In this document: one piece after another, positions 1-64,000 of the stretch | How positions within the stretch are numbered: the stretch's first letter is position 1 | Layout: every line of letters starts with the position of its first letter | Assembly (NCBI GenBank): GCA_023143455.1 | Contig: JAGLHT010000009.1 | Coordinates: 1-64,000, forward strand | Length of the DNA stretch: 64,000 bases | Reading direction: 5' to 3' | From: Desulfobacterales bacterium | Lineage (GTDB): Bacteria; Desulfobacterota; Desulfobacteria; Desulfobacterales; Desulfobacteraceae | The notes under the pieces: model-generated | Told to the model about the DNA's origin: nothing | The model's input: only the letters and a program-made list of their open reading frames with translations | Database searches by the model: none | Made by a program: the position numbers and the translations under genes

Positions 1-256
1 TCTAGATTTATTTAATTATTTCAAGTACTTACGCGCAAAAGTAATAAATTAGTAATAATAACAGGCAGTTATAGCTACTACTATTTATTAATAAATTACC
101 CAACAGTTTTAATTGCACCCAAAAGCAACTGGTTTCTTGCAAACATTATTTTCAATGATCAGTATCAATTGCTTCACAAGATCGAATAACCACAAAACCG
201 AGGTGCTGACTTCATCCGCACCGCATTAGCCCTCGAACCGGAGGCCAATTTTTAAT
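1..256. other. Gene-free left edge
   Basis: No credible coding sequence, RNA gene or mobile-element end is recognisable here. The last part (about 180-250) is more GC-rich than its surroundings and contains a short GGTGC/GCACC inverted repeat near 211-233, but I cannot assign it. The promoter of the MazEF-type pair begins directly after it. Confidence 0.5.
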
Positions 257-296
257 TTGACATGTCATTTCTTTGTGATTATAATGTAATTACATT
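257..296 (+). promoter_or_regulatory. Consensus sigma-70 promoter with palindromic operators for mazEF
   Basis: TTGACA (257-262), a 17-base spacer and TATAAT (280-285) form a perfect vegetative promoter. A perfect 14-base palindrome AATGTAATTACATT (283-296) overlaps the -10 element, and a second palindrome TGACATGTCA (258-267) covers the -35. Such placement fits autorepression by the antitoxin or the antitoxin-toxin complex, which is usual for MazE/AbrB-type systems. Which palindrome is bound is inference. Confidence 0.75.
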
Positions 297-316
297 GATC
301 TCAAATGGAGGTAATT

Positions 317-571
317 ATGACAACTTTAATTAAAATAGGCAATTCACAGGGCGTTAGAATCCCAAAAGCAATTATCGAGCAAGCCCAACTAAGTGACAAA
401 AAATTGGAATTCAAAATAATCGACGACGGGCTTTTAATCCAACCTGTTAAGAAATCAAGGCAAGGCTGGAAAGAGCAATTTGATAAGGCAAGTAAGTTAA
501 AAGAACCTGATTACTCAAATCAAGAATGGCTTTATGCTCCCTTAGCTGATACAGAGGAATGGGAATGGTAA
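317..571 (+). CDS. MazE/AbrB-type antitoxin
   Basis: Small antitoxin of the SpoVT/AbrB swapped-hairpin family. The N-terminus reads MTTLIKIGNSQGVRIPKAII, the typical beta-strand/GNSxGVRIP signature of MazE/PemI DNA-binding domains, followed by an acidic, Trp-rich tail of the kind that wraps the toxin. I chose the ATG at 317 over the in-frame ATG at 305, because GGAGG at 307-311 overlaps the earlier ATG and is well spaced for 317. This gives 84 residues. It is followed directly by a MazF/PemK toxin, with which it should form a complex that represses the promoter at 257-296. Confidence 0.85.
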   Translation: MTTLIKIGNSQGVRIPKAIIEQAQLSDKKLEFKIIDDGLLIQPVKKSRQGWKEQFDKASKLKEPDYSNQEWLYAPLADTEEWEW

Positions 572-894
572 AACAAAGTATTCGCAGGTTTGATATTTGG
601 TTAGTACAATTGGACCCAACGCAAGGTTCTGAAATCAAGAAAACCAGACCATGTATAGTGATTTCACCTGATGAAATGGCTTCTTTAAAAACAGCTATTG
701 TTGCACCAATGACATCCAAAGGTTTCAGCTTTCCAACCCGAATTCAATGTACATTTCAGGGAAAAAAGGGACTAATTCTATTAGATCAGATGAGAGCCGT
801 TGATAAATCCAGACTTATTCAAAAACTTGGTGTAATTTCCAAGGCTGCACAGATAAAGACTATCAATTGCTTACAAGAGCTTTTTGCATTTTAA
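565..894 (+). CDS. MazF/PemK-type endoribonuclease toxin
   Basis: Toxin of the MazF/PemK/CcdB fold, normally a sequence-specific mRNA interferase. Visible family signatures are the N-terminal RRFDIWLVQLDPTQGSEIKK segment, KTRPCIVISPDE, and the later APMTSKG and LLDQMRAVDKSRL blocks carrying the conserved Arg/Asp/Lys residues. AGAGGA at 553-558 favours the ATG at 565 (109 residues) over that at 559. Its start overlaps the end of the antitoxin gene by seven bases, so the two are probably translationally coupled. The gene looks intact. It points towards the HDOD gene on the other strand. Confidence 0.87.
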   Translation: MVKQSIRRFDIWLVQLDPTQGSEIKKTRPCIVISPDEMASLKTAIVAPMTSKGFSFPTRIQCTFQGKKGLILLDQMRAVDKSRLIQKLGVISKAAQIKTINCLQELFAF

Positions 895-957
895 AAGGGC
901 TTTTTTTGTTGGCTGATTTTAACGTTGACCACATCTAATGATTTTTATTTTTTCGTA

Positions 958-2040
958 TTATGACAAATTATCAGTATTTAGATTGATTTGTAGCAGCGAT
1001 GCATGCCTCACAATTTTTTCCCACGACTTTCTGAGAAGCTCAGCTGTCTTTGATGAAGGTATATCAAAAATGCCTTTATAGGCTGAAGAGATTTGAACAA
1101 TTTTTTTACTTTTGTTTTTCTCACCATTCTCATATTTTATTTCGCAGATGTCATTTGCGTACAAACATACATATTGATGCAATTCTTTGGTGGAAAGCCC
1201 TGCTGAGGGATGTTTAGGCTTGTTAACTGGTCTCATGGTATCAATTATTTCCTGGGGCAGGCGCCATTTTTGTGCGATTACTCTTCCGAGCTGACTGTAG
1301 GTAACACCCAGAATAGATTTAGAAGCCTTCTCTCGGCTAAGGTCAAACTCAGTTTTTACAATTTCAATGCTGATAAATCTATCAGGCGCATAAAGGGCGA
1401 CCAGGTATTCTCCAAAGTCATAAAGCATTGCGCTGATTTGAATTGCTTCAATATCCTTATACCCTTGGTCCATTGCAACCTGTTTTGCAATTATACTTCT
1501 CAGCAGCCCTTTGATTGTTTTTTCTTTTAAAATTTGGATACTAGCAATGGACCTCATAAGTTCATAAATTTTAAGGCTGGCAGCAGCAAGTTTTATCTCT
1601 TCTGTACCCAGAATAATCATAGCTTCTGAGATATTTGTAATGCCTTTGTTCGAAAATTGACCATAAAAGGAGGAATTAACAAGTATTAACAATTTTGAAG
1701 TTAGTGCAACATCCATAAGGATTACATTCGCTATATCACTTGCAGATGAGTATTTCAGTGAAAGTATTTTGTTTACATCACTGATCTGACGAGAAAATGT
1801 TAAAAAAGACTGATCATTTTCAATTTTTGCAAAAAGTGATTTAACAAAAACTCTATGATCTAATGGGTCAACACGTGTCCTTCCTATACCCTTGCTCTCT
1901 TTTGACTGGTTAAGCTGGGATAAATCAATCAAATCGAGTTCAATGCCCTCATGGGGGACATCGTAATTATTCATTATCTCTCCATTATTTAAAAACAAAC
2001 TTGTAAATAGTCCTGGATACGCGCTATAATATAATTTCAC
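958..2040 (-). CDS. HDOD domain signalling protein
   Basis: A 360-residue soluble protein with an HDOD domain at roughly residues 65-265 (block around LILVNSSFYGQ and ISEAMIILGTEEIK). HDOD proteins are HD-GYP relatives that usually lack the metal-binding histidines and act as regulatory scaffolds. The last 90 residues match nothing I recognise. AAGGA seven bases before the ATG supports the start. It is divergent from the adenylate cyclase gene with only 40 bases between, so the two may share regulation. An association with cyclic-nucleotide signalling is inference from the neighbours. Confidence 0.8.
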   Translation of the reverse strand: MKLYYSAYPGLFTSLFLNNGEIMNNYDVPHEGIELDLIDLSQLNQSKESKGIGRTRVDPLDHRVFVKSLFAKIENDQSFLTFSRQISDVNKILSLKYSSASDIANVILMDVALTSKLLILVNSSFYGQFSNKGITNISEAMIILGTEEIKLAAASLKIYELMRSIASIQILKEKTIKGLLRSIIAKQVAMDQGYKDIEAIQISAMLYDFGEYLVALYAPDRFISIEIVKTEFDLSREKASKSILGVTYSQLGRVIAQKWRLPQEIIDTMRPVNKPKHPSAGLSTKELHQYVCLYANDICEIKYENGEKNKSKKIVQISSAYKGIFDIPSSKTAELLRKSWEKIVRHASLLQINLNTDNLS

Positions 2041-2080
2041 ATTATAATCCTTTTGATTAACATTTTCAAACGATTTATAA

Positions 2081-4105
2081 ATGAAAGCAGAGCCAACTGT
2101 AAAATATAATTTATCAGAAAAAGTAAAAAACCAAATTTTCGAAAACAGGACTTCGTTTTCCCATTATAATATAGTTAGAATGAGAGAAGCCATTCGCTAT
2201 CTTTCTAAGGACAAACTAAAACTTTTTACCCAAATTCCCTTTTTGCTCCACATTAACCTGCCCGAATTTCCCGGTTTTATAGATTCTTTGGAAACTGCAC
2301 ATGGTATCTGGAATTTTGAACATTCTGGTTTCTACAAAGAAGCATTAAAAACCGGTTTTCTATCGAAAAATACCATGCTTAGGTGTAACATTGATGAGCC
2401 TTCAATCCAGGGGTTTTATCATATCGGGAGTCTGGGAACGTTTACACAATCTGCGAGTTCTGATTTTGATTACTGGGTGATAATCAATAAAAAACTATTT
2501 TCAGAAGAACGGTATTATGTTCTTGAAAAAAAGCTGGCACAGATTGTTAAATTCAGCATGGAAGAATATAACCAAAAAGTGACATTTTTTATAATGGATC
2601 AAGAGGATATTAAAAACAATTGTTATGCAGAATTTAAAGGCGAGGAAACATTAATCGCACCGAAAATATTTTTAAAAGAGGAGTTTTACAGGACATTTCT
2701 AATGATAGCAGGTAAAATACCGTACTGGTCGATACTACCCTCCAAATTGGACGAATTAACAACCTATCAATCATTAATAAAAACCATTTCTACCCATAAA
2801 TCCTTCCAATCCATTTGTAATAATTTCATTGATCTTGGCGATATTGAATCTACAACCTTTGAAGATGTCATAAAAGGACTTTTGTGGCACATCTGCAAAT
2901 CAAAGCTTGATCCTGTCAAAGCTTTAATAAAGTCATCAATGATATTCAGCTACGTATTTGATAGCAAAGAGAATCAAAGCTTATTATGCAACAATATAAA
3001 AAATAATTATTCAAAAACCGGAATCGATGATTACAATGTTGATCCATATAAAATTCTGTTTGATCGGATCATATCTTTTTATGAAAAAATTGATCTAAAC
3101 GGTTTAAACCTGATTAAAAATGCCATATTTTTCCGGCTGTGTGGATATCCTAATGTATCAATACCTGAAATTGGTTCACCCAAAAAAAAGCTTTTTGACA
3201 GGTATATTAGGGAGTGGAACTTGAAAGAATCCCAGGTAAGTAAGTTGTTATCATTTACCTCATGGTCTGAATCTGAAAAACTTCTGATTGAGCAGGTGCT
3301 GATAAACCAACTTGTAGAAATGTACAGCACAGCAATGAAAGAGCTTGAAAAGAAGGGGATTAAAATTGACCAGTCCAAGGAAAAAAGAAACTGGACTATT
3401 CTTAAAAACAAAACCAAGGAGCGTTTAAATAAATCACCTAATAAAATTCCTGAATGCTCCACTTACATAAAACAAAAAATAATGGAGACGATTTGTATTA
3501 AAAATAGAAGCATGGTTTCCTGGTATATTCCCTCCCAGCCCAGCAAAAAAAAGAGTCCCTTGCTTTACTCCAACAGTCATTTACTTGGAATATTGGGATG
3601 GATAATTGAAAATCAACTCTATAACCGGTATAGCTCATCCATAGTTCTGAAAACAGATTTAAAGCTTTTTGAAAGCTCTAAAGACCAAATTGATATTGAC
3701 AAGATTTATCTGGTGCTCCAGCCTTTAAAGCCTTTATCTGATAATGAGTTTGAAACCAAACCTGTTTGGAAAAAAATAGTGGTACTCCTGATATTTAAAA
3801 ACTTTGAAGGACTAAATATGCTTAAGAAAGCAGAAATTCTGACCTCGAACACCTGGGGAGAACTGTTTTTAGAGGTTTTGGAATTTGACATGAATACAAC
3901 TATTAAAAGTAAATGCGAAAAGATAGCTTTAAAAATAATAACATATAGTGCCTCTGATTTAAAGATACTCTTTTTTCAATTAGCTTCAGAATATGATCCA
4001 GATGTGGTATATATGATAAAAAAAGGTTATGATGGGCTGAATGCAAAACCCTCGGTTAACCAGCTCAACACTGGAAAAAAAAGACCGTATTTAGATATAT
4101 TATAG
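2081..4105 (+). CDS. Class I (CyaA-type) adenylate cyclase
   Basis: Predicted to make cAMP from ATP. Residues 110-135 carry the class I cyclase nucleotidyltransferase signature: G116-S117 followed by S126-S127-D128-x-D130-x-W132, equivalent to the GS...SSDxDxW block of enterobacterial CyaA where the two Asp bind metal. Further matches are the FFIMDQED strand and the EEFYRTFLMIAGKIPYW helix. At 674 residues it is shorter than E. coli CyaA (about 850) and probably lacks most of the glucose-sensing C-terminal region. No strong ribosome-binding site precedes the ATG. It is followed eight bases later by the receiver-TPR gene, so they probably form an operon. Confidence 0.85.
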   Translation: MKAEPTVKYNLSEKVKNQIFENRTSFSHYNIVRMREAIRYLSKDKLKLFTQIPFLLHINLPEFPGFIDSLETAHGIWNFEHSGFYKEALKTGFLSKNTMLRCNIDEPSIQGFYHIGSLGTFTQSASSDFDYWVIINKKLFSEERYYVLEKKLAQIVKFSMEEYNQKVTFFIMDQEDIKNNCYAEFKGEETLIAPKIFLKEEFYRTFLMIAGKIPYWSILPSKLDELTTYQSLIKTISTHKSFQSICNNFIDLGDIESTTFEDVIKGLLWHICKSKLDPVKALIKSSMIFSYVFDSKENQSLLCNNIKNNYSKTGIDDYNVDPYKILFDRIISFYEKIDLNGLNLIKNAIFFRLCGYPNVSIPEIGSPKKKLFDRYIREWNLKESQVSKLLSFTSWSESEKLLIEQVLINQLVEMYSTAMKELEKKGIKIDQSKEKRNWTILKNKTKERLNKSPNKIPECSTYIKQKIMETICIKNRSMVSWYIPSQPSKKKSPLLYSNSHLLGILGWIIENQLYNRYSSSIVLKTDLKLFESSKDQIDIDKIYLVLQPLKPLSDNEFETKPVWKKIVVLLIFKNFEGLNMLKKAEILTSNTWGELFLEVLEFDMNTTIKSKCEKIALKIITYSASDLKILFFQLASEYDPDVVYMIKKGYDGLNAKPSVNQLNTGKKRPYLDIL

Positions 4106-4113
4106 GAACTCTA

Positions 4114-5124
4114 ATGAATGAGAAATCAATACTTTTGGTTGATGATAATGAAAATCAATTAAATCATCTTAACCATTCTTTAAAAGACCTAGGTTATAAA
4201 AATACCTTCACGGCGGACCGAGGTGATAATGCATGGGTTCTTTTGAAACTAAAAAAAATTGATTGTGTTGTCTGCTCCTATGAAATGAAAGAGATGTCAG
4301 GCATTGCTCTTTTAAAAATTCTGAGAAGAGAAGACCAGATGGCTGATATACCTTTTTTTCTCACCGACCCTGCATTTACAAAAATCAAGGTTCTTAAAGC
4401 AGGTCAGATTGGAGTCACCGGCCTTTTTGTCATACCTTTTGATAATGAGGCAATGCAAAAGAAAATTAATAAATCCCTGAAAGAAGTAAAAGAGCCAATA
4501 ATAGAACAGACCCAACAAACACTTGATCATGGTCTTGAACTTATAGAAAATAAAGAATATGACAAAGCACTACAGGTTTTTACTGTACTTGTGAATCAAA
4601 AAGAAATCCCTGAATATTATTTTAACATAGGTTACATTAAAACATCCCAGGGTAAACACAGCGAAGCCATTGATGCTTTCTCAAAGGCGACAAAATTAGA
4701 CAGGCTTTTTGTCAAAGCTTATGAAGCAATGGGGCGGGCATACAAGCTTATTGGTGATTTAAAAAAGGCAGAAGAACACATGCAGCTTGCCGCAGAAATT
4801 TATATGGAAACCGATAAGCTTGATTCTGCTGAAGACGTATTAAATGAAGTTCTGGAATCAGGTACCCACTCGTTGAATATATATAATACACTGGGGGTTA
4901 TTCAACGAAAAAAGGGGAATACAGAAGTTGCCCTTCGCCAGTATAAAAAAGCACTAAAAATCCACCCTGAAGAGTCTTATCTTTACTATAATATTGGCAG
5001 ACTCTATCTGGACATGAAGAATGCTTCAAAAGCAAAAAAATATTTCCAGCAAGCGCTTGACAGGAATCACGAATTTAAAGAAGCAAAACAGATTTTAAAA
5101 GCAATTGATCTTGGGATTGTTTAA
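4114..5124 (+). CDS. Degenerate receiver domain fused to TPR repeats
   Basis: 336 residues: a CheY-like receiver (1-120) followed by tetratricopeptide repeats (about 140-335). The acidic pair D10-D11 and T84 are kept, but the phospho-acceptor position, 44 residues after D11 exactly as in CheY, is S55 (sequence VVCSYEMKEMSG). The conserved Lys before Pro-Phe is I107 (VIPF). It therefore cannot be phosphorylated in the usual way and is better seen as a protein-interaction module. It lies eight bases downstream of the adenylate cyclase and probably acts with it; that is inference. It ends convergent with the GntR gene, with a four-base overlap. Confidence 0.85.
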   Translation: MNEKSILLVDDNENQLNHLNHSLKDLGYKNTFTADRGDNAWVLLKLKKIDCVVCSYEMKEMSGIALLKILRREDQMADIPFFLTDPAFTKIKVLKAGQIGVTGLFVIPFDNEAMQKKINKSLKEVKEPIIEQTQQTLDHGLELIENKEYDKALQVFTVLVNQKEIPEYYFNIGYIKTSQGKHSEAIDAFSKATKLDRLFVKAYEAMGRAYKLIGDLKKAEEHMQLAAEIYMETDKLDSAEDVLNEVLESGTHSLNIYNTLGVIQRKKGNTEVALRQYKKALKIHPEESYLYYNIGRLYLDMKNASKAKKYFQQALDRNHEFKEAKQILKAIDLGIV

Positions 5125-5837
5125 TCTATTATATTTTGTTTCTGCTGCATTCTTAGATTAAATCTGTGGACATGATCCATGATTTGTTCACAAGCTTTCT
5201 TGCTATCTTTATTTTCAATAGCTTCAATGATTACATCGAAATCGGTATAATTTTCCTGAGCAATTTCTTTGTTCATTGGAAGGTATTCAGCATAATAATT
5301 ATGAATATTATCATGAATTGTTTTTTGTATGAATTGGAACACAGGATTACCTGATATTTTACCAAGCAAAGTATGCATTTTCCTATCAATTTGCAAAAAC
5401 CCATCAAAATCCTCATTTAAGAGCAGCTTTTTTGCTTGTTTTAAAAGTGCTTTCATGGATTTTATATCATCTTTACCAGCTCTTTTTGTGGCGAGTTCAA
5501 CTATGTTTGCTTCAATTTTAATTCTGAATTCTGATAGATGTTTTAAAGAGATACTACCGGATTTTATTAAAAGTGCAAGGTTTTCAGTAATGGGGTTAGT
5601 ATCGATTTTCTTTACAATGGCGCCACCTGATACACCCGGTTTTATGTCAATAAGCCCCTTTTGTTCAAGTACTCTTAAAGCTTCCCTCAAAGTGCTCCTG
5701 CTGGTGTTGAACATTTCTTTTAGCTCACGCTCACAAGGAAGTTTATTCCCGGGCTCAAAGGTATTGTTGAGAATTGCAGCCTGGATTTGTTCAACAATAT
5801 CCTGAAAAACTCTACTCTGTTTTGCTTGCTTAAACAT
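5121..5837 (-). CDS. GntR/FadR-subfamily (FCD) transcriptional regulator
   Basis: 238 residues: an N-terminal winged helix of the GntR family (about 8-75, with LPCERELKEMFNTSRSTLRE) and a C-terminal all-helical FCD ligand domain containing the usual Asp/His metal-site positions (around DRKMHTLLGK and MDHVHRFN). FCD regulators commonly sense small carboxylic acids. I chose the ATG at 5837, preceded by AGGA at about ten bases, over a TTG at 5843. It lies downstream of the two dehydrogenase genes on the same strand, separated by a hairpin. A TGGT-TAA-ACCA operator of FadR-subfamily type lies before that operon, so it most likely controls it in response to the enzyme's substrate. Confidence 0.85.
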   Translation of the reverse strand: MFKQAKQSRVFQDIVEQIQAAILNNTFEPGNKLPCERELKEMFNTSRSTLREALRVLEQKGLIDIKPGVSGGAIVKKIDTNPITENLALLIKSGSISLKHLSEFRIKIEANIVELATKRAGKDDIKSMKALLKQAKKLLLNEDFDGFLQIDRKMHTLLGKISGNPVFQFIQKTIHDNIHNYYAEYLPMNKEIAQENYTDFDVIIEAIENKDSKKACEQIMDHVHRFNLRMQQKQNIID

Positions 5838-5861
5838 CCACAAAATATCCTGAAAAAGAAA

Positions 5862-5898
5862 AAAGAGCAGTCAGGACAATGTCTCTGGCTGCCCTTTT
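5862..5898 (-). terminator. Hairpin terminator between dehydrogenase operon and gntR
   Basis: GCAGTCAG (5868-5875) pairs with CTGGCTGC (5885-5892). T-rich runs follow on both strands, so it can act in either direction. On the minus strand it separates the FAD oxidoreductase gene from the regulator gene. Confidence 0.7.
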
Positions 5899-5907
5899 TA
5901 ATTAAAC

Positions 5908-7074
5908 TTATTTAAATTTCTCAACACTTGAAAAATCACGTTCTAAATCAAAATTATTTAAAACATCATGATCTTCCGCAGTCAATTGTTCTGTTACAAT
6001 TCTGGATAATAATTCGCCCAATCCAGGTCCAAGCATATAACCCTGACCACACATACCAACAGCGCTGATAAAATTTGGATTGCCTTTATGAGCTCCCACA
6101 AGAGGGAATCCATCAGGGCTCATTGGATATTGACCCCTCCATGTTCTTCTTACTTTTAGGTTGACAAGTTTAGGAAATAAAGAAACCATTCTTTTTGCCA
6201 CCTGGGGTAAAAATACAGATGTGGATTCACTATTTGTTCCATATATAAGATTTTTTGGAGTAATACAAAAAATAACTTGCCCCTCATTATTCTGATAAAA
6301 ATAATAATTAGCAGAATCCTCAGTAGCCGGATCCTCACACGGTCTTAGATCTACAACCATTGGACCAAAAAATCTTTGTACTGGCTCTGTAATCGCCCCT
6401 TCATGACTGTCTGGAATAACAGGAATATCAAAGCCTGCCATTTTTCCAATTTCTTTTGCATAAATTCCTGCTGCATTTATGACTTTATTTGCAGAATATT
6501 CACCCTTATCAGTCTTGATTTTTATTTCATCTGATTTTGAAGTATCAATGGACAAGACTTGTTCATTAAACTTATATTGTGCTCCAAATTCAAGGCTTTT
6601 AAAATAAAATGCGTTAATGGCAAGTAAAGGAGATGCACTACCATCATCAGGTGAATAGGTTGACCCTCGAAGGTTTTCTTGATTAATACCAGGTACTATT
6701 TCAAGGTATTCTTCTTTAGAAAGCCATTTAATATTAAGATTAAATGATTTTTGTACTTTCATTAAATCTTTCAGCATTTTCTCATCTTTTTCACTATATG
6801 CAGGGAAACTATAACCATTTGCTATCCAGCCAATATCATCACCATACACCTCTTTCCATGTGGAAAAAATTTCAATACTTTTTAAAGATGTTGCGATTTT
6901 ACCTTTATCTGAATGTGTTGCCCTGATACCGCCAATTGCTTTTTTGTTTTGCCCCTGTCCCGGGGATGCCAGAGAATCAATCACAAGAACTTTCAATTTT
7001 TTTTGAGCCAATGAAAGAGCAGTAGGAACTCCCACAGAGCCTGCGCCGATTATAATTACATCAAAAGTTTTCAT
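5908..7074 (-). CDS. DAO-family FAD-dependent amine/amino-acid dehydrogenase
   Basis: 388 residues of the glycine/D-amino-acid oxidase (DAO) family, related to the beta subunit of sarcosine oxidase. The dinucleotide-binding motif is at the N-terminus (DVIIIGAGSVGVPTALSLA) and the C-terminal family block reads GLGELLSRIV after MCGQGYMLGPG. It should oxidise the C-N bond of a secondary amine or D-amino acid. Its start overlaps the stop codon of the upstream iron-sulfur flavoprotein gene (TAATG), so the two are coupled and probably form one complex, with electrons leaving through the larger subunit. The substrate cannot be named from sequence. Confidence 0.85.
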   Translation of the reverse strand: MKTFDVIIIGAGSVGVPTALSLAQKKLKVLVIDSLASPGQGQNKKAIGGIRATHSDKGKIATSLKSIEIFSTWKEVYGDDIGWIANGYSFPAYSEKDEKMLKDLMKVQKSFNLNIKWLSKEEYLEIVPGINQENLRGSTYSPDDGSASPLLAINAFYFKSLEFGAQYKFNEQVLSIDTSKSDEIKIKTDKGEYSANKVINAAGIYAKEIGKMAGFDIPVIPDSHEGAITEPVQRFFGPMVVDLRPCEDPATEDSANYYFYQNNEGQVIFCITPKNLIYGTNSESTSVFLPQVAKRMVSLFPKLVNLKVRRTWRGQYPMSPDGFPLVGAHKGNPNFISAVGMCGQGYMLGPGLGELLSRIVTEQLTAEDHDVLNNFDLERDFSSVEKFK

Positions 7075-9146
7075 TATTGACCTCCATTTGCAAATTTGCC
7101 CAAGGGCACTTCCACATACAATGGGCGACGGATATTTAGAACCATATCTTCTTGAGCAATCTTCTCTGCAAAAAAGATTTGTTTTATTAAATTTTCACAT
7201 GTTTTGTATCCGCAAGGTCCCATACCAGCCCTTGTTACAGCTTTAATCTGATTCATATCAGTAGCACCTGTTCTAACCAGCTCCCTTATTTCGCCTGCTG
7301 TAACTCCTTCGCAAAGGCAAATCACCTCATTATCCTGAATATGATCATGGGGAATTTTTTCAAACAATTGTTCAGAAACTTTCTTTGTCTGAATTTTAAA
7401 TCCTACAATTTTTTTAGCAACCTCTTTTGATGCTTTAATTCTAACTATCTGCGTTCTGTCGCTATCTTTTGTGGCTTTGGCACCAAGTACTTCAAAAAAC
7501 CCAAGTTCATTGCCATCAACATCCACACATGTTGCTTTATCACCCTTTTGTATGGAATAATTATAAACTTCATAAGGTAAGAAAACGGTTGGGTTTTCTT
7601 TGTCTTTTCTAAAATCAACAAGCGTGATTGCAAGCCCCGGGCATATTGTAAGGCATTTCAAACAACCCTCACACCCTTTTGAATATTTTGGAAGCCCTTT
7701 TATGGGATCCCCATCCATAAAGATTGCTCCTTCAGGACATACAGTAGAGCACGGATTACATGGTATCTCTTGTTTACAATGGAGAACAGGGAAAATTCCT
7801 TCTTCGAGGGTTGAGGTTTCAATTTCCTGGAGCTCGCCTGGATGAGATTTTAATATATCTGCCTTAGTATACCATGCTTCAGGAATCTCTTTTGCTTCAG
7901 GCAAAAACTCTTTTACTATTTTTATGCCTGCGATTTTACCATTAAACATTGCAGAAGATGCTTCAGCAATTTCTGATGCGTCACCGGCTGCAAACACTTT
8001 GATCCCAGCACTTTTGGCTTCATCGGTAAATTCTGCAACCGACTCAAGACCAACAGCAATAAGAACAGTGTCACACTCATATGTTTTTTCAGTGCCTTCA
8101 ATTATATTAAAATTTTCATCAACTTTGGCAATGGTTACAGATTTTACAGAATCGCTGCCATTGGCTGATACAATGGAATGCGATGTATAAATTGGAACCC
8201 CAAGTCTTGTTAACTTATCCTCATGAACTTTATATCCACCGCATTTGGGTGCCGCTTCGGCAAGCCCCACAACATTTATACCTGCCTGGAGTGCATGGTA
8301 ACCTGCAATAATACCAACATTCCCACCACCAATAATAAAAAGGTTTTCTGAAGGTTTGACAAGATCTCGATTTACAAGGGTTTGGAAAGCACCTGCCCCA
8401 TAAACACCTGAAAGGGAATTACCTTTGAATCTTAAAAATTTTTCTCTGGCACCTGCTGCATTTAAAATAATTTTTGGAGTAACAAGTTTATAAACACCGT
8501 CTTTGAGTATACCAACTTTTTTATCATTAAAAACATACAAAGCTGTGCTACTTCTCCAAACCTCAACATATTCACTTTGCTTAACTTCGTCGGCAAGCAT
8601 GCTTCCAATATCCATTCCTCTCATACCAGCATAGGAATCTTCAACTGAACCAAAAAATTTATGGGTTTGAAGTACAAGTTTACCGCCAAGTTTATTTTTA
8701 TCATCAATAAGAATTGTTTTTATCTTATTTTCATTAAGTTGTATTGATGCAGACAGACCTGCCGGGCCGCCTCCAATAATTAAAACATCAGTTTCAATAT
8801 TCTCAATATCACTGATTTGAGCCTGTCCTTCAACATCGGGAAGCGTAGGTAGACCTTCGACTCTTTCAATAAACATATTTTCCTGAACTTCAACCATACA
8901 CGCTTTAACTGGAATTCCATTAGCAATCACCGTGCATTTTGCACACTGACCATTGGCACAAAAAATTCCCCGGGCAGAATCATCTTTATGGTTATGACCA
9001 AAGACTTTTATCCCGTTTGCAAAAAGTGCTGATGAAATAATTTCATCTTTTTTTGCAAAAAGCTTTTCTTTGTTCCAATAAAATGAAACTTCTTCTTTCC
9101 CCACAATAGGAAGAACAGGGTGCTGTTCAATTCTGTTCTTTGTCAT
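7074..9146 (-). CDS. Multi-cluster Fe-S/FAD dehydrogenase subunit, sarcosine oxidase alpha-like
   Basis: 690 residues with four redox modules in one chain. First is an N-terminal [2Fe-2S] plant-type domain (C63, C68, C71, C83). Next is an FAD/NAD(P) two-dinucleotide-binding domain (GGGPAG at 125-130 and a second GGGNVG). Then comes a double [4Fe-4S] ferredoxin segment (CNPCSTVCP and CEGCLKCLTICP). Last is a BFD-like [2Fe-2S] domain (C610, C612, C645, C650). This matches the alpha subunit of heteromeric sarcosine/D-proline-type dehydrogenases with the ferredoxin and BFD subunits fused in. In an anaerobe it probably passes electrons to ferredoxin or NAD rather than oxygen. GGAG lies six bases before the ATG. 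First gene of the operon behind the operator at 9193-9207. Confidence 0.85.
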   Translation of the reverse strand: MTKNRIEQHPVLPIVGKEEVSFYWNKEKLFAKKDEIISSALFANGIKVFGHNHKDDSARGIFCANGQCAKCTVIANGIPVKACMVEVQENMFIERVEGLPTLPDVEGQAQISDIENIETDVLIIGGGPAGLSASIQLNENKIKTILIDDKNKLGGKLVLQTHKFFGSVEDSYAGMRGMDIGSMLADEVKQSEYVEVWRSSTALYVFNDKKVGILKDGVYKLVTPKIILNAAGAREKFLRFKGNSLSGVYGAGAFQTLVNRDLVKPSENLFIIGGGNVGIIAGYHALQAGINVVGLAEAAPKCGGYKVHEDKLTRLGVPIYTSHSIVSANGSDSVKSVTIAKVDENFNIIEGTEKTYECDTVLIAVGLESVAEFTDEAKSAGIKVFAAGDASEIAEASSAMFNGKIAGIKIVKEFLPEAKEIPEAWYTKADILKSHPGELQEIETSTLEEGIFPVLHCKQEIPCNPCSTVCPEGAIFMDGDPIKGLPKYSKGCEGCLKCLTICPGLAITLVDFRKDKENPTVFLPYEVYNYSIQKGDKATCVDVDGNELGFFEVLGAKATKDSDRTQIVRIKASKEVAKKIVGFKIQTKKVSEQLFEKIPHDHIQDNEVICLCEGVTAGEIRELVRTGATDMNQIKAVTRAGMGPCGYKTCENLIKQIFFAEKIAQEDMVLNIRRPLYVEVPLGKFANGGQ

Positions 9147-9192
9147 AATTTCTCCTGTTACAATTATTTAATCTTATAAATATTTAAAGTTA

Positions 9193-9223
9193 AATGGTTA
9201 AACCATTCGGCATGAGATGTCAA
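9193..9223 (-). promoter_or_regulatory. GntR/FadR-type operator and promoter of the dehydrogenase operon
   Basis: A perfect inverted repeat AATGGT-TAA-ACCATT occupies 9193-9207. FadR-subfamily GntR regulators (FadR, PdhR, LldR) recognise TGGTnnnACCA sites. Reading the minus strand, TTGACA (complement of 9218-9223) lies just upstream, and the repeat covers the position of the -10 element, so a bound repressor would block transcription. The matching regulator is encoded at the far end of the same cluster. Confidence 0.7.
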
Positions 9224-9316
9224 TATTTATTTTAAAACTTTTTATATTAAACCATTACCTTTGATTCTATCTCTGACAAGCCATCTAATAATCTCTCAGT
9301 CTTCAATGATTCAATA

Positions 9317-9345
9317 TTGTTTTTTGTGCCCTATACTGATATGAT
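9317..9345 (+). promoter_or_regulatory. Probable pyrD promoter
   Basis: TTGTTT (9317-9322), a 17-base spacer and TATGAT (9340-9345) lie 36 bases before the pyrD start. No attenuator or Pur/Pyr operator was recognised. A lone ACCATT half-site lies between this and the divergent operon. Confidence 0.5.
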
Positions 9346-9380
9346 TTCTGAATTAATTTATGATATAAAGTAAAAATGAT

Positions 9381-10277
9381 ATGAGTATCCAATTTTTAGA
9401 CACAACATTAAAAAACACTACTGTCCTGGCATCGGGAATCCTCGGGAACAACAAGGATATTCTGGAACGGGTATATAATAATGGATGTGCTTTAGTCACC
9501 ATGAAATCCATTGGTCCTGAGCCCAGAGATGGGCATAACAACCCAACTGTTATTGATCTAGGTCATGGCATAATAAATGCTGTGGGTCTTCCCACCCCTG
9601 GATATACAAACATGGAAAAAGAATGGAAAGATCTTGAGACAAGAGACTTTCCATTATCAGCAAGCATCTATGGCGGTTCTGTTGAAGAATATGCAAGGGT
9701 TGCTGAGTTTGTATCTAAGCAGAAACCTGATATGATCGAAGTCAATATTTCCTGCCCAAACTCTGAAAAGCACGGCATGACTTTTGGGGTACACGCAAAA
9801 TCTGCCCATGAAGTTGTCTCTGCTGTTAAAAAAGTAACCAATGTCCCTTTAATAGCAAAGCTTACACCCCAGGCTCTAAATATTGCAGAAATTGCAAAAG
9901 CTTGTGAAGACGCAGGAGCAGATGCCATCTGTGCAATCAATACAGTAGGTCCGGGCATGGTAATTGACATAGAATCGGGCATGCCTGTGCTTGATTTTAA
10001 AAAAGGTGGTCTTTCAGGCCCTATGATCAAGCCGGTTGCTATACGTTGTGTATATGACATATACAAAGCTGTCAAAATACCCATTATCGGACTTGGTGGT
10101 ATTTCTACAGGCGAGGATGCAATTGAAATGATTATGGCAGGTGCAACTCTGACAGGGATTGGTAGTGCAGTTAAGACCAGAGGCATCAATGTGTTTGGAC
10201 TAGTCACAAAGGAAATGACAAGGTGGCTGGATCGCCATAATAGTACAATTGATAGTATCCGAGGTGCGGCTCATTAA
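9381..10277 (+). CDS. pyrD: Dihydroorotate dehydrogenase, catalytic subunit (class 1B)
   Basis: 298 residues. FMN-containing TIM-barrel enzyme that oxidises dihydroorotate to orotate in pyrimidine synthesis. Seen are the N-terminal TTLKNTTVLASGILG, the EVNISCPNSEKHG active-site loop with the catalytic Cys of class 1B enzymes (class 2 has Ser), and the glycine-rich phosphate loops GLGGISTGEDA and GIGSA. The pyrK electron-transfer gene overlaps its end, which agrees with the NAD-linked 1B type. Confidence 0.95.
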   Translation: MSIQFLDTTLKNTTVLASGILGNNKDILERVYNNGCALVTMKSIGPEPRDGHNNPTVIDLGHGIINAVGLPTPGYTNMEKEWKDLETRDFPLSASIYGGSVEEYARVAEFVSKQKPDMIEVNISCPNSEKHGMTFGVHAKSAHEVVSAVKKVTNVPLIAKLTPQALNIAEIAKACEDAGADAICAINTVGPGMVIDIESGMPVLDFKKGGLSGPMIKPVAIRCVYDIYKAVKIPIIGLGGISTGEDAIEMIMAGATLTGIGSAVKTRGINVFGLVTKEMTRWLDRHNSTIDSIRGAAH

Positions 10278-11091
10278 AAACATTAAAGACCATATCATGC
10301 TTAAAGTTGCAGGCAAACAAGAGGAAAATCCTGAGTTTGCAACGCTTTTTTTCAACTCTTCTCTGATATTTAAACCAGGTCAGTTTATAATGCTCTGGAT
10401 TCCCGAGGTAGATGAAAAGCCATATACTCTTTCTTCTGTTTCAGACAAAAAATTTGGTATCACCATTGAGGCAAAAGGCATTTTTTCAAAAAAAGCAATT
10501 TCATTGAAAAAAGATGATCTTGTTGGTATCAGGGGCCCCTTTGGAAATGGCTTTACCTTACCTAAACCAGGTGACAGTATTGCAATAGTCGCAGGAGGGT
10601 GCGGTTTGGCTCCCCTTGCACCTCTCCTGGATAGAATAAATCACGATAGAGTAAGTATAACCTGTATCCATGGAGCAAGATCAAAGGATTATCTTTTGTT
10701 TAAAGATAGATTCAAGTTTGAACGTTATTTCTGTACTGATGATGGAAGCCTTGGTCATAAAGGTTTTGTTACTGATCTTCTTAAAGAGAAAATTGCCGAT
10801 GGAAATACTTTTAACAAAGTTTATACCTGCGGCCCTGAAATTATGATGCACAAAGTTTTTGAAATATGCGAGAAACATAACATCCATTGTCAGGTATCCC
10901 TTGAAAGATATATGCGGTGTGGATTTGGACTATGCGGTGCCTGTGTTTGCGGAAAAGAAGTAGTCTGCAAGGACGGACCTGTATTCGGGTCTGAGAAGTT
11001 AAGAGACATGGAAGACTTTAACAAAACAGCTCTATTAAAATCTGGAAAGGAAGTTGCCCTGGATGATTATTTTGCATGGCGACATCCCTAA
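10249..11091 (+). CDS. pyrK: Dihydroorotate dehydrogenase electron-transfer subunit
   Basis: FAD/[2Fe-2S] protein passing electrons from PyrD to NAD. It has a ferredoxin-reductase-like FAD domain (FKPGQFIMLWIP, KPYTLSSVS), an NAD-binding domain (GGCGLAPLAPL) and a C-terminal cluster site RCGFGLCGACVCGKEVVC. The start is uncertain. The longest frame opens with TTG at 10249, which overlaps pyrD by 29 bases, and GTG at 10264 is also possible. Neither has a clear Shine-Dalgarno sequence, so translation is probably coupled to pyrD. Confidence 0.92.
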   Translation: MIVSEVRLIKNIKDHIMLKVAGKQEENPEFATLFFNSSLIFKPGQFIMLWIPEVDEKPYTLSSVSDKKFGITIEAKGIFSKKAISLKKDDLVGIRGPFGNGFTLPKPGDSIAIVAGGCGLAPLAPLLDRINHDRVSITCIHGARSKDYLLFKDRFKFERYFCTDDGSLGHKGFVTDLLKEKIADGNTFNKVYTCGPEIMMHKVFEICEKHNIHCQVSLERYMRCGFGLCGACVCGKEVVCKDGPVFGSEKLRDMEDFNKTALLKSGKEVALDDYFAWRHP

Positions 11092-11116
11092 CCTTAAATA
11101 AATTAAGGAAATGCCC

Positions 11117-11785
11117 ATGACATATAAAGAAGAATTTATCGAATTTCTTGTTCAATGCAATGCTCTCAAATTTGGAGAGTTTACTTTGAAAAGTGGTAGA
11201 GTTGCCCCATATTTTATTAACACTGGCATGTTTGATACCGGAGCTAAAATCAGTAAACTCGGACAATTTTATGCCCATGCCATAAAAGAGCATTTTGCAG
11301 ATGGGTTTGATGGTATTTATGGACCTGCTTACAAAGGAATACCTCTGTGCATATCAGCAAGCATTGCCCTGAATGAAATGGGCATTGATAAAGGATATGT
11401 TTTTAATAGAAAAGAAGCAAAAACCTATGGAGATAAAAGCACAGTAGTTGGCATGGAATTAAAAACTGACTCAGAACTGATACTTATTGATGACGTAATC
11501 ACTTCGGGCAAAGCAATAAGAGAATCACTTGTGACCCTGAAAGCCAACAATAACCCAGAAGTCAAAGGAATTATAATTAGTGTTGATCGCCAGGAAAAAG
11601 GGAAAACAAATCAAAATGCTCTAAAAGAAGTGGAAGAAATTTTAGACATCCCAATTCATCCAATTGTTACCATCACCCAGATAAAACAATACCTTCATAA
11701 CAAAAAAATAAATGGAGAAGTTTATCTAAATGATGAAATGCTTGCAAAAATAGACAATTATCTTACTGAATATGGCGCTGAATAA
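11117..11785 (+). CDS. pyrE: Orotate phosphoribosyltransferase
   Basis: 222 residues. It joins orotate to PRPP, the step after PyrD/PyrK. The PRPP-binding motif is LILIDDVITSGKAIRES, and the orotate region FTLKSGRVAPYFINTGMFD is typical. AAGGA at 11105-11109 selects the ATG at 11117 over the one at 11111, which would leave only one base of spacing. It completes a pyrD-pyrK-pyrE operon and converges on the HigA gene, whose stop lies nine bases away. Confidence 0.95.
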   Translation: MTYKEEFIEFLVQCNALKFGEFTLKSGRVAPYFINTGMFDTGAKISKLGQFYAHAIKEHFADGFDGIYGPAYKGIPLCISASIALNEMGIDKGYVFNRKEAKTYGDKSTVVGMELKTDSELILIDDVITSGKAIRESLVTLKANNNPEVKGIIISVDRQEKGKTNQNALKEVEEILDIPIHPIVTITQIKQYLHNKKINGEVYLNDEMLAKIDNYLTEYGAE

Positions 11786-11794
11786 ATTATAATT

Positions 11795-12103
11795 TTATGC
11801 AGCATCTGAATTTAGAACATGTACCTCTTTTTCAAGACGATCTGCTAAGAGATCTTGCGTTGTTTCAAGATCAAAGCGATTCTGTAAATTTAACCAGAAC
11901 CTGGGAGCCATGCCAAAAAACCGTCCCAAGCGTAAAGCAGTATCAGCAGTAATTGCACGTTTACAATGAACAATTTCATTAATACGCCTTGCCGACACAC
12001 TAATATCTTTTGCGATTCTATACTGACTTATACCCATTGGTTTTAAAAATTCCTCTGACAGAATTTCTCCTGGATGTATAACTGAAAGTTTTTTATTATT
12101 CAT
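11795..12103 (-). CDS. HigA-family antitoxin, without partner toxin
   Basis: 102-residue XRE-type helix-turn-helix protein of the HigA/VapI family. The N-terminal IHPGEILSEEFLKPMGIS is the family hallmark, and the helix-turn-helix covers about 25-75. GGAGAGG precedes the ATG. HigB toxins normally lie directly upstream of higA. Here only 25 bases separate it from the end of the oxidoreductase gene, and nothing HigB-like is on either side. It is either a remnant or a regulator acting alone. Confidence 0.85.
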   Translation of the reverse strand: MNNKKLSVIHPGEILSEEFLKPMGISQYRIAKDISVSARRINEIVHCKRAITADTALRLGRFFGMAPRFWLNLQNRFDLETTQDLLADRLEKEVHVLNSDAA

Positions 12104-12128
12104 AATCCTCTCCTAATGATAATATTAA

Positions 12129-14081
12129 TCACCCAATAATCTCTTGAGCTTCACTGATGCAATACATAAGGTGCCTTGGAAGCTTGGCATCTCCAATATA
12201 ATGAAACTCAATATTTGAGTCCTTTAAAAGTTTTGCAGCTTCTCTAATTGGGCTCATTTTTTCTGCAATAACAACAGTATCAAAGTTATCCAGTGATTGT
12301 TCTTCATTATTTGCTTTAAATACGACACCATTTTTTAGAAATTTTGCAATTGAAACATTCTTTATTAGTTTTACAGAATTTTCTTTTAATCTTTCTCTTA
12401 GATAATATCTGTCATTGGAGGACATCTCAGTTGCATAACTTGATTTTCTATTTAGGACAACAACATTTTTCCCTTTTTCAGCTAAAAAATCAGCTATGAG
12501 CAATGCTGACATACCACCACCAAGAACAAGGATATTATCTTTTATATCTTCTTGATTTTCATCATCTTCAAGAATATCAACACAAGTTAAAATTTCCATG
12601 TCTGATTGAAAAAGTCCCTTAACAAGGGGCATATCAGGCATGGAACCTGTGGCAAGTACAACTTTATCCGGATTTATTTTCTCTATTAGCTCTTTTGATA
12701 ATTCAGTATTAAATTCTATTTTAACATTCAGTCGATTCAGCTCGTTTGAAAAAAATTCAAGAATATCATTCAGGTCATCTCTACCCGGAGCTTTTGCAGC
12801 AAGAGAAAGCAAACCTCCATGATTTTCTTTTTTTTCGCATATTGTAACTTTATGCCCCTTTAATGCAAAATGACGGGCACAAGCCAAGCCTGATGGACCT
12901 GCACCAACAACCAAAACATTAAAAACTCTGTCTTTCTTTTCTGATGAACTTGTCTCTTTTTTATTCAATCTAAATTCACGACCCACATCAGGATTTACTA
13001 CACAGGATCCTGGTTCTCTTTGAAGAACTGCATGAATGCATCCAAGGCAGCATCCAATACAGGGGCGGATCTCAGTAAATCTTCCTTGTTTTGCTTTTTG
13101 AGGAAGATATGGATCTGCAAGCAAAGGTCTGCCCATGGCAATAAAATCTGCATCGCCATCCTGTAAAATCTTTTCCGCAAGCTTTGGATCTTTAATACGA
13201 CCCACAGCAGCCACAGGTATCGAAACAACCTTTTTAATGGCTTTTGCAAGATATACAAAACAGCCCTGTTCCCGATACATGGATGGGATAGTAAGTTCTT
13301 TTGATCCATATACACCAGCTGACACATGAAGATATGCAACACCTTTTTTTTCAATTAAAGGAGCAAGTTTTTTTGAATCTTCCAGACCCCATCCATTTTC
13401 CATATAGTCATCACCATTAATCCTGATCCCCAGAGGATAGTCTTGGGCAGTTTTTTTCTTAATGTCATCTATTACTTCAAATAAAAATCTTGTCCTGTTT
13501 TCAAAGGAACCACCATATTCATCTTCACGTATGTTTGAATTCTTTGACAGGAACTGACTTACAAGATATCCATGGGCACCATGGAGCTCTAGAAAATCAA
13601 AACCTGCTTCATAACATCTTCTTGCAGCATCTCCAAAGGATTCAACAGCTTCTTTTATTTCATGAATTTCCAGGGCCCGCACCGTTCCTTTTACTACAGC
13701 AGGAGCTGGTATGGCTGATGGGCCAACTTTTTCAGGAAGGTAGCACTGCCTGCCCCCATGCATAATCTGAATCCCGATTTTGGCATCATATTTTTTTATC
13801 TCTGTGGTAAGCACTTTTAATGGAGCTATGCAGCCATCATCCCATAACTTTGGAAGGGTTGGCAATTCCATACCAGCCGGATGAACATTCCCACCTCCCA
13901 CAAGAGTCATACCTGCTCCGCCTTTGGCTCTTTCAACAAGATATTGAGTTAGTTGATCTGTGACATAACCATTATCATCAACCCCAAAATTAATGCTCAT
14001 TGCAGACATTAAAATTCTGTTTTTTGATTTAAAATTACCAATTTGTATAGGCTTGAACAAAGCTTCCAATGCATTTGCCAT
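12129..14081 (-). CDS. NADH:flavin oxidoreductase / 2,4-dienoyl-CoA reductase-like enzyme
   Basis: 650 residues: an old-yellow-enzyme FMN barrel (1-330), a [4Fe-4S] site with ligands C341, C344, C348 and C360 in the exact spacing of 2,4-dienoyl-CoA reductase, then an FAD/NAD(P) domain pair (about 385-650, VLVVGAGPSGLACARHFALK). Family members include FadH, trimethylamine dehydrogenase and bile-acid enoate reductases. The nearby beta-oxidation operon makes an enoyl-CoA substrate plausible but not proven. GGAG is correctly spaced before the ATG. The next gene upstream on the same strand ends 17 bases away. Confidence 0.85.
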   Translation of the reverse strand: MANALEALFKPIQIGNFKSKNRILMSAMSINFGVDDNGYVTDQLTQYLVERAKGGAGMTLVGGGNVHPAGMELPTLPKLWDDGCIAPLKVLTTEIKKYDAKIGIQIMHGGRQCYLPEKVGPSAIPAPAVVKGTVRALEIHEIKEAVESFGDAARRCYEAGFDFLELHGAHGYLVSQFLSKNSNIREDEYGGSFENRTRFLFEVIDDIKKKTAQDYPLGIRINGDDYMENGWGLEDSKKLAPLIEKKGVAYLHVSAGVYGSKELTIPSMYREQGCFVYLAKAIKKVVSIPVAAVGRIKDPKLAEKILQDGDADFIAMGRPLLADPYLPQKAKQGRFTEIRPCIGCCLGCIHAVLQREPGSCVVNPDVGREFRLNKKETSSSEKKDRVFNVLVVGAGPSGLACARHFALKGHKVTICEKKENHGGLLSLAAKAPGRDDLNDILEFFSNELNRLNVKIEFNTELSKELIEKINPDKVVLATGSMPDMPLVKGLFQSDMEILTCVDILEDDENQEDIKDNILVLGGGMSALLIADFLAEKGKNVVVLNRKSSYATEMSSNDRYYLRERLKENSVKLIKNVSIAKFLKNGVVFKANNEEQSLDNFDTVVIAEKMSPIREAAKLLKDSNIEFHYIGDAKLPRHLMYCISEAQEIIG

Positions 14082-14098
14082 GAGTAGCTCCTATTTTT

Positions 14099-15160
14099 TC
14101 AATTTGTCAGTTGAGTATAGATAAAATCATCCCAGGATTTATGAGAAAAGAGGTTTGATGCTGGTGTTAAAGAATACAGCGCATCGGCTGCCATCATTAC
14201 CACAGCATTTGTCCATGAAATTTTTTGTTCAGGCCAGATTGTATTATCTGGAAATGTGTATCCACACCAGAACGTATTGTCTTCATAAGTGCAATCTTGT
14301 ATCCATGAAAAAACTCTCATAGCAAGGTCTATTTTCCCTACTGCTTCAAGAGCGAGAACCAGTTCTGCAGTCTCAGCCATTGTTATCCATGGTCGATCAG
14401 ACACACATCTGACACCCATTCCTTCAACAACATATTTATTCCATTGTTTTTCTATCCTTTTTTCAGCATCAACTCCGACAATGGCGCCTGAAAGCACAGG
14501 GTAAAACCAGTACATGGAATACCTTGATTTACTGATATTGTAAACATGAGATTGCTTTTGAATTGAATATTTAAGTTTTTTAAAAGCTTTTTTCCATTGT
14601 TCTACTTCTCTTCCCAAAATCAACCCAATGGAAATTGCACATTTAAGACTCATAAATACAGAGCTTGATCCTGTAAGAAGAGCCATGGGGTCAATCTTAC
14701 CCTCAGGACTTTTTGCCCAGAAAATTTCTCCTCGGTCAGTTTGAAGGCTTAAGGCAAAATCAATTCCTTTTTTTAAGGTTTGCCACATTGTTTTTAGAAA
14801 TTCGGTGTTTTTGGTTATCAGCCAGGAGTGGAACAAGCCTGTTGCAATGTATGATGACATATTACTTTCAAGGGTTTTATCAAGAGGTTCGCCATTCATA
14901 TAAGAAGAATACCATGATCCGTCTTGGTTTTGATTTTTTTTCATCCATTCAAATGCAAGCATGGCTTCTTTGTGATACCCACTTATATTGAGCCCCATGG
15001 CTGATTCAACAAGATCCCAAGGATCAGTTTTACCTTGTTTATGCCATGGTATTTCACCTTTTTTATTTTGCAAATTAGCAATAGAATATCCAAGAGAGGG
15101 AATACTCAAAGATACATCATGGGGTAAACTGTCTCTGTTTCCAGTTTTTAACACCTGCAT
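14099..15160 (-). CDS. Alpha/alpha-toroid (six-hairpin) protein of unknown function
   Basis: 353 residues with repeating helical hairpins and motifs such as GEIPWHKQGKTDPWD, NQDGSWYSSY and DRPWITMAETAELVLALEA. These are features of the six-hairpin glycosidase/terpene-cyclase superfamily. No catalytic acid pair or DxDD motif could be assigned, so the reaction is unknown. The frame extends to an ATG at 15214, but AGGAG eight bases upstream supports the ATG at 15160. It is probably co-transcribed with the enoate-reductase-like gene. No signal peptide is visible, so it is presumably cytoplasmic. Confidence 0.6.
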   Translation of the reverse strand: MQVLKTGNRDSLPHDVSLSIPSLGYSIANLQNKKGEIPWHKQGKTDPWDLVESAMGLNISGYHKEAMLAFEWMKKNQNQDGSWYSSYMNGEPLDKTLESNMSSYIATGLFHSWLITKNTEFLKTMWQTLKKGIDFALSLQTDRGEIFWAKSPEGKIDPMALLTGSSSVFMSLKCAISIGLILGREVEQWKKAFKKLKYSIQKQSHVYNISKSRYSMYWFYPVLSGAIVGVDAEKRIEKQWNKYVVEGMGVRCVSDRPWITMAETAELVLALEAVGKIDLAMRVFSWIQDCTYEDNTFWCGYTFPDNTIWPEQKISWTNAVVMMAADALYSLTPASNLFSHKSWDDFIYTQLTN

Positions 15161-15336
15161 TAAAAAATCTCCTGTCACTAATGACTGCATGCTTCTACAT
15201 GAATACAAATTCATATCATTTTTTGAGACAATTTATCATAATCCAAAATTTCTTTCAATGGGGTCATTACAAATAACCTTTTGAAATTAGCTTATAATAT
15301 TTAAAAGTTGAACTTAAAAAATTTTAATATTTTTTC

Positions 15337-15385
15337 TTGACACCTGCAATAACTTTCTGTTACAAAATGAATGAGTATTCATTTA
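15337..15385 (+). promoter_or_regulatory. Promoter with FadR(TetR)-type operator for beta-oxidation operon
   Basis: TTGACA (15337-15342) and TACAAA (15361-15366, 18-base spacer) form a promoter. Directly after it, 15368-15385 reads TGAATGAGTATTCATTTA, matching the TGAATGAmTAnTCATTCA box of the TetR-family FadR regulators of Gram-positive beta-oxidation at all but two defined positions. A repressor there would block initiation until acyl-CoA releases it. No intact TetR gene lies in the window. Confidence 0.65.
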
Positions 15386-15429
15386 TTCAAAAATCTAATA
15401 TTTTTAAAACATTAATATAGGAGGGGGCA

Positions 15430-17838
15430 ATGAAAAGAAAAATTAGAAAGGTCGCAATAATTGGGTCTGGGATTATGGGAGGTGGGATAGCAGCTCTTCT
15501 CGCCGGTGCCGGAATAAAAGTTCTGCTTTTGGATATTGTTCCCTTTGATTTAAAGGATGAAGAAAAAAACGATCCGATTGCAAGAAATAGAATTGTAAAA
15601 GCCGGCTTTGATGCTGCGCTTAATTCCAAACCAGACCTTTTTATGAGTAAAAAGGATGCATCTCTTATTGAGATTGGAAACCTTGATGATGATTTTGAAA
15701 AACTCAAAGAATGTGACTGGATTTGTGAAGTTGTAGTAGAAAACCTTAAAATCAAACAAAAACTTTTTAAACGAATTGAAAAGGTAAGAAAACCTGATTG
15801 CATAGTAACATCAAACACTTCAGGTATTCCACTTAAGGCTATTTGTGAAGGATTTTCAAAAGAATTCAAGCAGCACTTCATGGGCACACATTTTTTTAAC
15901 CCTGTAAGGTACATGCATCTTTTAGAACTTATTCCAGGTGCTGAAACTCTACCAAAAGTTCTTGATTTCATAGCAAAATTTGGGGAAAAAAACCTTGGCA
16001 AGGGTATTGTATGGGCAAAAGATACTCCAAACTTTGTAGGAAACAGAATTGGAATTCAGGGCATTGGAATAATCATGCAGGCAATGATTAAAGAAGGTAT
16101 GACTATCCCTGAAATCGATTCAATATTCGGACCAGCACTAGGGCGACCCAAAACAGCTATATTTAAAACAGTTGACCTTGTTGGTCTAGATACGGTGGAT
16201 CATGTATGCAAGAACTCATATGAGCTTTGTCCTGATGATGAGCAAAGAAATTCTCTTATCATGCCTGAGTTTGCTTCTAAAATGGTTGAGAAAAAACTTT
16301 TTGGAAATAAAACAAAAGCAGGATTTTACAAAACTGATTTCACGCCAGATGGGAAACGAGTTAAAAAAGTAATAAACTCTAAAACTCTTGAATATGAAGA
16401 CCTTGTAAGGCCAACATTCCCATGTCTTGATGAAGCAAAGAAAAAAGACACCCTTGCCGGAAAAATCGAATCTGTTCTTAAGGGTGATGACAAAGGCGCA
16501 ATTTTTGCCTGGAAAATGGCTGCCAACAGTTTTCAATACGCAGCTTCCAGAATCCCTGAGATCGCAGATACAATCGTTGAAATAGATAATTCCATGAAAT
16601 GGGGTTATAACTTTGAGATGGGTCCGTTTGAAGTTTGGGATACCTACGGTATTAAAGAAGCAGTCGAGCGCATGGAAAAAGAAGATCTGAAAGTTCCTGC
16701 GAATGTGAAAACAATGCTTGAAAAAGGCAATACTTGTTTTTACAAACTTGAAAATGGCATAAAATTTTTTTATGATTTTGCCTCTTCTTCTTACAAAGAA
16801 GTACCTGTTGCAAAATCTATGGTATCCATTGCAGCTGCCAAGGGCAACAACAAAACTGTCATGGGAAACAAGTCTGCAAGCCTTGTTGACATAGGAAATG
16901 GTGTTTTCTGTGTTGAATTCCATACAAAAATGAACGCAATAAATGCTGAAATTGTTGATTCAATGGCCGGTGCCCTTGAGTATGTTGATAAAAACGGAGT
17001 TGGCCTTGTAATTGGTAATGAAGCTGGTGGAATGCCAGGAGCTTTTTCTGCCGGCGCTGACTTAGGTTTTATATCAAAACTCTGCCATGATAAAAAATAT
17101 TCAGAAATTAATGCTTTCCTTAAAAAAGCTCAGGATGGCATTCAAGCTTCAAAATATGCTCCATTCCCTGTTGTTGCGGCACCTTATGGTATGACCCTTG
17201 GCGGTGGATGCGAAACATGTCTTGGTGCAGACAGAATAGTTGCACACTCAGAACTTTTTATGGGCCTTGTTGAAATTGGTGTTGGACTTCTTCCTGCTGG
17301 TGGTGGAACAATGAATATGTGGAAAAAATTCATAAGTGCTCTTCCTGCCGGTGTTGCTAAAGACACTGACCTTGCAAAACTTTTTATTCCAGCATTTATG
17401 AATATTGCAATGGCACAATTTTCAATGTCTGCTGCAAAAGCGAAAAGCTTAGGGTTCCTTGGTGCAACTGACAGAATAGTCTTCAACCGGGACAACCTGG
17501 TTGGCGAAGCAAAAAAAGAAGTTCTGAAAATGGTTGATGATGCCTATGCTCCACCAGCAAAGCAGCCACTCAGAGTTATGGGTAATGGTGGACAAGGAAT
17601 GGTTAATGCTGAGCTTTTTAATTTTCTTCAAGGCAAGTTCATGAGTGAGCATGATTCATTCCTTGCAAAACGTATTGCATTTGTTATGAGCGGTGGTGAC
17701 GTTAAATCAGGTAGTTATGTTGATGAAGAAACAATTCTCAAGCTCGAACGAGATGCTTTTGTTGATTTTGCAAAAGAAGAAAAAACAGTTGCAAGGATTG
17801 ATCATATGTTGAAAACAAGCAAACCGCTTAGAAATTAA
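15430..17838 (+). CDS. 3-hydroxyacyl-CoA dehydrogenase / enoyl-CoA hydratase fusion (FadN-like)
   Basis: 802 residues carrying two beta-oxidation activities. The NAD-binding 3-hydroxyacyl-CoA dehydrogenase comes first (GSGIMGGGIAALLAGAG near residue 12, then the catalytic-domain motif around GTHFFNPVRYM), and a crotonase domain lies in the C-terminal part (GAFSAGADL and GMTLGGGCETCLGADRIVA). This order is that of Bacillus FadN and the reverse of E. coli FadB. GGAGG precedes the ATG. The thiolase gene follows 12 bases later, giving a fadN-fadA operon. Confidence 0.9.
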   Translation: MKRKIRKVAIIGSGIMGGGIAALLAGAGIKVLLLDIVPFDLKDEEKNDPIARNRIVKAGFDAALNSKPDLFMSKKDASLIEIGNLDDDFEKLKECDWICEVVVENLKIKQKLFKRIEKVRKPDCIVTSNTSGIPLKAICEGFSKEFKQHFMGTHFFNPVRYMHLLELIPGAETLPKVLDFIAKFGEKNLGKGIVWAKDTPNFVGNRIGIQGIGIIMQAMIKEGMTIPEIDSIFGPALGRPKTAIFKTVDLVGLDTVDHVCKNSYELCPDDEQRNSLIMPEFASKMVEKKLFGNKTKAGFYKTDFTPDGKRVKKVINSKTLEYEDLVRPTFPCLDEAKKKDTLAGKIESVLKGDDKGAIFAWKMAANSFQYAASRIPEIADTIVEIDNSMKWGYNFEMGPFEVWDTYGIKEAVERMEKEDLKVPANVKTMLEKGNTCFYKLENGIKFFYDFASSSYKEVPVAKSMVSIAAAKGNNKTVMGNKSASLVDIGNGVFCVEFHTKMNAINAEIVDSMAGALEYVDKNGVGLVIGNEAGGMPGAFSAGADLGFISKLCHDKKYSEINAFLKKAQDGIQASKYAPFPVVAAPYGMTLGGGCETCLGADRIVAHSELFMGLVEIGVGLLPAGGGTMNMWKKFISALPAGVAKDTDLAKLFIPAFMNIAMAQFSMSAAKAKSLGFLGATDRIVFNRDNLVGEAKKEVLKMVDDAYAPPAKQPLRVMGNGGQGMVNAELFNFLQGKFMSEHDSFLAKRIAFVMSGGDVKSGSYVDEETILKLERDAFVDFAKEEKTVARIDHMLKTSKPLRN

Positions 17839-17850
17839 AGGAGGAATACG

Positions 17851-19029
17851 ATGAAAGAAGCATATATAGTACAATCAATAAGAACACCCGGATGCAAACA
17901 AAACAAGGGTCTGTATAAAGAAACCAGACCTGAGGAATTGTTATCATTTATATTAAAAACTGCTGTTGATAAAACAGAGGGACTGAAAGCTGAGGATATA
18001 GAAGATGTAATGGTTGGATGTGCATTCCCTGAAGGCGAACAAGGTCTCAATATAGGAAGAATTGCAGTAAAAATGGCTGGTTTTCCTGATTCAGTCTCAG
18101 GCGCTACGGTTAACAGATTCTGCTCCTCAGGACTTGAGGCAATTACTCTTGCATCTGCCCGTATCCAAATGGGCTGGTCAGACGTTACAATAGGAGCCGG
18201 TGTTGAATCTATGACATTTGTTCCCATGGGTGGTAATGCTCCAAGACCTCATCCTGAATATTCAGCATCAAACCCAGAAATGTATATTTCCATGGGCATA
18301 ACTGCTGAAAATGTTGCAAATAGATACAATGTTTCAAGAGAAGATCAGGACAAATTTGCAGCTGCTTCTCAAAACAAAGCTGTAAATGCCAGAGACAATG
18401 GCCTTTTTACTGAAATAGTGCCAACGCCTGCTTATAAATTTGAAAAACAGGAAGATGGGACTTATAAAAAAATAGAGTTTATTGTAGAAAATGATGACGG
18501 AATAAGATCATCAACTGCGGAAGGTTTAGCAAAACTTAGACCTGTTTTTGCAGGTGGTGGAAGTGTAACTGCTGCAAACTCATCTCAAACAACTGATGGT
18601 GCTGCTGCTACCATAATTGTATCCAAAGAAAAATGTGATGAGCTTGGTCTTAAACCGATTGCAAAGCTTGTTTCCTACTCAACCATTGGTTGCAAATCAG
18701 ATGAAATGGGTGTAGGTCCTCGCTATGCAATCCCAAAAGTACTTAAACAAGCAGGCATGACCATTGACCAGATAGATATCTTTGAAATCAATGAAGCTTT
18801 TGCTTCCCAAGCGATTTATTGCATTAAAGAACTTGGTTTAGAAGACAGCATGGATAAAATAAATATCCATGGTGGTGCAATAGCTCTTGGTCATCCATTA
18901 GGGTGTACCGGTGCAAAACTCACTGCTACCTGCCTTGCCAACTTAAAAGAAGTTAAAGGCAAATATGGTATTGTTTCAATGTGTATTGGCGGCGGAATGG
19001 GTGCTGCTGCGATATTTAAAATGGTATAA
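17851..19029 (+). CDS. fadA: Acetyl-CoA acyltransferase (3-ketoacyl-CoA thiolase)
   Basis: 392 residues, full-length thiolase carrying out the last, thiolytic step of beta-oxidation or the reverse condensation. The three catalytic blocks are present: the nucleophilic Cys in VNRFCSSGLEA, the His of EINEAFASQ together with HGGAIALGHPLGCTGA, and the second Cys in CIGGGMGAA. AAAGGAGG precedes the ATG. Together with the preceding dehydrogenase/hydratase it covers the last three reactions of the cycle; no acyl-CoA dehydrogenase is adjacent. Confidence 0.93.
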   Translation: MKEAYIVQSIRTPGCKQNKGLYKETRPEELLSFILKTAVDKTEGLKAEDIEDVMVGCAFPEGEQGLNIGRIAVKMAGFPDSVSGATVNRFCSSGLEAITLASARIQMGWSDVTIGAGVESMTFVPMGGNAPRPHPEYSASNPEMYISMGITAENVANRYNVSREDQDKFAAASQNKAVNARDNGLFTEIVPTPAYKFEKQEDGTYKKIEFIVENDDGIRSSTAEGLAKLRPVFAGGGSVTAANSSQTTDGAAATIIVSKEKCDELGLKPIAKLVSYSTIGCKSDEMGVGPRYAIPKVLKQAGMTIDQIDIFEINEAFASQAIYCIKELGLEDSMDKINIHGGAIALGHPLGCTGAKLTATCLANLKEVKGKYGIVSMCIGGGMGAAAIFKMV

Positions 19030-19057
19030 TTCTTATTGCCTAATAGTATAATCTAAA

Positions 19058-19095
19058 TATTGTTTGTCTTGCTCGCCTGGGCGGGGCAAACAATA
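19058..19095 (+). terminator. Hairpin after the beta-oxidation operon
   Basis: TATTGTTTG (19058-19066) pairs with CAAACAATA (19087-19095) around a GC-rich loop region. No clean T-tract follows, so it may stabilise the message end as much as terminate. Confidence 0.5.
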
Positions 19096-19202
19096 CCTTC
19101 CTCAATAATTTCAAATGAAATAAATCCATATTTGCCTTGACAAACTGGCTAGTTCTCTTGCATAAAAAAAGGAAACCAAACGATAATAAAGGAGAGATCT
19201 CA

Positions 19203-19871
19203 ATGATGAAACAAAAAAGGATTAATTGGAGTTCGATATTATGGACTTGTATTGTAATCAGTATACTGCTGCTTGGAAGCGGGTGTGCAACAAATCGTGG
19301 TATCTTAGATGTTAAAGTAGATGTGCCTCAAAGCCCTTCGGCAGGCAAAACTATTGCTATTGTTCGTATAACAGATCTTCGACAATTTGAAGAAGCACCA
19401 TCAAATGCTTCGATTCCTTCACTGAAAGCAGATGATATAGAAGATAGCGCCATTAAAGCAAGAGCTATTGCTCGCAAAAGAAATAGCTATGGAAAAGCCT
19501 TTGGTGATATAGTTTTGCCTGAGGGTCGAACCATTGAAGATCTTGCTAAAGAAGCACTAACAAGGGCATTTATCGAAGCAGGTTATCGCGTAGTTGATGA
19601 CCCTACTTCATCTAAAAATGCCATACCCATTGAAGCTGATATTGAACAATTTTGGTCATGGATGACACCTGGCTTTTGGACTCTATCTTTAGACTTTGAA
19701 GCAAAGATAAAAATTAAAGGCGACATTAAGCCTTTTAAAGAAGGTGAAACTGTTCGAGGACATGTAAGGTTACACACACAAGCAGCCAGTACAAACGCAT
19801 GGTTAAAAACTATTAATCAAGGTATTGATAATTTTGTCCAAGAAGTAAAAAAACGACTTATATTGAAATAA
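19203..19871 (+). CDS. Lipoprotein of unknown function
   Basis: 222 residues. A signal peptide ends in a lipobox LLGSGC with the lipidated Cys at residue 28, so the protein should be anchored in the cell envelope. The mature part opens with KTIAIVRITDLRQFEE and resembles YajG-like lipoproteins in that short stretch only; I would not assign the family. GGAG at 19191-19194 with an eight-base spacer selects the ATG at 19203 over the longer frame from 19137. It stands alone between the thiolase hairpin and a strong terminator. Confidence 0.7.
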   Translation: MMKQKRINWSSILWTCIVISILLLGSGCATNRGILDVKVDVPQSPSAGKTIAIVRITDLRQFEEAPSNASIPSLKADDIEDSAIKARAIARKRNSYGKAFGDIVLPEGRTIEDLAKEALTRAFIEAGYRVVDDPTSSKNAIPIEADIEQFWSWMTPGFWTLSLDFEAKIKIKGDIKPFKEGETVRGHVRLHTQAASTNAWLKTINQGIDNFVQEVKKRLILK

Positions 19872-19883
19872 TATAGGCTAATT

Positions 19884-19922
19884 AATATTTGCCCTTTCTC
19901 ATAAGAAGGGCAAATATTATCT
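19884..19922 (+). terminator. Rho-independent terminator after the lipoprotein gene
   Basis: AATATTTGCCCTT (19884-19896) and AAGGGCAAATATT (19906-19918) are perfectly complementary 13-base arms around a nine-base loop, followed by TATCTTTTC. Confidence 0.8.
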
Positions 19923-19945
19923 TTTCTCTAAAACCTGTTACATTT

Positions 19946-20110
19946 TCACAATTCACATATATCAGAATCACAAGGGCAGGCTCCATCTACTTCACACGCA
20001 TATATAATTCTATTTGCCATATCAAAAATCTTGTCAGAAACAGGCTTAAATGAATGATTTAATATAAGCTCTCCTAAAATCAAATGATAATCATTGTATT
20101 CTACAGACAC
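19946..20110 (-). CDS. Small Cys-rich protein of unknown function
   Basis: About 54 residues from a GTG at 20110 that has AAGGAG six bases upstream; the in-frame ATG at 20131 has no ribosome-binding site. The C-terminus carries four Cys in CEVDGACPCDSDICEL, a possible metal site. I know no family for it. The good ribosome-binding site and compact Cys cluster argue that it is real, but the short length keeps confidence low. Confidence 0.45.
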   Translation of the reverse strand: MSVEYNDYHLILGELILNHSFKPVSDKIFDMANRIIYACEVDGACPCDSDICEL

Positions 20111-20338
20111 TTTTTTCTCCTTAATTCCCATAATTTATTGGGCACAAGGTTTTCGTTATATTAAAGTTAAGAATACCTGGTTTTTTGTCAATTTTTTTTA
20201 CCAATCCACATATCAAAAAAAACTTTGCACTTTTGATAATTACCCAATTGATATAAATGAAATTTTTATTTACAAGCGGTTAAATTTAATATATATTCAT
20301 TGGGTTAATTATTTTGGAATTATTTTAGGAGTATTAAT

Positions 20339-20548
20339 ATGTCTAAGCAGTGTGATATTTGTGGCAAGAAACCTATGACTGGTAACAATGTCAGCCATGC
20401 CCATAATTTAAATAAAAGAAGATTTAATCCAAACTTACAAAGTGTTCGTGCTGTTGTTGATGGAAGATCTCAAAAGATTTCTGCATGCACCACTTGTATT
20501 AAATCTGGAAAAGTTGTTAAAAAAGCTACAAAATCAAAAGAATTGTAA
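20339..20548 (+). CDS. rpmB: 50S ribosomal protein L28
   Basis: 69 residues, the full length for L28. It is the zinc-binding form: C5 and C8 (CDICGK) with C50 and C53 (CTTC). GHNVSHAHNLNKRRF-like core residues are present (NNVSHAHNLNKRRFNPNLQ). AGGAG stands before the ATG. The gene is monocistronic and converges on the rel gene, only 11 bases away. Confidence 0.95.
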   Translation: MSKQCDICGKKPMTGNNVSHAHNLNKRRFNPNLQSVRAVVDGRSQKISACTTCIKSGKVVKKATKSKEL

Positions 20549-20559
20549 AAAATTAGCTG

Positions 20560-22716
20560 CTAGCTAATAACTATTCGTCTTACGTCTTTAACTTTTTTGA
20601 CCTTTTTAAGCTCTGATATTATCTTTTGAAGATGACCTGAATTTTCAACAGTAATAGTAAAATAAAAATATCCAATCCCCACTTCAGATGTTTCTGAACG
20701 TGTGGCTTGGATATTTGATTTATTGTTGGATATTACGCTGGCCATATCAGCCAGAAGTCCTGACCTGTCATGAGTGCGGATTCTAAGGCTTACAACATAT
20801 AAGTCTTTAGTATCATCGCTGCTCCAACTAACATCAATCTGCCGTTCCGGACTCATCTTTAATATATTCACACAATTTTTTCTGTGTATTGTTACTCCTT
20901 CCCCCTGAGTTATATAGCCATCAATACGGTCCCCGGGAAGAGGGTTACAACATTTTGCAAATTTAACAAGAATATCATTAAGTCCTTTGACAATAACGCC
21001 TGTATGATCTTTGCTTTTCTTCTTACCAGATAATAATTTATTAAATATAGTTTTATTTTGAATCTCAGTTTTTTCAAGGTCAGGAACTACTTTATTTAAA
21101 ATCTGCAAAGGAGTAATGTTGCCAAAACCCACCTGAGCTAAAAGCTCTTCAACCTTTCCAAACCCAAAGCTCTGGGCGACTTCTTTAATTTTGTTAGACT
21201 TATTTGCCTTATTAAAACTATGACCTTTTTTCCTGAAAGCTTTATCACACATCTCTTTACCAAGAGAGATGCTTCTTTCTTTTTCTCTGGCGTTGAGCCA
21301 TTGACGTATCTTGCTTTTCGCCTTAACTGACTTAACAATGTGTAGCCAGTCAGCACTTGGTGACTGGATTTTTGAGGTGATAATTTCAACACGATCACCT
21401 GTTTTAAGCTTAGAAGATAATGGCACAAGCGAACTGTTGACTTTAGCACCTTTGCATGAATGTCCGACTTCAGTATGAATTAAATAGGCAAAATCAATAG
21501 GAGTTGCGTTTCTCGGAAGAGTTCTTATCTCACCATGTGGTGTAAAAACATATATTTCATCCGGGAATAAATCAATTTTTACATTTTCAAGAAATTCATC
21601 AGGGTCTTTGTAATTTTCTTGGTTTTCAACAAGGTTTCTTATCCAGGTAAAAACTTTACTTGTGCCTTGTTCGGTTTTCATACCTTCTTTATAGCTCCAG
21701 TGCGCTGCAACTCCGGATTCTGCAATCTGGTGCATCTCCCATGTTCGAATTTGTATCTCTATTCTTTCTCCGGAAGGCCCCATTACTGTTGTGTGAATGG
21801 ATTGGTACATATTGGGCTTTGGGTTCCCAATATAATCTTTAATTTTATTATTAATTGGCGTCCATATTGAATGAACCATCCCCATTATAGCATAACATTC
21901 AGTAACTGAATCAAGAATTATTCTAAAGGCAATCACATCATATACTTCTTCAAACTCAAGCTCTTGCGAAAGCATTTTATGGTATATACTATATGGATGT
22001 TTGAATCTTCCTTTGATTTCAGCTTTAAATCCGGTTTTTTCAACTTCGCTAACTAATTTTTCTCTTACAACCTCTATATAATTTTCTTTTTCTTCTTTTG
22101 CTTTGTTTACAAGGTTGTTTATCTGTTCATATTCGTCAGGAAGAGTGTAATAAAATGCTATATCTTCAAGTTCCTGTTTTATCCAGAATATTCCAAGTCT
22201 TGCAGCAATAGGGGCATAAATATCAAGGGTTTCCTGGGCTATTTCTTTTTGTTTTTCTGGACTTTTATGATATTTCAGGGTTCTCATATTGTGCACTCTG
22301 TCAGTGAGCTTTATAAGAACTACTCTTAAATCATCTGCCATTGCCAGAATCATTTTTCTTAAGCTTTCAGCCTGTTGTGCAACTTTTGTTGAAAAAGTTA
22401 AGTTTGAAAGCTTTGTAACACCAGCAACAATATTAGCAATATCATGTCCAAACATCTCTTCGATTTCTTCAGTTGTTGCATGGGTGTCCTCGACAACATC
22501 ATGTAGTAAGGCTGCAGCAACACTTTCGACATCAAGGTTCATTTCTGCAACTATTGCAGCAACTTCTAAGGGATGTGATAAATATGGTTCGCCGGAAAGG
22601 CGCATCTGACCTGCATGTACTCTGGCTGAATAGATATAGGCCTTATCAATAATATCAAGATCAGCATCAGGATTATTCTCTGCTATTGTATCAAGTATGT
22701 TTGATATTCTGATCAT
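20560..22716 (-). CDS. Bifunctional (p)ppGpp synthetase/hydrolase, Rel/SpoT type
   Basis: 718 residues. The N-terminal HD hydrolase domain has the catalytic HDVVED at 72-77, so it should degrade (p)ppGpp. The synthetase domain follows (YQSIHTTVMGPSGERIEIQ and RTWEMHQIAESGVAAHW). Then come a TGS domain (about 385-450, IYVFTPHGEIRTLPRNATPIDFAY), a zinc-finger region with CCNPLPGD, and a C-terminal ACT domain. It is the long, single-Rel type expected outside beta/gammaproteobacteria. It lies six bases after proS on the same strand, so expression is probably linked. Confidence 0.93.
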   Translation of the reverse strand: MIRISNILDTIAENNPDADLDIIDKAYIYSARVHAGQMRLSGEPYLSHPLEVAAIVAEMNLDVESVAAALLHDVVEDTHATTEEIEEMFGHDIANIVAGVTKLSNLTFSTKVAQQAESLRKMILAMADDLRVVLIKLTDRVHNMRTLKYHKSPEKQKEIAQETLDIYAPIAARLGIFWIKQELEDIAFYYTLPDEYEQINNLVNKAKEEKENYIEVVREKLVSEVEKTGFKAEIKGRFKHPYSIYHKMLSQELEFEEVYDVIAFRIILDSVTECYAIMGMVHSIWTPINNKIKDYIGNPKPNMYQSIHTTVMGPSGERIEIQIRTWEMHQIAESGVAAHWSYKEGMKTEQGTSKVFTWIRNLVENQENYKDPDEFLENVKIDLFPDEIYVFTPHGEIRTLPRNATPIDFAYLIHTEVGHSCKGAKVNSSLVPLSSKLKTGDRVEIITSKIQSPSADWLHIVKSVKAKSKIRQWLNAREKERSISLGKEMCDKAFRKKGHSFNKANKSNKIKEVAQSFGFGKVEELLAQVGFGNITPLQILNKVVPDLEKTEIQNKTIFNKLLSGKKKSKDHTGVIVKGLNDILVKFAKCCNPLPGDRIDGYITQGEGVTIHRKNCVNILKMSPERQIDVSWSSDDTKDLYVVSLRIRTHDRSGLLADMASVISNNKSNIQATRSETSEVGIGYFYFTITVENSGHLQKIISELKKVKKVKDVRRIVIS

Positions 22717-22722
22717 TTTTAA

Positions 22723-24234
22723 CTAATATGCTTTTGCAAATAATACCCGTCTGCTACTCGTGCTGTCGCAGCATATACATTTACCCTGTTCAATTTTGCT
22801 ATTAAAAGGAATGCACCTGATAGTAACAGAAAGGTCTTTTTTAATTTTTTCCTCACATTTTGCAGATCCGCACCAGTGAGAATTTACAAAGCCTCCATGA
22901 ATTCCTTTGTTTTGCGGAGTGAAAAAATCATAAAATTTCTTTTGCTCATCTATTTCATGTGTGTTTTCTTTTCTATATGCAACAGCTTTATTATACATAT
23001 TGCTCTGGATATCGTCCAGAATATCAACAATTTTATTAATAAACTCTTCTCTTTTTAATGTTTCTTTTTCTTTAGGAGATTTATCTCTTCTCCCCATAAA
23101 AACTGAATCATTCTCCATGTCTCGCGGGCCGATTTCTGCTCTGACAGGAATTCCTTTTTTAACCCAGTCCCAGCCTCTGGCGCCCCCAATATCTCTGTCG
23201 TCTATTTCTACAACTAACTTTCTTCCTGCATATTCCCGTACTGCCATTGTATCCTTTATGTTTTGGCAGTATTCCATTATTTTTCTTTTTTCATCTGGCT
23301 TTCTTATGATAGGAATAAGCACAACATGGGAAGGCGCAACTTTTGGAGGCATCATAACACCATCATCATCACCGTGCGTCATGATAACACCACCAATCAC
23401 TCTTGTGGACATGCCCCATGAAGTTGTCCATACAAGCTCTTCTTCTTTGCTTTCAGCCTGAAACTTAATATTTGACCCTTTGGCAAAATTTTGTCCTAAA
23501 AAATGTGAGGTGCCTGCCTGAAGTGCTTTTCTATCCTGCATCATGGCCTCTATACATGTAGTATCCACAGCTCCTGGGAATCTTTCAGACTCTGTTTTAT
23601 TGCCTTGAATTACCGGCACGGCAAGATAGTCCTGTACAAATTTTGTATAAACATCAAGCATCATCATAGTTCTTTCCCGAGCCTCTTCTTCTGTGGCATG
23701 GGCAGTATGCCCTTCCTGCCACAAAAACTCACTTGTTCGAAGAAAAAGGCGTGTTCTCATTTCCCATCTTACAACATTTGCCCACTGGTTGAGAAGAAGA
23801 GGGAGATCACGATAACTTGAAATCCATTTAGACATGGATTCACCAATAATTGTTTCAGATGTGGGGCGCACAATAAGCGGTTCCGCAAGTTTCCCAGCAG
23901 GTATAAGCTTGCCATTTTCATCTTTTTCAAGTTTATGGTGGGTTACAACGGCACATTCCTTGGCAAACCCTTCAACATGCTCAGCTTCTTTTTCAAGATA
24001 AGATTTTGGAATAAATAATGGGAAATATGCATTTTTAACGTCTGTTTTTTTAAACATTTCATCAAGCTTGCTTACTATATTTTCCCACAGAGCGTATCCC
24101 CATGGTTTAATTACCATACATCCGCGGACAGCAGAATGTTCGGCCATGTCAGAAGCTTTGACAACCTCCTGATACCATCCCGGGTAATCTTCATCTCGTG
24201 TTGGCGTTATTGCAGTTTTAATCTTTTCCCCCAT
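22723..24234 (-). CDS. proS: Prolyl-tRNA synthetase, archaeal/eukaryal type
   Basis: 503 residues. Class II synthetase charging tRNA-Pro. It is the short form lacking the inserted editing domain of E. coli ProRS: motif 2 region VVRWEMRTRLFLRTSEFLWQ, then HATEEEA, and a C-terminal extension with Cys residues (GSAKCEE, CICCDS) as in archaeal-type enzymes. GGAGGGG precedes the ATG. The start overlaps the end of ispG by 17 bases, so ispG, proS and rel probably form one operon. Confidence 0.93.
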   Translation of the reverse strand: MGEKIKTAITPTRDEDYPGWYQEVVKASDMAEHSAVRGCMVIKPWGYALWENIVSKLDEMFKKTDVKNAYFPLFIPKSYLEKEAEHVEGFAKECAVVTHHKLEKDENGKLIPAGKLAEPLIVRPTSETIIGESMSKWISSYRDLPLLLNQWANVVRWEMRTRLFLRTSEFLWQEGHTAHATEEEARERTMMMLDVYTKFVQDYLAVPVIQGNKTESERFPGAVDTTCIEAMMQDRKALQAGTSHFLGQNFAKGSNIKFQAESKEEELVWTTSWGMSTRVIGGVIMTHGDDDGVMMPPKVAPSHVVLIPIIRKPDEKRKIMEYCQNIKDTMAVREYAGRKLVVEIDDRDIGGARGWDWVKKGIPVRAEIGPRDMENDSVFMGRRDKSPKEKETLKREEFINKIVDILDDIQSNMYNKAVAYRKENTHEIDEQKKFYDFFTPQNKGIHGGFVNSHWCGSAKCEEKIKKDLSVTIRCIPFNSKIEQGKCICCDSTSSRRVLFAKAY

Positions 24235-25312
24235 TTAATCCCCTCCGACTCATTGTATATTTTTCAACTTCTTCCAACAGAACATCTATAAGTTTATCCT
24301 GAGGAATTTTTTTTACAAGCTTCCCTTTTTTAAACAAAATGCCTGTACCATCTCCACCTGCTATTCCAATATCAGCTTCTTTTGCCTCTCCCGGGCCATT
24401 TACCACGCAACCCATAATTGCAATTTTAACCGGAACTTCACACTCAAGTAAAGCTTTTTCAGCTTTTTCAGCAATATCAAAGAGATCAATCCTGCATCTT
24501 CCGCATGTGGGGCAGGATATTATTTCAACTCCTCGCTTTCTAATATCAAGGGCTCTTAAAATTTCCCAAGCTGTTCGAACCTCTTCTACCGGGTCTCTTG
24601 TCAAAGAAACACGTATTGTATCACCAATGCCCTCAGAAAGCAGCATGCCAATACCTATGGCTGATTTGCTGATTCCGGCGAAAAGACCTCCTGCTTCAGT
24701 AACTCCTATATGAAGAGGCAGGTCAGTCTGTGAAGACACAAGCCTGTATGCCTCTACAGTTCTTGAAACATCTGAGGCCTTAACTGATAATTTAATATCA
24801 TGAAAATCCATGCCCCTGATCAATTCAACATTGCGCTTAGCACTTGCTGCCATGGCTTTTGCCCCATTGCCCAAAGCTTGCTCAATATCTTTTTCAAGAG
24901 ACCCTGAGTTTACCCCGATTCTGATGGAAATACCATTATTTTTTGCACATTGTACAATTTTTTGAACTCTGGTTTTTCCCCCTATATTCCCGGGATTTAT
25001 TCTCAAAGCATCAGCACCATTTTCTGCCGATGCAATAGCAAGCCTATAATCAAAATGAATATCTGCAATCAAAGGAATATCAATTTGTTTTTTTATTTTT
25101 TTTACTGCAAGCGCTGCTTCCATATCAGGAATTGCAACCCTGATAATTTCACACCCGGCCTTGGATAATTGGTTTATCTGAGAGACAGTTGCATCAACAT
25201 CTTGAGTATATGTATTTGTCATAGACTGAACTGCAATAGGTGCTCCACCACCAACTTTCACAGAACCAACGCTTATCTGCCGTGTTTTTTTTCTTTTTTT
25301 AACAATGGACAT
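24218..25312 (-). CDS. ispG: 4-hydroxy-3-methylbut-2-enyl diphosphate synthase
   Basis: 364 residues. [4Fe-4S] enzyme of the MEP isoprenoid pathway. Cluster ligands are C267, C270 and C302 with E309 (SCPTCGRC and GCVVNGPGEA), in the same spacing as E. coli IspG. The N-terminal TIM barrel is intact, with VQSMTNTYTQD and RINPGNIG. The gene starts an ispG-proS-rel run. Confidence 0.95.
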   Translation of the reverse strand: MSIVKKRKKTRQISVGSVKVGGGAPIAVQSMTNTYTQDVDATVSQINQLSKAGCEIIRVAIPDMEAALAVKKIKKQIDIPLIADIHFDYRLAIASAENGADALRINPGNIGGKTRVQKIVQCAKNNGISIRIGVNSGSLEKDIEQALGNGAKAMAASAKRNVELIRGMDFHDIKLSVKASDVSRTVEAYRLVSSQTDLPLHIGVTEAGGLFAGISKSAIGIGMLLSEGIGDTIRVSLTRDPVEEVRTAWEILRALDIRKRGVEIISCPTCGRCRIDLFDIAEKAEKALLECEVPVKIAIMGCVVNGPGEAKEADIGIAGGDGTGILFKKGKLVKKIPQDKLIDVLLEEVEKYTMSRRGLNGGKD

Positions 25313-25396
25313 TTTACAATTTTAAATCCCAATTTAATAAACAAAATGGCTTAATCACTCTTAAATAGCAAAGCTTTGGACATAATTCAATAAAAT

Positions 25397-25806
25397 CTAT
25401 TTATTTGATGATGCAGCAAGCAGAATACCAAAACCGATAAAAGTTGAACCACTTGTGCGATTGATAGCTTTAATCCGATTTGGGTGGGCAAGAAAGGCTT
25501 TTAACTTGTGTTAAAATCAGAATTCTTCTGAAAAATCATCTTTAACCCTAAATAGATCAGGTACGCTGCCCCGGCATATTTTATTAACCCAAATAAAATT
25601 TCTGAGGTTTGGACTATTGCTCCTAACCCTGTAACAGCAATGACACCGAGTAAAAAAAGACCTACAATATTACCAAGTGCTGCAAAGAAAGCTTTTTTCC
25701 ACCCATGCAATGTTGAGTTTGTTACAATGAAAAGAACTGCTGGTCCTGGTGTTGCTGTTGCGATTAATACCAACACCAAATACATGAACCATGATTGAAT
25801 TGTCAT
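25397..25806 (-). pseudogene. LysE/RhtB-family exporter, internally deleted
   Basis: The first 101 codons encode the N-terminal half of a LysE-type amino-acid exporter (ATPGPAVLFIVTNS, GLGAIVQTSEILF, LIYLGLKM) and end at a stop at 25501. Downstream, in another frame, the family C-terminus continues (KAFLAHPNRIKAINRTSGST and FIGFGILLA) to a stop at 25397. Only about 135 of the usual 205 residues remain, so the middle has been deleted with a frame change. No functional exporter is expected. Confidence 0.75.
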
Positions 25807-25854
25807 TTTTTTAACTTCCTTTGATTTTGTATAAAATTACATATTTTGTTAAGT

Positions 25855-26637
25855 TTAAAAGAATTTCTCAAGGCAGGCAATAGAAGATATTAGATTTTTT
25901 TTATTAAATACTTCTAAAGAAACAACTCCATTAAAATTCTTTAAAACCTCAAGTGTATCAACAAGTTTGTCTTCAGGAATTTTATCAAGCGAGACATGAT
26001 CCTTCGGTGGTATTTTTGAAAAATCAACGCCATGGAGATGAATTAGAGGAATCTTATCATGATATTTTTTAAAAACAGATTTAATACTGTGTCCATATTT
26101 TATAAGATGTCCTGCGTCTACACAGACAGAAAGCCCATATTCATCAATTATAGATTCAATGGATTCAAATGGATAATCAAGAGTTTCAATTGAAATTATC
26201 TCTGGGTGGTCAAGTGGCAAAACTAACTCCCCAACAGCATCAAAACCTCGTTTATACCAATCTTGATCATCACTAAAGTCTTGATATTCAAGATGAAGAG
26301 TATGAGTTGTAGGTTTTAAAGGGCTTACAAGATCAATCACTCTTTTAATAGTTTCAACTGCCTGATCTCTTTTTAGGTTTGAAACATCTGTAAGCGAGAC
26401 ATCAACTGGAAGATGAATATTATATGTTAAATCAAAATCCTGGGCAAGAAGGGCTAACTCCATGACATCTTGTGTTGATGGAAGAGCAGGGATACTTTCA
26501 AATATAAGCAGTTCGATTTCATCAAAAACAGGTCCAAGCTTTTTAATATTTGGGATAATATCATCTGGATATATAAAAGAAGTTGTTCCGAGCTTGAAAT
26601 TGAACAATTCTTTATTAATTTTTAAATCTTCTGTCAT
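25855..26637 (-). CDS. Cobamide-remodelling phosphodiesterase CbiR-like (TIM barrel)
   Basis: 260 residues of the xylose-isomerase-like TIM-barrel superfamily. The opening FKLGTTSFIYPDDIIPNIKK, then ELLIFES and YNIHLPVD, fits the CbiR family, which hydrolyses the phosphoribosyl bond of cobamides so that the lower ligand can be replaced. Metal-binding candidates are the His/Glu/Asp in HTLHLEYQD, SIETLDYP, VCVDAGHLIKYGH and HLHGVDF. It stands alone, but the genome also makes corrin rings (cbiA at 61698). Other endonuclease IV-like functions cannot be excluded. Confidence 0.7.
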   Translation of the reverse strand: MTEDLKINKELFNFKLGTTSFIYPDDIIPNIKKLGPVFDEIELLIFESIPALPSTQDVMELALLAQDFDLTYNIHLPVDVSLTDVSNLKRDQAVETIKRVIDLVSPLKPTTHTLHLEYQDFSDDQDWYKRGFDAVGELVLPLDHPEIISIETLDYPFESIESIIDEYGLSVCVDAGHLIKYGHSIKSVFKKYHDKIPLIHLHGVDFSKIPPKDHVSLDKIPEDKLVDTLEVLKNFNGVVSLEVFNKKNLISSIACLEKFF

Positions 26638-26810
26638 GGTTCATTTAATACCATTTTTGAGGTTGATTCTAAAGAAGATATTCAAAGTACTTTTTTAGTT
26701 TAGTTTAAATGTTTTGAAAAATATACAATGGAGGATTGCATATATCTCTGAATTAAAAAACCTTGTTTAAATTATACTTTTTTTTAGGGAATAATCAGAG
26801 TAAGAGCGCT

Positions 26811-28625
26811 TTATTTAATTTGATCGATTATTTTTATAAGGTCTGCGTTATTGACAATTACTTTGTTATCTTTGTTTGGGTCATAAATGTTGAGTATTCC
26901 ATCAATCATATCTTGATGAGTTGCCTCGACATCAGGAAGTTTACTAACCATTAACCTGCAAAGTTGATATTTAATAAAGAAAAGCCGTATTTGTCTTGGT
27001 GTAAAATTGCCCATTCTATTATAAGAGTTTAAAAAATATTTTGTTTCCTCTTCTGAGTAAATATTTTGATTTTTTTCATCGATATCAACAGGATTTTGGC
27101 CATCGCTACTTTGATTTATTTCTTCTTTATGTTCGGGTGTGTCCTTACTGTAATCAAGTAGTCTTTCGATAAATTTCTTTCTATCCATATCTGTTAATGG
27201 TGTTAATCTTATGTGAGATGTTATTAATTTTTCTTTATGTTCTCTTATTAAATTTTCTTTATATTCTTTTAATAATTTTTCTTTCTTACTTTTTATTAAT
27301 TTTAATTCGGCTATTTCTTTTTGTTTATTCTCAATCAACTCACAAAATCTTTGCTTAATTGAAAAATCAAGTTTTTCTTCATCCACTAATAATAATATTT
27401 GTATTCTTTGATTAATTTCTGTCTGCTCTAATAGTAACTTCAGTGATTCTATAATATTCAATACCTGGCTATGATCACATCTGTCAATATCATCAATACT
27501 AAGAATTATTCTCTTCTTATTCCATTTTGAATGCAATGATATGGATATCAGTATTAATTGCAATGATAAGGCTGCCAGAATGATAAGGTACATAATTGCG
27601 TTAGAATTGAAATTGTAAAATATTTCAAAGCCCAGGACAAGCAATACTGAGAAGACGGAACTATAAATTAAAAAATTCTTCTCAACACCAAAAAATTTAT
27701 CAGGAACACATGCAATAATTAGTCTCCGTAAATCGTCCCCCAGAACTTCCTGTATACCAAGATTTTCTCTATAAGAAGTAAGTGACCCATATAATTCCTT
27801 TAGGTGTAACTGGTAATTCTTTGCAGTTATAATTTTAAGAAAGCCTGCAATAGTACTGAATCCAGCCAAACCAAGGCCATAATACATCCACGAGGTAAGT
27901 TCAGTTATTTTAGACAGTGGGGTGATTATCATTGCAATATAAAAAAAATATAAACAAATTAATGGTATTAATTTATATTTGATAATGCTGAATCTAATAG
28001 ATATCATAATTGAAGTGAACCATCCCAGGCAACGGACGGCACTTAAAAAAGATTCATGCAGGTATATCCACAAATCTGGCGTTTTTCTATATTTCCAAGC
28101 GTTAAAATTAACTATGAGGTGATTGCTTTTTTCAAATTTCTTCGATGCAACCTCAGCCAGATATGTTTTCCCTCTACCCCATTGCCCATAAAGGGCAAAA
28201 CAAAATTCCTTTGTTGTAGATATAAAGAGTTCATATAGAATTTGCGCATACTCTTCTACATTCAGGCTTTTTTCATCGAGGCTTCCATCTCTTTCTACTT
28301 TGATTCTATTGGACAGCTCATTATCTTTTATATCTCTGGCATCGCTATTGGAATCAGTCTTTTCATCTTCAAAAGAAGTTTCAAGTTTAGCTGAAGCACC
28401 TACCACCGTCCCAATTTTACCACCTATTCCATCACCTCTTTTCTCCGTGGCTTCCATGGTCATCCCTGGAAGCTCTGCAGAAAATGTTGTTGTTTGGTCT
28501 TCGCCTTTTGAACCTATATTATTATCAATAAAACTTTTATCGAAACTCGAATCGAAGTCCGATTTTATTGATTGTTTAGGCTTCTTACTTTTTCTTTTTT
28601 TAACAGGTTTTTCGTCTTTTTCCAT
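26811..28625 (-). CDS. Membrane-anchored KAP-family P-loop NTPase
   Basis: 604 residues. A low-complexity N-terminus rich in Lys, Ser and Asp (1-110) is followed by Walker A GQWGRGKT (147-154), then KAP-typical transmembrane segments inserted in the P-loop domain (about 216-238, 246-266 and two more at 320-362). Walker B follows as RIILSIDDIDRCD, with a charged helical region and a C-terminal helical part. KAP NTPases are membrane-associated ATPases, some encoded in phage-defence or plasmid loci; their role is often unknown. It stands alone, flanked by gene relics, with only a weak ribosome-binding site. Function unknown. Confidence 0.8.
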   Translation of the reverse strand: MEKDEKPVKKRKSKKPKQSIKSDFDSSFDKSFIDNNIGSKGEDQTTTFSAELPGMTMEATEKRGDGIGGKIGTVVGASAKLETSFEDEKTDSNSDARDIKDNELSNRIKVERDGSLDEKSLNVEEYAQILYELFISTTKEFCFALYGQWGRGKTYLAEVASKKFEKSNHLIVNFNAWKYRKTPDLWIYLHESFLSAVRCLGWFTSIMISIRFSIIKYKLIPLICLYFFYIAMIITPLSKITELTSWMYYGLGLAGFSTIAGFLKIITAKNYQLHLKELYGSLTSYRENLGIQEVLGDDLRRLIIACVPDKFFGVEKNFLIYSSVFSVLLVLGFEIFYNFNSNAIMYLIILAALSLQLILISISLHSKWNKKRIILSIDDIDRCDHSQVLNIIESLKLLLEQTEINQRIQILLLVDEEKLDFSIKQRFCELIENKQKEIAELKLIKSKKEKLLKEYKENLIREHKEKLITSHIRLTPLTDMDRKKFIERLLDYSKDTPEHKEEINQSSDGQNPVDIDEKNQNIYSEEETKYFLNSYNRMGNFTPRQIRLFFIKYQLCRLMVSKLPDVEATHQDMIDGILNIYDPNKDNKVIVNNADLIKIIDQIK

Positions 28626-28924
28626 GGGTCTATATTCTATTTTAAGATAATTTGTGGTTTATCCCAATTTGTAAATATAACCTTTCAAAAAACCATATCA
28701 GAAATAATACAAATTACAAAGATTTTCCATTGGTTATATTCATAATGTTTCAGTATCCATTAATAATACTCAACGAGGTTTAAATCTAACATGTGGTGGA
28801 TGACCGTTTTCACCAAAAGGGTATAACATAGGGGGACTAAAGCGTCTCCTTTATAGTCGGTACCATAATTTCCTGAGAATTTTCTTTTTGGCTGATTTCA
28901 ATATCCAGTGAAGGTCTGTTTGCC
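28626..28924. other. Non-coding stretch before the TetR relic
   Basis: No intact gene. A short open stretch on the minus strand (about 28780-28870) looks like the tail of a lost gene but has no start or recognisable family. The region joins the KAP gene to a TetR fragment and appears to be decayed accessory DNA. Confidence 0.4.
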
Positions 28925-29150
28925 TTGTTGCGAGTTTATCTTTGGATCATTTTGTTACAAGCTCTTGACGGAGCTATTAGTGACATTTTAGAGGCTACTG
29001 ACTTGATCAAAGGAGGGCTTTACGGTCATTTTAAAAATAAAGAAGCTATCTGGTATGAAGCTTATAATCAAGCTGTTAACATTTGGAAAGGTATTGTATT
29101 TAAAAACCTCCAAAAAATAGATGACCCTATAGAAAGAATAGTCCCTTTGC
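28925..29150 (+). pseudogene. TetR-family regulator fragment
   Basis: The translation contains the end of a TetR helix-turn-helix domain and the following helices: AISDILEATDLIKGGLYGHF, then KNKEAIWYEAYNQAV and DPIERI. The first helices of the DNA-binding domain and almost all of the ligand domain are missing. The frame then runs into the antisense of the NtrC-type gene. It cannot encode a working repressor. Confidence 0.7.
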
Positions 29151-29154
29151 ACCA

Positions 29155-30525
29155 TTATTCATTCATTTTTTCAAGCCTGTATCTGAGTGTGGCCCGGGAC
29201 AGCCCAAGGAATCTTGCAGCCTTGGAGACATTGTTGTTCAAAGTTTTCATTGCATAATTAATGCAATAACTTTCAAGATCATCAAGACTGAGCCCATGAT
29301 CATGAATTATCATTGGAATTAATCTGTCCATATTTATCTGCTCAAATGCTTTTTCTTGAGCTTCATTTAAAAGAACATGATGGCTTGTAATTTGAGAACC
29401 TTTACTAAGGATCATTGCCCGCTCAAGAACATTTTTCAACTCCCGGATATTTCCTTTCCAGGGATATTGTTTCAGTTTATTAATTGCTTTGTCTGAAAGC
29501 TCCGGTGGTTTCCTGCCAAAGGCCTTTGAAAATTCTAAGATAAAATGCTTAGATAGCTTGGGAATATCTTCCTTTCTTTCCCTCAATGATGGAATATGGA
29601 CTGGGAATACATTGATCCTGTAAAAGAGGTCTTCCCTGAAAAGTTTTTCTTCAACCATCTCTTCAAGCTTTTTATTGGTTGCAGCAATAATCCTGACATC
29701 AGCCTTCACAGTTTTTGCTCCGCCCAATCTCTCAAACTCACGGGTTTCAAGTATTCTTAAAATCTTTGCTTGAACATCAAGTTTCATATCCCCAATTTCA
29801 TCTAAAAATATGGTTCCGCCTGCTGCAATTTCAAATTTCCCTTTTGTTCTCTTGTGGGCACCAGTAAACGCTCCTTTCTCATACCCAAACAACTCTGCTT
29901 CCAAAAGGGTGGAAGGAATCGCAGCACAATTAACAGTTAAAAAAGGTCCGCTGGAACGAGGGCTGTTGATATGGGTGGCGCGGCTCAATAGTTCTTTTCC
30001 TGTGCCACTTTCTCCGGTAATAAGGACTGTTGTATCTGTATTAGATACAGAACCTGCAAGCTTGAGGGCATCACAGATACTGGGAGAATCCCCAACAATA
30101 TTTTCAAATGTATACCGATCCTCAATCTGTTGCCTTAGATGACGTACTTCATAGGTTAAGCGACTGATTTTTAATGCTTTTTTGACACTTAACAGCAATC
30201 TCTCTTCTTTAAAGGGTTTAGTAACATAATCAAAAGCTCCTTTTTGAATTGCTTTGACAGCATTCTCAATGGAACCATAAGCTGTAATGATAAGCACCGG
30301 TGTCTCAGGATCTTTCTCCTTAATAAAATTAAGAACCTCCATTCCATTAATTTTTGGAAGTTTTAAATCTGTGATCACAAGATGAATAGTCTCATTTTCA
30401 AATATATCAATAGCCTGCTTACCGTCTACTGCCTCAAAGATATTAAGGTCAAGATCAGAAAGCTGCATTACAATAACCTGCCTCATTCTTTTTTCATCTT
30501 CAACTAATAGAACGTTTGCTACCAT
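29155..30525 (-). CDS. NtrC-family sigma-54-dependent response regulator
   Basis: 456 residues: a receiver with phospho-acceptor D53 and K103; an AAA+ domain with Walker A GESGTGKE (171-178) and the sigma-54 contact loop GAFTGA (218-223); and a Fis-type helix-turn-helix at the C-terminus (NVSKAARFLGLSRATLRYRL). It activates transcription by RNA polymerase with sigma-54. GGAG precedes the ATG, which lies one base after the stop of its kinase gene. The three -24/-12 promoters at 33329, 33421 and 36595 are its likely targets. Confidence 0.93.
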   Translation of the reverse strand: MVANVLLVEDEKRMRQVIVMQLSDLDLNIFEAVDGKQAIDIFENETIHLVITDLKLPKINGMEVLNFIKEKDPETPVLIITAYGSIENAVKAIQKGAFDYVTKPFKEERLLLSVKKALKISRLTYEVRHLRQQIEDRYTFENIVGDSPSICDALKLAGSVSNTDTTVLITGESGTGKELLSRATHINSPRSSGPFLTVNCAAIPSTLLEAELFGYEKGAFTGAHKRTKGKFEIAAGGTIFLDEIGDMKLDVQAKILRILETREFERLGGAKTVKADVRIIAATNKKLEEMVEEKLFREDLFYRINVFPVHIPSLRERKEDIPKLSKHFILEFSKAFGRKPPELSDKAINKLKQYPWKGNIRELKNVLERAMILSKGSQITSHHVLLNEAQEKAFEQINMDRLIPMIIHDHGLSLDDLESYCINYAMKTLNNNVSKAARFLGLSRATLRYRLEKMNE

Positions 30526-30526
30526 A

Positions 30527-32395
30527 TTATTTCTCCTGTAACACTGAAGGGAATAACAGCTTAAACTGGGTGCCTTCCCCTAGGGTGCTATTAATTTTTA
30601 TCAAACCTTTGTGATATTTAACAATCTGGGAAACAATGGATAATCCGAGTCCGATACCATCATCCCTAAAACTGACAAAGGGATCAAGAATTTTTTCCAT
30701 TTGCTCATCACTGATACCGCAACCCTGATCGCTGATGGAAACCGTCAGATAATCCGGGTTCTGCTGGGTTAATCCCATAATGGGAATTATTGATTCATCA
30801 ATGGTTCCCTTGCCTTTTTCAATATCAATCCTGACATTTATAGTTCCGCCATCGGGCATTGATTGAATAGCATTTAATAAAATATTCCAAAACACTTCTT
30901 TTATCTGATCTGGATCAGCCAGAATAATTGGTGCCATGTCTGGAAAAGCTCTATCTAATCTATAGCCTTTCTCGCTAAAATGTTCTTCCGTGGAAACAAA
31001 AATTTCTTCAAGCAGATCAACAATATCAATTCGCTGAAAATTTGGAGGAGCAGGTTTGGCAAAATTAAGAAATGCTGTCAGGGTTTTATTTAATCGCCCT
31101 ACCTCTTCCATAATAAAAACAGCTGCTTTTTCTCTCATTTCCAAGGGGCGGTCAGGATTTGATACTACTTGCGCAGATCCTAGGATAATACCCAAAGGAT
31201 TTTTAATTTCATGGGCTATGCTTGCTGTCATTTGCCCCACAGCAGCAAGTTTCTCATTTTGGGCAAGCTCAGCATAGGTTTTTTTTAACTCATTGATGCT
31301 TAATCGCAGGGAAGAAGCCATTTGATTGAAAGACCCTGCCAATGCAGAAGCAATATCCGGGTTAGTGATATTGACTTTATACTCAAGGTCCCCGCTGGAA
31401 ATTCTTTCAATCCCTTTTTTGAGAATATTTAAGGGGCTGACAATTGTCATGGCAAGAAGATAGCTTAAAAGGCTGGAAAGAAGGATGCCTGCAATTACCA
31501 AGGTAATAATAGCCCTTTTAATAGTTATAATATTTTCAAGAAAATCTGAAACCGGAAGAGTAACGCCCACGGTCCAGTCATTTCCAGAATAATCTGTATA
31601 GGCTGTAAAAAACTGATCTCCTTGGAATGAGGACATACCAAATGTTTTGTTTTCCCGTTTCAGGTCGGTCAGACAAGTTCGCAAAAGATCAATATGATAG
31701 GGATTCCAGGGGAGCTGAACCAGTGATGGATGTGCAATAACCCGACCTTGTTTGTTTTCAAATATATAAGCAAACCCCTGTTTACCAATTTTAATACCTT
31801 TTAAAAATTTTGAAAATGCAGAGATATCAATGTCGATTCCACAGACCGCCTTGACAGATCCGTTATTATCATAAATTGGCACTGATACAGCCATTCCGGG
31901 TTTCTGGGTCGATGCAAACAAATAAACATCTGTCCAGTAAACACCTTTTGCACGTATAGCACCTCTGTACCATGGTCTAACCCGGGGATCAAAAATTTTG
32001 TGGACTTCTGGAATTTGAGCAGGAGCCATTAAAAATCGACCGGTCTCATCTCCAAAATTAATGTTGACAAATTCAGGATGATCCTGCTGAAACAGATAAA
32101 AATATTTAAGGATTTGCTTGTCATCAGAATAATCAATTAGTTGATTTTCAAAAAAAGATTTAATCAACTTTGCATTATAAGTGTACTGGGATAAAAAAGA
32201 TTCCACTCGTTTTGAAATCATGACAGCCGTGCCAAGAGCAGATTGCTGCATCTGCTGTTCTGCAACTTTTCTGGCTTGCAGATAACAAAAATAGCCTGTT
32301 CCCGGAATCACAATGACAATGATCAGGGTCAGTGCTAAAAAAATCCTGACCTGAAAAGAGTGGAAAAAAAAATTAAATTTCTCTTTTAACCACAT
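30527..32395 (-). CDS. Membrane sensor histidine kinase with Cache domain
   Basis: About 622 residues: transmembrane helix 1 (near 16-38), a periplasmic double-Cache sensor of about 270 residues (DPRVRPWYRGAI, YWTDVYLFASTQKPG and GIDIDISAFSKFL are Cache_1 signatures), helix 2, HAMP, HisKA with the phosphorylated His in SIAHEIKNPLG, and an HATPase with N box and DQGCGIS. Cache domains usually bind small organic acids or amino acids. The frame extends to a TTG at 32461 inside the upstream gene; I prefer the ATG at 32395, which has AGGAG 13 bases before it. Cognate regulator: the adjacent NtrC-type protein. Confidence 0.9.
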   Translation of the reverse strand: MWLKEKFNFFFHSFQVRIFLALTLIIVIVIPGTGYFCYLQARKVAEQQMQQSALGTAVMISKRVESFLSQYTYNAKLIKSFFENQLIDYSDDKQILKYFYLFQQDHPEFVNINFGDETGRFLMAPAQIPEVHKIFDPRVRPWYRGAIRAKGVYWTDVYLFASTQKPGMAVSVPIYDNNGSVKAVCGIDIDISAFSKFLKGIKIGKQGFAYIFENKQGRVIAHPSLVQLPWNPYHIDLLRTCLTDLKRENKTFGMSSFQGDQFFTAYTDYSGNDWTVGVTLPVSDFLENIITIKRAIITLVIAGILLSSLLSYLLAMTIVSPLNILKKGIERISSGDLEYKVNITNPDIASALAGSFNQMASSLRLSINELKKTYAELAQNEKLAAVGQMTASIAHEIKNPLGIILGSAQVVSNPDRPLEMREKAAVFIMEEVGRLNKTLTAFLNFAKPAPPNFQRIDIVDLLEEIFVSTEEHFSEKGYRLDRAFPDMAPIILADPDQIKEVFWNILLNAIQSMPDGGTINVRIDIEKGKGTIDESIIPIMGLTQQNPDYLTVSISDQGCGISDEQMEKILDPFVSFRDDGIGLGLSIVSQIVKYHKGLIKINSTLGEGTQFKLLFPSVLQEK

Positions 32396-32402
32396 ATAAG
32401 GA

Positions 32403-33248
32403 CTAATACTCCTTTGCACTTTCTTTAATTTCTTTTGCCAAGTATAAGTTGGCAATGTCAAGGGCTAAATATTGTTCAACATATGGCAATGCTTTTTGAG
32501 CATATTCTTCATTCATAAGCATCAATTTGATTGCAAGCCCTGTTGAAACACTCTTTCGATATTCTTTCCACAAAACATCAAATGCTTTATCAACTTCAGT
32601 TTTGTCATGGGCATGCCGGATAATTTCCAAAAGCGCAATTCCTGCCCATTGTCTTTTTGCTTTGTCTTTTGCCGGCTTAACCCCTTTGATTGTTAAGGGA
32701 TATACAAGGCTGACCCAGGGTACAGGAGAAGAAATCCCAATTTCAATATCAGGATAAGTTTTTACAATATGCCAGAAGTATTGAATCCCGACTTCTTTTT
32801 CCTGCAGAAGATCACAATGAATCCATCCCAGATACCAGTATGCTTTTACAAGAAGCTGAGGATGTCCCTTATAATTACTAATTACATCATGATAGGCTTT
32901 AATGGCATTATAATAATCCTCTTTTGTTGCAAACCTGTAATCATAGCCAAAATTCATATATGCCAAATAAAGGGCGGCATTCCCGCATTCAACCTCAGCT
33001 TCAGGAAAAATATAAGATATGATCTCAAACGCTGCCTTTTTTTCTTCAGAATCTGGAAATCCTGATTTAGCAAAATTTAACTGGTCATGAGCTGTTGGGA
33101 ACTGTGGAATTTTAAATCCTTGAAAAGATATAACCTTAAGCTCGGATTTGGGGAATGAAAGAGAATTTAATTCATCACTACAACCGTTTAATAATAAAGT
33201 AGCTACGGCTAATAAAAGCATGATTACTATGGCATGTTTTTTTTTCAT
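32403..33248 (-). CDS. Periplasmic lipoprotein with helical repeats, first gene of the two-component operon
   Basis: 281 residues with a lipobox LLLNGC, Cys at residue 23. The mature part is helical with TPR-like periodicity (AYHDVISNYKGHPQLLVKAY, YLGWIHCDLLQEKE). The ATG at 33248 is used; the longer frame opens with TTG at 33257. It stands directly before the histidine kinase, which starts seven bases later. A role as a periplasmic partner of the sensor is inference from this fixed position. Confidence 0.75.
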   Translation of the reverse strand: MKKKHAIVIMLLLAVATLLLNGCSDELNSLSFPKSELKVISFQGFKIPQFPTAHDQLNFAKSGFPDSEEKKAAFEIISYIFPEAEVECGNAALYLAYMNFGYDYRFATKEDYYNAIKAYHDVISNYKGHPQLLVKAYWYLGWIHCDLLQEKEVGIQYFWHIVKTYPDIEIGISSPVPWVSLVYPLTIKGVKPAKDKAKRQWAGIALLEIIRHAHDKTEVDKAFDVLWKEYRKSVSTGLAIKLMLMNEEYAQKALPYVEQYLALDIANLYLAKEIKESAKEY

Positions 33249-33328
33249 TAAATTCAATCTAATAGTTTTGGATAATATTATTGTGTTAAAAAAATATCAC
33301 AGAGCTCAATATATTTACAAGAACTTAT

Positions 33329-33344
33329 TGCAAGAACATTGCCA
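33329..33344 (-). promoter_or_regulatory. Sigma-54 promoter of the lipoprotein-kinase-regulator operon
   Basis: Read on the minus strand: TGGCAATGTTCTTGCA, with GG and GC ten bases apart, the -24/-12 arrangement of sigma-54. It lies about 80 bases before the lipoprotein ATG and would place the two-component operon under its own regulator. Confidence 0.65.
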
Positions 33345-33420
33345 AACAGACTCAGATTGCTATATATAAAAATAGGTCTGTCAAAGGCCTTTATTAGATG
33401 AGTAAATTTTAACACAATTA
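33345..33420. promoter_or_regulatory. Shared region between divergent sigma-54 promoters, candidate activator site
   Basis: Only 76 bases separate the two -24/-12 elements. They contain an inverted repeat ACAGAC (33346-33351)/GTCTGT (33376-33381) and a palindrome AAAGGCCTTT (33383-33392). Either could be bound by the NtrC-type regulator. I found no clear second copy before the TRAP promoter, so the assignment is weak. Confidence 0.3.
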
Positions 33421-33436
33421 TGGCATGAAGATTGCT
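33421..33436 (+). promoter_or_regulatory. Sigma-54 promoter of the enoyl-CoA hydratase operon
   Basis: TGGCATGAAGATTGCT fits the TGGCAyGnnnnTTGCw consensus completely. The expected start point lies about 40 bases before the hydratase ATG. Confidence 0.85.
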
Positions 33437-33490
33437 GCTTCTTTTAAAGCAGTATAAATGGCATACTTACATGTTTTAATGGAGAATCTT

Positions 33491-34255
33491 ATGGATTACG
33501 AATGTATTATTTTTGAAAAAAAAGAGAAAATTGGTCTTATTAAATTGAACAGGCCCAAGGTACTCAATGCTATGAATCAACAACTCTGGATTGAGATGCT
33601 CGATGCCCTTGAGGCTGCAAAACTGGACAATGATATCAAGGCACTGATTATCACCGGGGAAAGCAGAGCTTTTTCAACCGGAGCAGACCTTAAGGATTCA
33701 AAAGGTAGAAGTATTGAAGATTATAGAATATACCTTGAGTCATTGCAAGAGGCATCAAGAAAAATCATACGGTTTGAAAAGCCTACGATAGCAGCCATTA
33801 ATGGTTATGCACTGGGATCCGGGTATGAACTTGCTCTGGCCTGTGATATCAGAATTGCAGCAAAAGAGGCTCTCATCGGATCACCTGAAGCAAAAGTGAC
33901 ATCATCTGTTACAGGCGGAGCTTTCCGTCTTGTACAGGACCTGGTTGGGCCTGGCAAGGCAAGGGAACTCCTTTTTACAGCAGAATATATTGATGGAGAA
34001 GAAGCCCAGAAAATAGGCCTAGTCAACAAAGTAGTTCCACTGAATAAATTAATGGATGAAGCCATGTCCATGGCTGAAAAAATTGTTGCCAATTCATCTT
34101 TTTCTTTAAAGCTCATTAAAAAAGGTTTTCTCATGGCCCAGGGCGAATCAAGCCTTGAGGCACTGATGGATTATGAGATTGAAGCTTGTCTGGCCTGTGT
34201 TTCAACTAAGGGAAGAGAAGACTCTTTAATTGATTTTGAGCAAAGAAAAAAATAA
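33491..34255 (+). CDS. Enoyl-CoA hydratase/isomerase family protein
   Basis: 254 residues, crotonase family. Oxyanion-hole segments are SRAFSTGADLKD and AINGYALGSGYELALACD. A Glu at the second catalytic position appears in GSPEAKVTSSVTGGAFRL. GGAG six bases before the ATG at 33491 decides the start over the longer frame at 33458. It is followed 15 bases later by the ADP-forming acyl-CoA ligase, so the pair should activate and hydrate the same acid. The true substrate is unknown. Confidence 0.88.
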   Translation: MDYECIIFEKKEKIGLIKLNRPKVLNAMNQQLWIEMLDALEAAKLDNDIKALIITGESRAFSTGADLKDSKGRSIEDYRIYLESLQEASRKIIRFEKPTIAAINGYALGSGYELALACDIRIAAKEALIGSPEAKVTSSVTGGAFRLVQDLVGPGKARELLFTAEYIDGEEAQKIGLVNKVVPLNKLMDEAMSMAEKIVANSSFSLKLIKKGFLMAQGESSLEALMDYEIEACLACVSTKGREDSLIDFEQRKK

Positions 34256-34270
34256 CCAAGGGAAAATATT

Positions 34271-36403
34271 ATGTTAGAGAAAGTACTTAATGCCAAATCA
34301 GTTGCCATAATTGGTGCATCAAAAATCAAAACAAAACGTGGTTACCAGGCCATTAAAACTCTTTTGGCTGAAGGTTTTGAAGGAGAAATTTATCCGGTAA
34401 ATCCAAAGGAAGATAAAATATTAGGGCTTAAATGTTATAAAGATATCACTGAAATTGAAGCCCCTGTTGATCTTGCCTTGATTACAACTCCAGCAAGAAC
34501 AATTCCAGACATTTTAAGAAGCTGCGGTAAAAAAAAAGTTGCCGGAGCCGTCATTATAGCAGGAGGTTTCAGAGAGCTTGGTGCCAAGGGGAAAGAACTT
34601 GAACAACAAGTTATCACTGCTGCAAAAGAGACTGGCGTCAGAATAATCGGTCCTAATACATCCGGAATGATCAATATGAAAAGCAATCTGAACCTGGTGG
34701 GTATTCAAAATGCACCCAAGGGAAACATTGCTTTGCTTTGCCAGAGTGGCAACATGGCTCTGACTCTCATCACAGAAGCCACAATTCGCAAACACGAAGG
34801 ATTTACTTACTATGTTGGTGTTGGGAATGAAGCAGATATTAAATTCCATGAGTATCTTAAATTTTTCAGAAATGACCCGGACACCAGATGCATCCTAATT
34901 TATGTCGAGGGGATGAGCGAGGGGCGTAAATTTTTACAGGAGGCCCATAAGACAAGCATTGAAAAACCGATTGTCCTTTTAAAGAGCGGGAGATCAGCCA
35001 CTGGTAAAAAGTCAGCTGGATCACATACGGGATCTCTAGCAGGAAGAAGTGAAGTGGCAAAGCTTGCCTATGAGCGGGCAGGTATTATTGTTATTGAAAA
35101 TTCTGATGAATTGTTTCCTGTGGCAGAAACTCTTTCAAGTCAGCCAGCAATTAAAAACAACTCTCTTGCCATACTGGCTGACGGTGGAGGGCACGCTACC
35201 ATTGCTGCTGACCTTCTGAGCGATTATGGTATTGATTTGCCGGAGTTATCTGAAAAAACCAAGGAAAAATTAAGAGCAATCTTACCTGAAGCAGCATCGG
35301 TTGTCAATCCTGTAGATGTGGCAGGTGGTACAGATTCTGACCCAAGCTTGTTTGCAGATTGTGCCAAGATTATACTAAAAGATCCCAATGTAGGAGGGTT
35401 ACTTGTTGTCGGGCTTTTTGGTGGATATGGTATCCGGTTTGATAAAAGCCTTGCCCTTGGAGAAGAAGCAGCAGCACATCGATTAGGATCTATGGTTAAA
35501 AAGAGACAAAAGCCCATTTTTATGCATTCTCTTTATGGTTCATATGAATCCCATGCCCTGGATCTACTACGACACTATAACATACCAGTTCATGATTCTT
35601 TAGATATTTCCTGTAAGTGCGTGGCCTCGCTTTGCAAATATGGCAACTACTTAAAATCATATCATGCCATAACTAATTTTGTTTTTGATTGGCGGGCTAA
35701 AGCAAAAGCAGAAGGACAGCAAATTATTGACAATGCCAGGAAAGAAGGCCGTTCTGTGCTTTTAGAACATGAAGCTAAGCAGCTGATAAAACTACATGGT
35801 GCTCCAACATCAGTGGGGCAGGTAACCAAAACTGAAGATGAGGCATGGCAAATTGCAAAGAAAATAAAAGAAAATGTTGTATTGAAAATTGTTTCACCGG
35901 ATATTTTACATAAAAGTGATGCCTGCGGAGTTAAGCTGAATCTTAGTTCTGAAAAAGATATCAGGAAAGGGTTTCAACAAATTATTAAAAGTGCAAAGGA
36001 ATATAAACAGGATGCCGACATAATGGGTGTTCTTGTATCACCAATGGCACAAAAGGGCCTTGAAATAATCATTGGAACCAAGACAGATGAGCAGTTCGGA
36101 CCTGTAATTATGTACGGGTTGGGAGGTATCATGGTTGAAATTATGAAAGATGTTACTTTCTGGGTATTACCGGTTTCACAGACATCCATCAAAAAAATGT
36201 TGGGGGGCACCCGGTCTTCTGTTCTCTTAGATGGTGTACGGGGACATAAAGGTTATGATAAAAAATCATTAAAAAAACTAATATCTATGTGCTCAGAGCT
36301 GATTGAATCCTATCCTGAAATTGAAGAAATGGATCTGAACCCTGTACTTCTTTATGAAGAGGGCCTGGATGTTGTTGATGCAAGAATTATATTAAAACAG
36401 TAA
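34271..36403 (+). CDS. ADP-forming acyl-CoA synthetase (acetate-CoA ligase type)
   Basis: 710 residues, alpha and beta parts fused. An N-terminal CoA-binding domain (SVAIIGASKIKTKRGYQAIK) is followed by the succinyl-CoA-ligase-like domain with the phospho-His in SHTGSLAG, and a C-terminal ATP-grasp domain starting near residue 480 with the HKSDACGVKLNL motif. It converts a carboxylic acid, CoA and ATP to acyl-CoA, ADP and phosphate, cheaper than the AMP-forming route. Co-transcription with the hydratase and the nearby TRAP transporter suggests activation of an imported organic acid. Confidence 0.9.
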   Translation: MLEKVLNAKSVAIIGASKIKTKRGYQAIKTLLAEGFEGEIYPVNPKEDKILGLKCYKDITEIEAPVDLALITTPARTIPDILRSCGKKKVAGAVIIAGGFRELGAKGKELEQQVITAAKETGVRIIGPNTSGMINMKSNLNLVGIQNAPKGNIALLCQSGNMALTLITEATIRKHEGFTYYVGVGNEADIKFHEYLKFFRNDPDTRCILIYVEGMSEGRKFLQEAHKTSIEKPIVLLKSGRSATGKKSAGSHTGSLAGRSEVAKLAYERAGIIVIENSDELFPVAETLSSQPAIKNNSLAILADGGGHATIAADLLSDYGIDLPELSEKTKEKLRAILPEAASVVNPVDVAGGTDSDPSLFADCAKIILKDPNVGGLLVVGLFGGYGIRFDKSLALGEEAAAHRLGSMVKKRQKPIFMHSLYGSYESHALDLLRHYNIPVHDSLDISCKCVASLCKYGNYLKSYHAITNFVFDWRAKAKAEGQQIIDNARKEGRSVLLEHEAKQLIKLHGAPTSVGQVTKTEDEAWQIAKKIKENVVLKIVSPDILHKSDACGVKLNLSSEKDIRKGFQQIIKSAKEYKQDADIMGVLVSPMAQKGLEIIIGTKTDEQFGPVIMYGLGGIMVEIMKDVTFWVLPVSQTSIKKMLGGTRSSVLLDGVRGHKGYDKKSLKKLISMCSELIESYPEIEEMDLNPVLLYEEGLDVVDARIILKQ

Positions 36404-36752
36404 ATAAATAAAAACTAAAATTTGACATTGATGAAATACTCAAATATGATGAAATACTCAAACTTCTTTTCAATGGTTATGTTTTATGCTATCTGCTGAT
36501 TCCTATAACTATTTTACAATATAAATTGATCATATCATCAATTGAATAGGGATGAACATTGTATAGACTCTTGAGCTTTCTTGGAATATAACTATGGCAT
36601 AAAGATTGCTAATATTAATATATTACTAAAGGAATTAAACTATATTTAATGAAAGGGGGAAAATAAAGGTAGCCAGAAAACTTGAAGTTTAAAGATGATT
36701 CTTTAGCATAACAGCTAAAATAATAAATTTATTATTTAAATTGGAGGTTCAA
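36404..36752. other. Intergenic leader of the TRAP operon
   Basis: No gene. A short direct repeat (GATGAAATACTCAAA-like, 36430-36460) lies after the ligase gene. The only clear signal is the sigma-54 promoter at 36595-36610, leaving an untranslated leader of about 130 bases before the solute-binding protein. Confidence 0.6.
36595..36610 (+). promoter_or_regulatory. Sigma-54 promoter of the TRAP transporter operon
   Basis: TGGCATAAAGATTGCT differs from the hydratase promoter core at a single base of 16, so both should respond to the same activator. Confidence 0.82.
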
Positions 36753-37775
36753 ATGAAGAAATATAGCGTGTTAGCGTTATCTGTAATTATGCTTATGGTA
36801 TTTGTATTAATTGGGTGTGGTGAAAAAAAAGATGAAGAAAAAGCTGCTACTCCAGCTCCTGAAGCACAAGTTTCAGACCAGCAGACATTTGTAACCATTG
36901 GAACCGGTGGTGTAACTGGTGTCTACTATCCAACCGGCGGTGCGATTGCACGTCTTGTTAACAAAGGAAGAAAAGTTCATAACATTCGATGCTCGGTAGA
37001 GAGTACTGGTGGTTCAGTGTACAATCTAAATGCAATTGCAGCCGGTGAACTTGACATGGGCGTTGCACAATCTGACTGGCAATATCATGCATATAATGGA
37101 ACCAGCAAGTTTAAAGAAAAAGGACCTAACAAAAATTTGAGAGCTGTTTTCAGTGTTCACCCTGAACCGTTTACTGTTGTAGCTCGTGCTGATTCAGGCA
37201 TTAAAAATTTTGAAGATCTAAAAGGCAAACGAGTAAATATTGGAAACCCTGGTTCTGGTCAGCGTGGAACTATGGAAGTTGTCATGGAAGCCCTTGGCTG
37301 GACAAAAGATGATTTCAAGCTTGCTTCAGAACTTAAATCTGCTGAACAGTCATCTGCACTTTGTGACAACAAAATTGATGCCATTGTGTTTACAGTTGGT
37401 CATCCTTCCGGATCCATTAAAGAAGCAACCACTTCCTGTGATTCTGTTATGGTAAATGTAACAGGTTCTGCTATTGATAAACTTGTTAATGAAGCTGATT
37501 ATTACAGAATGGCAACCATCCCTGGTGGAATGTATCGTGGAACTGATACTGATACGGCTACTTTTGGTGTAGGCGCAACTTTTGTCAGCTCAACGAATAC
37601 TCCTGAAAAGGTTATTTATGAAGTTGTAAAAGCAGTATTTGAAAATTTTGATGAGTTCAAAAAACTCCATCCTGCATTTGCAAATCTGAAAAAAGAAGAG
37701 ATGATCAAAGACGGTCTTTCCGCACCACTCCATGACGGTGCAAAAAAATACTATAAAGAAGCAGGATTATTATAA
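36753..37775 (+). CDS. TAXI-family TRAP transporter solute-binding lipoprotein
   Basis: 340 residues. Signal peptide with lipobox VLIGC (Cys22), then the TAXI family fold: [20 protein letters not shown], later [17 protein letters not shown]. It captures the substrate in the periplasm and hands it to the fused permease. GGAGG before the ATG at 36753 selects this start over a TTG at 36741. Being lipidated and strongly expressed from its own promoter, it is the first gene of the operon. Confidence 0.93.
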
Positions 37776-37791
37776 TTTTTCCCCTGGTTTA

Positions 37792-37837
37792 AACATTAAA
37801 GCGTGCGGCATTGACTGCACGCTTTAATGTTTTTTTG
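37792..37837 (+). terminator. Strong hairpin between binding protein and permease genes
   Basis: AACATTAAAGCGTGC (37792-37806) and GCACGCTTTAATGTT (37817-37831) form a perfect 15-base-pair stem with a ten-base loop, followed by a run of T. As the permease gene follows directly, it probably works as a partial terminator that keeps binding protein in excess. Confidence 0.85.
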
Positions 37838-37866
37838 TATTTATCCCTTATGGAGGAATCATCACA

Positions 37867-40443
37867 ATGACCGAAGCAAATAGCACTGTAGCCGATCAAG
37901 ATGCACTGGCTGAGATGATTGCCGAGGCGGATACCGGAGCACGAAACCCTGTCGGCTCAATTCCAAAAAAAGTTCTCTTTTATGTCCCTTTGATCTGGAC
38001 ACTCTTTCAATTATGGTATGCATCTCCCTTGCCATTTATTTTCAATATCCTGGTATTTAATTCAACAGAAGCAAGGGCCATCCACCTGGCATTTGCAATG
38101 TTCTTAGCCTATACTGCCTACCCTACTTTCAAATCATCCCCAAGGGATTATATTCCTGTGCAGGATTGGGTGTTGGCATTAACTGCAACATACTGCGCAG
38201 CCTATCTGTTTCTTTTTTATGCAGGGCTTTCAGAACGTCCTGGTGACCCATTAACAATTGACCTGGTTGTTGCGGTAATTGGTATGGTTTTATTGCTTGA
38301 AGCAACAAGACGAGCTTTAGGTCCACCATTAATGGTGGTGGCCTCGGTATTTGTTCTGTACACTTTTGCAGGTCCTTATATGCCAGACGTGATTGCCCAC
38401 AAAGGGGCAAGCCTCGTGAAAGGCATGACTCACTACTGGTTGACAACAGAAGGTGTTTACGGTGTAGCATTAGGTGTTTCAACAGGCATGGTCTTCATGT
38501 TTGTTCTTTTCGGATCATTGCTAGAATCAGCAGGGGCTGGCAATTATTTTATCAGAACAGCATTTGCAGGCCTGGGTCACATGAAAGGAGGACCTGCCAA
38601 AGCTGCAGTTGTATCTTCCGGCCTGACAGGACTTGTGTCCGGATCATCCATTGCCAATGTGGTCACAACAGGAACCTTTACAATACCTTTGATGAAAAAA
38701 GTCGGGTTCTCGGCAGAAAAGGCAGGCGCTGTTGAAGTTGCGGCTTCCACCAATGGTCAGCTCACACCTCCTGTTATGGGTGCAGCGGCATTTTTAATGG
38801 TGGAATATGTTGGTATTTCCTATGTGGAAGTTATAAAGCATGCATTCTTACCAGCTATTATTTCTTATATTGCACTGGTTTATATAGTCCATCTTGAGTC
38901 ATGTAAAATGGGACTTGAGGGTATGGAAAGAAAAGTTACCAAAACCATTACCCAAAAGCTGCTTTCTTTTGTCATGACCATTTTGTTTATAATTATTATG
39001 GGTGGTGCAACTTATTATGGTCTTGGCTGGATTAAGGTCGTGGCTGGAAGTGCAACCATCTATATAGTCTCTATACTGCTTGCTGTGACATATTTTGCAT
39101 TAACATGGTTAGCATGCAGGGTTCCTGAGCTTGACACCTCCCATGAAATCAATGAACTACCTGATCTTAAAAAAACAGCCCAGGCTGGTTATTATTTTTT
39201 ACTTCCGGTAGTTGTCCTGATGTGGTGTTTGACGGTTGAACGCCTTTCACCATCCCTGTCAGCTTATTGGGCAACAATGTTGCTCATTGTTATAGTATTA
39301 ACCCAGCGCCCTTTAAAAGGGTTTATCAGAAAAGCAACAGGGGAAGATTTTTCTTTTAAAAAAGGATTCCATGAGTTTGTTAACGGTCTTGTATCCGGTG
39401 GCAGAAACATGATCGGTATTGGTGTGGCTACGGCTGCCGCCGGTATTGTTGTTGGAACAGTAACCTTGACAGGTATCGGTCTTGTCATGACAGAGTTTGT
39501 GGAGTTTATTTCCGGCGGAAACCTGATGCTCATATTATTTTTTACGGCTGTCATCAGCCTGATCCTGGGTATGGGACTTCCCACAACCGCAAATTATATT
39601 GTTGTATCAACATTGATGGCGCCTGTTATTGTTGACCTGGGAGCACAAAACGGTTTGATTGTACCTTTAATTGCTGTTCACCTTTTTGTGTTTTATTTTG
39701 GTATCTTAGCAGATGATACACCGCCTGTGGGGTTAGCTGCCTTTGCGGCAGCAGGGATATCCGGTGGTGATCCTATTCGCACGGGTATCCAGGGTTTTAC
39801 CTATGATATCAGAACTGCAATTTTACCATTTATGTTCATTTTTAATACAGAGCTTTTGATGATCGGGATCGGTACCTGGTTCCACCTGATCACTGTAATC
39901 GCTACTGCCGTGATTGCCATGCTGGCATTTGCCGCCGCTACCCAGGGCTTTTTCCTGACAAAAAGCAGGTTTTATGAAACCATTGCCCTGCTGCTGGTGA
40001 CATTTGCCCTGTTCCGCCCCGGATATTTCTGGGACAAGATTTATCCGCCCTATGTTGAAAAACCAGGAATAGAAATAGTTCAGATTGTTGAAAACATGGA
40101 GCAGGGATCAATGCTTCGATTGGATGTCAGAGGTGAGAACATGAAGGGTAAAATATATACCAAATCGTTAATGTTTCCTGTAGGAAGTGCCAAAACCGGC
40201 GTGGAAAAGCTCAATGAAATCGGATTTGAAACTCGGAATGAAGAGGGCAGGATTCTGGTGGATAATGTTGTGTTTGGCAGCAATGCGGTAAAGATGGGTA
40301 TTGATTTTGATCAGGAAATTTTAATGGTCAAAATGCCGTCAAATCGCTTACCAAAGCAACTCGTGTTTATTCCGGCACTGGCTTTGCTTGCATTGATCTA
40401 TACTATGCAGCGAAAAAGAAGGGACAGGCTTGCAATAATCTGA
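37867..40443 (+). CDS. TRAP transporter fused 4TM/12TM permease (TAXI type)
   Basis: 858 residues, a hydrophobic protein that joins the small (DctQ-like) and large (DctM-like) TRAP subunits. DctM signatures are GSSIANVVTTGTFTIPLMKK, GQLTPPVMGAAAFLMVEY, LGMGLPTTANYIV and LADDTPPVGLAAFAAAGISG. After the last helices comes a soluble extension of about 110 residues (from ENMEQGSMLRLDVRGEN) matching the DUF3394 tail of TAXI permeases. It drives secondary, ion-coupled uptake. GGAGG precedes the ATG. The substrate is unknown. Confidence 0.93.
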   Translation: MTEANSTVADQDALAEMIAEADTGARNPVGSIPKKVLFYVPLIWTLFQLWYASPLPFIFNILVFNSTEARAIHLAFAMFLAYTAYPTFKSSPRDYIPVQDWVLALTATYCAAYLFLFYAGLSERPGDPLTIDLVVAVIGMVLLLEATRRALGPPLMVVASVFVLYTFAGPYMPDVIAHKGASLVKGMTHYWLTTEGVYGVALGVSTGMVFMFVLFGSLLESAGAGNYFIRTAFAGLGHMKGGPAKAAVVSSGLTGLVSGSSIANVVTTGTFTIPLMKKVGFSAEKAGAVEVAASTNGQLTPPVMGAAAFLMVEYVGISYVEVIKHAFLPAIISYIALVYIVHLESCKMGLEGMERKVTKTITQKLLSFVMTILFIIIMGGATYYGLGWIKVVAGSATIYIVSILLAVTYFALTWLACRVPELDTSHEINELPDLKKTAQAGYYFLLPVVVLMWCLTVERLSPSLSAYWATMLLIVIVLTQRPLKGFIRKATGEDFSFKKGFHEFVNGLVSGGRNMIGIGVATAAAGIVVGTVTLTGIGLVMTEFVEFISGGNLMLILFFTAVISLILGMGLPTTANYIVVSTLMAPVIVDLGAQNGLIVPLIAVHLFVFYFGILADDTPPVGLAAFAAAGISGGDPIRTGIQGFTYDIRTAILPFMFIFNTELLMIGIGTWFHLITVIATAVIAMLAFAAATQGFFLTKSRFYETIALLLVTFALFRPGYFWDKIYPPYVEKPGIEIVQIVENMEQGSMLRLDVRGENMKGKIYTKSLMFPVGSAKTGVEKLNEIGFETRNEEGRILVDNVVFGSNAVKMGIDFDQEILMVKMPSNRLPKQLVFIPALALLALIYTMQRKRRDRLAII

Positions 40444-40466
40444 TTTTTTACATAAAGGAGTAAGTT

Positions 40467-40901
40467 GTGTTTAAAAAAATATTGGTACCCATTGATGTTG
40501 ATTACCCAAAAACATCAAAAACAGTATATGATAATGCTGCAGATATTGCAAAATTATCTAACGGTGAAATTCGTCTGGTTAGTGTGATGCCTGGATTCGG
40601 TATGCCTATTGTGGCGTCTTATATCTCCGATGAGATAAAACAAGAGGTTAGAAATGAATTTGCAAAAACATTAAAAGACTTTACAGATAAAAACTGCGGG
40701 GAAAATGTATCCGCAAAAGTTTTGATTGGCAAGCACTATGAGGCTATTCTGGAAATGGCAGATAAATGGGGGGCAGATTTAATTGTGGTCTATCATAACC
40801 ACCGGCGTATGATTAATGAGGCGTTTTCACAGGATTGTGCTCAAAAAATTGTTAAGAATGCAAATTGTTCAGTCTTGCGACTGCGCAACATTTTAAGCTG
40901 A
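40467..40901 (+). CDS. Universal stress protein (UspA family)
   Basis: 144 residues, alpha/beta fold with FKKILVPIDVDYPKTS at the start. The C-terminal ATP-binding motif G-2x-G-9x-G-S/T is not kept (region VVYHNHRRMINEAFSQDCAQ), so it may be a non-ATP-binding form. It starts with GTG, preceded by AAAGGAG. It closes the TRAP operon; UspA domains often accompany TRAP transporters and may modulate them. Confidence 0.87.
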   Translation: MFKKILVPIDVDYPKTSKTVYDNAADIAKLSNGEIRLVSVMPGFGMPIVASYISDEIKQEVRNEFAKTLKDFTDKNCGENVSAKVLIGKHYEAILEMADKWGADLIVVYHNHRRMINEAFSQDCAQKIVKNANCSVLRLRNILS

Positions 40902-40931
40902 TTATTTAAAAATATTTATTGACAGAAACAA

Positions 40932-40975
40932 GGGCTTTAGTTACACAAGATATTTGCGTAACTAAAGCCCTTTGT
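40932..40975 (+). terminator. Rho-independent terminator of the TRAP operon
   Basis: GGGCTTTAGTTAC (40932-40944) and GTAACTAAAGCCC (40958-40970) are perfect 13-base arms, followed by TTTG. Confidence 0.85.
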
Positions 40976-41008
40976 TCGTAAAATACTTTTAATTTAAACT
41001 GAAAATAA

Positions 41009-41626
41009 TCAAAATCTGGACTTGGTACAATTATTCCAAACTTTCAAGTCATTATTCTAACACTTGTTGGTATATTTTTTTTCAAAGAAAAATTACATAT
41101 CTCGTTTATATTTTCAATACCTTTTGCTTTTGCAGGACTTTTTATGATTGTTGGTATTAAATGGAACGCTCTGCCTGATTCATATCAGCTTGGTGTTATG
41201 ATGGGAATTTTAACTGCATTCCTCTATGCCTCTTTTTTGCTTTCCTTGAGAAAACTTCAAGCAGGCATGGAAAAGTCTTCTTTTTTTTATGTGCTCATGC
41301 TTGTCTCTTTAGCAACTGCATTTTTCCTTGCAATTGAAATGGTCAGATCTGGTAACTCTTTTAAAATCCCAAGTACCAAGAGCTTTTTAGCTCTTGGCTC
41401 TCTGGGCCTGTTCAGTCAGGTCATAGGGTGGATTCTTATTGCCAATGCTTTACCACAAGTTCGAGCCTCTTATTCAGGTATAATAGTCCTTGATCCAGCC
41501 AGCCCTTACTTTTGTCTGGGATGTTCTGTTTTTTCAACGGCCAACAACGCTTATAAACTGGGCAGGGGTTTTGCTTGCATTATTGGCTATATATGTTGCA
41601 ACAATAGGAAAATCTAAAACCAGCTA
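41009..41626 (+). pseudogene. EamA/DMT-family transporter, truncated and frameshifted
   Basis: Translation from 41009 gives the second half of an EamA permease (GTIIPNFQVIILTLVGIFFF, KEKLHISFIF, RASYSGIIVL). The N-terminal third is missing; a stop lies directly upstream and the TRAP terminator before that. Near 41490 the frame shifts, and the family C-terminus resumes in another frame (QPALTFVWDVLFFQRPTT, then INWAGVLLALLAIYVATIGK) to a stop at 41624-41626. Two separate lesions mean it is no longer functional. Confidence 0.8.
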
Positions 41627-42169
41627 ACCATTAGGATTTTTTGATTTTAGTGTCTTTATAGCATAAAATATATCTAATGCCATAAGCAAAGGTATGCAGG
41701 GAACGCTTAGAAAAAGAAATTTAGATGGATTATATGAAACCATAGTCAGAAAAAAAATTGTAAGACAAACAAAAAATGACACAACAATCCAGCTTCCTAA
41801 ATTAGAGTTACCAGCATAGCAGGTTCCAGTGCCTGGGATAACAAAAGCTAAAATAACTGCTACCCTAATACTATTTGGTCTAAATTTTTTTGAAGGTTCA
41901 AAAGATTCTTTGGTATCTTCATCATCAACCTCTGGGGGTAATGCTTGTACTGTTTCCAGAAGTTCCTCAACAATTTGCTTTGCTTTATGAGCTTGTTCTT
42001 CTGGAACCATTATACCCAAACCAACATATGAGCCAAGGACTCCAAGCATACTGCGATGATTATATCCTTGAATAAAACAGTATATATCTTCTTGCTCAAG
42101 GGCATCTCTAATGAGATCAGCTTCAAAATTATCATTGGGTGTGTAAATCTTTTTTAAATTATCAGACAC
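41624..42169 (-). CDS. DUF2007-type protein with C-terminal membrane helices
   Basis: 181 residues. The N-terminal 70 residues resemble DUF2007 signal-transducing domains (IYTPNDNFEADLIRDALEQE, then LGIMVPEEQAHKAKQIVEEL). An acidic linker and about three hydrophobic segments follow (residues 100-170). It starts with GTG at 42169, with AAGGT five bases upstream. It overlaps the dead EamA gene tail to tail. Role unknown. Confidence 0.7.
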   Translation of the reverse strand: MSDNLKKIYTPNDNFEADLIRDALEQEDIYCFIQGYNHRSMLGVLGSYVGLGIMVPEEQAHKAKQIVEELLETVQALPPEVDDEDTKESFEPSKKFRPNSIRVAVILAFVIPGTGTCYAGNSNLGSWIVVSFFVCLTIFFLTMVSYNPSKFLFLSVPCIPLLMALDIFYAIKTLKSKNPNG

Positions 42170-42187
42170 AAATTACCTTTCTGATTT

Positions 42188-42254
42188 ACGCTTCGCATCA
42201 TCGGCCAACAAAGCGATTAGCGGTTTGCTGGCCCAACTGCAAGCGCTGTTATGA
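42188..42254. repeat. Imperfect double-stem palindrome, attC-like
   Basis: Outer arms ACGCTTCGCA (42188-42197) and TGCAAGCGCT (42238-42247) enclose inner arms GGCCAACAAA (42203-42212) and TTTGCTGGCC (42224-42233), followed by GTTATGA. Two stems with unpaired bases between them are the layout of an integron attC site, and the sequence is more GC-rich than its surroundings. The terminal core sites do not fully fit GTTRRRY, so it is degenerate or only similar. Confidence 0.35.
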
Positions 42255-42291
42255 GTTTGTTTTAGTTACTTAACCAAACTCTCTTGAATGA

Positions 42292-42825
42292 TTATTTATC
42301 CTCATCCCAATAAAAGACTGAATCTGCACTACCCCATTTAAAATAATTAAGGCCTGGGTGTTTTAGCAAAATAGATGGTTTGTCGCCACCTGCGCATTCC
42401 CAATAACCCTTACCACAAGCAGTGTTATACTGACCTGGTTCCATAACACTGATTCCCATCGCAAGAGATACGTTTGGATATTTATCACCCCAATTAATTT
42501 GATTAAGCTCCAGCCAAACATATTCTTTGTTTTTGGATAGCTTTACCAATAAAGCTTGACCACTGAATAAAGTGCTCTTTAATATATAAGCTCTATCAAC
42601 TATTCCATCACCATTGAAGTCTGCCTCAGCTTCAACAAATTTTTTCTCGGATTGCTCTCTAATAAAATTTCCTTTTAAATCAGATTCTGTTGGAAGTCTC
42701 CAGCCGTTAGGTAATTCTTCAGATTCAACGACACCAATAAATACAAAAAAGATAGTAATTAAAATAGCGATTGTTAATTTTACAATATTACTCATAACAT
42801 TATTAATAGATTCAAAGTTTCCCAT
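42292..42825 (-). CDS. Exported protein of unknown function
   Basis: 177 residues. A hydrophobic segment at about 14-34 looks like a signal peptide, possibly from the inner ATG at 42795. The mature region has an EF-hand-like ADFNGDGIVDRAYIL stretch, as in FG-GAP/calcium-binding surface proteins. Two Cys lie in CGKGYWECAGGDKPSILLKH. No family is recognised and there is no clear ribosome-binding site. It sits in accessory DNA next to the attC-like palindrome, so it may be a captured cassette gene. Confidence 0.55.
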   Translation of the reverse strand: MGNFESINNVMSNIVKLTIAILITIFFVFIGVVESEELPNGWRLPTESDLKGNFIREQSEKKFVEAEADFNGDGIVDRAYILKSTLFSGQALLVKLSKNKEYVWLELNQINWGDKYPNVSLAMGISVMEPGQYNTACGKGYWECAGGDKPSILLKHPGLNYFKWGSADSVFYWDEDK

Positions 42826-43170
42826 GTTTGTTAGTATTATATAAAATCATTGAGGTCAATTAAAATTATAAGCCTTATTTACCATTCAACTCATGAATAA
42901 TGGGCTGCTATTGTATTAGAAAGCTTCAAATCTTTTTCTTTATTATAACACCTTTTTTGATAGAGGTTTGAAGGGCTTTTTGTAGCGCATCTTTTAAATT
43001 TTTTGTGGTTTGAAAATTTAAAACCTAAGCGAAAAAAGTCTTTTGAGCCTATATCCTTGAAAAAAATCTAAAGTTAAAGAACAATCACATTGACTTTTTA
43101 TCTGATTATTGTTTAATTTTACAAGCACCATAAATTTTTAAGCTTAAAAATTAAAACACAAGGCACAAAG
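42826..43170. other. Intergenic region before csaA
   Basis: No gene is supported. A 33-codon open stretch near 42970-43070 has no start codon. A likely csaA promoter is TTGACT (43090-43095), a 16-base spacer and TTTAAT (43112-43117). Confidence 0.5.
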
Positions 43171-43509
43171 ATGAACCATATTGAATGGGAAGACTTTCAG
43201 AAGGTTGAATTAAGAGTTGGAACAATAATTGAAGTTGAAGATTTCCCGGAAGCCCGAAAACCTGCTTTTATATTAAAAGTGGATTTTGGTGATAAACTTG
43301 GAATAAAAAAAGCCAGCGCCCAAATTACCGACCTTTATGACAAAGAAGCATTGATGGGTAAACAAGTAGTTGCTGTTGTAAATTTTGTGCCAAAGCAAAT
43401 AGGACCAATAATGTCAGGATGCCTTGTTACTGGATTTCATCAAGCCAATGAAGCTGTAGTGCTTGCAGTGCCAGATCAAAACACACCGAATGGAGCACGC
43501 CTTGCCTGA
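43171..43509 (+). CDS. csaA: CsaA-like tRNA-binding domain protein
   Basis: 112 residues, a single OB-fold of the EMAP/Trbp111 type: FQKVELRVGTIIEVEDFPEA and the C-terminal NFVPKQIGPIMSGCLVTGF are the family blocks. CsaA proteins bind tRNA and have been described as export chaperones. Its stop codon overlaps the start of the following nuclease-helicase gene, so the two are translationally coupled, an unusual partnership. Confidence 0.88.
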   Translation: MNHIEWEDFQKVELRVGTIIEVEDFPEARKPAFILKVDFGDKLGIKKASAQITDLYDKEALMGKQVVAVVNFVPKQIGPIMSGCLVTGFHQANEAVVLAVPDQNTPNGARLA

Positions 43510-46429
43510 AAAATTTATAACTGACTTGCACATTCATTCTAAGTTCTCAAGAGCCACAGCAAAGAACCTTGATCTTGAACATATTTATATGGCTGCTATG
43601 ATTAAAGGAGTGAGTGTAGTTGGAACTGGTGATTTTACATATCCTGCCTGGATAGCTGAAATAGAGGAAAAGCTTGAACCTGCAGAACCAGGATTTTTTA
43701 AGCTAAAGCATGAGCTTAAGAAAAGGCTTGATAAAGAAGTGCCAAAAACTTGCCACAATAAAGTCAGATTTATTCTTCAAACTGAAATCAGCAGCATTTA
43801 TAAAAAAAATGATCGGGTTAGAAAAAATCATAATCTGATTTTCTTTCCTGAAATTGAAATTGTAAAAAAATTTAATTCAATACTTGATAAAATCGGTAAT
43901 ATAAGGTCTGATGGACGTCCTATCCTTGGGCTTGATGCTGAAAACCTTCTTGAACTCATGCTTTCTGTTGATGATAGGGGAATTTTTATCCCGGCTCATA
44001 TCTGGACTCCCTGGTTCTCAATGTTTGGTTCAAAATCCGGATTTGATACCATTGAGGAGTGCTTTGGATCATTAAGCAAACATATTTTTGCTGTAGAAAC
44101 AGGTCTTTCTTCTGATCTTCCCATGAACTTTCGTGTGCAAAATCTTGACAATTTAAGTCTTATTTCAAACTCAGACGCCCATTCTCCACGCTTTATAGGC
44201 AGGAATGCTTCTATTTTTAATACTGATTTTTCATATTTTGGTATCAGAGAAGCGCTCATAAAAAAAGATATTACAAAGTATCTTGGCACAATTGACATGT
44301 ACCCGGAGCTAGGTAAATACCACTATGACGGTCATAGAAACTGCAATGTCTGTTTTAATCCTGTTCAAACCCTTGAATTTGACGGAATCTGTCCGGAATG
44401 CAGCAAACCATTAACCCTTGGAGTTTTAAACCGAGTCCAAAAACTTGCAGACAGACCAGAAGGTTTTATCCCTGAAAATAGGCATGGGTACCAAAGCATT
44501 GTACCTCTTGCTGATATTCTTTCTGAAATTTTTAAGGTGGGACCCAATACAAAAAAAGTTAATGCTAACTTTAATAAAGCTATTGAACAGATCGGTCCTG
44601 AGCTTGAGATTCTTCTTAATAAGAGCATTAAAGAGATTGAAAAAGCAAAGATTCCTTTGCTTGCCAAAGCTATTGAAAAAATGCGGCAAGGGGAAATTAC
44701 AATCTCTCCCGGATTTGACGGTGAATTTGGAAAAGTAAAAATATTTAAGAGCGAAAACCTCTCTCTTTTTGGTACAAAAAAGACTGCCAAGAAAAAAGAA
44801 AAACAATCAAAAACAATATCAACAATGCCCACATTCACTAAAGCTATAAGCAAGCCTGATCAAAAACAACAAGTTCAGGAAAAAGGGTTAAATAAAGAAC
44901 AGAAAAAAATTGTTCTGACAGAAAGACTCCCCCTTATTGTTGAAGCAGGTCCTGGAACCGGGAAAACAAGAACACTAACTGAAAAAATAGCCCACCTTAT
45001 TACAGAAAAAAAAGTTGAGCCCGGTTCAATCCTTGCCCTTACATTCACAAATAAGGCTGCAAATGAAATGAAGCAAAGAATCTCTAAAATGATTCTATGC
45101 AAAAAATCAAAAACTCTTTCTGTCTCTACTGCAACTTTTCATTCTTTTTGCCTGATGATTTTAAAAGAATTTACATCTTTTGATTTTGCAATTGCTGACA
45201 ATGATACAAGGGGAGGTCTGATCAAAAATGCATGCACAAGCAAAAAAATTAAACCCGCTGATGCTGACCTGATAATTCAAAAAGAAAAACAGAATTTACA
45301 AACTTTTAAAAATCATGGAAATAAAACCATACAAAATATATGGCAGAAATATGAAAGCCTCTTATTAGCAAATAATCTTGTTGATTTTGAAGATTTGATC
45401 TTAATGACTGTAAAATTGTTACAAAAAAATAACGATCTTCTTTTAAAATTACAAAAAAGATTTATCCATATTTTTATTGACGAATATCAGGATATTAACA
45501 AGGCACAATATGTTTTAATAAAACTTATTGCAGGAAATGGGACAAACCTTATGGTAATTGGCGATCCTGACCAATCGATTTATGGGTTTCGAGGCTCTGA
45601 TAATAAATATTTTAAACAATTTACAGATGATTTTCCCGATAGTAAAAAAATTATATTAAATAAAAATTACAGGTCAACCCAGACAATTTTGGATGCATCT
45701 TTTCAGTTGATTGCCAGCCAGGATGTGACAAATTCAAAAAAGAAAATTTTTTCTGATATTACCGGACAAAAAGAAAAAATCATTATTGTGGAAACTGCTA
45801 GCGAAAAAGCTGAAGCTGTTGCAGTAGGTAAGATGATTGAAGAACTTATCGGAGGCACTTCTTTTTTGTCAATAGACGCACTAAACGTAAAAACGGCAAA
45901 AGAATATTCCTTTGCTGATTTTGCAATTCTCTTCCGTACAAAAAAACAGGCCTTGGTTTTTGAAGAAATTTTTGAAAAAGCAAATATTCCCTTCCAAAGC
46001 CCAAATAAAGAAAAAACCAAAGCCCAAAACAAGGATAAAAACCAAAGTGAGCTTTGGAACCATGAGCAGGATTTCCTTGAATTTGAAGCCGAGAAGATTT
46101 CTCTTATGAGCATCCACGCATCTAAAGGACTTGAATTCCCGGTTGTGTTTGTAGTTGGATGTGAAGAGACTTTTATTCCTTTTTCAAAGAACGGAAAAAC
46201 AATAGACAATATTGAAGAAGAAAAACGCCTTTTCTATGTTGCCATGACCAGAGCTAAAGACATTCTCTGTCTCACCCATGCAAAAAAAAGAATGATTTTT
46301 GGCAAAACCTGTGCTAGAGAAAAGTCAAATTTTTTATCCAGTATTGAAGAAAATCTTAAACAGTATCAAAATAGTGACTTTAAAAAAAAGATAAAAAATA
46401 TAATAGCAAAACAATTGGAACTATTTTAA
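43502..46429 (+). CDS. Endonuclease Q/PHP-like nuclease fused to UvrD-type helicase
   Basis: 975 residues in two halves. Residues 1-400 match the EndoQ family of PHP-like nucleases: metal site DLHIHSKFSRAT (8-19), GTGDFTYP, TEISSIY, SNSDAHSP and a four-Cys zinc site (C281, C284, C297, C300). EndoQ enzymes nick DNA 5' of deaminated bases. After a Lys/Gln-rich linker (about 425-465) comes a superfamily 1 helicase: Walker A GPGTGKT (483-489), DEYQDIN, GDPDQSIYGFRGSD, LNKNYRST, MSIHASKGLEFPVVFV and FYVAMTRAKD. The helicase is compact, about 510 residues against about 720 for UvrD. The TTG at 43502, with GGAG six bases before it, begins the protein where EndoQ homologues begin and overlaps csaA. 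Probably a self-contained excision-repair machine. Confidence 0.85.
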   Translation: MPEKFITDLHIHSKFSRATAKNLDLEHIYMAAMIKGVSVVGTGDFTYPAWIAEIEEKLEPAEPGFFKLKHELKKRLDKEVPKTCHNKVRFILQTEISSIYKKNDRVRKNHNLIFFPEIEIVKKFNSILDKIGNIRSDGRPILGLDAENLLELMLSVDDRGIFIPAHIWTPWFSMFGSKSGFDTIEECFGSLSKHIFAVETGLSSDLPMNFRVQNLDNLSLISNSDAHSPRFIGRNASIFNTDFSYFGIREALIKKDITKYLGTIDMYPELGKYHYDGHRNCNVCFNPVQTLEFDGICPECSKPLTLGVLNRVQKLADRPEGFIPENRHGYQSIVPLADILSEIFKVGPNTKKVNANFNKAIEQIGPELEILLNKSIKEIEKAKIPLLAKAIEKMRQGEITISPGFDGEFGKVKIFKSENLSLFGTKKTAKKKEKQSKTISTMPTFTKAISKPDQKQQVQEKGLNKEQKKIVLTERLPLIVEAGPGTGKTRTLTEKIAHLITEKKVEPGSILALTFTNKAANEMKQRISKMILCKKSKTLSVSTATFHSFCLMILKEFTSFDFAIADNDTRGGLIKNACTSKKIKPADADLIIQKEKQNLQTFKNHGNKTIQNIWQKYESLLLANNLVDFEDLILMTVKLLQKNNDLLLKLQKRFIHIFIDEYQDINKAQYVLIKLIAGNGTNLMVIGDPDQSIYGFRGSDNKYFKQFTDDFPDSKKIILNKNYRSTQTILDASFQLIASQDVTNSKKKIFSDITGQKEKIIIVETASEKAEAVAVGKMIEELIGGTSFLSIDALNVKTAKEYSFADFAILFRTKKQALVFEEIFEKANIPFQSPNKEKTKAQNKDKNQSELWNHEQDFLEFEAEKISLMSIHASKGLEFPVVFVVGCEETFIPFSKNGKTIDNIEEEKRLFYVAMTRAKDILCLTHAKKRMIFGKTCAREKSNFLSSIEENLKQYQNSDFKKKIKNIIAKQLELF

Positions 46430-46526
46430 TATATGATTTTCTTAATGAACAACTTGTTATCTAAATCAACAAATGCTATTCATAAAATAATTTCAATTTA
46501 AATAACTTTAGAGAGGAAACATATGA

Positions 46527-47318
46527 ATGCAAACAGCAATTACAACAAGTAAGCTTATTAAAATGAAGGAAAACGGAGAAAAAATAACTGCCCTGACAGC
46601 GTATGACTATTTATTTGCGCAAATGGTTGATCAGGCCGGAATTGAAATCATTCTTGTTGGGGATTCCCTTGGAATGGTTTTTCAGGGAAAAGCTACTACC
46701 CTGCCTGTAACAATGGATGAAAGTATTTACCATACTGAAATAGTTGCAAGAGCGTGCGAACGTGCCATGGTCATAGGTGATATGCCCTTTATGTCTTATC
46801 AGGGTTCAATTGATGAAGCTTTAAAAAATGCCGGAAGATTTTTAAAAGAAGCAGGAGCTGCTGCTGTAAAGCTTGAAGGTGGTGCTGATGTTTCAAATAT
46901 TATCGAAAAGATAGTAAAGACAGGAATTCCGGTTCAGGCTCATATTGGATTGACACCCCAGTCAGTACACCAGATGGGAGGATTTAAAGTTCAGCGTGAT
47001 GAAGAAAGACTTTTAGATGATGCAAAAAGAGTTCAGGATGCTGGTGCTTTTTCTGTTGTTTTAGAAGGTATTCCATCTGAGATTTCTGCAAAAATAACAG
47101 CCCTGCTTACCATACCAACAATTGGCATTGGAGCTGGCCTTGAATGTGATGGGCAGATACTTGTACTTCCTGATATGCTTGGAATCAACAACAAAAAAGT
47201 TCCTAAATTTGTAAAAAAATATGCTGATGTTTACACTGAGGTTGTTAATGGACTTGAATCTTTTGCAAAAGAAGTAAAAAACAAATCTTTTCCGTCAAAA
47301 GAATATGAGTATAAATAA
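46527..47318 (+). CDS. panB: 3-methyl-2-oxobutanoate hydroxymethyltransferase
   Basis: 263 residues, full length. First step of pantothenate synthesis: transfers a hydroxymethyl group from methylene-tetrahydrofolate to ketoisovalerate. Seen are [31 protein letters not shown], and KLEGGADV with the metal-binding acidic residues. AGGA lies nine bases before the ATG. It is followed after two bases by a DUF2520 oxidoreductase. Confidence 0.94.
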
Positions 47319-47320
47319 AA

Positions 47321-48205
47321 ATGAAGTTTTCCATAGTCGGATGTGGCAGAACCGGGACAAACCTTGCTGTTTATCTTACAAAAGCAGGATTTATCCCCTC
47401 AGGTTTTTTCAGTAAAACAAGATCTTCTGCAGAAAAAGCCCACCATGCAGTCAATAATGTCGGTCAAATTTTTGATACAGCTGAGCATGCATGCCAAAAC
47501 AGCGACATTCTTTTTATTACCACGCCCGATGATGCCATTGAGAATGTTTGTTCTTATATTGCATCAAAAAATGGTTTTAAACACCCCATGTCTGTTTTCC
47601 ATTTAAGTGGTGCTCTATCATCTAAAATTCTTAACTCAGCACAAAAATCAGGTGCAATCAAATCAGACATAAATATTGGCTCAATCCACCCTCTCCAGAG
47701 CTTCACGCCATATGAGAAAGAACAAAAATCACCATTTTCAGGAATTAATATTTCTGTAGAGGGTAGTGAAGGTGCTGTCAAAATTGGAAAAAAAATAGTA
47801 ACAGCATTAAAAGCAAATTATTTTACTATCCCAACTGATGCAAAAATGCTTTACCATGCCGCAGCTGTTGTTGCATCGAATTTTCTTGTAACCCTTGAAG
47901 ACTTTGCTATAAATCTTTTACAAAAGGCAGATCTTTCCGAAGAAAAGGCCTATGAAATACTTGAACCTTTAATCATGGGGACTTTAAACAATATTAAAAA
48001 CAAAGGATCTGTTCATGCCCTTACTGGTCCAGTGGCAAGGGGTGATTCAGATATAGTTTCAAGCCATATAAATGCCATTGAAAAAGACATGCCTGATTTT
48101 TCTTTACTTTATAAAGTAATGGGGAAATATACTCTTAATATTGCCAAACAAAGAAAAGAAATCTCTTCTGAGCAGATCAGCAAACTTTCCAAACTTTTTA
48201 ATTAA
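47321..48205 (+). CDS. Rossmann-fold DUF2520 oxidoreductase, possible ketopantoate reductase
   Basis: 294 residues: an N-terminal NADP-binding Rossmann domain (FSIVGCGRTGTNLAVYLTKA) and a C-terminal helical DUF2520 domain (YHAAAVVASNFLVTLEDFA, TGPVARGDSDIVSSH). It lies two bases after panB. The next step after PanB is reduction of ketopantoate, and proteins of this general type have been proposed to replace PanE; I recall Francisella PanG as such a case. The family assignment is firm, the reaction is inference from position. Confidence 0.8.
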   Translation: MKFSIVGCGRTGTNLAVYLTKAGFIPSGFFSKTRSSAEKAHHAVNNVGQIFDTAEHACQNSDILFITTPDDAIENVCSYIASKNGFKHPMSVFHLSGALSSKILNSAQKSGAIKSDINIGSIHPLQSFTPYEKEQKSPFSGINISVEGSEGAVKIGKKIVTALKANYFTIPTDAKMLYHAAAVVASNFLVTLEDFAINLLQKADLSEEKAYEILEPLIMGTLNNIKNKGSVHALTGPVARGDSDIVSSHINAIEKDMPDFSLLYKVMGKYTLNIAKQRKEISSEQISKLSKLFN

Positions 48206-48207
48206 AA

Positions 48208-49300
48208 TTAATCTAAAAGCAGGAATCCTTCAATAAACTGGTCAATATCACCGTCCAGCACTCTGTCTACATCACCAATTTCAATATTTGTTCTATGATC
48301 TTTTATCAACCGGTAAGGATGGAGAACATAAGATCTAATCTGACTTCCCCAAGCAATATCATCCTTACCATCATGCAAGTCCTGCATTTTTTTATCATGC
48401 TTATCTTTTTCAATCTGATATAGCCTTGACTTAAGAACTTTCATGGCAATCTCTTTATTTCTGTGCTGGGAAGGCTCTTGCTGACATTGGGCGACCACAC
48501 CTGTGGGAATGTGTGTTATTCTTACAGCACTGCTTGTCTTGTTTACGTGCTGACCTCCGGCTCCACTTGCTCTGTAAACATCAATTCTCAAATCGGATTC
48601 ATCAATATCTATTGTGATTTCATCTTTAATCTCAGGGTAGACAAAAACCGACGCAAAGGAGGTATGCCTTTTTCCTCCTGCGTTATAAGGTGAAATTCTG
48701 ACAAGACGATGCACTCCGGACTCAACCTTTAAAAATCCATAACAATTGTTTCCGGCGACTCTGAAAGTAACGCCTTTAATACCCGCCTCATCGCCTGGCT
48801 GGTAATCTATTATTTGAAAGCCAAACTCTCTTTTATCAACCCATCTAGAATACATTCTGAATAACATCTCAGCCCAATCTTGAGAATCTGTACCGCCAGC
48901 ACCAGCATTTATAGAAACAAGTGCATTTTTAGAATCATCTTGACCATCTAGTGTGATATTAATAGAGAATTGCTTGATTTTTTTTGTAAGGGAAATTATC
49001 TGTTTCCCTGCTTCTGTTAAAGATTCCTCATCCGATTCTTCATGGGCAAGCTCAAGGAGAATATCAGTCTCTTCCACTTCTTTAAAAAGAATTTCACATT
49101 CATCAATAAGTTCGGAAATTCTTGTTCTCTCTTTTAAGAATTGAGTGGCTTTATCCTGATCATCCCAGAAATCTTTTTTTGCTATAAAATGCTCAAGTTC
49201 TTTTAATCGTTTTTCTTTTGCAGGAAGGTCAAAGGTACTCCTTGAGTTTGTCAATTTTTATATAAAAATCATCTATTTTTTGTTTTTGTTCTGAAGACAT
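48208..49300 (-). CDS. prfB: Peptide chain release factor 2, made by programmed +1 frameshift
   Basis: Release factor for UGA/UAA stops. The catalytic GGQ is in SGAGGQHVNKTSSAVRIT. Translation begins at the ATG at 49300 and runs 23 codons (MSSEQKQKIDDF...KEYL) to an in-frame TGA at 49231-49229. The context is the classic shift site: an AAGGAG sequence (49238-49243), then CTTTGAC (49234-49228). A +1 slip continues as LPAKEKRLKELEHF to the end, 363 residues in all. Low RF2 promotes the slip, so the protein controls its own synthesis. The stop-recognition motif reads SPY where E. coli has SPF. Confidence 0.95.
49228..49243 (-). promoter_or_regulatory. prfB programmed frameshift site
   Basis: AAGGAG, three bases (TAC), then CTTTGAC on the minus strand, matching the Shine-Dalgarno-like stimulator and CUU-UGA-C slippery stop of bacterial prfB. 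Confidence 0.93.
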
Positions 49301-49326
49301 GTTCAAGTTTCTCCCTATACATTAAT

Positions 49327-50904
49327 CTAAAACTTTTTTTCAAGCTTTGGAATCAATATTCTATTTACCACAAAGCAGATAATAATTGCAATACTGCAAA
49401 AAATGGCAAAAACATCTCCAAAAATTGTATAAAAAGTTTTTATTTTTAATATTGGTAAATCATGAACAAGACTTGCCCCAACAAAAATCTCAGATTTTTC
49501 ACTAACTCTTCCGTTTGGATCCACAAAACCGCTTATACCAGTGTTTGCTGCTCTTGCAAGGCTTCTCCTGTTCTCAATAGCCCTGAATACTGCCGTAGAA
49601 AAATGTTGTTCCGCCGCTGAAGAATTCCCAAACCATGCATCATTGGTAATTGTTATTAAAATGTCTGCCCCTTTTTGAACAAAGTTTTTTGATAGTGCGG
49701 GAAAAATAATTTCATAACATATGAGTATGCCTGCATTGCCAGCACCAAACTGAAGAGGCTGAGTATCATATTCTCCCTGAGTGAAATCACCTGACTGAGC
49801 TGTTAGCTTACCTAAAAAAGAAAGGTATTTACCTAAAGGAACGTACTCACCAAAAGGCACAAGGTGGATCTTATCATATTTTCCTGTTTCAATACTGAAC
49901 CTATTTAACAGGTAAGCTCTGTTATAATATTCCATCTTAGTCTTTGATTTTTTAAAAGCAGGGCTGCCAATTAAAAAATTTGTTTTTGCCTTTCTAACGC
50001 AGACATCAACCTGGCCAGAAAGATCTTTTGCAAATCCATAATAAAACGGAAGAGCTGTCTCCGGCCATACAATAAGATCAGGATTTTCTTTGGAGACTTT
50101 TTCTGACAAAACAAAATATTTGTTTAATGTCTCGCTTACATACCTTTTATCCCATTTTACATCCTGCCGGATATTTCCCTGTATAACAGCTATTTTTGTA
50201 TTATCAGCTTTATCAATATACGTTTCAATTTTATTGTTTCTGGTTATGCCGTAAGAAAAAACTGCTATAAAAATAATCAGAATATAGAATCCGGACAATA
50301 GTATTTTTTTGTTATCTTTCTTTAAATTAATAACAATCATAGCTACTAATGCGTTTATTAGAATAATAAAAAATGATATGCCGTATACGCCTGTAATATC
50401 TGCTATCTGGATAAAATAATTATTCAAATACTGGCTATAACCTGTAATGCCCCATGGAAGACCCGAAAAAATGTAGGTGCGCAGATACTCAAGAGACACC
50501 CATAAGCTTGCTGCAAAAAATGGCATAAACAACGAATTATATTTAAAAAAACCAATTATTAAAGAAAAGAATGCAAAATAAAGAGCAAAATATAAACACA
50601 TTAATATTAATGCGGAACCTGCAATAATTATATTAAGCTTGCCATAGGTATGCATAGTAATCAGAAACCAGTATATCAGTATCAGGTAATGGGCAAACCC
50701 GGCGACCAGTCCTGCGAAAAACCTTTCTTTTTTCTCCATTTTTTCAATAGAAACAAGGAGAGGAACTAATCCAATAAATGCAATAGGATAAAAATTAACT
50801 CCGGGAAATGCAAGTGCTAACAAAAAACCACTCAGACATGCCGGAAAAAGGTACGCAGGAAAAAAACGAATTAAAACATTGTTATTAAAGTTAAAACTTT
50901 TCAT
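49327..50904 (-). CDS. lnt: Apolipoprotein N-acyltransferase
   Basis: 525 residues. Inner-membrane enzyme adding the third acyl chain to lipoproteins. Several N-terminal transmembrane helices (about residues 12-215) precede a nitrilase-like periplasmic domain with the Glu-Lys-Cys triad: the Glu in LIVWPETALPF, the Lys in the region HLVPFGEYVPLGKY/TGKYDKI, and Cys in AGILICYEIIFP. A C-terminal helix closes it. The several lipoproteins encoded in this window are among its substrates. Confidence 0.92.
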   Translation of the reverse strand: MKSFNFNNNVLIRFFPAYLFPACLSGFLLALAFPGVNFYPIAFIGLVPLLVSIEKMEKKERFFAGLVAGFAHYLILIYWFLITMHTYGKLNIIIAGSALILMCLYFALYFAFFSLIIGFFKYNSLFMPFFAASLWVSLEYLRTYIFSGLPWGITGYSQYLNNYFIQIADITGVYGISFFIILINALVAMIVINLKKDNKKILLSGFYILIIFIAVFSYGITRNNKIETYIDKADNTKIAVIQGNIRQDVKWDKRYVSETLNKYFVLSEKVSKENPDLIVWPETALPFYYGFAKDLSGQVDVCVRKAKTNFLIGSPAFKKSKTKMEYYNRAYLLNRFSIETGKYDKIHLVPFGEYVPLGKYLSFLGKLTAQSGDFTQGEYDTQPLQFGAGNAGILICYEIIFPALSKNFVQKGADILITITNDAWFGNSSAAEQHFSTAVFRAIENRRSLARAANTGISGFVDPNGRVSEKSEIFVGASLVHDLPILKIKTFYTIFGDVFAIFCSIAIIICFVVNRILIPKLEKKF

Positions 50905-51019
50905 CTATAGTTAATCATACCTTACTTCAGGTTTACCATCATGATGGTTATCATACTATCTTTAAAATAATTGTGCTGAAAAAGGAATTAACAAAAAAAG
51001 GAGGGTATGTCAAATCTAT

Positions 51020-51385
51020 CTAAATTTCATTTCTTGCAGCATGTATTCTTTCTGCCATTTCATCAGTTAGTAAAGGTTTTTTTAATATTGAAAATAATTT
51101 AGTTTCAAAAGCTGCTTCATCACTTATCAATGCAGGGTCACCCGTACAAATCATTATTTTTGCATTTTTATCTTTTTCACGAATTTTTTGCGAAAATTTA
51201 AGCCCATCCATCTCAGGCATCTGAAAATCAGCAATGATAACATCATATAGCCCTGGAGATTTTTCCACAGCTTCAAGAGCGGCACTTGGCGAATTGTAAG
51301 CTTCAACTTCAAACCCATATTTTTTATACATCAACTTACTGAAGAGGCTTGTTATATCAGGCTCATCGTCTAAAAAGAGTATCAT
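51020..51385 (-). CDS. Single-domain response regulator
   Basis: 121 residues, receiver only. D6-D7, phospho-acceptor D53 (IIADFQMPEMDG), the Thr in ICTGDP and the Lys-Pro after ILK are all kept, so it should be phosphorylatable. It has no output domain. AAGGA lies seven bases before the ATG. It is the last of three same-strand genes after a thioredoxin-like protein and another receiver; no kinase is adjacent. Confidence 0.88.
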   Translation of the reverse strand: MILFLDDEPDITSLFSKLMYKKYGFEVEAYNSPSAALEAVEKSPGLYDVIIADFQMPEMDGLKFSQKIREKDKNAKIMICTGDPALISDEAAFETKLFSILKKPLLTDEMAERIHAARNEI

Positions 51386-51521
51386 TTATTATTCCTTTTC
51401 GTCATACTAATCATTCCATAATAGAATTTATTCATCCTTGAATTAACGAAAAACAGAAATTAAATAAAATCAGTATAGAAGCTTCTATCCTGAAAAGTCA
51501 ATGAAAAATATAATGAACTTT

Positions 51522-52505
51522 TTAAATTCGTAACTTGATAGCTTCCAGGGAATCATTCGCTGCTTCTTGAAGATCTGTAGAGTCTATATTTTTAAGTTCT
51601 TTTTCAATTAAAACCATATCTTCGATCCTGCCTGCTTCACCCAGGGCGTAGAAAATATCCCCTTTCACATCAACCGAAACTGTATGAAATTTATCCCATA
51701 AAAGAGGGCATATTTTATTAGCAAGCTCAATATTTTTTTCAGCAAGTTCTTCAATTACAACTATTGCGCCTAGACGCACAGACCAAATTTCGTGGATTAC
51801 AAGTTTAATAAATTCAGGGAAAATCATATTTTTCACAAGCATCTGCTCTGTAAGCCATGATGCTTTCCCATCTTCAAGAATCCTTCTCAAATTTGAAGCT
51901 TTCAGAGTTGATGAATCACGATTTGCAAGAACGTCGGTTATCTCTTCCATGGTCACGCTGCCAGTCCACCTGAAATCATCATCCAAAACCAAACATGGTA
52001 CAGACATTATGGAATTCGCTGTAGCTTCTTCAGTAAAAATTGTTGGATCTATTATGTTCAACTCAATATTTTTACACTCATATGCCATATCTATCATATT
52101 TTCAACCAGGATCGGACAATGAGGACATTCTGGAGCTACAAACAATTTTAATTTTATGGGGATATCTATCTTTTTAAGATTTGTTTTTATTTTTTGAGAA
52201 AACTCTCTTTTTCTGGTATGGGTATTTTGGGACAAAGCTTTTAAAAATGGCTTGAGTTCGTTTGAAAGGGGAACAGCAGAATATCTTATGTTTTCAGTTA
52301 CTATTATCTCAGGAAGATGGTTCTCTTCTCTTTTTTCTTTTTTAATAGTAACATGTTGCGCTGATCGGGCAAAAAGGGTAAGAAAATTTTCAAGAATTTT
52401 ATCTTCTTTTGATCCTGACTCAATAAATTTGATATTTATATTTTCTTTTTGATTTGAATTGAAGGTTTCAACTAATTCTTTTTCTTCATCACTGAATGGG
52501 TGCAT
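51522..52505 (-). CDS. Thioredoxin/glutaredoxin-like protein with HEAT-like C-terminus
   Basis: 327 residues. Residues 1-105 look like a first thioredoxin fold without Cys. Residues 115-195 form a second one with the redox motif C127-P-H-C130 and a cis-Pro in IMSVPCLVLDD, as in protein disulfide oxidoreductases and the AhpF N-terminus. From about 205 on it is helical with HEAT-like repeats (LVIHEIWSVRLGAIVVIEEL, then VDVKGDIFYALGEAG). No signal peptide, so cytoplasmic. It lies nine bases after one receiver gene and before a second, suggesting a redox input to a signalling protein; the function is not known. Confidence 0.78.
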   Translation of the reverse strand: MHPFSDEEKELVETFNSNQKENINIKFIESGSKEDKILENFLTLFARSAQHVTIKKEKREENHLPEIIVTENIRYSAVPLSNELKPFLKALSQNTHTRKREFSQKIKTNLKKIDIPIKLKLFVAPECPHCPILVENMIDMAYECKNIELNIIDPTIFTEEATANSIMSVPCLVLDDDFRWTGSVTMEEITDVLANRDSSTLKASNLRRILEDGKASWLTEQMLVKNMIFPEFIKLVIHEIWSVRLGAIVVIEELAEKNIELANKICPLLWDKFHTVSVDVKGDIFYALGEAGRIEDMVLIEKELKNIDSTDLQEAANDSLEAIKLRI

Positions 52506-52514
52506 ATGCTTATT

Positions 52515-52919
52515 TTAATTTTCTTTTAAGAGGCCTACTCGTAAAAGTTTTATCTCCATTGATTCATTATTAAAAGGTTTAATAACATAATCATTACAAC
52601 CGCCTTCAATGGACAACCTCACAGTCTCTTTTTCAGATGTAGCAGTAACCATCAAAATTATAACCTGATTCTCTTTTGATATGGACTTTTCGCGTTCAAT
52701 CTTTCTAATTCTTTCTAAAACATTCAGGCCACTAATGTCAGGCATTGAAATATCAAGTGTTATAAGGTCAAATGAATCAGTTCCGTCGACAATATTAACA
52801 CTGAATTTCTCTATTGCTTCTTTTCCATTTTCAGCTTCGATGCATTTGCCATACTTACCCAGAATTTTAATCATTTTCTTTCTGCTGGCAACTTCATCAT
52901 CAACTACAAGTGCCTTCAT
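52515..52919 (-). CDS. Single-domain response regulator
   Basis: 134 residues. Receiver with D7-D8, phospho-acceptor D56 (LITLDISMPDISG), Thr in LMVTATSE and K in VIKPFNNES. GGAGG five bases before the ATG at 52919 decides the start over the longer frame from 52937. First gene of the receiver, thioredoxin-HEAT, receiver cluster. Confidence 0.88.
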   Translation of the reverse strand: MKALVVDDEVASRKKMIKILGKYGKCIEAENGKEAIEKFSVNIVDGTDSFDLITLDISMPDISGLNVLERIRKIEREKSISKENQVIILMVTATSEKETVRLSIEGGCNDYVIKPFNNESMEIKLLRVGLLKEN

Positions 52920-53043
52920 TTTATCCTCCATAAACAAAAAACAACTAAGATATTATATATAAAATAAAATTGTGTGCAAGTTAAAATTGTAATGTTTTAT
53001 ATTTTACCTTGCCTAATCTATTTATAAAATGCAAAAATTTATT

Positions 53044-53814
53044 TTATAATTGGTTACTAATAATACGTAATCCGTCTAATGTCAGAGACGCTTCTATGTT
53101 ATCAATTTTTTTTGAAACACTTGAAATTAAAGGAGAAAGCCCACCAGTGGCAATTATAACAGGAGAACAGTTCATCTCTTTTTTCATTCTTTCAACCATA
53201 CCATCAACCAGAGATGCATAGCCGTATATAATGCCTGATTTTATACTTTCTATTGTATCCCTACCTATTACCTTGTCCGGGGGTTGAAATATTTCAACCC
53301 GGGGGAGCCTGGATGCTTTCTGGAAAAGGGCTTCAGAAGAAATAGCAATTCCAGGAGTTATAGCACCTCCAATATATTCACCTTTTTCTGATATAACATC
53401 AAATGTTGTTGCAGTTCCAAAATCAACAACAATAAGGGATGTTTTATATTTATCATACGCTGCTATTGAATTAACAATTCTATCGGCTCCTACTTCATCG
53501 GGGTTTTTATAAAGCACTGGCATTAATGATTTGACCAGATCAGGTGTAATCCATATTGGCACAAGATTAAGATATTTTTTACAAAATGCATTCAGAATTG
53601 GCACAGCCGGGGGAACAACTGATGAAATAAGAATTTTTTTAATTTTCTCAGCATTGACAGCCTTGCTGTCTGAAAACAATGCTTTTACAAGGACATTAAA
53701 TTCATCTGCTGTTGTATCTCTAATGGTTTTAATACGCCAGTCTTCAAGTAAAACATCTTCTTTGAAAATACCTATAACTGTATTTGTATTACCCACATCA
53801 ATTACTAATAGCAT
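53044..53814 (-). CDS. coaX: Type III pantothenate kinase
   Basis: 256 residues, ASKHA fold: the phosphate-binding MLLVIDVGNTNTVIGIF at the start, GADRIVNSIAAYD and VVDFGTATTFDVI. It phosphorylates pantothenate in coenzyme A synthesis, which links it functionally to panB in this window. AGAGG before the ATG at 53814 is preferred over the longer frame from 53832. Ten bases after the cdaR-like gene. Confidence 0.93.
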   Translation of the reverse strand: MLLVIDVGNTNTVIGIFKEDVLLEDWRIKTIRDTTADEFNVLVKALFSDSKAVNAEKIKKILISSVVPPAVPILNAFCKKYLNLVPIWITPDLVKSLMPVLYKNPDEVGADRIVNSIAAYDKYKTSLIVVDFGTATTFDVISEKGEYIGGAITPGIAISSEALFQKASRLPRVEIFQPPDKVIGRDTIESIKSGIIYGYASLVDGMVERMKKEMNCSPVIIATGGLSPLISSVSKKIDNIEASLTLDGLRIISNQL

Positions 53815-53824
53815 TAATTCCTCT

Positions 53825-54775
53825 TTATTCAATTTTCACAGTAAAAATTTCTGGTTCAGCATCTGTCATTATCAATTCAAGGGGAAGATCAACCACTGCA
53901 CTTCGAACATAAACACCAGGTTTCAACCCTTTGGCATCAATACTGACTTTAATCTTCTCTTTTAGATCTTTTCTATTTAACATATCATGGCTGCCTTTTA
54001 TTGTTAATGTAATTTTTGAAGGGCTCACGCTATCTTTTTTCTTTGCATTTTTAAGCTCTAGGGGAATATCTTCAAATGTTTTAATGATTTGCTTTTTTTC
54101 TATTGGAATAAATACTGTTACTATTGCTGGCTCTGATGTCGTGTTAAGTTCTTTCAAGTCAACAGGTATTTTTTTCTTAAAGCTTTCATTTACTTTTGAT
54201 AAATCAACTGGTTTTGTTTTAAGATTTTTAATAGACCCAATAACTGATTCCGGACCTGTAAGAATTACTATTGCGGGTTCTATTCTGGCAGACAAAGCAA
54301 CATAACCCGGGGCTGTAGTCCCTGTATATGGAACAGATACATAAAAACTCTCTACAACTTTTTTTTCTAAGCTGACCATTATATACGAAGGATTGATACT
54401 TAATATTTTGACTCCATTGGGGATGAATATTCTTTTTTTTAAAACTGGAATATAATATGTTCTGGGGTCAAGATGTACCTTCTCACCAGCAGGGTCAGAC
54501 ACAAGATCAGTATAAAGATCAACAGAATACTTAAGATTCATGTTTTTTATTATTTCAATCTGTTTTTGGTTTCCACTAACTCGAATTTCAAGCTTATCAA
54601 CAGAAGGAGAAGTTAATATAAGATTTAAAGGGGTTGATGAAAATTCAACAGGTAAAAGCAAGTTTGTTTCCTCAGGTGCTGAATGACATCCTGAGAAAAT
54701 ACCTGATAAAACAAATAATAGTATGCAAGGCAATGTCCAATAAAACATTTTATATGTTTTAAGTGTTTTATGCAT
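53825..54775 (-). CDS. YbbR-domain protein (CdaR-like), apparently a lipoprotein
   Basis: 316 residues with YbbR-type beta repeats (for example VSGNQKQIEIIKNM, TGPESVIGSIKNLKTKPVDL and SKITLTIKGSHDMLN). In many bacteria CdaR is anchored by one helix and regulates the diadenylate cyclase CdaA, encoded just upstream. Here the N-terminus ends in FSGC (Cys30), a possible lipobox, and the upstream gene is folP with an eight-base overlap; cdaA is absent from this place. It may have another partner or work with a distant cyclase. Confidence 0.8.
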   Translation of the reverse strand: MHKTLKTYKMFYWTLPCILLFVLSGIFSGCHSAPEETNLLLPVEFSSTPLNLILTSPSVDKLEIRVSGNQKQIEIIKNMNLKYSVDLYTDLVSDPAGEKVHLDPRTYYIPVLKKRIFIPNGVKILSINPSYIMVSLEKKVVESFYVSVPYTGTTAPGYVALSARIEPAIVILTGPESVIGSIKNLKTKPVDLSKVNESFKKKIPVDLKELNTTSEPAIVTVFIPIEKKQIIKTFEDIPLELKNAKKKDSVSPSKITLTIKGSHDMLNRKDLKEKIKVSIDAKGLKPGVYVRSAVVDLPLELIMTDAEPEIFTVKIE

Positions 54776-55646
54776 TTTTAATAGAATCTAATATTTGTAC
54801 AAAAGGCTTAACCCTTGCCACATCATGGACTCTTACAATGTGCCCGCCATTCAAAAAAGCTGCTGCAACAGAAGCTAAGGTTCCTATTCCACACTCTTCA
54901 GATTCTGCATTTATCTCTTTTTTGTTCGCCTTTTTGTTCTCCTGGCTCAATATTTTCTGAATAAATGATTTTCTCGAGCTTCCAATCAGCAAAGGAAAAC
55001 CAAGGCTTGCAAGCTTATCTATATTTTTGAGAATCACAAGATTGTGCTGGACAGTTTTTCCAAAGCCTATCCCAGGGTCAAGGATGATATTCTTCTCTTT
55101 AACACCTCTTCTCACAGCAAAATCGACTCGTTGAATAAAATAATCAGTTATTTCTTTAATAAGATCACTATATTCAGGATTAATCTGCATTGTTTCAGGT
55201 GTTCCTTTCATATGCATCATAATAACAGGGATGTTTTTTTTAGCTGCCAAATCAGCAAGCTTGGGATCTTTTTCAAAGGAACTTATATCATTTATCATTG
55301 CAGCGCCTGCATTAAGAGCTTGCTCTGCAACTTTTGATTTAACAGTATCAATTGAAATGGGAATATCTATTATTTTTGATAATTCTTGAATTACAGGGAC
55401 AACTCTTTGAGTTTCCTGATCTTCAGAAACTGACTCTGCAAAGGGGCGGGAAGACTCTCCTCCGATATCAAGAATATCAGCGCCCTCTTCAACAAGTTTT
55501 TTACCCTGGGCAACAGCTTTTTCAAAATTAAAATACTTGCCACCATCTGAAAACGAATCAGGAGTTACATTGAGTATACCCATAATGCATGGTTTTTTCC
55601 CAAGTTTTAGCTTAAACCTGTCCCATTCAAGAGTATATTCTTGCAT
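54768..55646 (-). CDS. folP: Dihydropteroate synthase
   Basis: 292 residues, full length. TIM barrel joining p-aminobenzoate to the pterin diphosphate in folate synthesis. Signatures: GILNVTPDSFSDGGKY, DILDIGGESSRP and DPGIGFGKTVQHN. It lies between ftsH and the YbbR gene on the same strand, an arrangement common in this phylum. Confidence 0.95.
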   Translation of the reverse strand: MQEYTLEWDRFKLKLGKKPCIMGILNVTPDSFSDGGKYFNFEKAVAQGKKLVEEGADILDIGGESSRPFAESVSEDQETQRVVPVIQELSKIIDIPISIDTVKSKVAEQALNAGAAMINDISSFEKDPKLADLAAKKNIPVIMMHMKGTPETMQINPEYSDLIKEITDYFIQRVDFAVRRGVKEKNIILDPGIGFGKTVQHNLVILKNIDKLASLGFPLLIGSSRKSFIQKILSQENKKANKKEINAESEECGIGTLASVAAAFLNGGHIVRVHDVARVKPFVQILDSIKNA

Positions 55647-55669
55647 ACTCAGATTTCAGCCTCCCTACC

Positions 55670-57613
55670 CTAACTTACATCATCAGGTTTTTTACCATCG
55701 TCATCAATATCTAATGCTATGTCTTCGTTATCTACTTTTGCTTTAGCTACAGGCTTGGGTTCCGGGTTTGATTCTGGTATAGGTTTTGTCTCTTCCTCTT
55801 TAACTTTTTCACGGAATACAACACCAGGTTTCATGGATTTTACAAGCTCATCAAGCTCTTTACCCATTACAGTTTCTTTTTCAATCAAAATACCTGCAAG
55901 AGCATGCAAAATATCAACATTATCTTTAAGAATTTCCTGAGCTTTTTTATAGGATTCAGTTATAAGGACAGTAACTTCTTCATCAATCTTTCTCGCTGTA
56001 TCCTCAGAGTATTCTCTAGCCTGGGTCATCTCTCTTCCAATGAATATATTATCATTGTGCTGGTCATATGACATGGGTACAAGATTATCACTCATGCCAA
56101 AAACCCTGATCATTCTATTTGCAAGCGCAGTTGCCTGTTTAATATCATTGGAGGCACCAGTGCATATTCTTTTAAAAATAAGCTCTTCTGCAACTCTTCC
56201 ACCATATGCTACTGCAAGTTCACTTTCCAGTTGTTCTTTATATCTAAAATCAGATTCTTCAGGAAGAAACCATGTAAGACCAGCTGCTCTTCCTCTTGGA
56301 ATTATTGTTATTTTATTTACTGCCATGGCATCGGGCAAAAACCTTGCCACAAGTGCGTGTCCGGCTTCGTGATAGGCTGTTGTTTTCTTTTCGTCTTCTG
56401 TGATAACTTTTGATTTTCTTTCAAGTCCCATGACCACTTTATCTTTAGAATCTTCAAAATCCATCATTGTTAGTTTTTCATGGCCTTTTTTTGCAGCAAG
56501 AAGGGCTGCTTCATTTACAAGATTTTCCAAATCAGCCCCGGAAAAGCCAGGGGTCCCTTTAGCAATAATCAATACATTAACATCATCATCTATAGGAGTC
56601 TTTTTCATATGAACTTCGAGGATTCCTTTTCTCCCTCGTATATCCGGCATATCCACAAAAACCTGACGGTCAAATCTGCCCGGGCGAAGTAAAGCAGGGT
56701 CAAGCACATCAACTCTGTTTGTTGCAGCCATGAGGATTACTCCTTCATTGGACTCAAATCCATCCATTTCGACAAGAAGCTGATTCAAGGTCTGCTCTCT
56801 CTCATCATGACCTCCACCCATACCTGCTCCACGCTGACGACCAACAGCATCAAGCTCATCAATAAATATTATACAGGGTGCATTTTTCTTACCCTGGGCA
56901 AAAAGATCTCTTACCCTTGATGCGCCAACACCAACAAACATTTCAACAAAATCAGAACCACTTATTGTAAAAAATGGAACTCCTGCTTCTCCTGCGACTG
57001 CCCTTGAAAGTAATGTTTTACCTGTTCCGGGGCTACCCACAAGCAGAACACCTTTAGGTATTCTACCTCCGAGTCTAGTATATTTTTTAGGTTCTTTCAA
57101 AAAATCAACAATCTCAGTGAGCTCTTCTTTTGCTTCATCAATACCTGCAACATCATCAAAAGTTACTTTTTCATTTTTATCATCCATTAACCTTGCACGG
57201 CTTTTTCCAAAAGACATTGCTTTCCCGCCACCGCCCTGCATTTGGCGCATAAAAAATATCCATACACCAATTAAAACAACCATGGGGAGCCAGGATATAA
57301 CAATAGACATTAACATGGAAGATTCAGCCGGAGGGGCTGCTTGTATGGATACACCATTTGTTCTTAATATTTCAATAAGCTTAGCATCATTGGGAGCATA
57401 GCTTTTATATTCTTCACCAGTAAAATTTGTAACAATAAGATTCTGCCCTTGAATATTAACATTCTTTACATTCTTTTTTTCCACCATTGCTAAAAATTCA
57501 GAATATCCTATTTCTTTCTGTAACCCCTGCTGGTGGTTAAAAATATTATAAAGCATGGCCATCAATAGCACTATTACTAACCAAAGAGATAAATTTTTAT
57601 AAAATTGATTCAA
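55670..57613 (-). CDS. ftsH: ATP-dependent membrane zinc metalloprotease FtsH
   Basis: 647 residues. Two transmembrane helices (about 9-27 and 103-122), AAA domain with Walker A GSPGTGKT (193-200) and Walker [10 protein letters not shown], then the zinc motif HEAGH at 415-419. It degrades damaged or regulated membrane and soluble proteins. It begins with TTG at 57613, with AAGGA six bases upstream. The C-terminal 60 residues are low-complexity, rich in Glu, Pro and Lys. Confidence 0.96.
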
Positions 57614-57724
57614 AACGATTCCTTTCTTCTGTAATAAATATCATCTTTAAAAGATTTATAAAAAGATCTAATCAATAATAAACATAAATTTAAATTTAAC
57701 AAGTTTAATTTATTAAGAACGAGC

Positions 57725-58795
57725 CTATATCTTCCTTTCGTTCTTTCTTTTTTTCCCAAGCTCTCTTAGAGAAACAGATTCTTTTTTTAAATAAAGGCTT
57801 TTTTCTTTCTTAAATACTCTAATCTGGTCAGGAAAATCTATACTTTCACCTGAAGTTGGGGATAATGACAATTTTATAGCAGCATCAACATGGGTTGAAC
57901 TGATTTTTTTTAATCCCCCATTAATTTTTTTAATCGCTTTTCTAATTATTCTTTTTCTTAATGCAGGATGACAATTTTTTATAACATCGATAGATAACTC
58001 TATTATACCTGGTTTTAAGCTATCAGGCTTTGAACTTTTCAGCGCTTCATTAAAGATTAGTTTTGTTTCTTTTTCCATCCATTCATCTTCATCTTTAATT
58101 ATAGTAGAAAGCCTTATAAGCGATTCTTTTATTTTAGGATTATATTTTTCTTCTATTAGAGGGATCAAATAGTTTCGAATTGAATTTCTCAAATATTTAT
58201 TATCCTTATTAGAGCTATCCATCATATAGGCCTGATCAATAGATTCAAGGAATTTAACAATTTGTTGTTTTTGTATTTCTATCAAAGGCCGAATAATTAT
58301 ATTCTCTCTTTTAGGTGGAATTCCTGCAAGTCCCTTTGTACCCGAACCTCTCAGGATATTCATCAATATAAGTTCTGCATTGTCATCTCTATTATGACCT
58401 AATGCAATTTTTGAATATTTATTTTCCTCTAAGATATCTTTTAAAAAAGAATATCTAACCTTTCTTGCACTATCTTCTATGGATAATCGATTTTCTTTTG
58501 CAAAGGCTGCAACATCTTTTTTACCCACAAAACATGGTATGTCAAGTCGATCAGCAAGATTGCGCACAAATTCTTCATCTCTGTCAGCTTCTTTTCCTCT
58601 TAACATATGATTTAAATGTGCAATGCCAATTTCTAAGGAATATTCTTCTTTAATTTCTAGTAAAAACAGAAGTAGTGCCACAGAATCAGGTCCTCCTGAG
58701 ATTCCTGCAAGCACTTGATCATTTTTATCAATCATATTGAATTTTACTGAAGTATAAATAGCGCTTTCTATAAATGTTATATTATTATTTTTCAT
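57725..58795 (-). CDS. tilS: tRNA(Ile)-lysidine synthase
   Basis: 356 residues. N-type ATP pyrophosphatase motif AGISGGPDSVALLLFL at the start, then HLNHMLRGKEADRDEEFV and GHNRDDNAELILMN. It converts the wobble C of tRNA-Ile(CAU) to lysidine. The C-terminal substrate-binding part is shorter than in E. coli. It begins one base after the stop of mqnD, so the two are coupled. Confidence 0.94.
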   Translation of the reverse strand: MKNNNITFIESAIYTSVKFNMIDKNDQVLAGISGGPDSVALLLFLLEIKEEYSLEIGIAHLNHMLRGKEADRDEEFVRNLADRLDIPCFVGKKDVAAFAKENRLSIEDSARKVRYSFLKDILEENKYSKIALGHNRDDNAELILMNILRGSGTKGLAGIPPKRENIIIRPLIEIQKQQIVKFLESIDQAYMMDSSNKDNKYLRNSIRNYLIPLIEEKYNPKIKESLIRLSTIIKDEDEWMEKETKLIFNEALKSSKPDSLKPGIIELSIDVIKNCHPALRKRIIRKAIKKINGGLKKISSTHVDAAIKLSLSPTSGESIDFPDQIRVFKKEKSLYLKKESVSLRELGKKRKNERKI

Positions 58796-58796
58796 A

Positions 58797-59675
58797 TTAT
58801 TTCATGTCAGATACAAATAGTTCTTCACTGCTTTCAGGAAGAATTCCAGCTTTAACAATTTCTGAAAAAAAGACTCTCACCGCTTGCTCTCCTTCTTCTC
58901 CGAGTTTTTCTGTAAATTCATTAACATACAATCCAATATGTTGATCTATAACGTCATCATCAAGTTCCTGGGCATTCTTTTTTACATATTCATAGGAAGC
59001 ACCAGGATTATTTCTTGCATGTTTTATACTCTTTTTTATTAATTTCTCAATTTTATTGCTAAGCTCGATTCCAATCTCTTTTTTCACAGCAATACAACCT
59101 AGTGGGATGGGTAATAAAGTTTTCCCCTCCCACCATTTTCCAAGATCACAAATCAAATCAAACCCCATTTTCTGATAGACAAACCTTCCTTCATGGATAA
59201 TCACTCCAAAATCTGATTTTCCTTCTAGCACATGGGGCATGATCTTTTCAAAAGGCATAGGGGTAATTTGAGGTCTGATCTCTTTGCCGAGTTCTTTTTC
59301 TAAATCAATTAAATATAGTTTTAATAAATGATATGCTGTGGTTCCAATACCCGGAACAGCAATCACCAGCTTATTAGTACTATACAGTTTCCTGCCTGCA
59401 CAACCAATAATAAGAGGACCGCACCCGCGTCCTAAAGCCGCGCCAACCTTCAAAAGTCTATATTTATCTCTTACTGATCCAAAAGCGGCAAAGGAAAGCT
59501 TAGTAATATCATAAGATGTATTTAATGCTCTTTGATTTAATGTTTCAACATCGGCCAGGGTAACAATAAATTTCAATCCTTGAGTGTCAATAAGATTATG
59601 CGCAAGGCCATTAAAAATAAACGTATCATTTGGACAGCTTGAATATGCAATGCTTAATTTCTGTGTATCTACCAT
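58797..59675 (-). CDS. mqnD: 1,4-dihydroxy-6-naphthoate synthase (futalosine pathway)
   Basis: 292 residues of the periplasmic-binding-protein fold. SIAYSSCPNDTFIFNGL and the segment around DVETLNQRALNTSYDITKLS are typical of MqnD. It forms dihydroxynaphthoate from cyclic dehypoxanthinylfutalosine, so menaquinone is made by the futalosine route. AGGA precedes the ATG. The other mqn genes are not in the window. Confidence 0.9.
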   Translation of the reverse strand: MVDTQKLSIAYSSCPNDTFIFNGLAHNLIDTQGLKFIVTLADVETLNQRALNTSYDITKLSFAAFGSVRDKYRLLKVGAALGRGCGPLIIGCAGRKLYSTNKLVIAVPGIGTTAYHLLKLYLIDLEKELGKEIRPQITPMPFEKIMPHVLEGKSDFGVIIHEGRFVYQKMGFDLICDLGKWWEGKTLLPIPLGCIAVKKEIGIELSNKIEKLIKKSIKHARNNPGASYEYVKKNAQELDDDVIDQHIGLYVNEFTEKLGEEGEQAVRVFFSEIVKAGILPESSEELFVSDMK

Positions 59676-59869
59676 TTCTAAGATCCTGTTAACAATCCAA
59701 CTTCGCAGGGGCTTTTTATTTTATTAGTTAAAAAAAATTTTGCTTCTATCACTTTTTTTCTTATATTTTTCATAATATCTTTGTACTCCTTTTATGAATA
59801 TTTTCTACCTGCAAGGTAATTAGAAGTCAACTTTTAAAAAAAGAATACGAAAATAAACATTATCGTTTC

Positions 59870-59897
59870 TTGACACAATATGGTAAACCATTATAAA
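59870..59897 (+). promoter_or_regulatory. tatAC promoter with palindrome in the spacer
   Basis: TTGACA (59870-59875), a 16-base spacer and TATAAA (59892-59897). The spacer contains a perfect 12-base palindrome-like site ATGGT-AA-ACCAT (59880-59891), placed where a repressor would block polymerase. Confidence 0.65.
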
Positions 59898-59931
59898 TAT
59901 ATTGGTTATAAAATTTTAAAGGAGCAAAAAA

Positions 59932-60246
59932 ATGTTCGGTCTTGGAATGCCAGAAATCTTACTTATACTTGCGTTAGCACTTATAATAATTGGTCCAAAA
60001 AAACTGCCTGACCTTGCAAAAACTCTTGGTAAATCTATGAGGGAGTTCAAAGGTGCTGCTCAAGACTTTAAAAACAGTATTAACATAGAAACATCAATTG
60101 CTGACATTGATCCCTCCCCAGAGGAAATACAAAAAAATATCAAAGCAGCTAATAAAGAGCTTAGTGAAAATGTTGATGAACCATCAAAAGACAGCTCAAA
60201 AGAAAAATTAAAAAAAGATACTAGTGAGGACTCTTCAAGTAAATGA
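59932..60246 (+). CDS. tatA: Sec-independent translocase subunit TatA/TatB
   Basis: 104 residues: one N-terminal transmembrane helix (MPEILLILALALIIIGPKKL), an amphipathic helix (LAKTLGKSMREFKGAA) and a charged tail rich in Lys, Ser and Glu. It forms the pore component of twin-arginine export of folded, cofactor-bearing proteins. AAAGGAG before the ATG. ATGA overlap with tatC. No separate tatB is nearby. Confidence 0.92.
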   Translation: MFGLGMPEILLILALALIIIGPKKLPDLAKTLGKSMREFKGAAQDFKNSINIETSIADIDPSPEEIQKNIKAANKELSENVDEPSKDSSKEKLKKDTSEDSSSK

Positions 60247-61040
60247 GCTCTGAAAACAAAACACCTTTAACAGGGCACTTAACAGAGCTCCGTGATAGAC
60301 TGGTGCGTTCCTCTATTGCTGTTGGAGTAGGATTTGTTGCAGCATACTGGTTTAAAGAAAAAATTTTTGCAATTTTGACAGCCCCTCTTATAAAAGCAAT
60401 GGGTGATAATAGTAAAATGATTTTTACAGGTCTCCCTGAAGCTTTTTTTACATACCTTAAAGTTGCATTACTTTCAGGAGTTGTCATTGCTACACCCGTA
60501 CTTTTTTATCAATTTTGGATGTTTATATCTCCTGGGCTTTATAGTAAAGAAAAAAAGTTTATACTTCCATTAGTGATGCTCTCTTTATTATTTTTTATGA
60601 TAGGCTCTTCGTTTGGCTACTTTATTGTATTCCCCTATGGATTTGAATTTTTCCTTGGTTTTTCCAATGATTCGATTCAGGCTATGCCTTCAATGAAAGA
60701 ATACCTTGGATTTGCTGCAAAAATGCTTTTAGCTTTTGGCTTTGTTTTTGAACTCCCATTGGTTATAACTTTTATGGCAAGAATGGGACTTGTCAGTGTT
60801 GGGTTTCTTAAAAAAAATAGAAAATATGCGATCCTTATTTTTTTCACTGGAGCGGCTCTTATCACACCCCCTGATGTTATCACTCAAACCATGATGGCAA
60901 TACCCTTGATTATTCTTTATGAAATTAGCATTCTAGGAGCAAAATTTTTCCAAAAAAAGAAAACTGATGAAGAAAAAAATGATGATGAAGCTGATCAGGA
61001 GAGCCTTGATAATGAAGAAAAACAAAACAAAAAAGAATAA
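60243..61040 (+). CDS. tatC: Sec-independent translocase subunit TatC
   Basis: 265 residues with six transmembrane helices. Conserved motifs: LTGHLTELRDRLVRS at the N-terminus (twin-arginine signal recognition) and the block YEISILGAKFFQKKK at the C-terminus. The last 25 residues are a highly charged Lys/Glu/Asp tail. It follows tatA with an ATGA overlap. Confidence 0.95.
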   Translation: MSSENKTPLTGHLTELRDRLVRSSIAVGVGFVAAYWFKEKIFAILTAPLIKAMGDNSKMIFTGLPEAFFTYLKVALLSGVVIATPVLFYQFWMFISPGLYSKEKKFILPLVMLSLLFFMIGSSFGYFIVFPYGFEFFLGFSNDSIQAMPSMKEYLGFAAKMLLAFGFVFELPLVITFMARMGLVSVGFLKKNRKYAILIFFTGAALITPPDVITQTMMAIPLIILYEISILGAKFFQKKKTDEEKNDDEADQESLDNEEKQNKKE

Positions 61041-61048
61041 GATACAAC

Positions 61049-61078
61049 TTGACAGAAAAAGGTTTTGTGTTGTAGAAA
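61049..61078 (+). promoter_or_regulatory. Probable promoter of the cytochrome c3 gene
   Basis: TTGACA (61049-61054), 18 bases, TAGAAA (61073-61078). The spacer is slightly long. It lies 60 bases before the start codon. Confidence 0.45.
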
Positions 61079-61137
61079 AGATATAGTTAAATATACTGAC
61101 TAATGCAATTGATAACAATTAAAGGAGTAAGCTTGTT

Positions 61138-61587
61138 ATGAACAAAAAATTATTGATTTTTTTAATGGCTACTGGTGTTGCTTTGGCTTTTCTTGCAACT
61201 GGTCTCCAAGCAGGTACTGATGTAGCTGATACTTTTAAGGTGGAATCTAAAGAATATAAATCCCGCAAAAAAGTTCCTGCTACCCTCTCTCACAAGAAAC
61301 ATGCTGAAGAATATGGTATTTCCTGTGGAGATTGCCACCATGACAAGGACGGCAAACCTATAGCTGGTCTTAAAATGGGCGATGATGTTCAAAGATGTGT
61401 TGAATGCCATACAAAATTGAAAAAAAGTAAAGACAACAAAAAAGATATTATGGTGCTTGAAAATGCAATGCATCGAAACTGTATTGATTGTCATAAAGAA
61501 ATTAATATTAAAGCCGGTGATCCAAAGGGCAGAAAAGGACCAGCTCCAGCATCTTGTACTAAATGTCATCCAAAGAAGAAAAAATAA
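61138..61587 (+). CDS. Tetrahaem cytochrome c3 (class III)
   Basis: 149 residues with a cleavable signal peptide (about 1-25, ending GLQAG). Four haem-binding CxxCH sites at 63-67, 87-91, 115-119 and 140-144, with extra axial His in LSHKKHAEEY, CHH and NAMHRNC. This is the periplasmic type I cytochrome c3 of sulfate reducers, which takes electrons from hydrogenases or formate dehydrogenases and passes them to membrane complexes. AAAGGAG precedes the ATG. Monocistronic with its own terminator. Confidence 0.93.
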   Translation: MNKKLLIFLMATGVALAFLATGLQAGTDVADTFKVESKEYKSRKKVPATLSHKKHAEEYGISCGDCHHDKDGKPIAGLKMGDDVQRCVECHTKLKKSKDNKKDIMVLENAMHRNCIDCHKEINIKAGDPKGRKGPAPASCTKCHPKKKK

Positions 61588-61634
61588 ATACAGTGTAATC
61601 AAAGGCTTAAGGCTATAAACTGATAATAAAACAA

Positions 61635-61674
61635 AAGAGGCTTTCTTATTAAAAACAGAAAGCCTCTTCTTTTA
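61635..61674 (+). terminator. Rho-independent terminator after cytochrome c3
   Basis: AAGAGGCTTTCT (61635-61646) pairs with AGAAAGCCTCTT (61657-61668), ten-base loop, followed by CTTTTAT. It lies between convergent genes and probably serves both strands. Confidence 0.85.
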
Positions 61675-61697
61675 TATTCTATTTTCTATTTGAAGCT

Positions 61698-63128
61698 TTA
61701 TTTTGATGCTTTATATTGTATGGCTTGCTTTATGATACCTTCTGCCCACAATGGTGTAGTTAGCGTATGTATGTGGGTATAAGTTGCAAAAACATTTTTT
61801 CTTGAAAACCCATCAAGCTTATCAATTATCCCTTTGCCCCGCTCCATTTTAAATGCCATTTCATGTGGTTTAAAATCAATATCTAGGATAGTTGAATATC
61901 GAAATTCATGCCCCCTGATTATTTGATCTCTCTCATAATAAGAGTTTTTTGACACAACCTTCACTGATGTGTACCCATGCCCCTCGGGTCGCTCTGACAA
62001 GCCAAATTTGACGGGAAGGATGCCAGACATTGGGTAAACTTTTTTATCTATTTCAATGCTTTGGCCTAAAAATATAAAACCCCCACATTCTGCATATATT
62101 GGAAGTCCTTTTTCTGCAAGTTTTTTTAAGGCGCTTTTAAAATTAATATTAGCAGCAAGTTTTGCCGCATGGGTTTCAGGGAAACCTCCCCCCATGTAAA
62201 TAGCATCAAGGTCAGATGGAATATTTTGTTGATTAAGAGGGCTGATATATTTAATTTTTGCTCCTCTTGCAATTAAGGCTTCAATATTATCCGGATAATA
62301 GAACTGAAATGCCGAATCTTTAATGATGCCAATTGTTGGACATTGGGCTGTCCCAAGTTGAATTTTCAGATCCCGAGTTGTAGGCAGTTGGGTTGTAGTA
62401 AGTTGTTTTTTTATAGTTTTTTTAGAAATTTGATTACAGATAGTATAAATTGCATCAAGATCAATATTTTCGTTTGCCACTTTAGAAAAAAGATCAATGC
62501 ATTCTTTTGATCCTTCGTGTTCTTCAAAAGTGACCAGACCCATATGCCTTTCAGGAAATTGATCACCTCTTAGTTTTGGTATAGAGCCAAGCACTGGGAT
62601 ATTGCAAAATTTTTCAATATTCTTTCTAAGCTTGCCTTCATGTCTCTTTCCTGCAACCCGATTAAGAATCACGCCCATGATATTGAGTTCAGGATCAAAA
62701 GTCATGCAGCCCATAACAAGTGCTGCCACAGTTCTTGTCGCCTTAGTGCAATCAACGACTAAAAGAACCGGCAAACCTAAAAGCTTGGCAAGTTCGGCTG
62801 TACATGTTTTACCATCTGTATCAATGGCATCAAACAAACCTCTGTTACCTTCAACAACAGCAATATCTGAATCTTTAAAATGTTTATTAAAAGAATTTGT
62901 AACCTGATTTTCAGAACAAAGATAGGTATCAAGATTGTAACAAGGAGTGCCAGCGGCATAGGATAGCCAGCCGGCATCAATATAATCAGGTCCCTTTTTA
63001 AAACAAGAGACCTTATATTTCTTTGTAGTCCATGCAGATGTAAGTCCTAAAGAAACAATTGTTTTTCCAGAACCACCTCTTAATCCGGCGATTACAAGTC
63101 CGGGAAAGCTTTTTAATTTATCCTGCAT
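61698..63128 (-). CDS. cbiA: Cobyrinate a,c-diamide synthase
   Basis: 476 residues. N-terminal P-loop amidation domain (AGLRGGSGKTIVSLGL, residues 14-29) and a C-terminal class I glutamine amidotransferase domain (GLPIYAECGGFIFLGQ, nucleophile C348). It amidates cobyrinate or, in the sirohaem context, a related side chain; a CbiA-like gene next to dsrABD is common in sulfate reducers and is thought to amidate the sirohaem of sulfite reductase. Between the domains, residues 240-262 form an odd Thr/Gln-rich stretch (QLTTTQLPTTRDLKIQLGT). It begins 18 bases after dsrD. Confidence 0.9.
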   Translation of the reverse strand: MQDKLKSFPGLVIAGLRGGSGKTIVSLGLTSAWTTKKYKVSCFKKGPDYIDAGWLSYAAGTPCYNLDTYLCSENQVTNSFNKHFKDSDIAVVEGNRGLFDAIDTDGKTCTAELAKLLGLPVLLVVDCTKATRTVAALVMGCMTFDPELNIMGVILNRVAGKRHEGKLRKNIEKFCNIPVLGSIPKLRGDQFPERHMGLVTFEEHEGSKECIDLFSKVANENIDLDAIYTICNQISKKTIKKQLTTTQLPTTRDLKIQLGTAQCPTIGIIKDSAFQFYYPDNIEALIARGAKIKYISPLNQQNIPSDLDAIYMGGGFPETHAAKLAANINFKSALKKLAEKGLPIYAECGGFIFLGQSIEIDKKVYPMSGILPVKFGLSERPEGHGYTSVKVVSKNSYYERDQIIRGHEFRYSTILDIDFKPHEMAFKMERGKGIIDKLDGFSRKNVFATYTHIHTLTTPLWAEGIIKQAIQYKASK

Positions 63129-63146
63129 ACAAAAAAATAGCTGTTT

Positions 63147-63404
63147 TTATTCTTCACCCTCTGAGGAATGTTGTATTCCAGCGCCTACAAGACCATACAT
63201 AGTTGTGCTGCCGGAAGACCAGTATTCCAGAACCTGTTCAGTAACCATCTTGTTAATAACTTTTTTTATCTCTCTAGGTTTATCATCGGGAAAAATTTTA
63301 TAAAAATCTTTAAAATAAAACTTTGTTTTTGTTGCTTGTTTTTTAGTAAGAAAATCAACAACTGCTTTGGTTGCAGCTTCTTTATCGGCAAGAAGATCAC
63401 TCAT
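63147..63404 (-). CDS. dsrD: Dissimilatory sulfite reductase accessory protein DsrD
   Basis: 85 residues, a small winged-helix protein: AATKAVVDFLTKKQATKTKF, then YFKDFYKIFPDDKPREIKKV and YGLVGAG. DsrD is found with dsrAB in sulfate reducers and stimulates sulfite reduction. GGGAG lies seven bases before the ATG. It follows dsrB after a stable hairpin. Confidence 0.95.
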   Translation of the reverse strand: MSDLLADKEAATKAVVDFLTKKQATKTKFYFKDFYKIFPDDKPREIKKVINKMVTEQVLEYWSSGSTTMYGLVGAGIQHSSEGEE

Positions 63405-63434
63405 TATTTAACTCCCTTCCAAATCGGTTTTAAG

Positions 63435-63458
63435 CCGGAGCAAATTGATTTGCTCCGG
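63435..63458 (-). terminator. Stable hairpin between dsrB and dsrD
   Basis: CCGGAGCAAA (63435-63444) pairs perfectly with TTTGCTCCGG (63449-63458), with outer TTTTAAG/CTTAAAA pairing. There is no proper T-tract, so it more likely stabilises the dsrAB message or attenuates dsrD than fully terminates. Confidence 0.7.
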
Positions 63459-63487
63459 CCTTAAAATACTACAAAATTATATTAATA

Positions 63488-64000
63488 TTAGAACTTAAAG
63501 TTTGTAGTTTGACGCCAGCTCATGTATGCCTGTTGACGAAAGTCATCAATCAGATGATGTGTAAAGTCAAGTTCACATACTTGAAAAAACTTTTCCCATC
63601 CAATTCTATCTGCCCAGTCACCAAGTCTTTCATATTTGTTGGCACCATTTGAGTAGGCGTTAATCATGCTGTTAATAGCCTTAGTCATGCTTGGCCATCT
63701 TGGCATCTCATTTGGTAAAAATGCTACAACAACTTTTGAAAATTTAGGGTCGCTGATTCTGTTGGAAACTTTTCCACCAGCCATGAGAACAATACCGTCA
63801 CCTTCAGTATCCGCAAGAGGCATTGAAGGACACATTGTGTAGCAATTACCGCAGAACATGCATCTTTCATTCTTTACTTCAACTGATTTTACTTCTGTTC
63901 CATTAGCAAGAGTAACTTTTGAAGGTTTAATAGCTGCTGTTGGGCAGGCTTTTATTGCTAGAGGAATCTCACATACTTTATCAAGATACTCATGATCAAG
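63488..64000 (-). CDS. dsrB: Dissimilatory sulfite reductase beta subunit, 3' part
   Basis: The frame stays open to the window edge, so this is the last 170 residues of DsrB. Visible are the end of the inserted ferredoxin domain, KACPTAAIKPSKV and ERCMFCGNCYTMCPSMPLAD, whose Cys hold a [4Fe-4S] cluster, then VVAFLPNEMPRWPSMTKA and the C-terminal RQQAYMSWRQTTNFKF typical of DsrB. The enzyme reduces sulfite in sulfate respiration. The sirohaem-binding part lies outside the window. Confidence 0.95.
   Translation of the reverse strand, partial: LDHEYLDKVCEIPLAIKACPTAAIKPSKVTLANGTEVKSVEVKNERCMFCGNCYTMCPSMPLADTEGDGIVLMAGGKVSNRISDPKFSKVVVAFLPNEMPRWPSMTKAINSMINAYSNGANKYERLGDWADRIGWEKFFQVCELDFTHHLIDDFRQQAYMSWRQTTNFKF

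Follow-up and report, generated by a model that had tools for sequence, protein, structure and literature searches.

A thioredoxin-HEAT protein family encoded beside signalling genes in Desulfobacteraceae, a possible redox-active docking adaptor

Results

Here, we report that a sulfate-reducer protein with two thioredoxin folds and HEAT repeats, which we call T, shows gene linkage to signalling proteins in Desulfobacteraceae, and that this link, most often with a cyclase carrying pseudo-receivers, is what is conserved, not the trio of receiver, T and receiver in which the protein was found. T may bind signalling proteins in this family and exchange thiols with them as a redox-active docking adaptor, a reading to which we give a probability of about 0.4. 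The window, i.e., the whole 64,000-nucleotide stretch of a Desulfobacterales contig that we analysed, carries the trio as follows:

52515-52919, minus strand: RRA, a single-domain receiver, 134 aa from its ATG (Pfam PF00072).
51522-52505, minus strand: T, 327 aa, two thioredoxin folds in tandem followed by HEAT repeats (Pfam, AlphaFold2 model, structure alignment).
52116-52127, minus strand: CPHC active site C127-C130 in the second thioredoxin fold of T (conserved Cys).
51993-51998, minus strand: cis-Pro170 and the third cysteine C171 of T (alignment).
51525-51920, minus strand: HEAT repeats of T, residues 196-327, in which the motifs VRLGA..E and GD...LG are conserved (AlphaFold2, VIA-align, Pfam HEAT_2 in homologues).
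51020-51385, minus strand: RRB, a single-domain receiver, 121 aa (Pfam PF00072).

An earlier note on this DNA had described a receiver, a thioredoxin-HEAT protein and a second receiver on one strand without a kinase, and the three minus-strand ORFs are indeed found there. No kinase gene is among the immediate neighbours of the trio, i.e., the receivers are not encoded with a cognate kinase as in a two-component system, and the closest histidine kinase in the window (30527-32461) is ~20 kb off. RRA lies upstream of T with a gap of 9 bp, and RRB comes after T with a gap of 136 bp. The trio is flanked by housekeeping genes, coaX and ybbR upstream and lnt and prfB downstream (Pfam), with two further upstream genes that we take to be folP and ftsH. 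Promoter and terminator signals within the trio showed nothing beyond chance (15 versus a chance mean of 11.2 and 2 versus 1.2, respectively). Elsewhere in the window, an NtrC-type response regulator adjoins a HAMP-HisKA-HATPase kinase (29155-32461, minus strand), a 336-aa ORF has an N-terminal receiver domain (4114-5124, plus strand), and the orthologue of a PHP/UvrD-type helicase (43511-46426, plus strand) is located ~5 kb from T in convergent orientation. Many other Desulfobacteraceae carry the helicase gene directly beside T, or beside the cyclase-T pair described below, in divergent orientation, and the distance and orientation seen here hint at a local rearrangement.

Both RRA and RRB contain a complete PF00072 domain (E 6e-20, 71.8 bits and E 3e-20, 72.9 bits, respectively, against a gathering score of 30.2) together with the acidic pair, acceptor aspartate, threonine and lysine of a receiver, which by inspection are D7 D8, D56, T92 and K114 in RRA and D6 D7, D53, T81 and K103 in RRB. 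RRA has two cysteines, C26 and C108; a disulfide between them inside RRA looks unlikely, judging from the REC fold. RRA orthologues, 44-52% identical, are lone receivers away from T in 12 other Desulfobacteraceae genomes whose neighbourhoods were read, near genes that we take to be CYTH-like, ferredoxin-like and sometimes kinase genes. Both cysteines are kept in 14/14 RRA orthologues, T-linked or unlinked, and the C108 position, which is the one covered by the control, is Cys in 0/42 other receiver domains. These cysteines were ruled out as a T-specific trait because they are equally kept where RRA is far from T. Beyond the genus, most of the closest relatives of RRB belong to long open frames of the kind found in hybrid kinases. 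In G000, REC accounts for ~4% of the genes (108 REC matches over 2.7 Mb, gene number estimated).

T matches Pfam Thioredoxin_3 (E 2e-11), and its AlphaFold2 model, built with 27 homologues, has a mean pLDDT of 94.4. Residues 3-194 of the model align with the AhpF N-terminal domain (1zyn) with a Z-score of 23.4 over 191 residues at 2.5 Å, and the range of about residues 3-195 against 1zyn, 6il7, 2ayt and 1a8l (AhpF-N/PDO) is Z 21.8-23.4, with PDO at ~21.8; a PDB sequence search put 4mnn and 6il7 on top. The cysteines of T are at 127, 130, 144, 171 and 266 only, so the first thioredoxin fold is Cys-free and CPHC (C127/C130) sits in the second, just as had been claimed from the sequence. HEAT-like repeats had been proposed as well and are seen in the model, in which residues 196-327 align with HEAT/alpha-solenoid structures with Z 10-11; this part is below Pfam thresholds in the present T sequence, though Pfam HEAT_2 matches T homologues. 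The best NCBIfam matches are PDO (80.6 bits) and AhpF (72.4 bits), both far under the cut-offs of 185 bits (PDO equivalog TIGR02187) and 502.9 bits (AhpF). Fusion of T to signalling domains was also considered and rejected; the long T frames at L178, L195, L191 and L158 look like upstream mis-starts with no extra Pfam domain.

T is a conserved, old Desulfobacterota protein family. A full match is present in 42/58 relatives (own genome counted in), five having only a partial AhpF-like match and 11 none; at E <= 1e-10, partial AhpF-like matches included, 290/389 genomes of the class and 70/395 of the phylum have one. The nearest relative, at 72%, is JAIOSM01 (Desulfobacteraceae bacterium SMBSF44 bin_25). 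C127 and C130 are both kept in 121/121 aligned T sequences, as are P170 (121/121) and D283 (121/121), with R244 and E252 each in 120/121. C171, directly after cis-Pro170, is found in 41/43 Desulfobacteraceae sequences versus 1/78 others, where Thr occupies the position in 73 of 78; since C171 is also present in T of unlinked Desulfobacter (g7) genomes, it marks the clade and not the linkage. The Desulfobacteraceae set takes in Desulfobacula, Desulfobacter, Desulfotignum, Desulfospira, Desulfamplus and Desulfobacterium. In the open-access literature, we found neither a described function for the T family nor a paper on a Trx-HEAT family or on a link of T with signalling genes. As a side observation, AhpF/thioredoxin-reductase-like genes at L400, L401 and L402 (G405, G442 and G671) have an in-frame TGA at the expected active-site Cys (U-P-Y-C), suggesting selenoproteins.

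The trio recurs in the sole congener found (G001), with RRA 81%, T 72% and RRB 78% identical, RRB being cut by the contig end there; the RRA-T gap is 9 bp in both congeners, which argues that the trio is more than chance. RRA and RRB flank T in 1/40 relative loci and in 1/120 loci of a wider set, for which 80 extra loci were hand-picked, mostly one per genus; both times it is in this congener, and the trio as a conserved module was therefore rejected beyond the genus. The neighbourhood search proposed in the earlier note thus returned the trio in one congener and in no other relative locus, and the outcome that the note had named as fatal, the three genes being unlinked in all relatives, is nearly what was found for the trio. 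The trio evidence is from two genomes, and the trio is confined to the genus as far as found.

The gene neighbours of T gave a different picture at the family level. There are 42 Desulfobacteraceae T loci from 11 genera, and in 25 of these loci the upstream gene is on the strand of T and no more than 250 bp away; loci L071-L129 and one further locus set were left out of the neighbour counts. Signalling domains (REC, GGDEF or kinase) occur in 23/25 of these codirectional upstream neighbours and in 9/10 genera, compared with 6/267 genes located three or more positions from T in Desulfobacteraceae. These counts are lower bounds because the HMMs were bootstrapped from few seeds (three for REC, one for each other domain). 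By Pfam, the partner types are kinase, single receiver, membrane GGDEF, HPt-REC-REC-GGDEF and REC-REC-GGDEF; at least four kinds of signalling partner are in the same place beside T. The neighbour seen most often is a diguanylate cyclase of the order REC-REC-GGDEF, whose two receivers are degenerate, and 7/17 of its gene pairs with T overlap by exactly 4 nt, as called. In g8, the partner is a kinase preceded by a ligand-binding protein. The g2 loci have membrane GGDEF proteins next to T, with a methyl-accepting protein ahead of them in two of the three loci, and also an HPt-REC-REC-GGDEF protein one gene from T; in g2, too, T can precede genes for a kinase and an NtrC-type regulator. T is without a signalling neighbour in Desulfobacter (g7) and in part of Desulfobacula (g14). 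With "none" and unscored counted as classes, the distribution of partner classes over the T tree (50 rows) requires 13 changes, versus 27.5 in shuffles; the classes cluster, so the 23 signalling neighbours are not independent and go back largely to a single inherited cyclase-T pair. Near the kinase-linked and g2 lineages, the g1 pair forms an early branch of this tree.

Outside Desulfobacteraceae, a first HMM count hinted at signalling enrichment (downstream 4/34, upstream 1/46, background 10/481), but the Pfam control did not, and the candidate was rejected: among the 25 commonest Pfam families of each set, REC, MCP and HATPase each occur in 2/80 codirectional T neighbours (from 78 loci), and REC and HATPase each in 2/140 random genes of the same loci. 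The link of T with signalling is thus a Desulfobacteraceae trait. In several distant genera (L175, L177, L183 and L194, and L178), T follows two genes, one for a radical SAM protein resembling spore photoproduct lyase and one that we take to be ParB-like.

Of 14 cyclase orthologues at E <= 1e-70, 12 adjoin T, one is cut by the contig end and one is in a genome without T. In the latter (G010, L334, ~6399-8153) the cyclase is at its usual site, T is absent before the next conserved gene and the helicase is only a fragment; this may be loss or an assembly gap. Sixteen T-linked cyclases were aligned (pairwise identity 29-90%), and C457 (L037 numbering), directly before R[YF]-GGDEF, is their sole invariant Cys (16/16). 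The same position is Cys in 3/29 other GGDEF domains of 11 Desulfobacteraceae genomes (30 high-scoring loci, 29 readable), one of these three, L397 of G001, being itself distantly related to the T-linked cyclase. All five Desulfotignum (g13) cyclases have a broken GGDEF motif and retain the RxxD site and C457. The acceptor Asp of REC2 is present in 4/16 and REC1 has no acidic pair, read by eye from the alignment; the receivers are therefore mostly pseudo-receivers.

Discussion

A link between thiol redox state and phosphorelay signalling, as the earlier note suggested, stands in part. T is joined to signalling genes in much of Desulfobacteraceae and with several partner types across the T tree, so the receivers beside it are not an isolated accident. 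"Phosphorelay", however, is not what is conserved, since the two receivers of the commonest partner are mostly degenerate; the trio is seen only in the congener, and there is no enrichment outside the family.

Our preferred reading, that T docks on signalling proteins of Desulfobacteraceae as a redox-active adaptor, builds on observed features, i.e., the predicted fold, the conservation, the gene linkage and the cysteine patterns. T would work in the cytosol and combine a dithiol/disulfide module, of the AhpF-N-terminal/PDO fold, with a HEAT scaffold for docking; within the family it would be wired to signalling proteins and presumably co-transcribed with their genes. Its HEAT and thioredoxin surfaces would dock on receiver- or GGDEF-type partners, and CPHC with the extra C171 would switch a partner cysteine according to the redox state and so affect signalling. 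The target could be C457 of the linked cyclase, next to its GGDEF motif, and possibly C26 or C108 of RRA; in the source genus the partners would be RRA and RRB, both encoded beside T. In Salmonella, TrxA binds OmpR, PhoP, SsrB and NarL, all of them response regulators, and for the most part does not need its cysteines for this (PMC9584953), which would support docking by T even if no thiol exchange takes place. A more detailed version seems rather unlikely to us, namely that the Trx-HEAT protein with its three-cysteine active site is a dedicated redox adaptor that swapped partners during Desulfobacteraceae evolution (the pseudo-receiver cyclase via its single invariant Cys at the GGDEF/I-site hairpin, a histidine kinase, lone receivers), its thiol state gating c-di-GMP or phosphoryl signalling.

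Several observations count against an adaptor. T has no signalling neighbours in most genera, the cyclase occurs without T in one genome, the RRA cysteines are kept where RRA is unlinked, C171 is present in the unlinked g7, and the trio is in two genomes. T could instead be a general thiol oxidoreductase or a chaperedoxin-like holdase, i.e., a CnoX-like union of a catalytic thioredoxin fold and a helical-repeat client-binding domain, whose signalling neighbours are incidental or merely co-regulated. We regard this as possible, if doubtful: T is widespread in Desulfobacterota with variable neighbours, mostly non-signalling outside one family, YbbN (CnoX) structures are weakly among the Foldseek matches, and CnoX unites holdase and redox functions (PMC6282202); however, the codirectional upstream neighbours in Desulfobacteraceae are overwhelmingly signalling genes of several types, and T has HEAT instead of TPR and its best fold match in the AhpF N-terminal domain, not in CnoX.

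That same fold match (Z 23.4), together with the NCBIfam scores for AhpF and PDO (72 and 81 bits, both far under cut-off), would fit an electron-transfer module working like the AhpF N-terminal domain between a flavoprotein reductase and a peroxiredoxin or similar enzyme, with HEAT docking that enzyme. Yet the 327 aa of T hold no reductase domain, and neither peroxiredoxin nor reductase is among the recurrent neighbour families identified (Pyr_redox_2 in 2/80 T neighbours outside the family), which makes this role improbable. As to the trio alone, it may be a chance juxtaposition in one genus, produced by a move of T, and with it an ancestral lone receiver, to a site behind the conserved folP-ybbR-coaX genes; coaX adjoins folP or ybbR in 29/29 genomes, the two congeners are the only ones with T and RRA behind it, and RRA orthologues elsewhere are unlinked to T. 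Against this, the two congeners share the 9 bp gap, with RRA 81% and T 72% identical, and the wider Desulfobacteraceae pattern makes a chance signalling neighbour unlikely; we consider such a juxtaposition unlikely.

Strict anaerobes must sense oxidants, yet to our knowledge there are few known cases in which two-component or c-di-GMP signalling is directly tied to thiol state. T may tie the redox state of the cell to signalling. A family whose genes time and again lie beside those for receivers, kinases and GGDEF proteins, with C171 in T and C457 in its commonest partner, offers a definite candidate for such a link, one open to testing, and the adaptor reading, if true, gives a role to this Desulfobacterota family.

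Among known systems, REC-REC-GGDEF diguanylate cyclases have the same domain order as the usual Desulfobacteraceae neighbour of T; the T-linked cyclase differs in its mostly degenerate receivers and in the broken GGDEF motif of the Desulfotignum members. The AhpF N-terminal domain and archaeal/Aquifex PDO are like T in having tandem thioredoxin folds with the redox-active CxxC in the second. Unlike AhpF, T has no FAD/NADPH reductase domain in the same chain (no Pyr_redox match in its 327 aa) and carries HEAT repeats instead, and unlike both it falls far below the NCBIfam cut-offs, TIGR02187 included, and has C171 after cis-Pro. CnoX is a single thioredoxin fold followed by TPR, whereas T has two thioredoxin folds followed by HEAT-type repeats and no TPR family by Pfam. 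What CnoX/YbbN chaperedoxins share with T is the joining of a thioredoxin fold to helical repeats (PMC6282202). Salmonella TrxA resembles T as a thioredoxin fold engaging response regulators, binding that T would share; the Salmonella case concerns an ordinary TrxA acting on DNA-binding regulators in a largely Cys-independent manner (PMC9584953), whereas here a Trx-HEAT protein is encoded beside the receivers.
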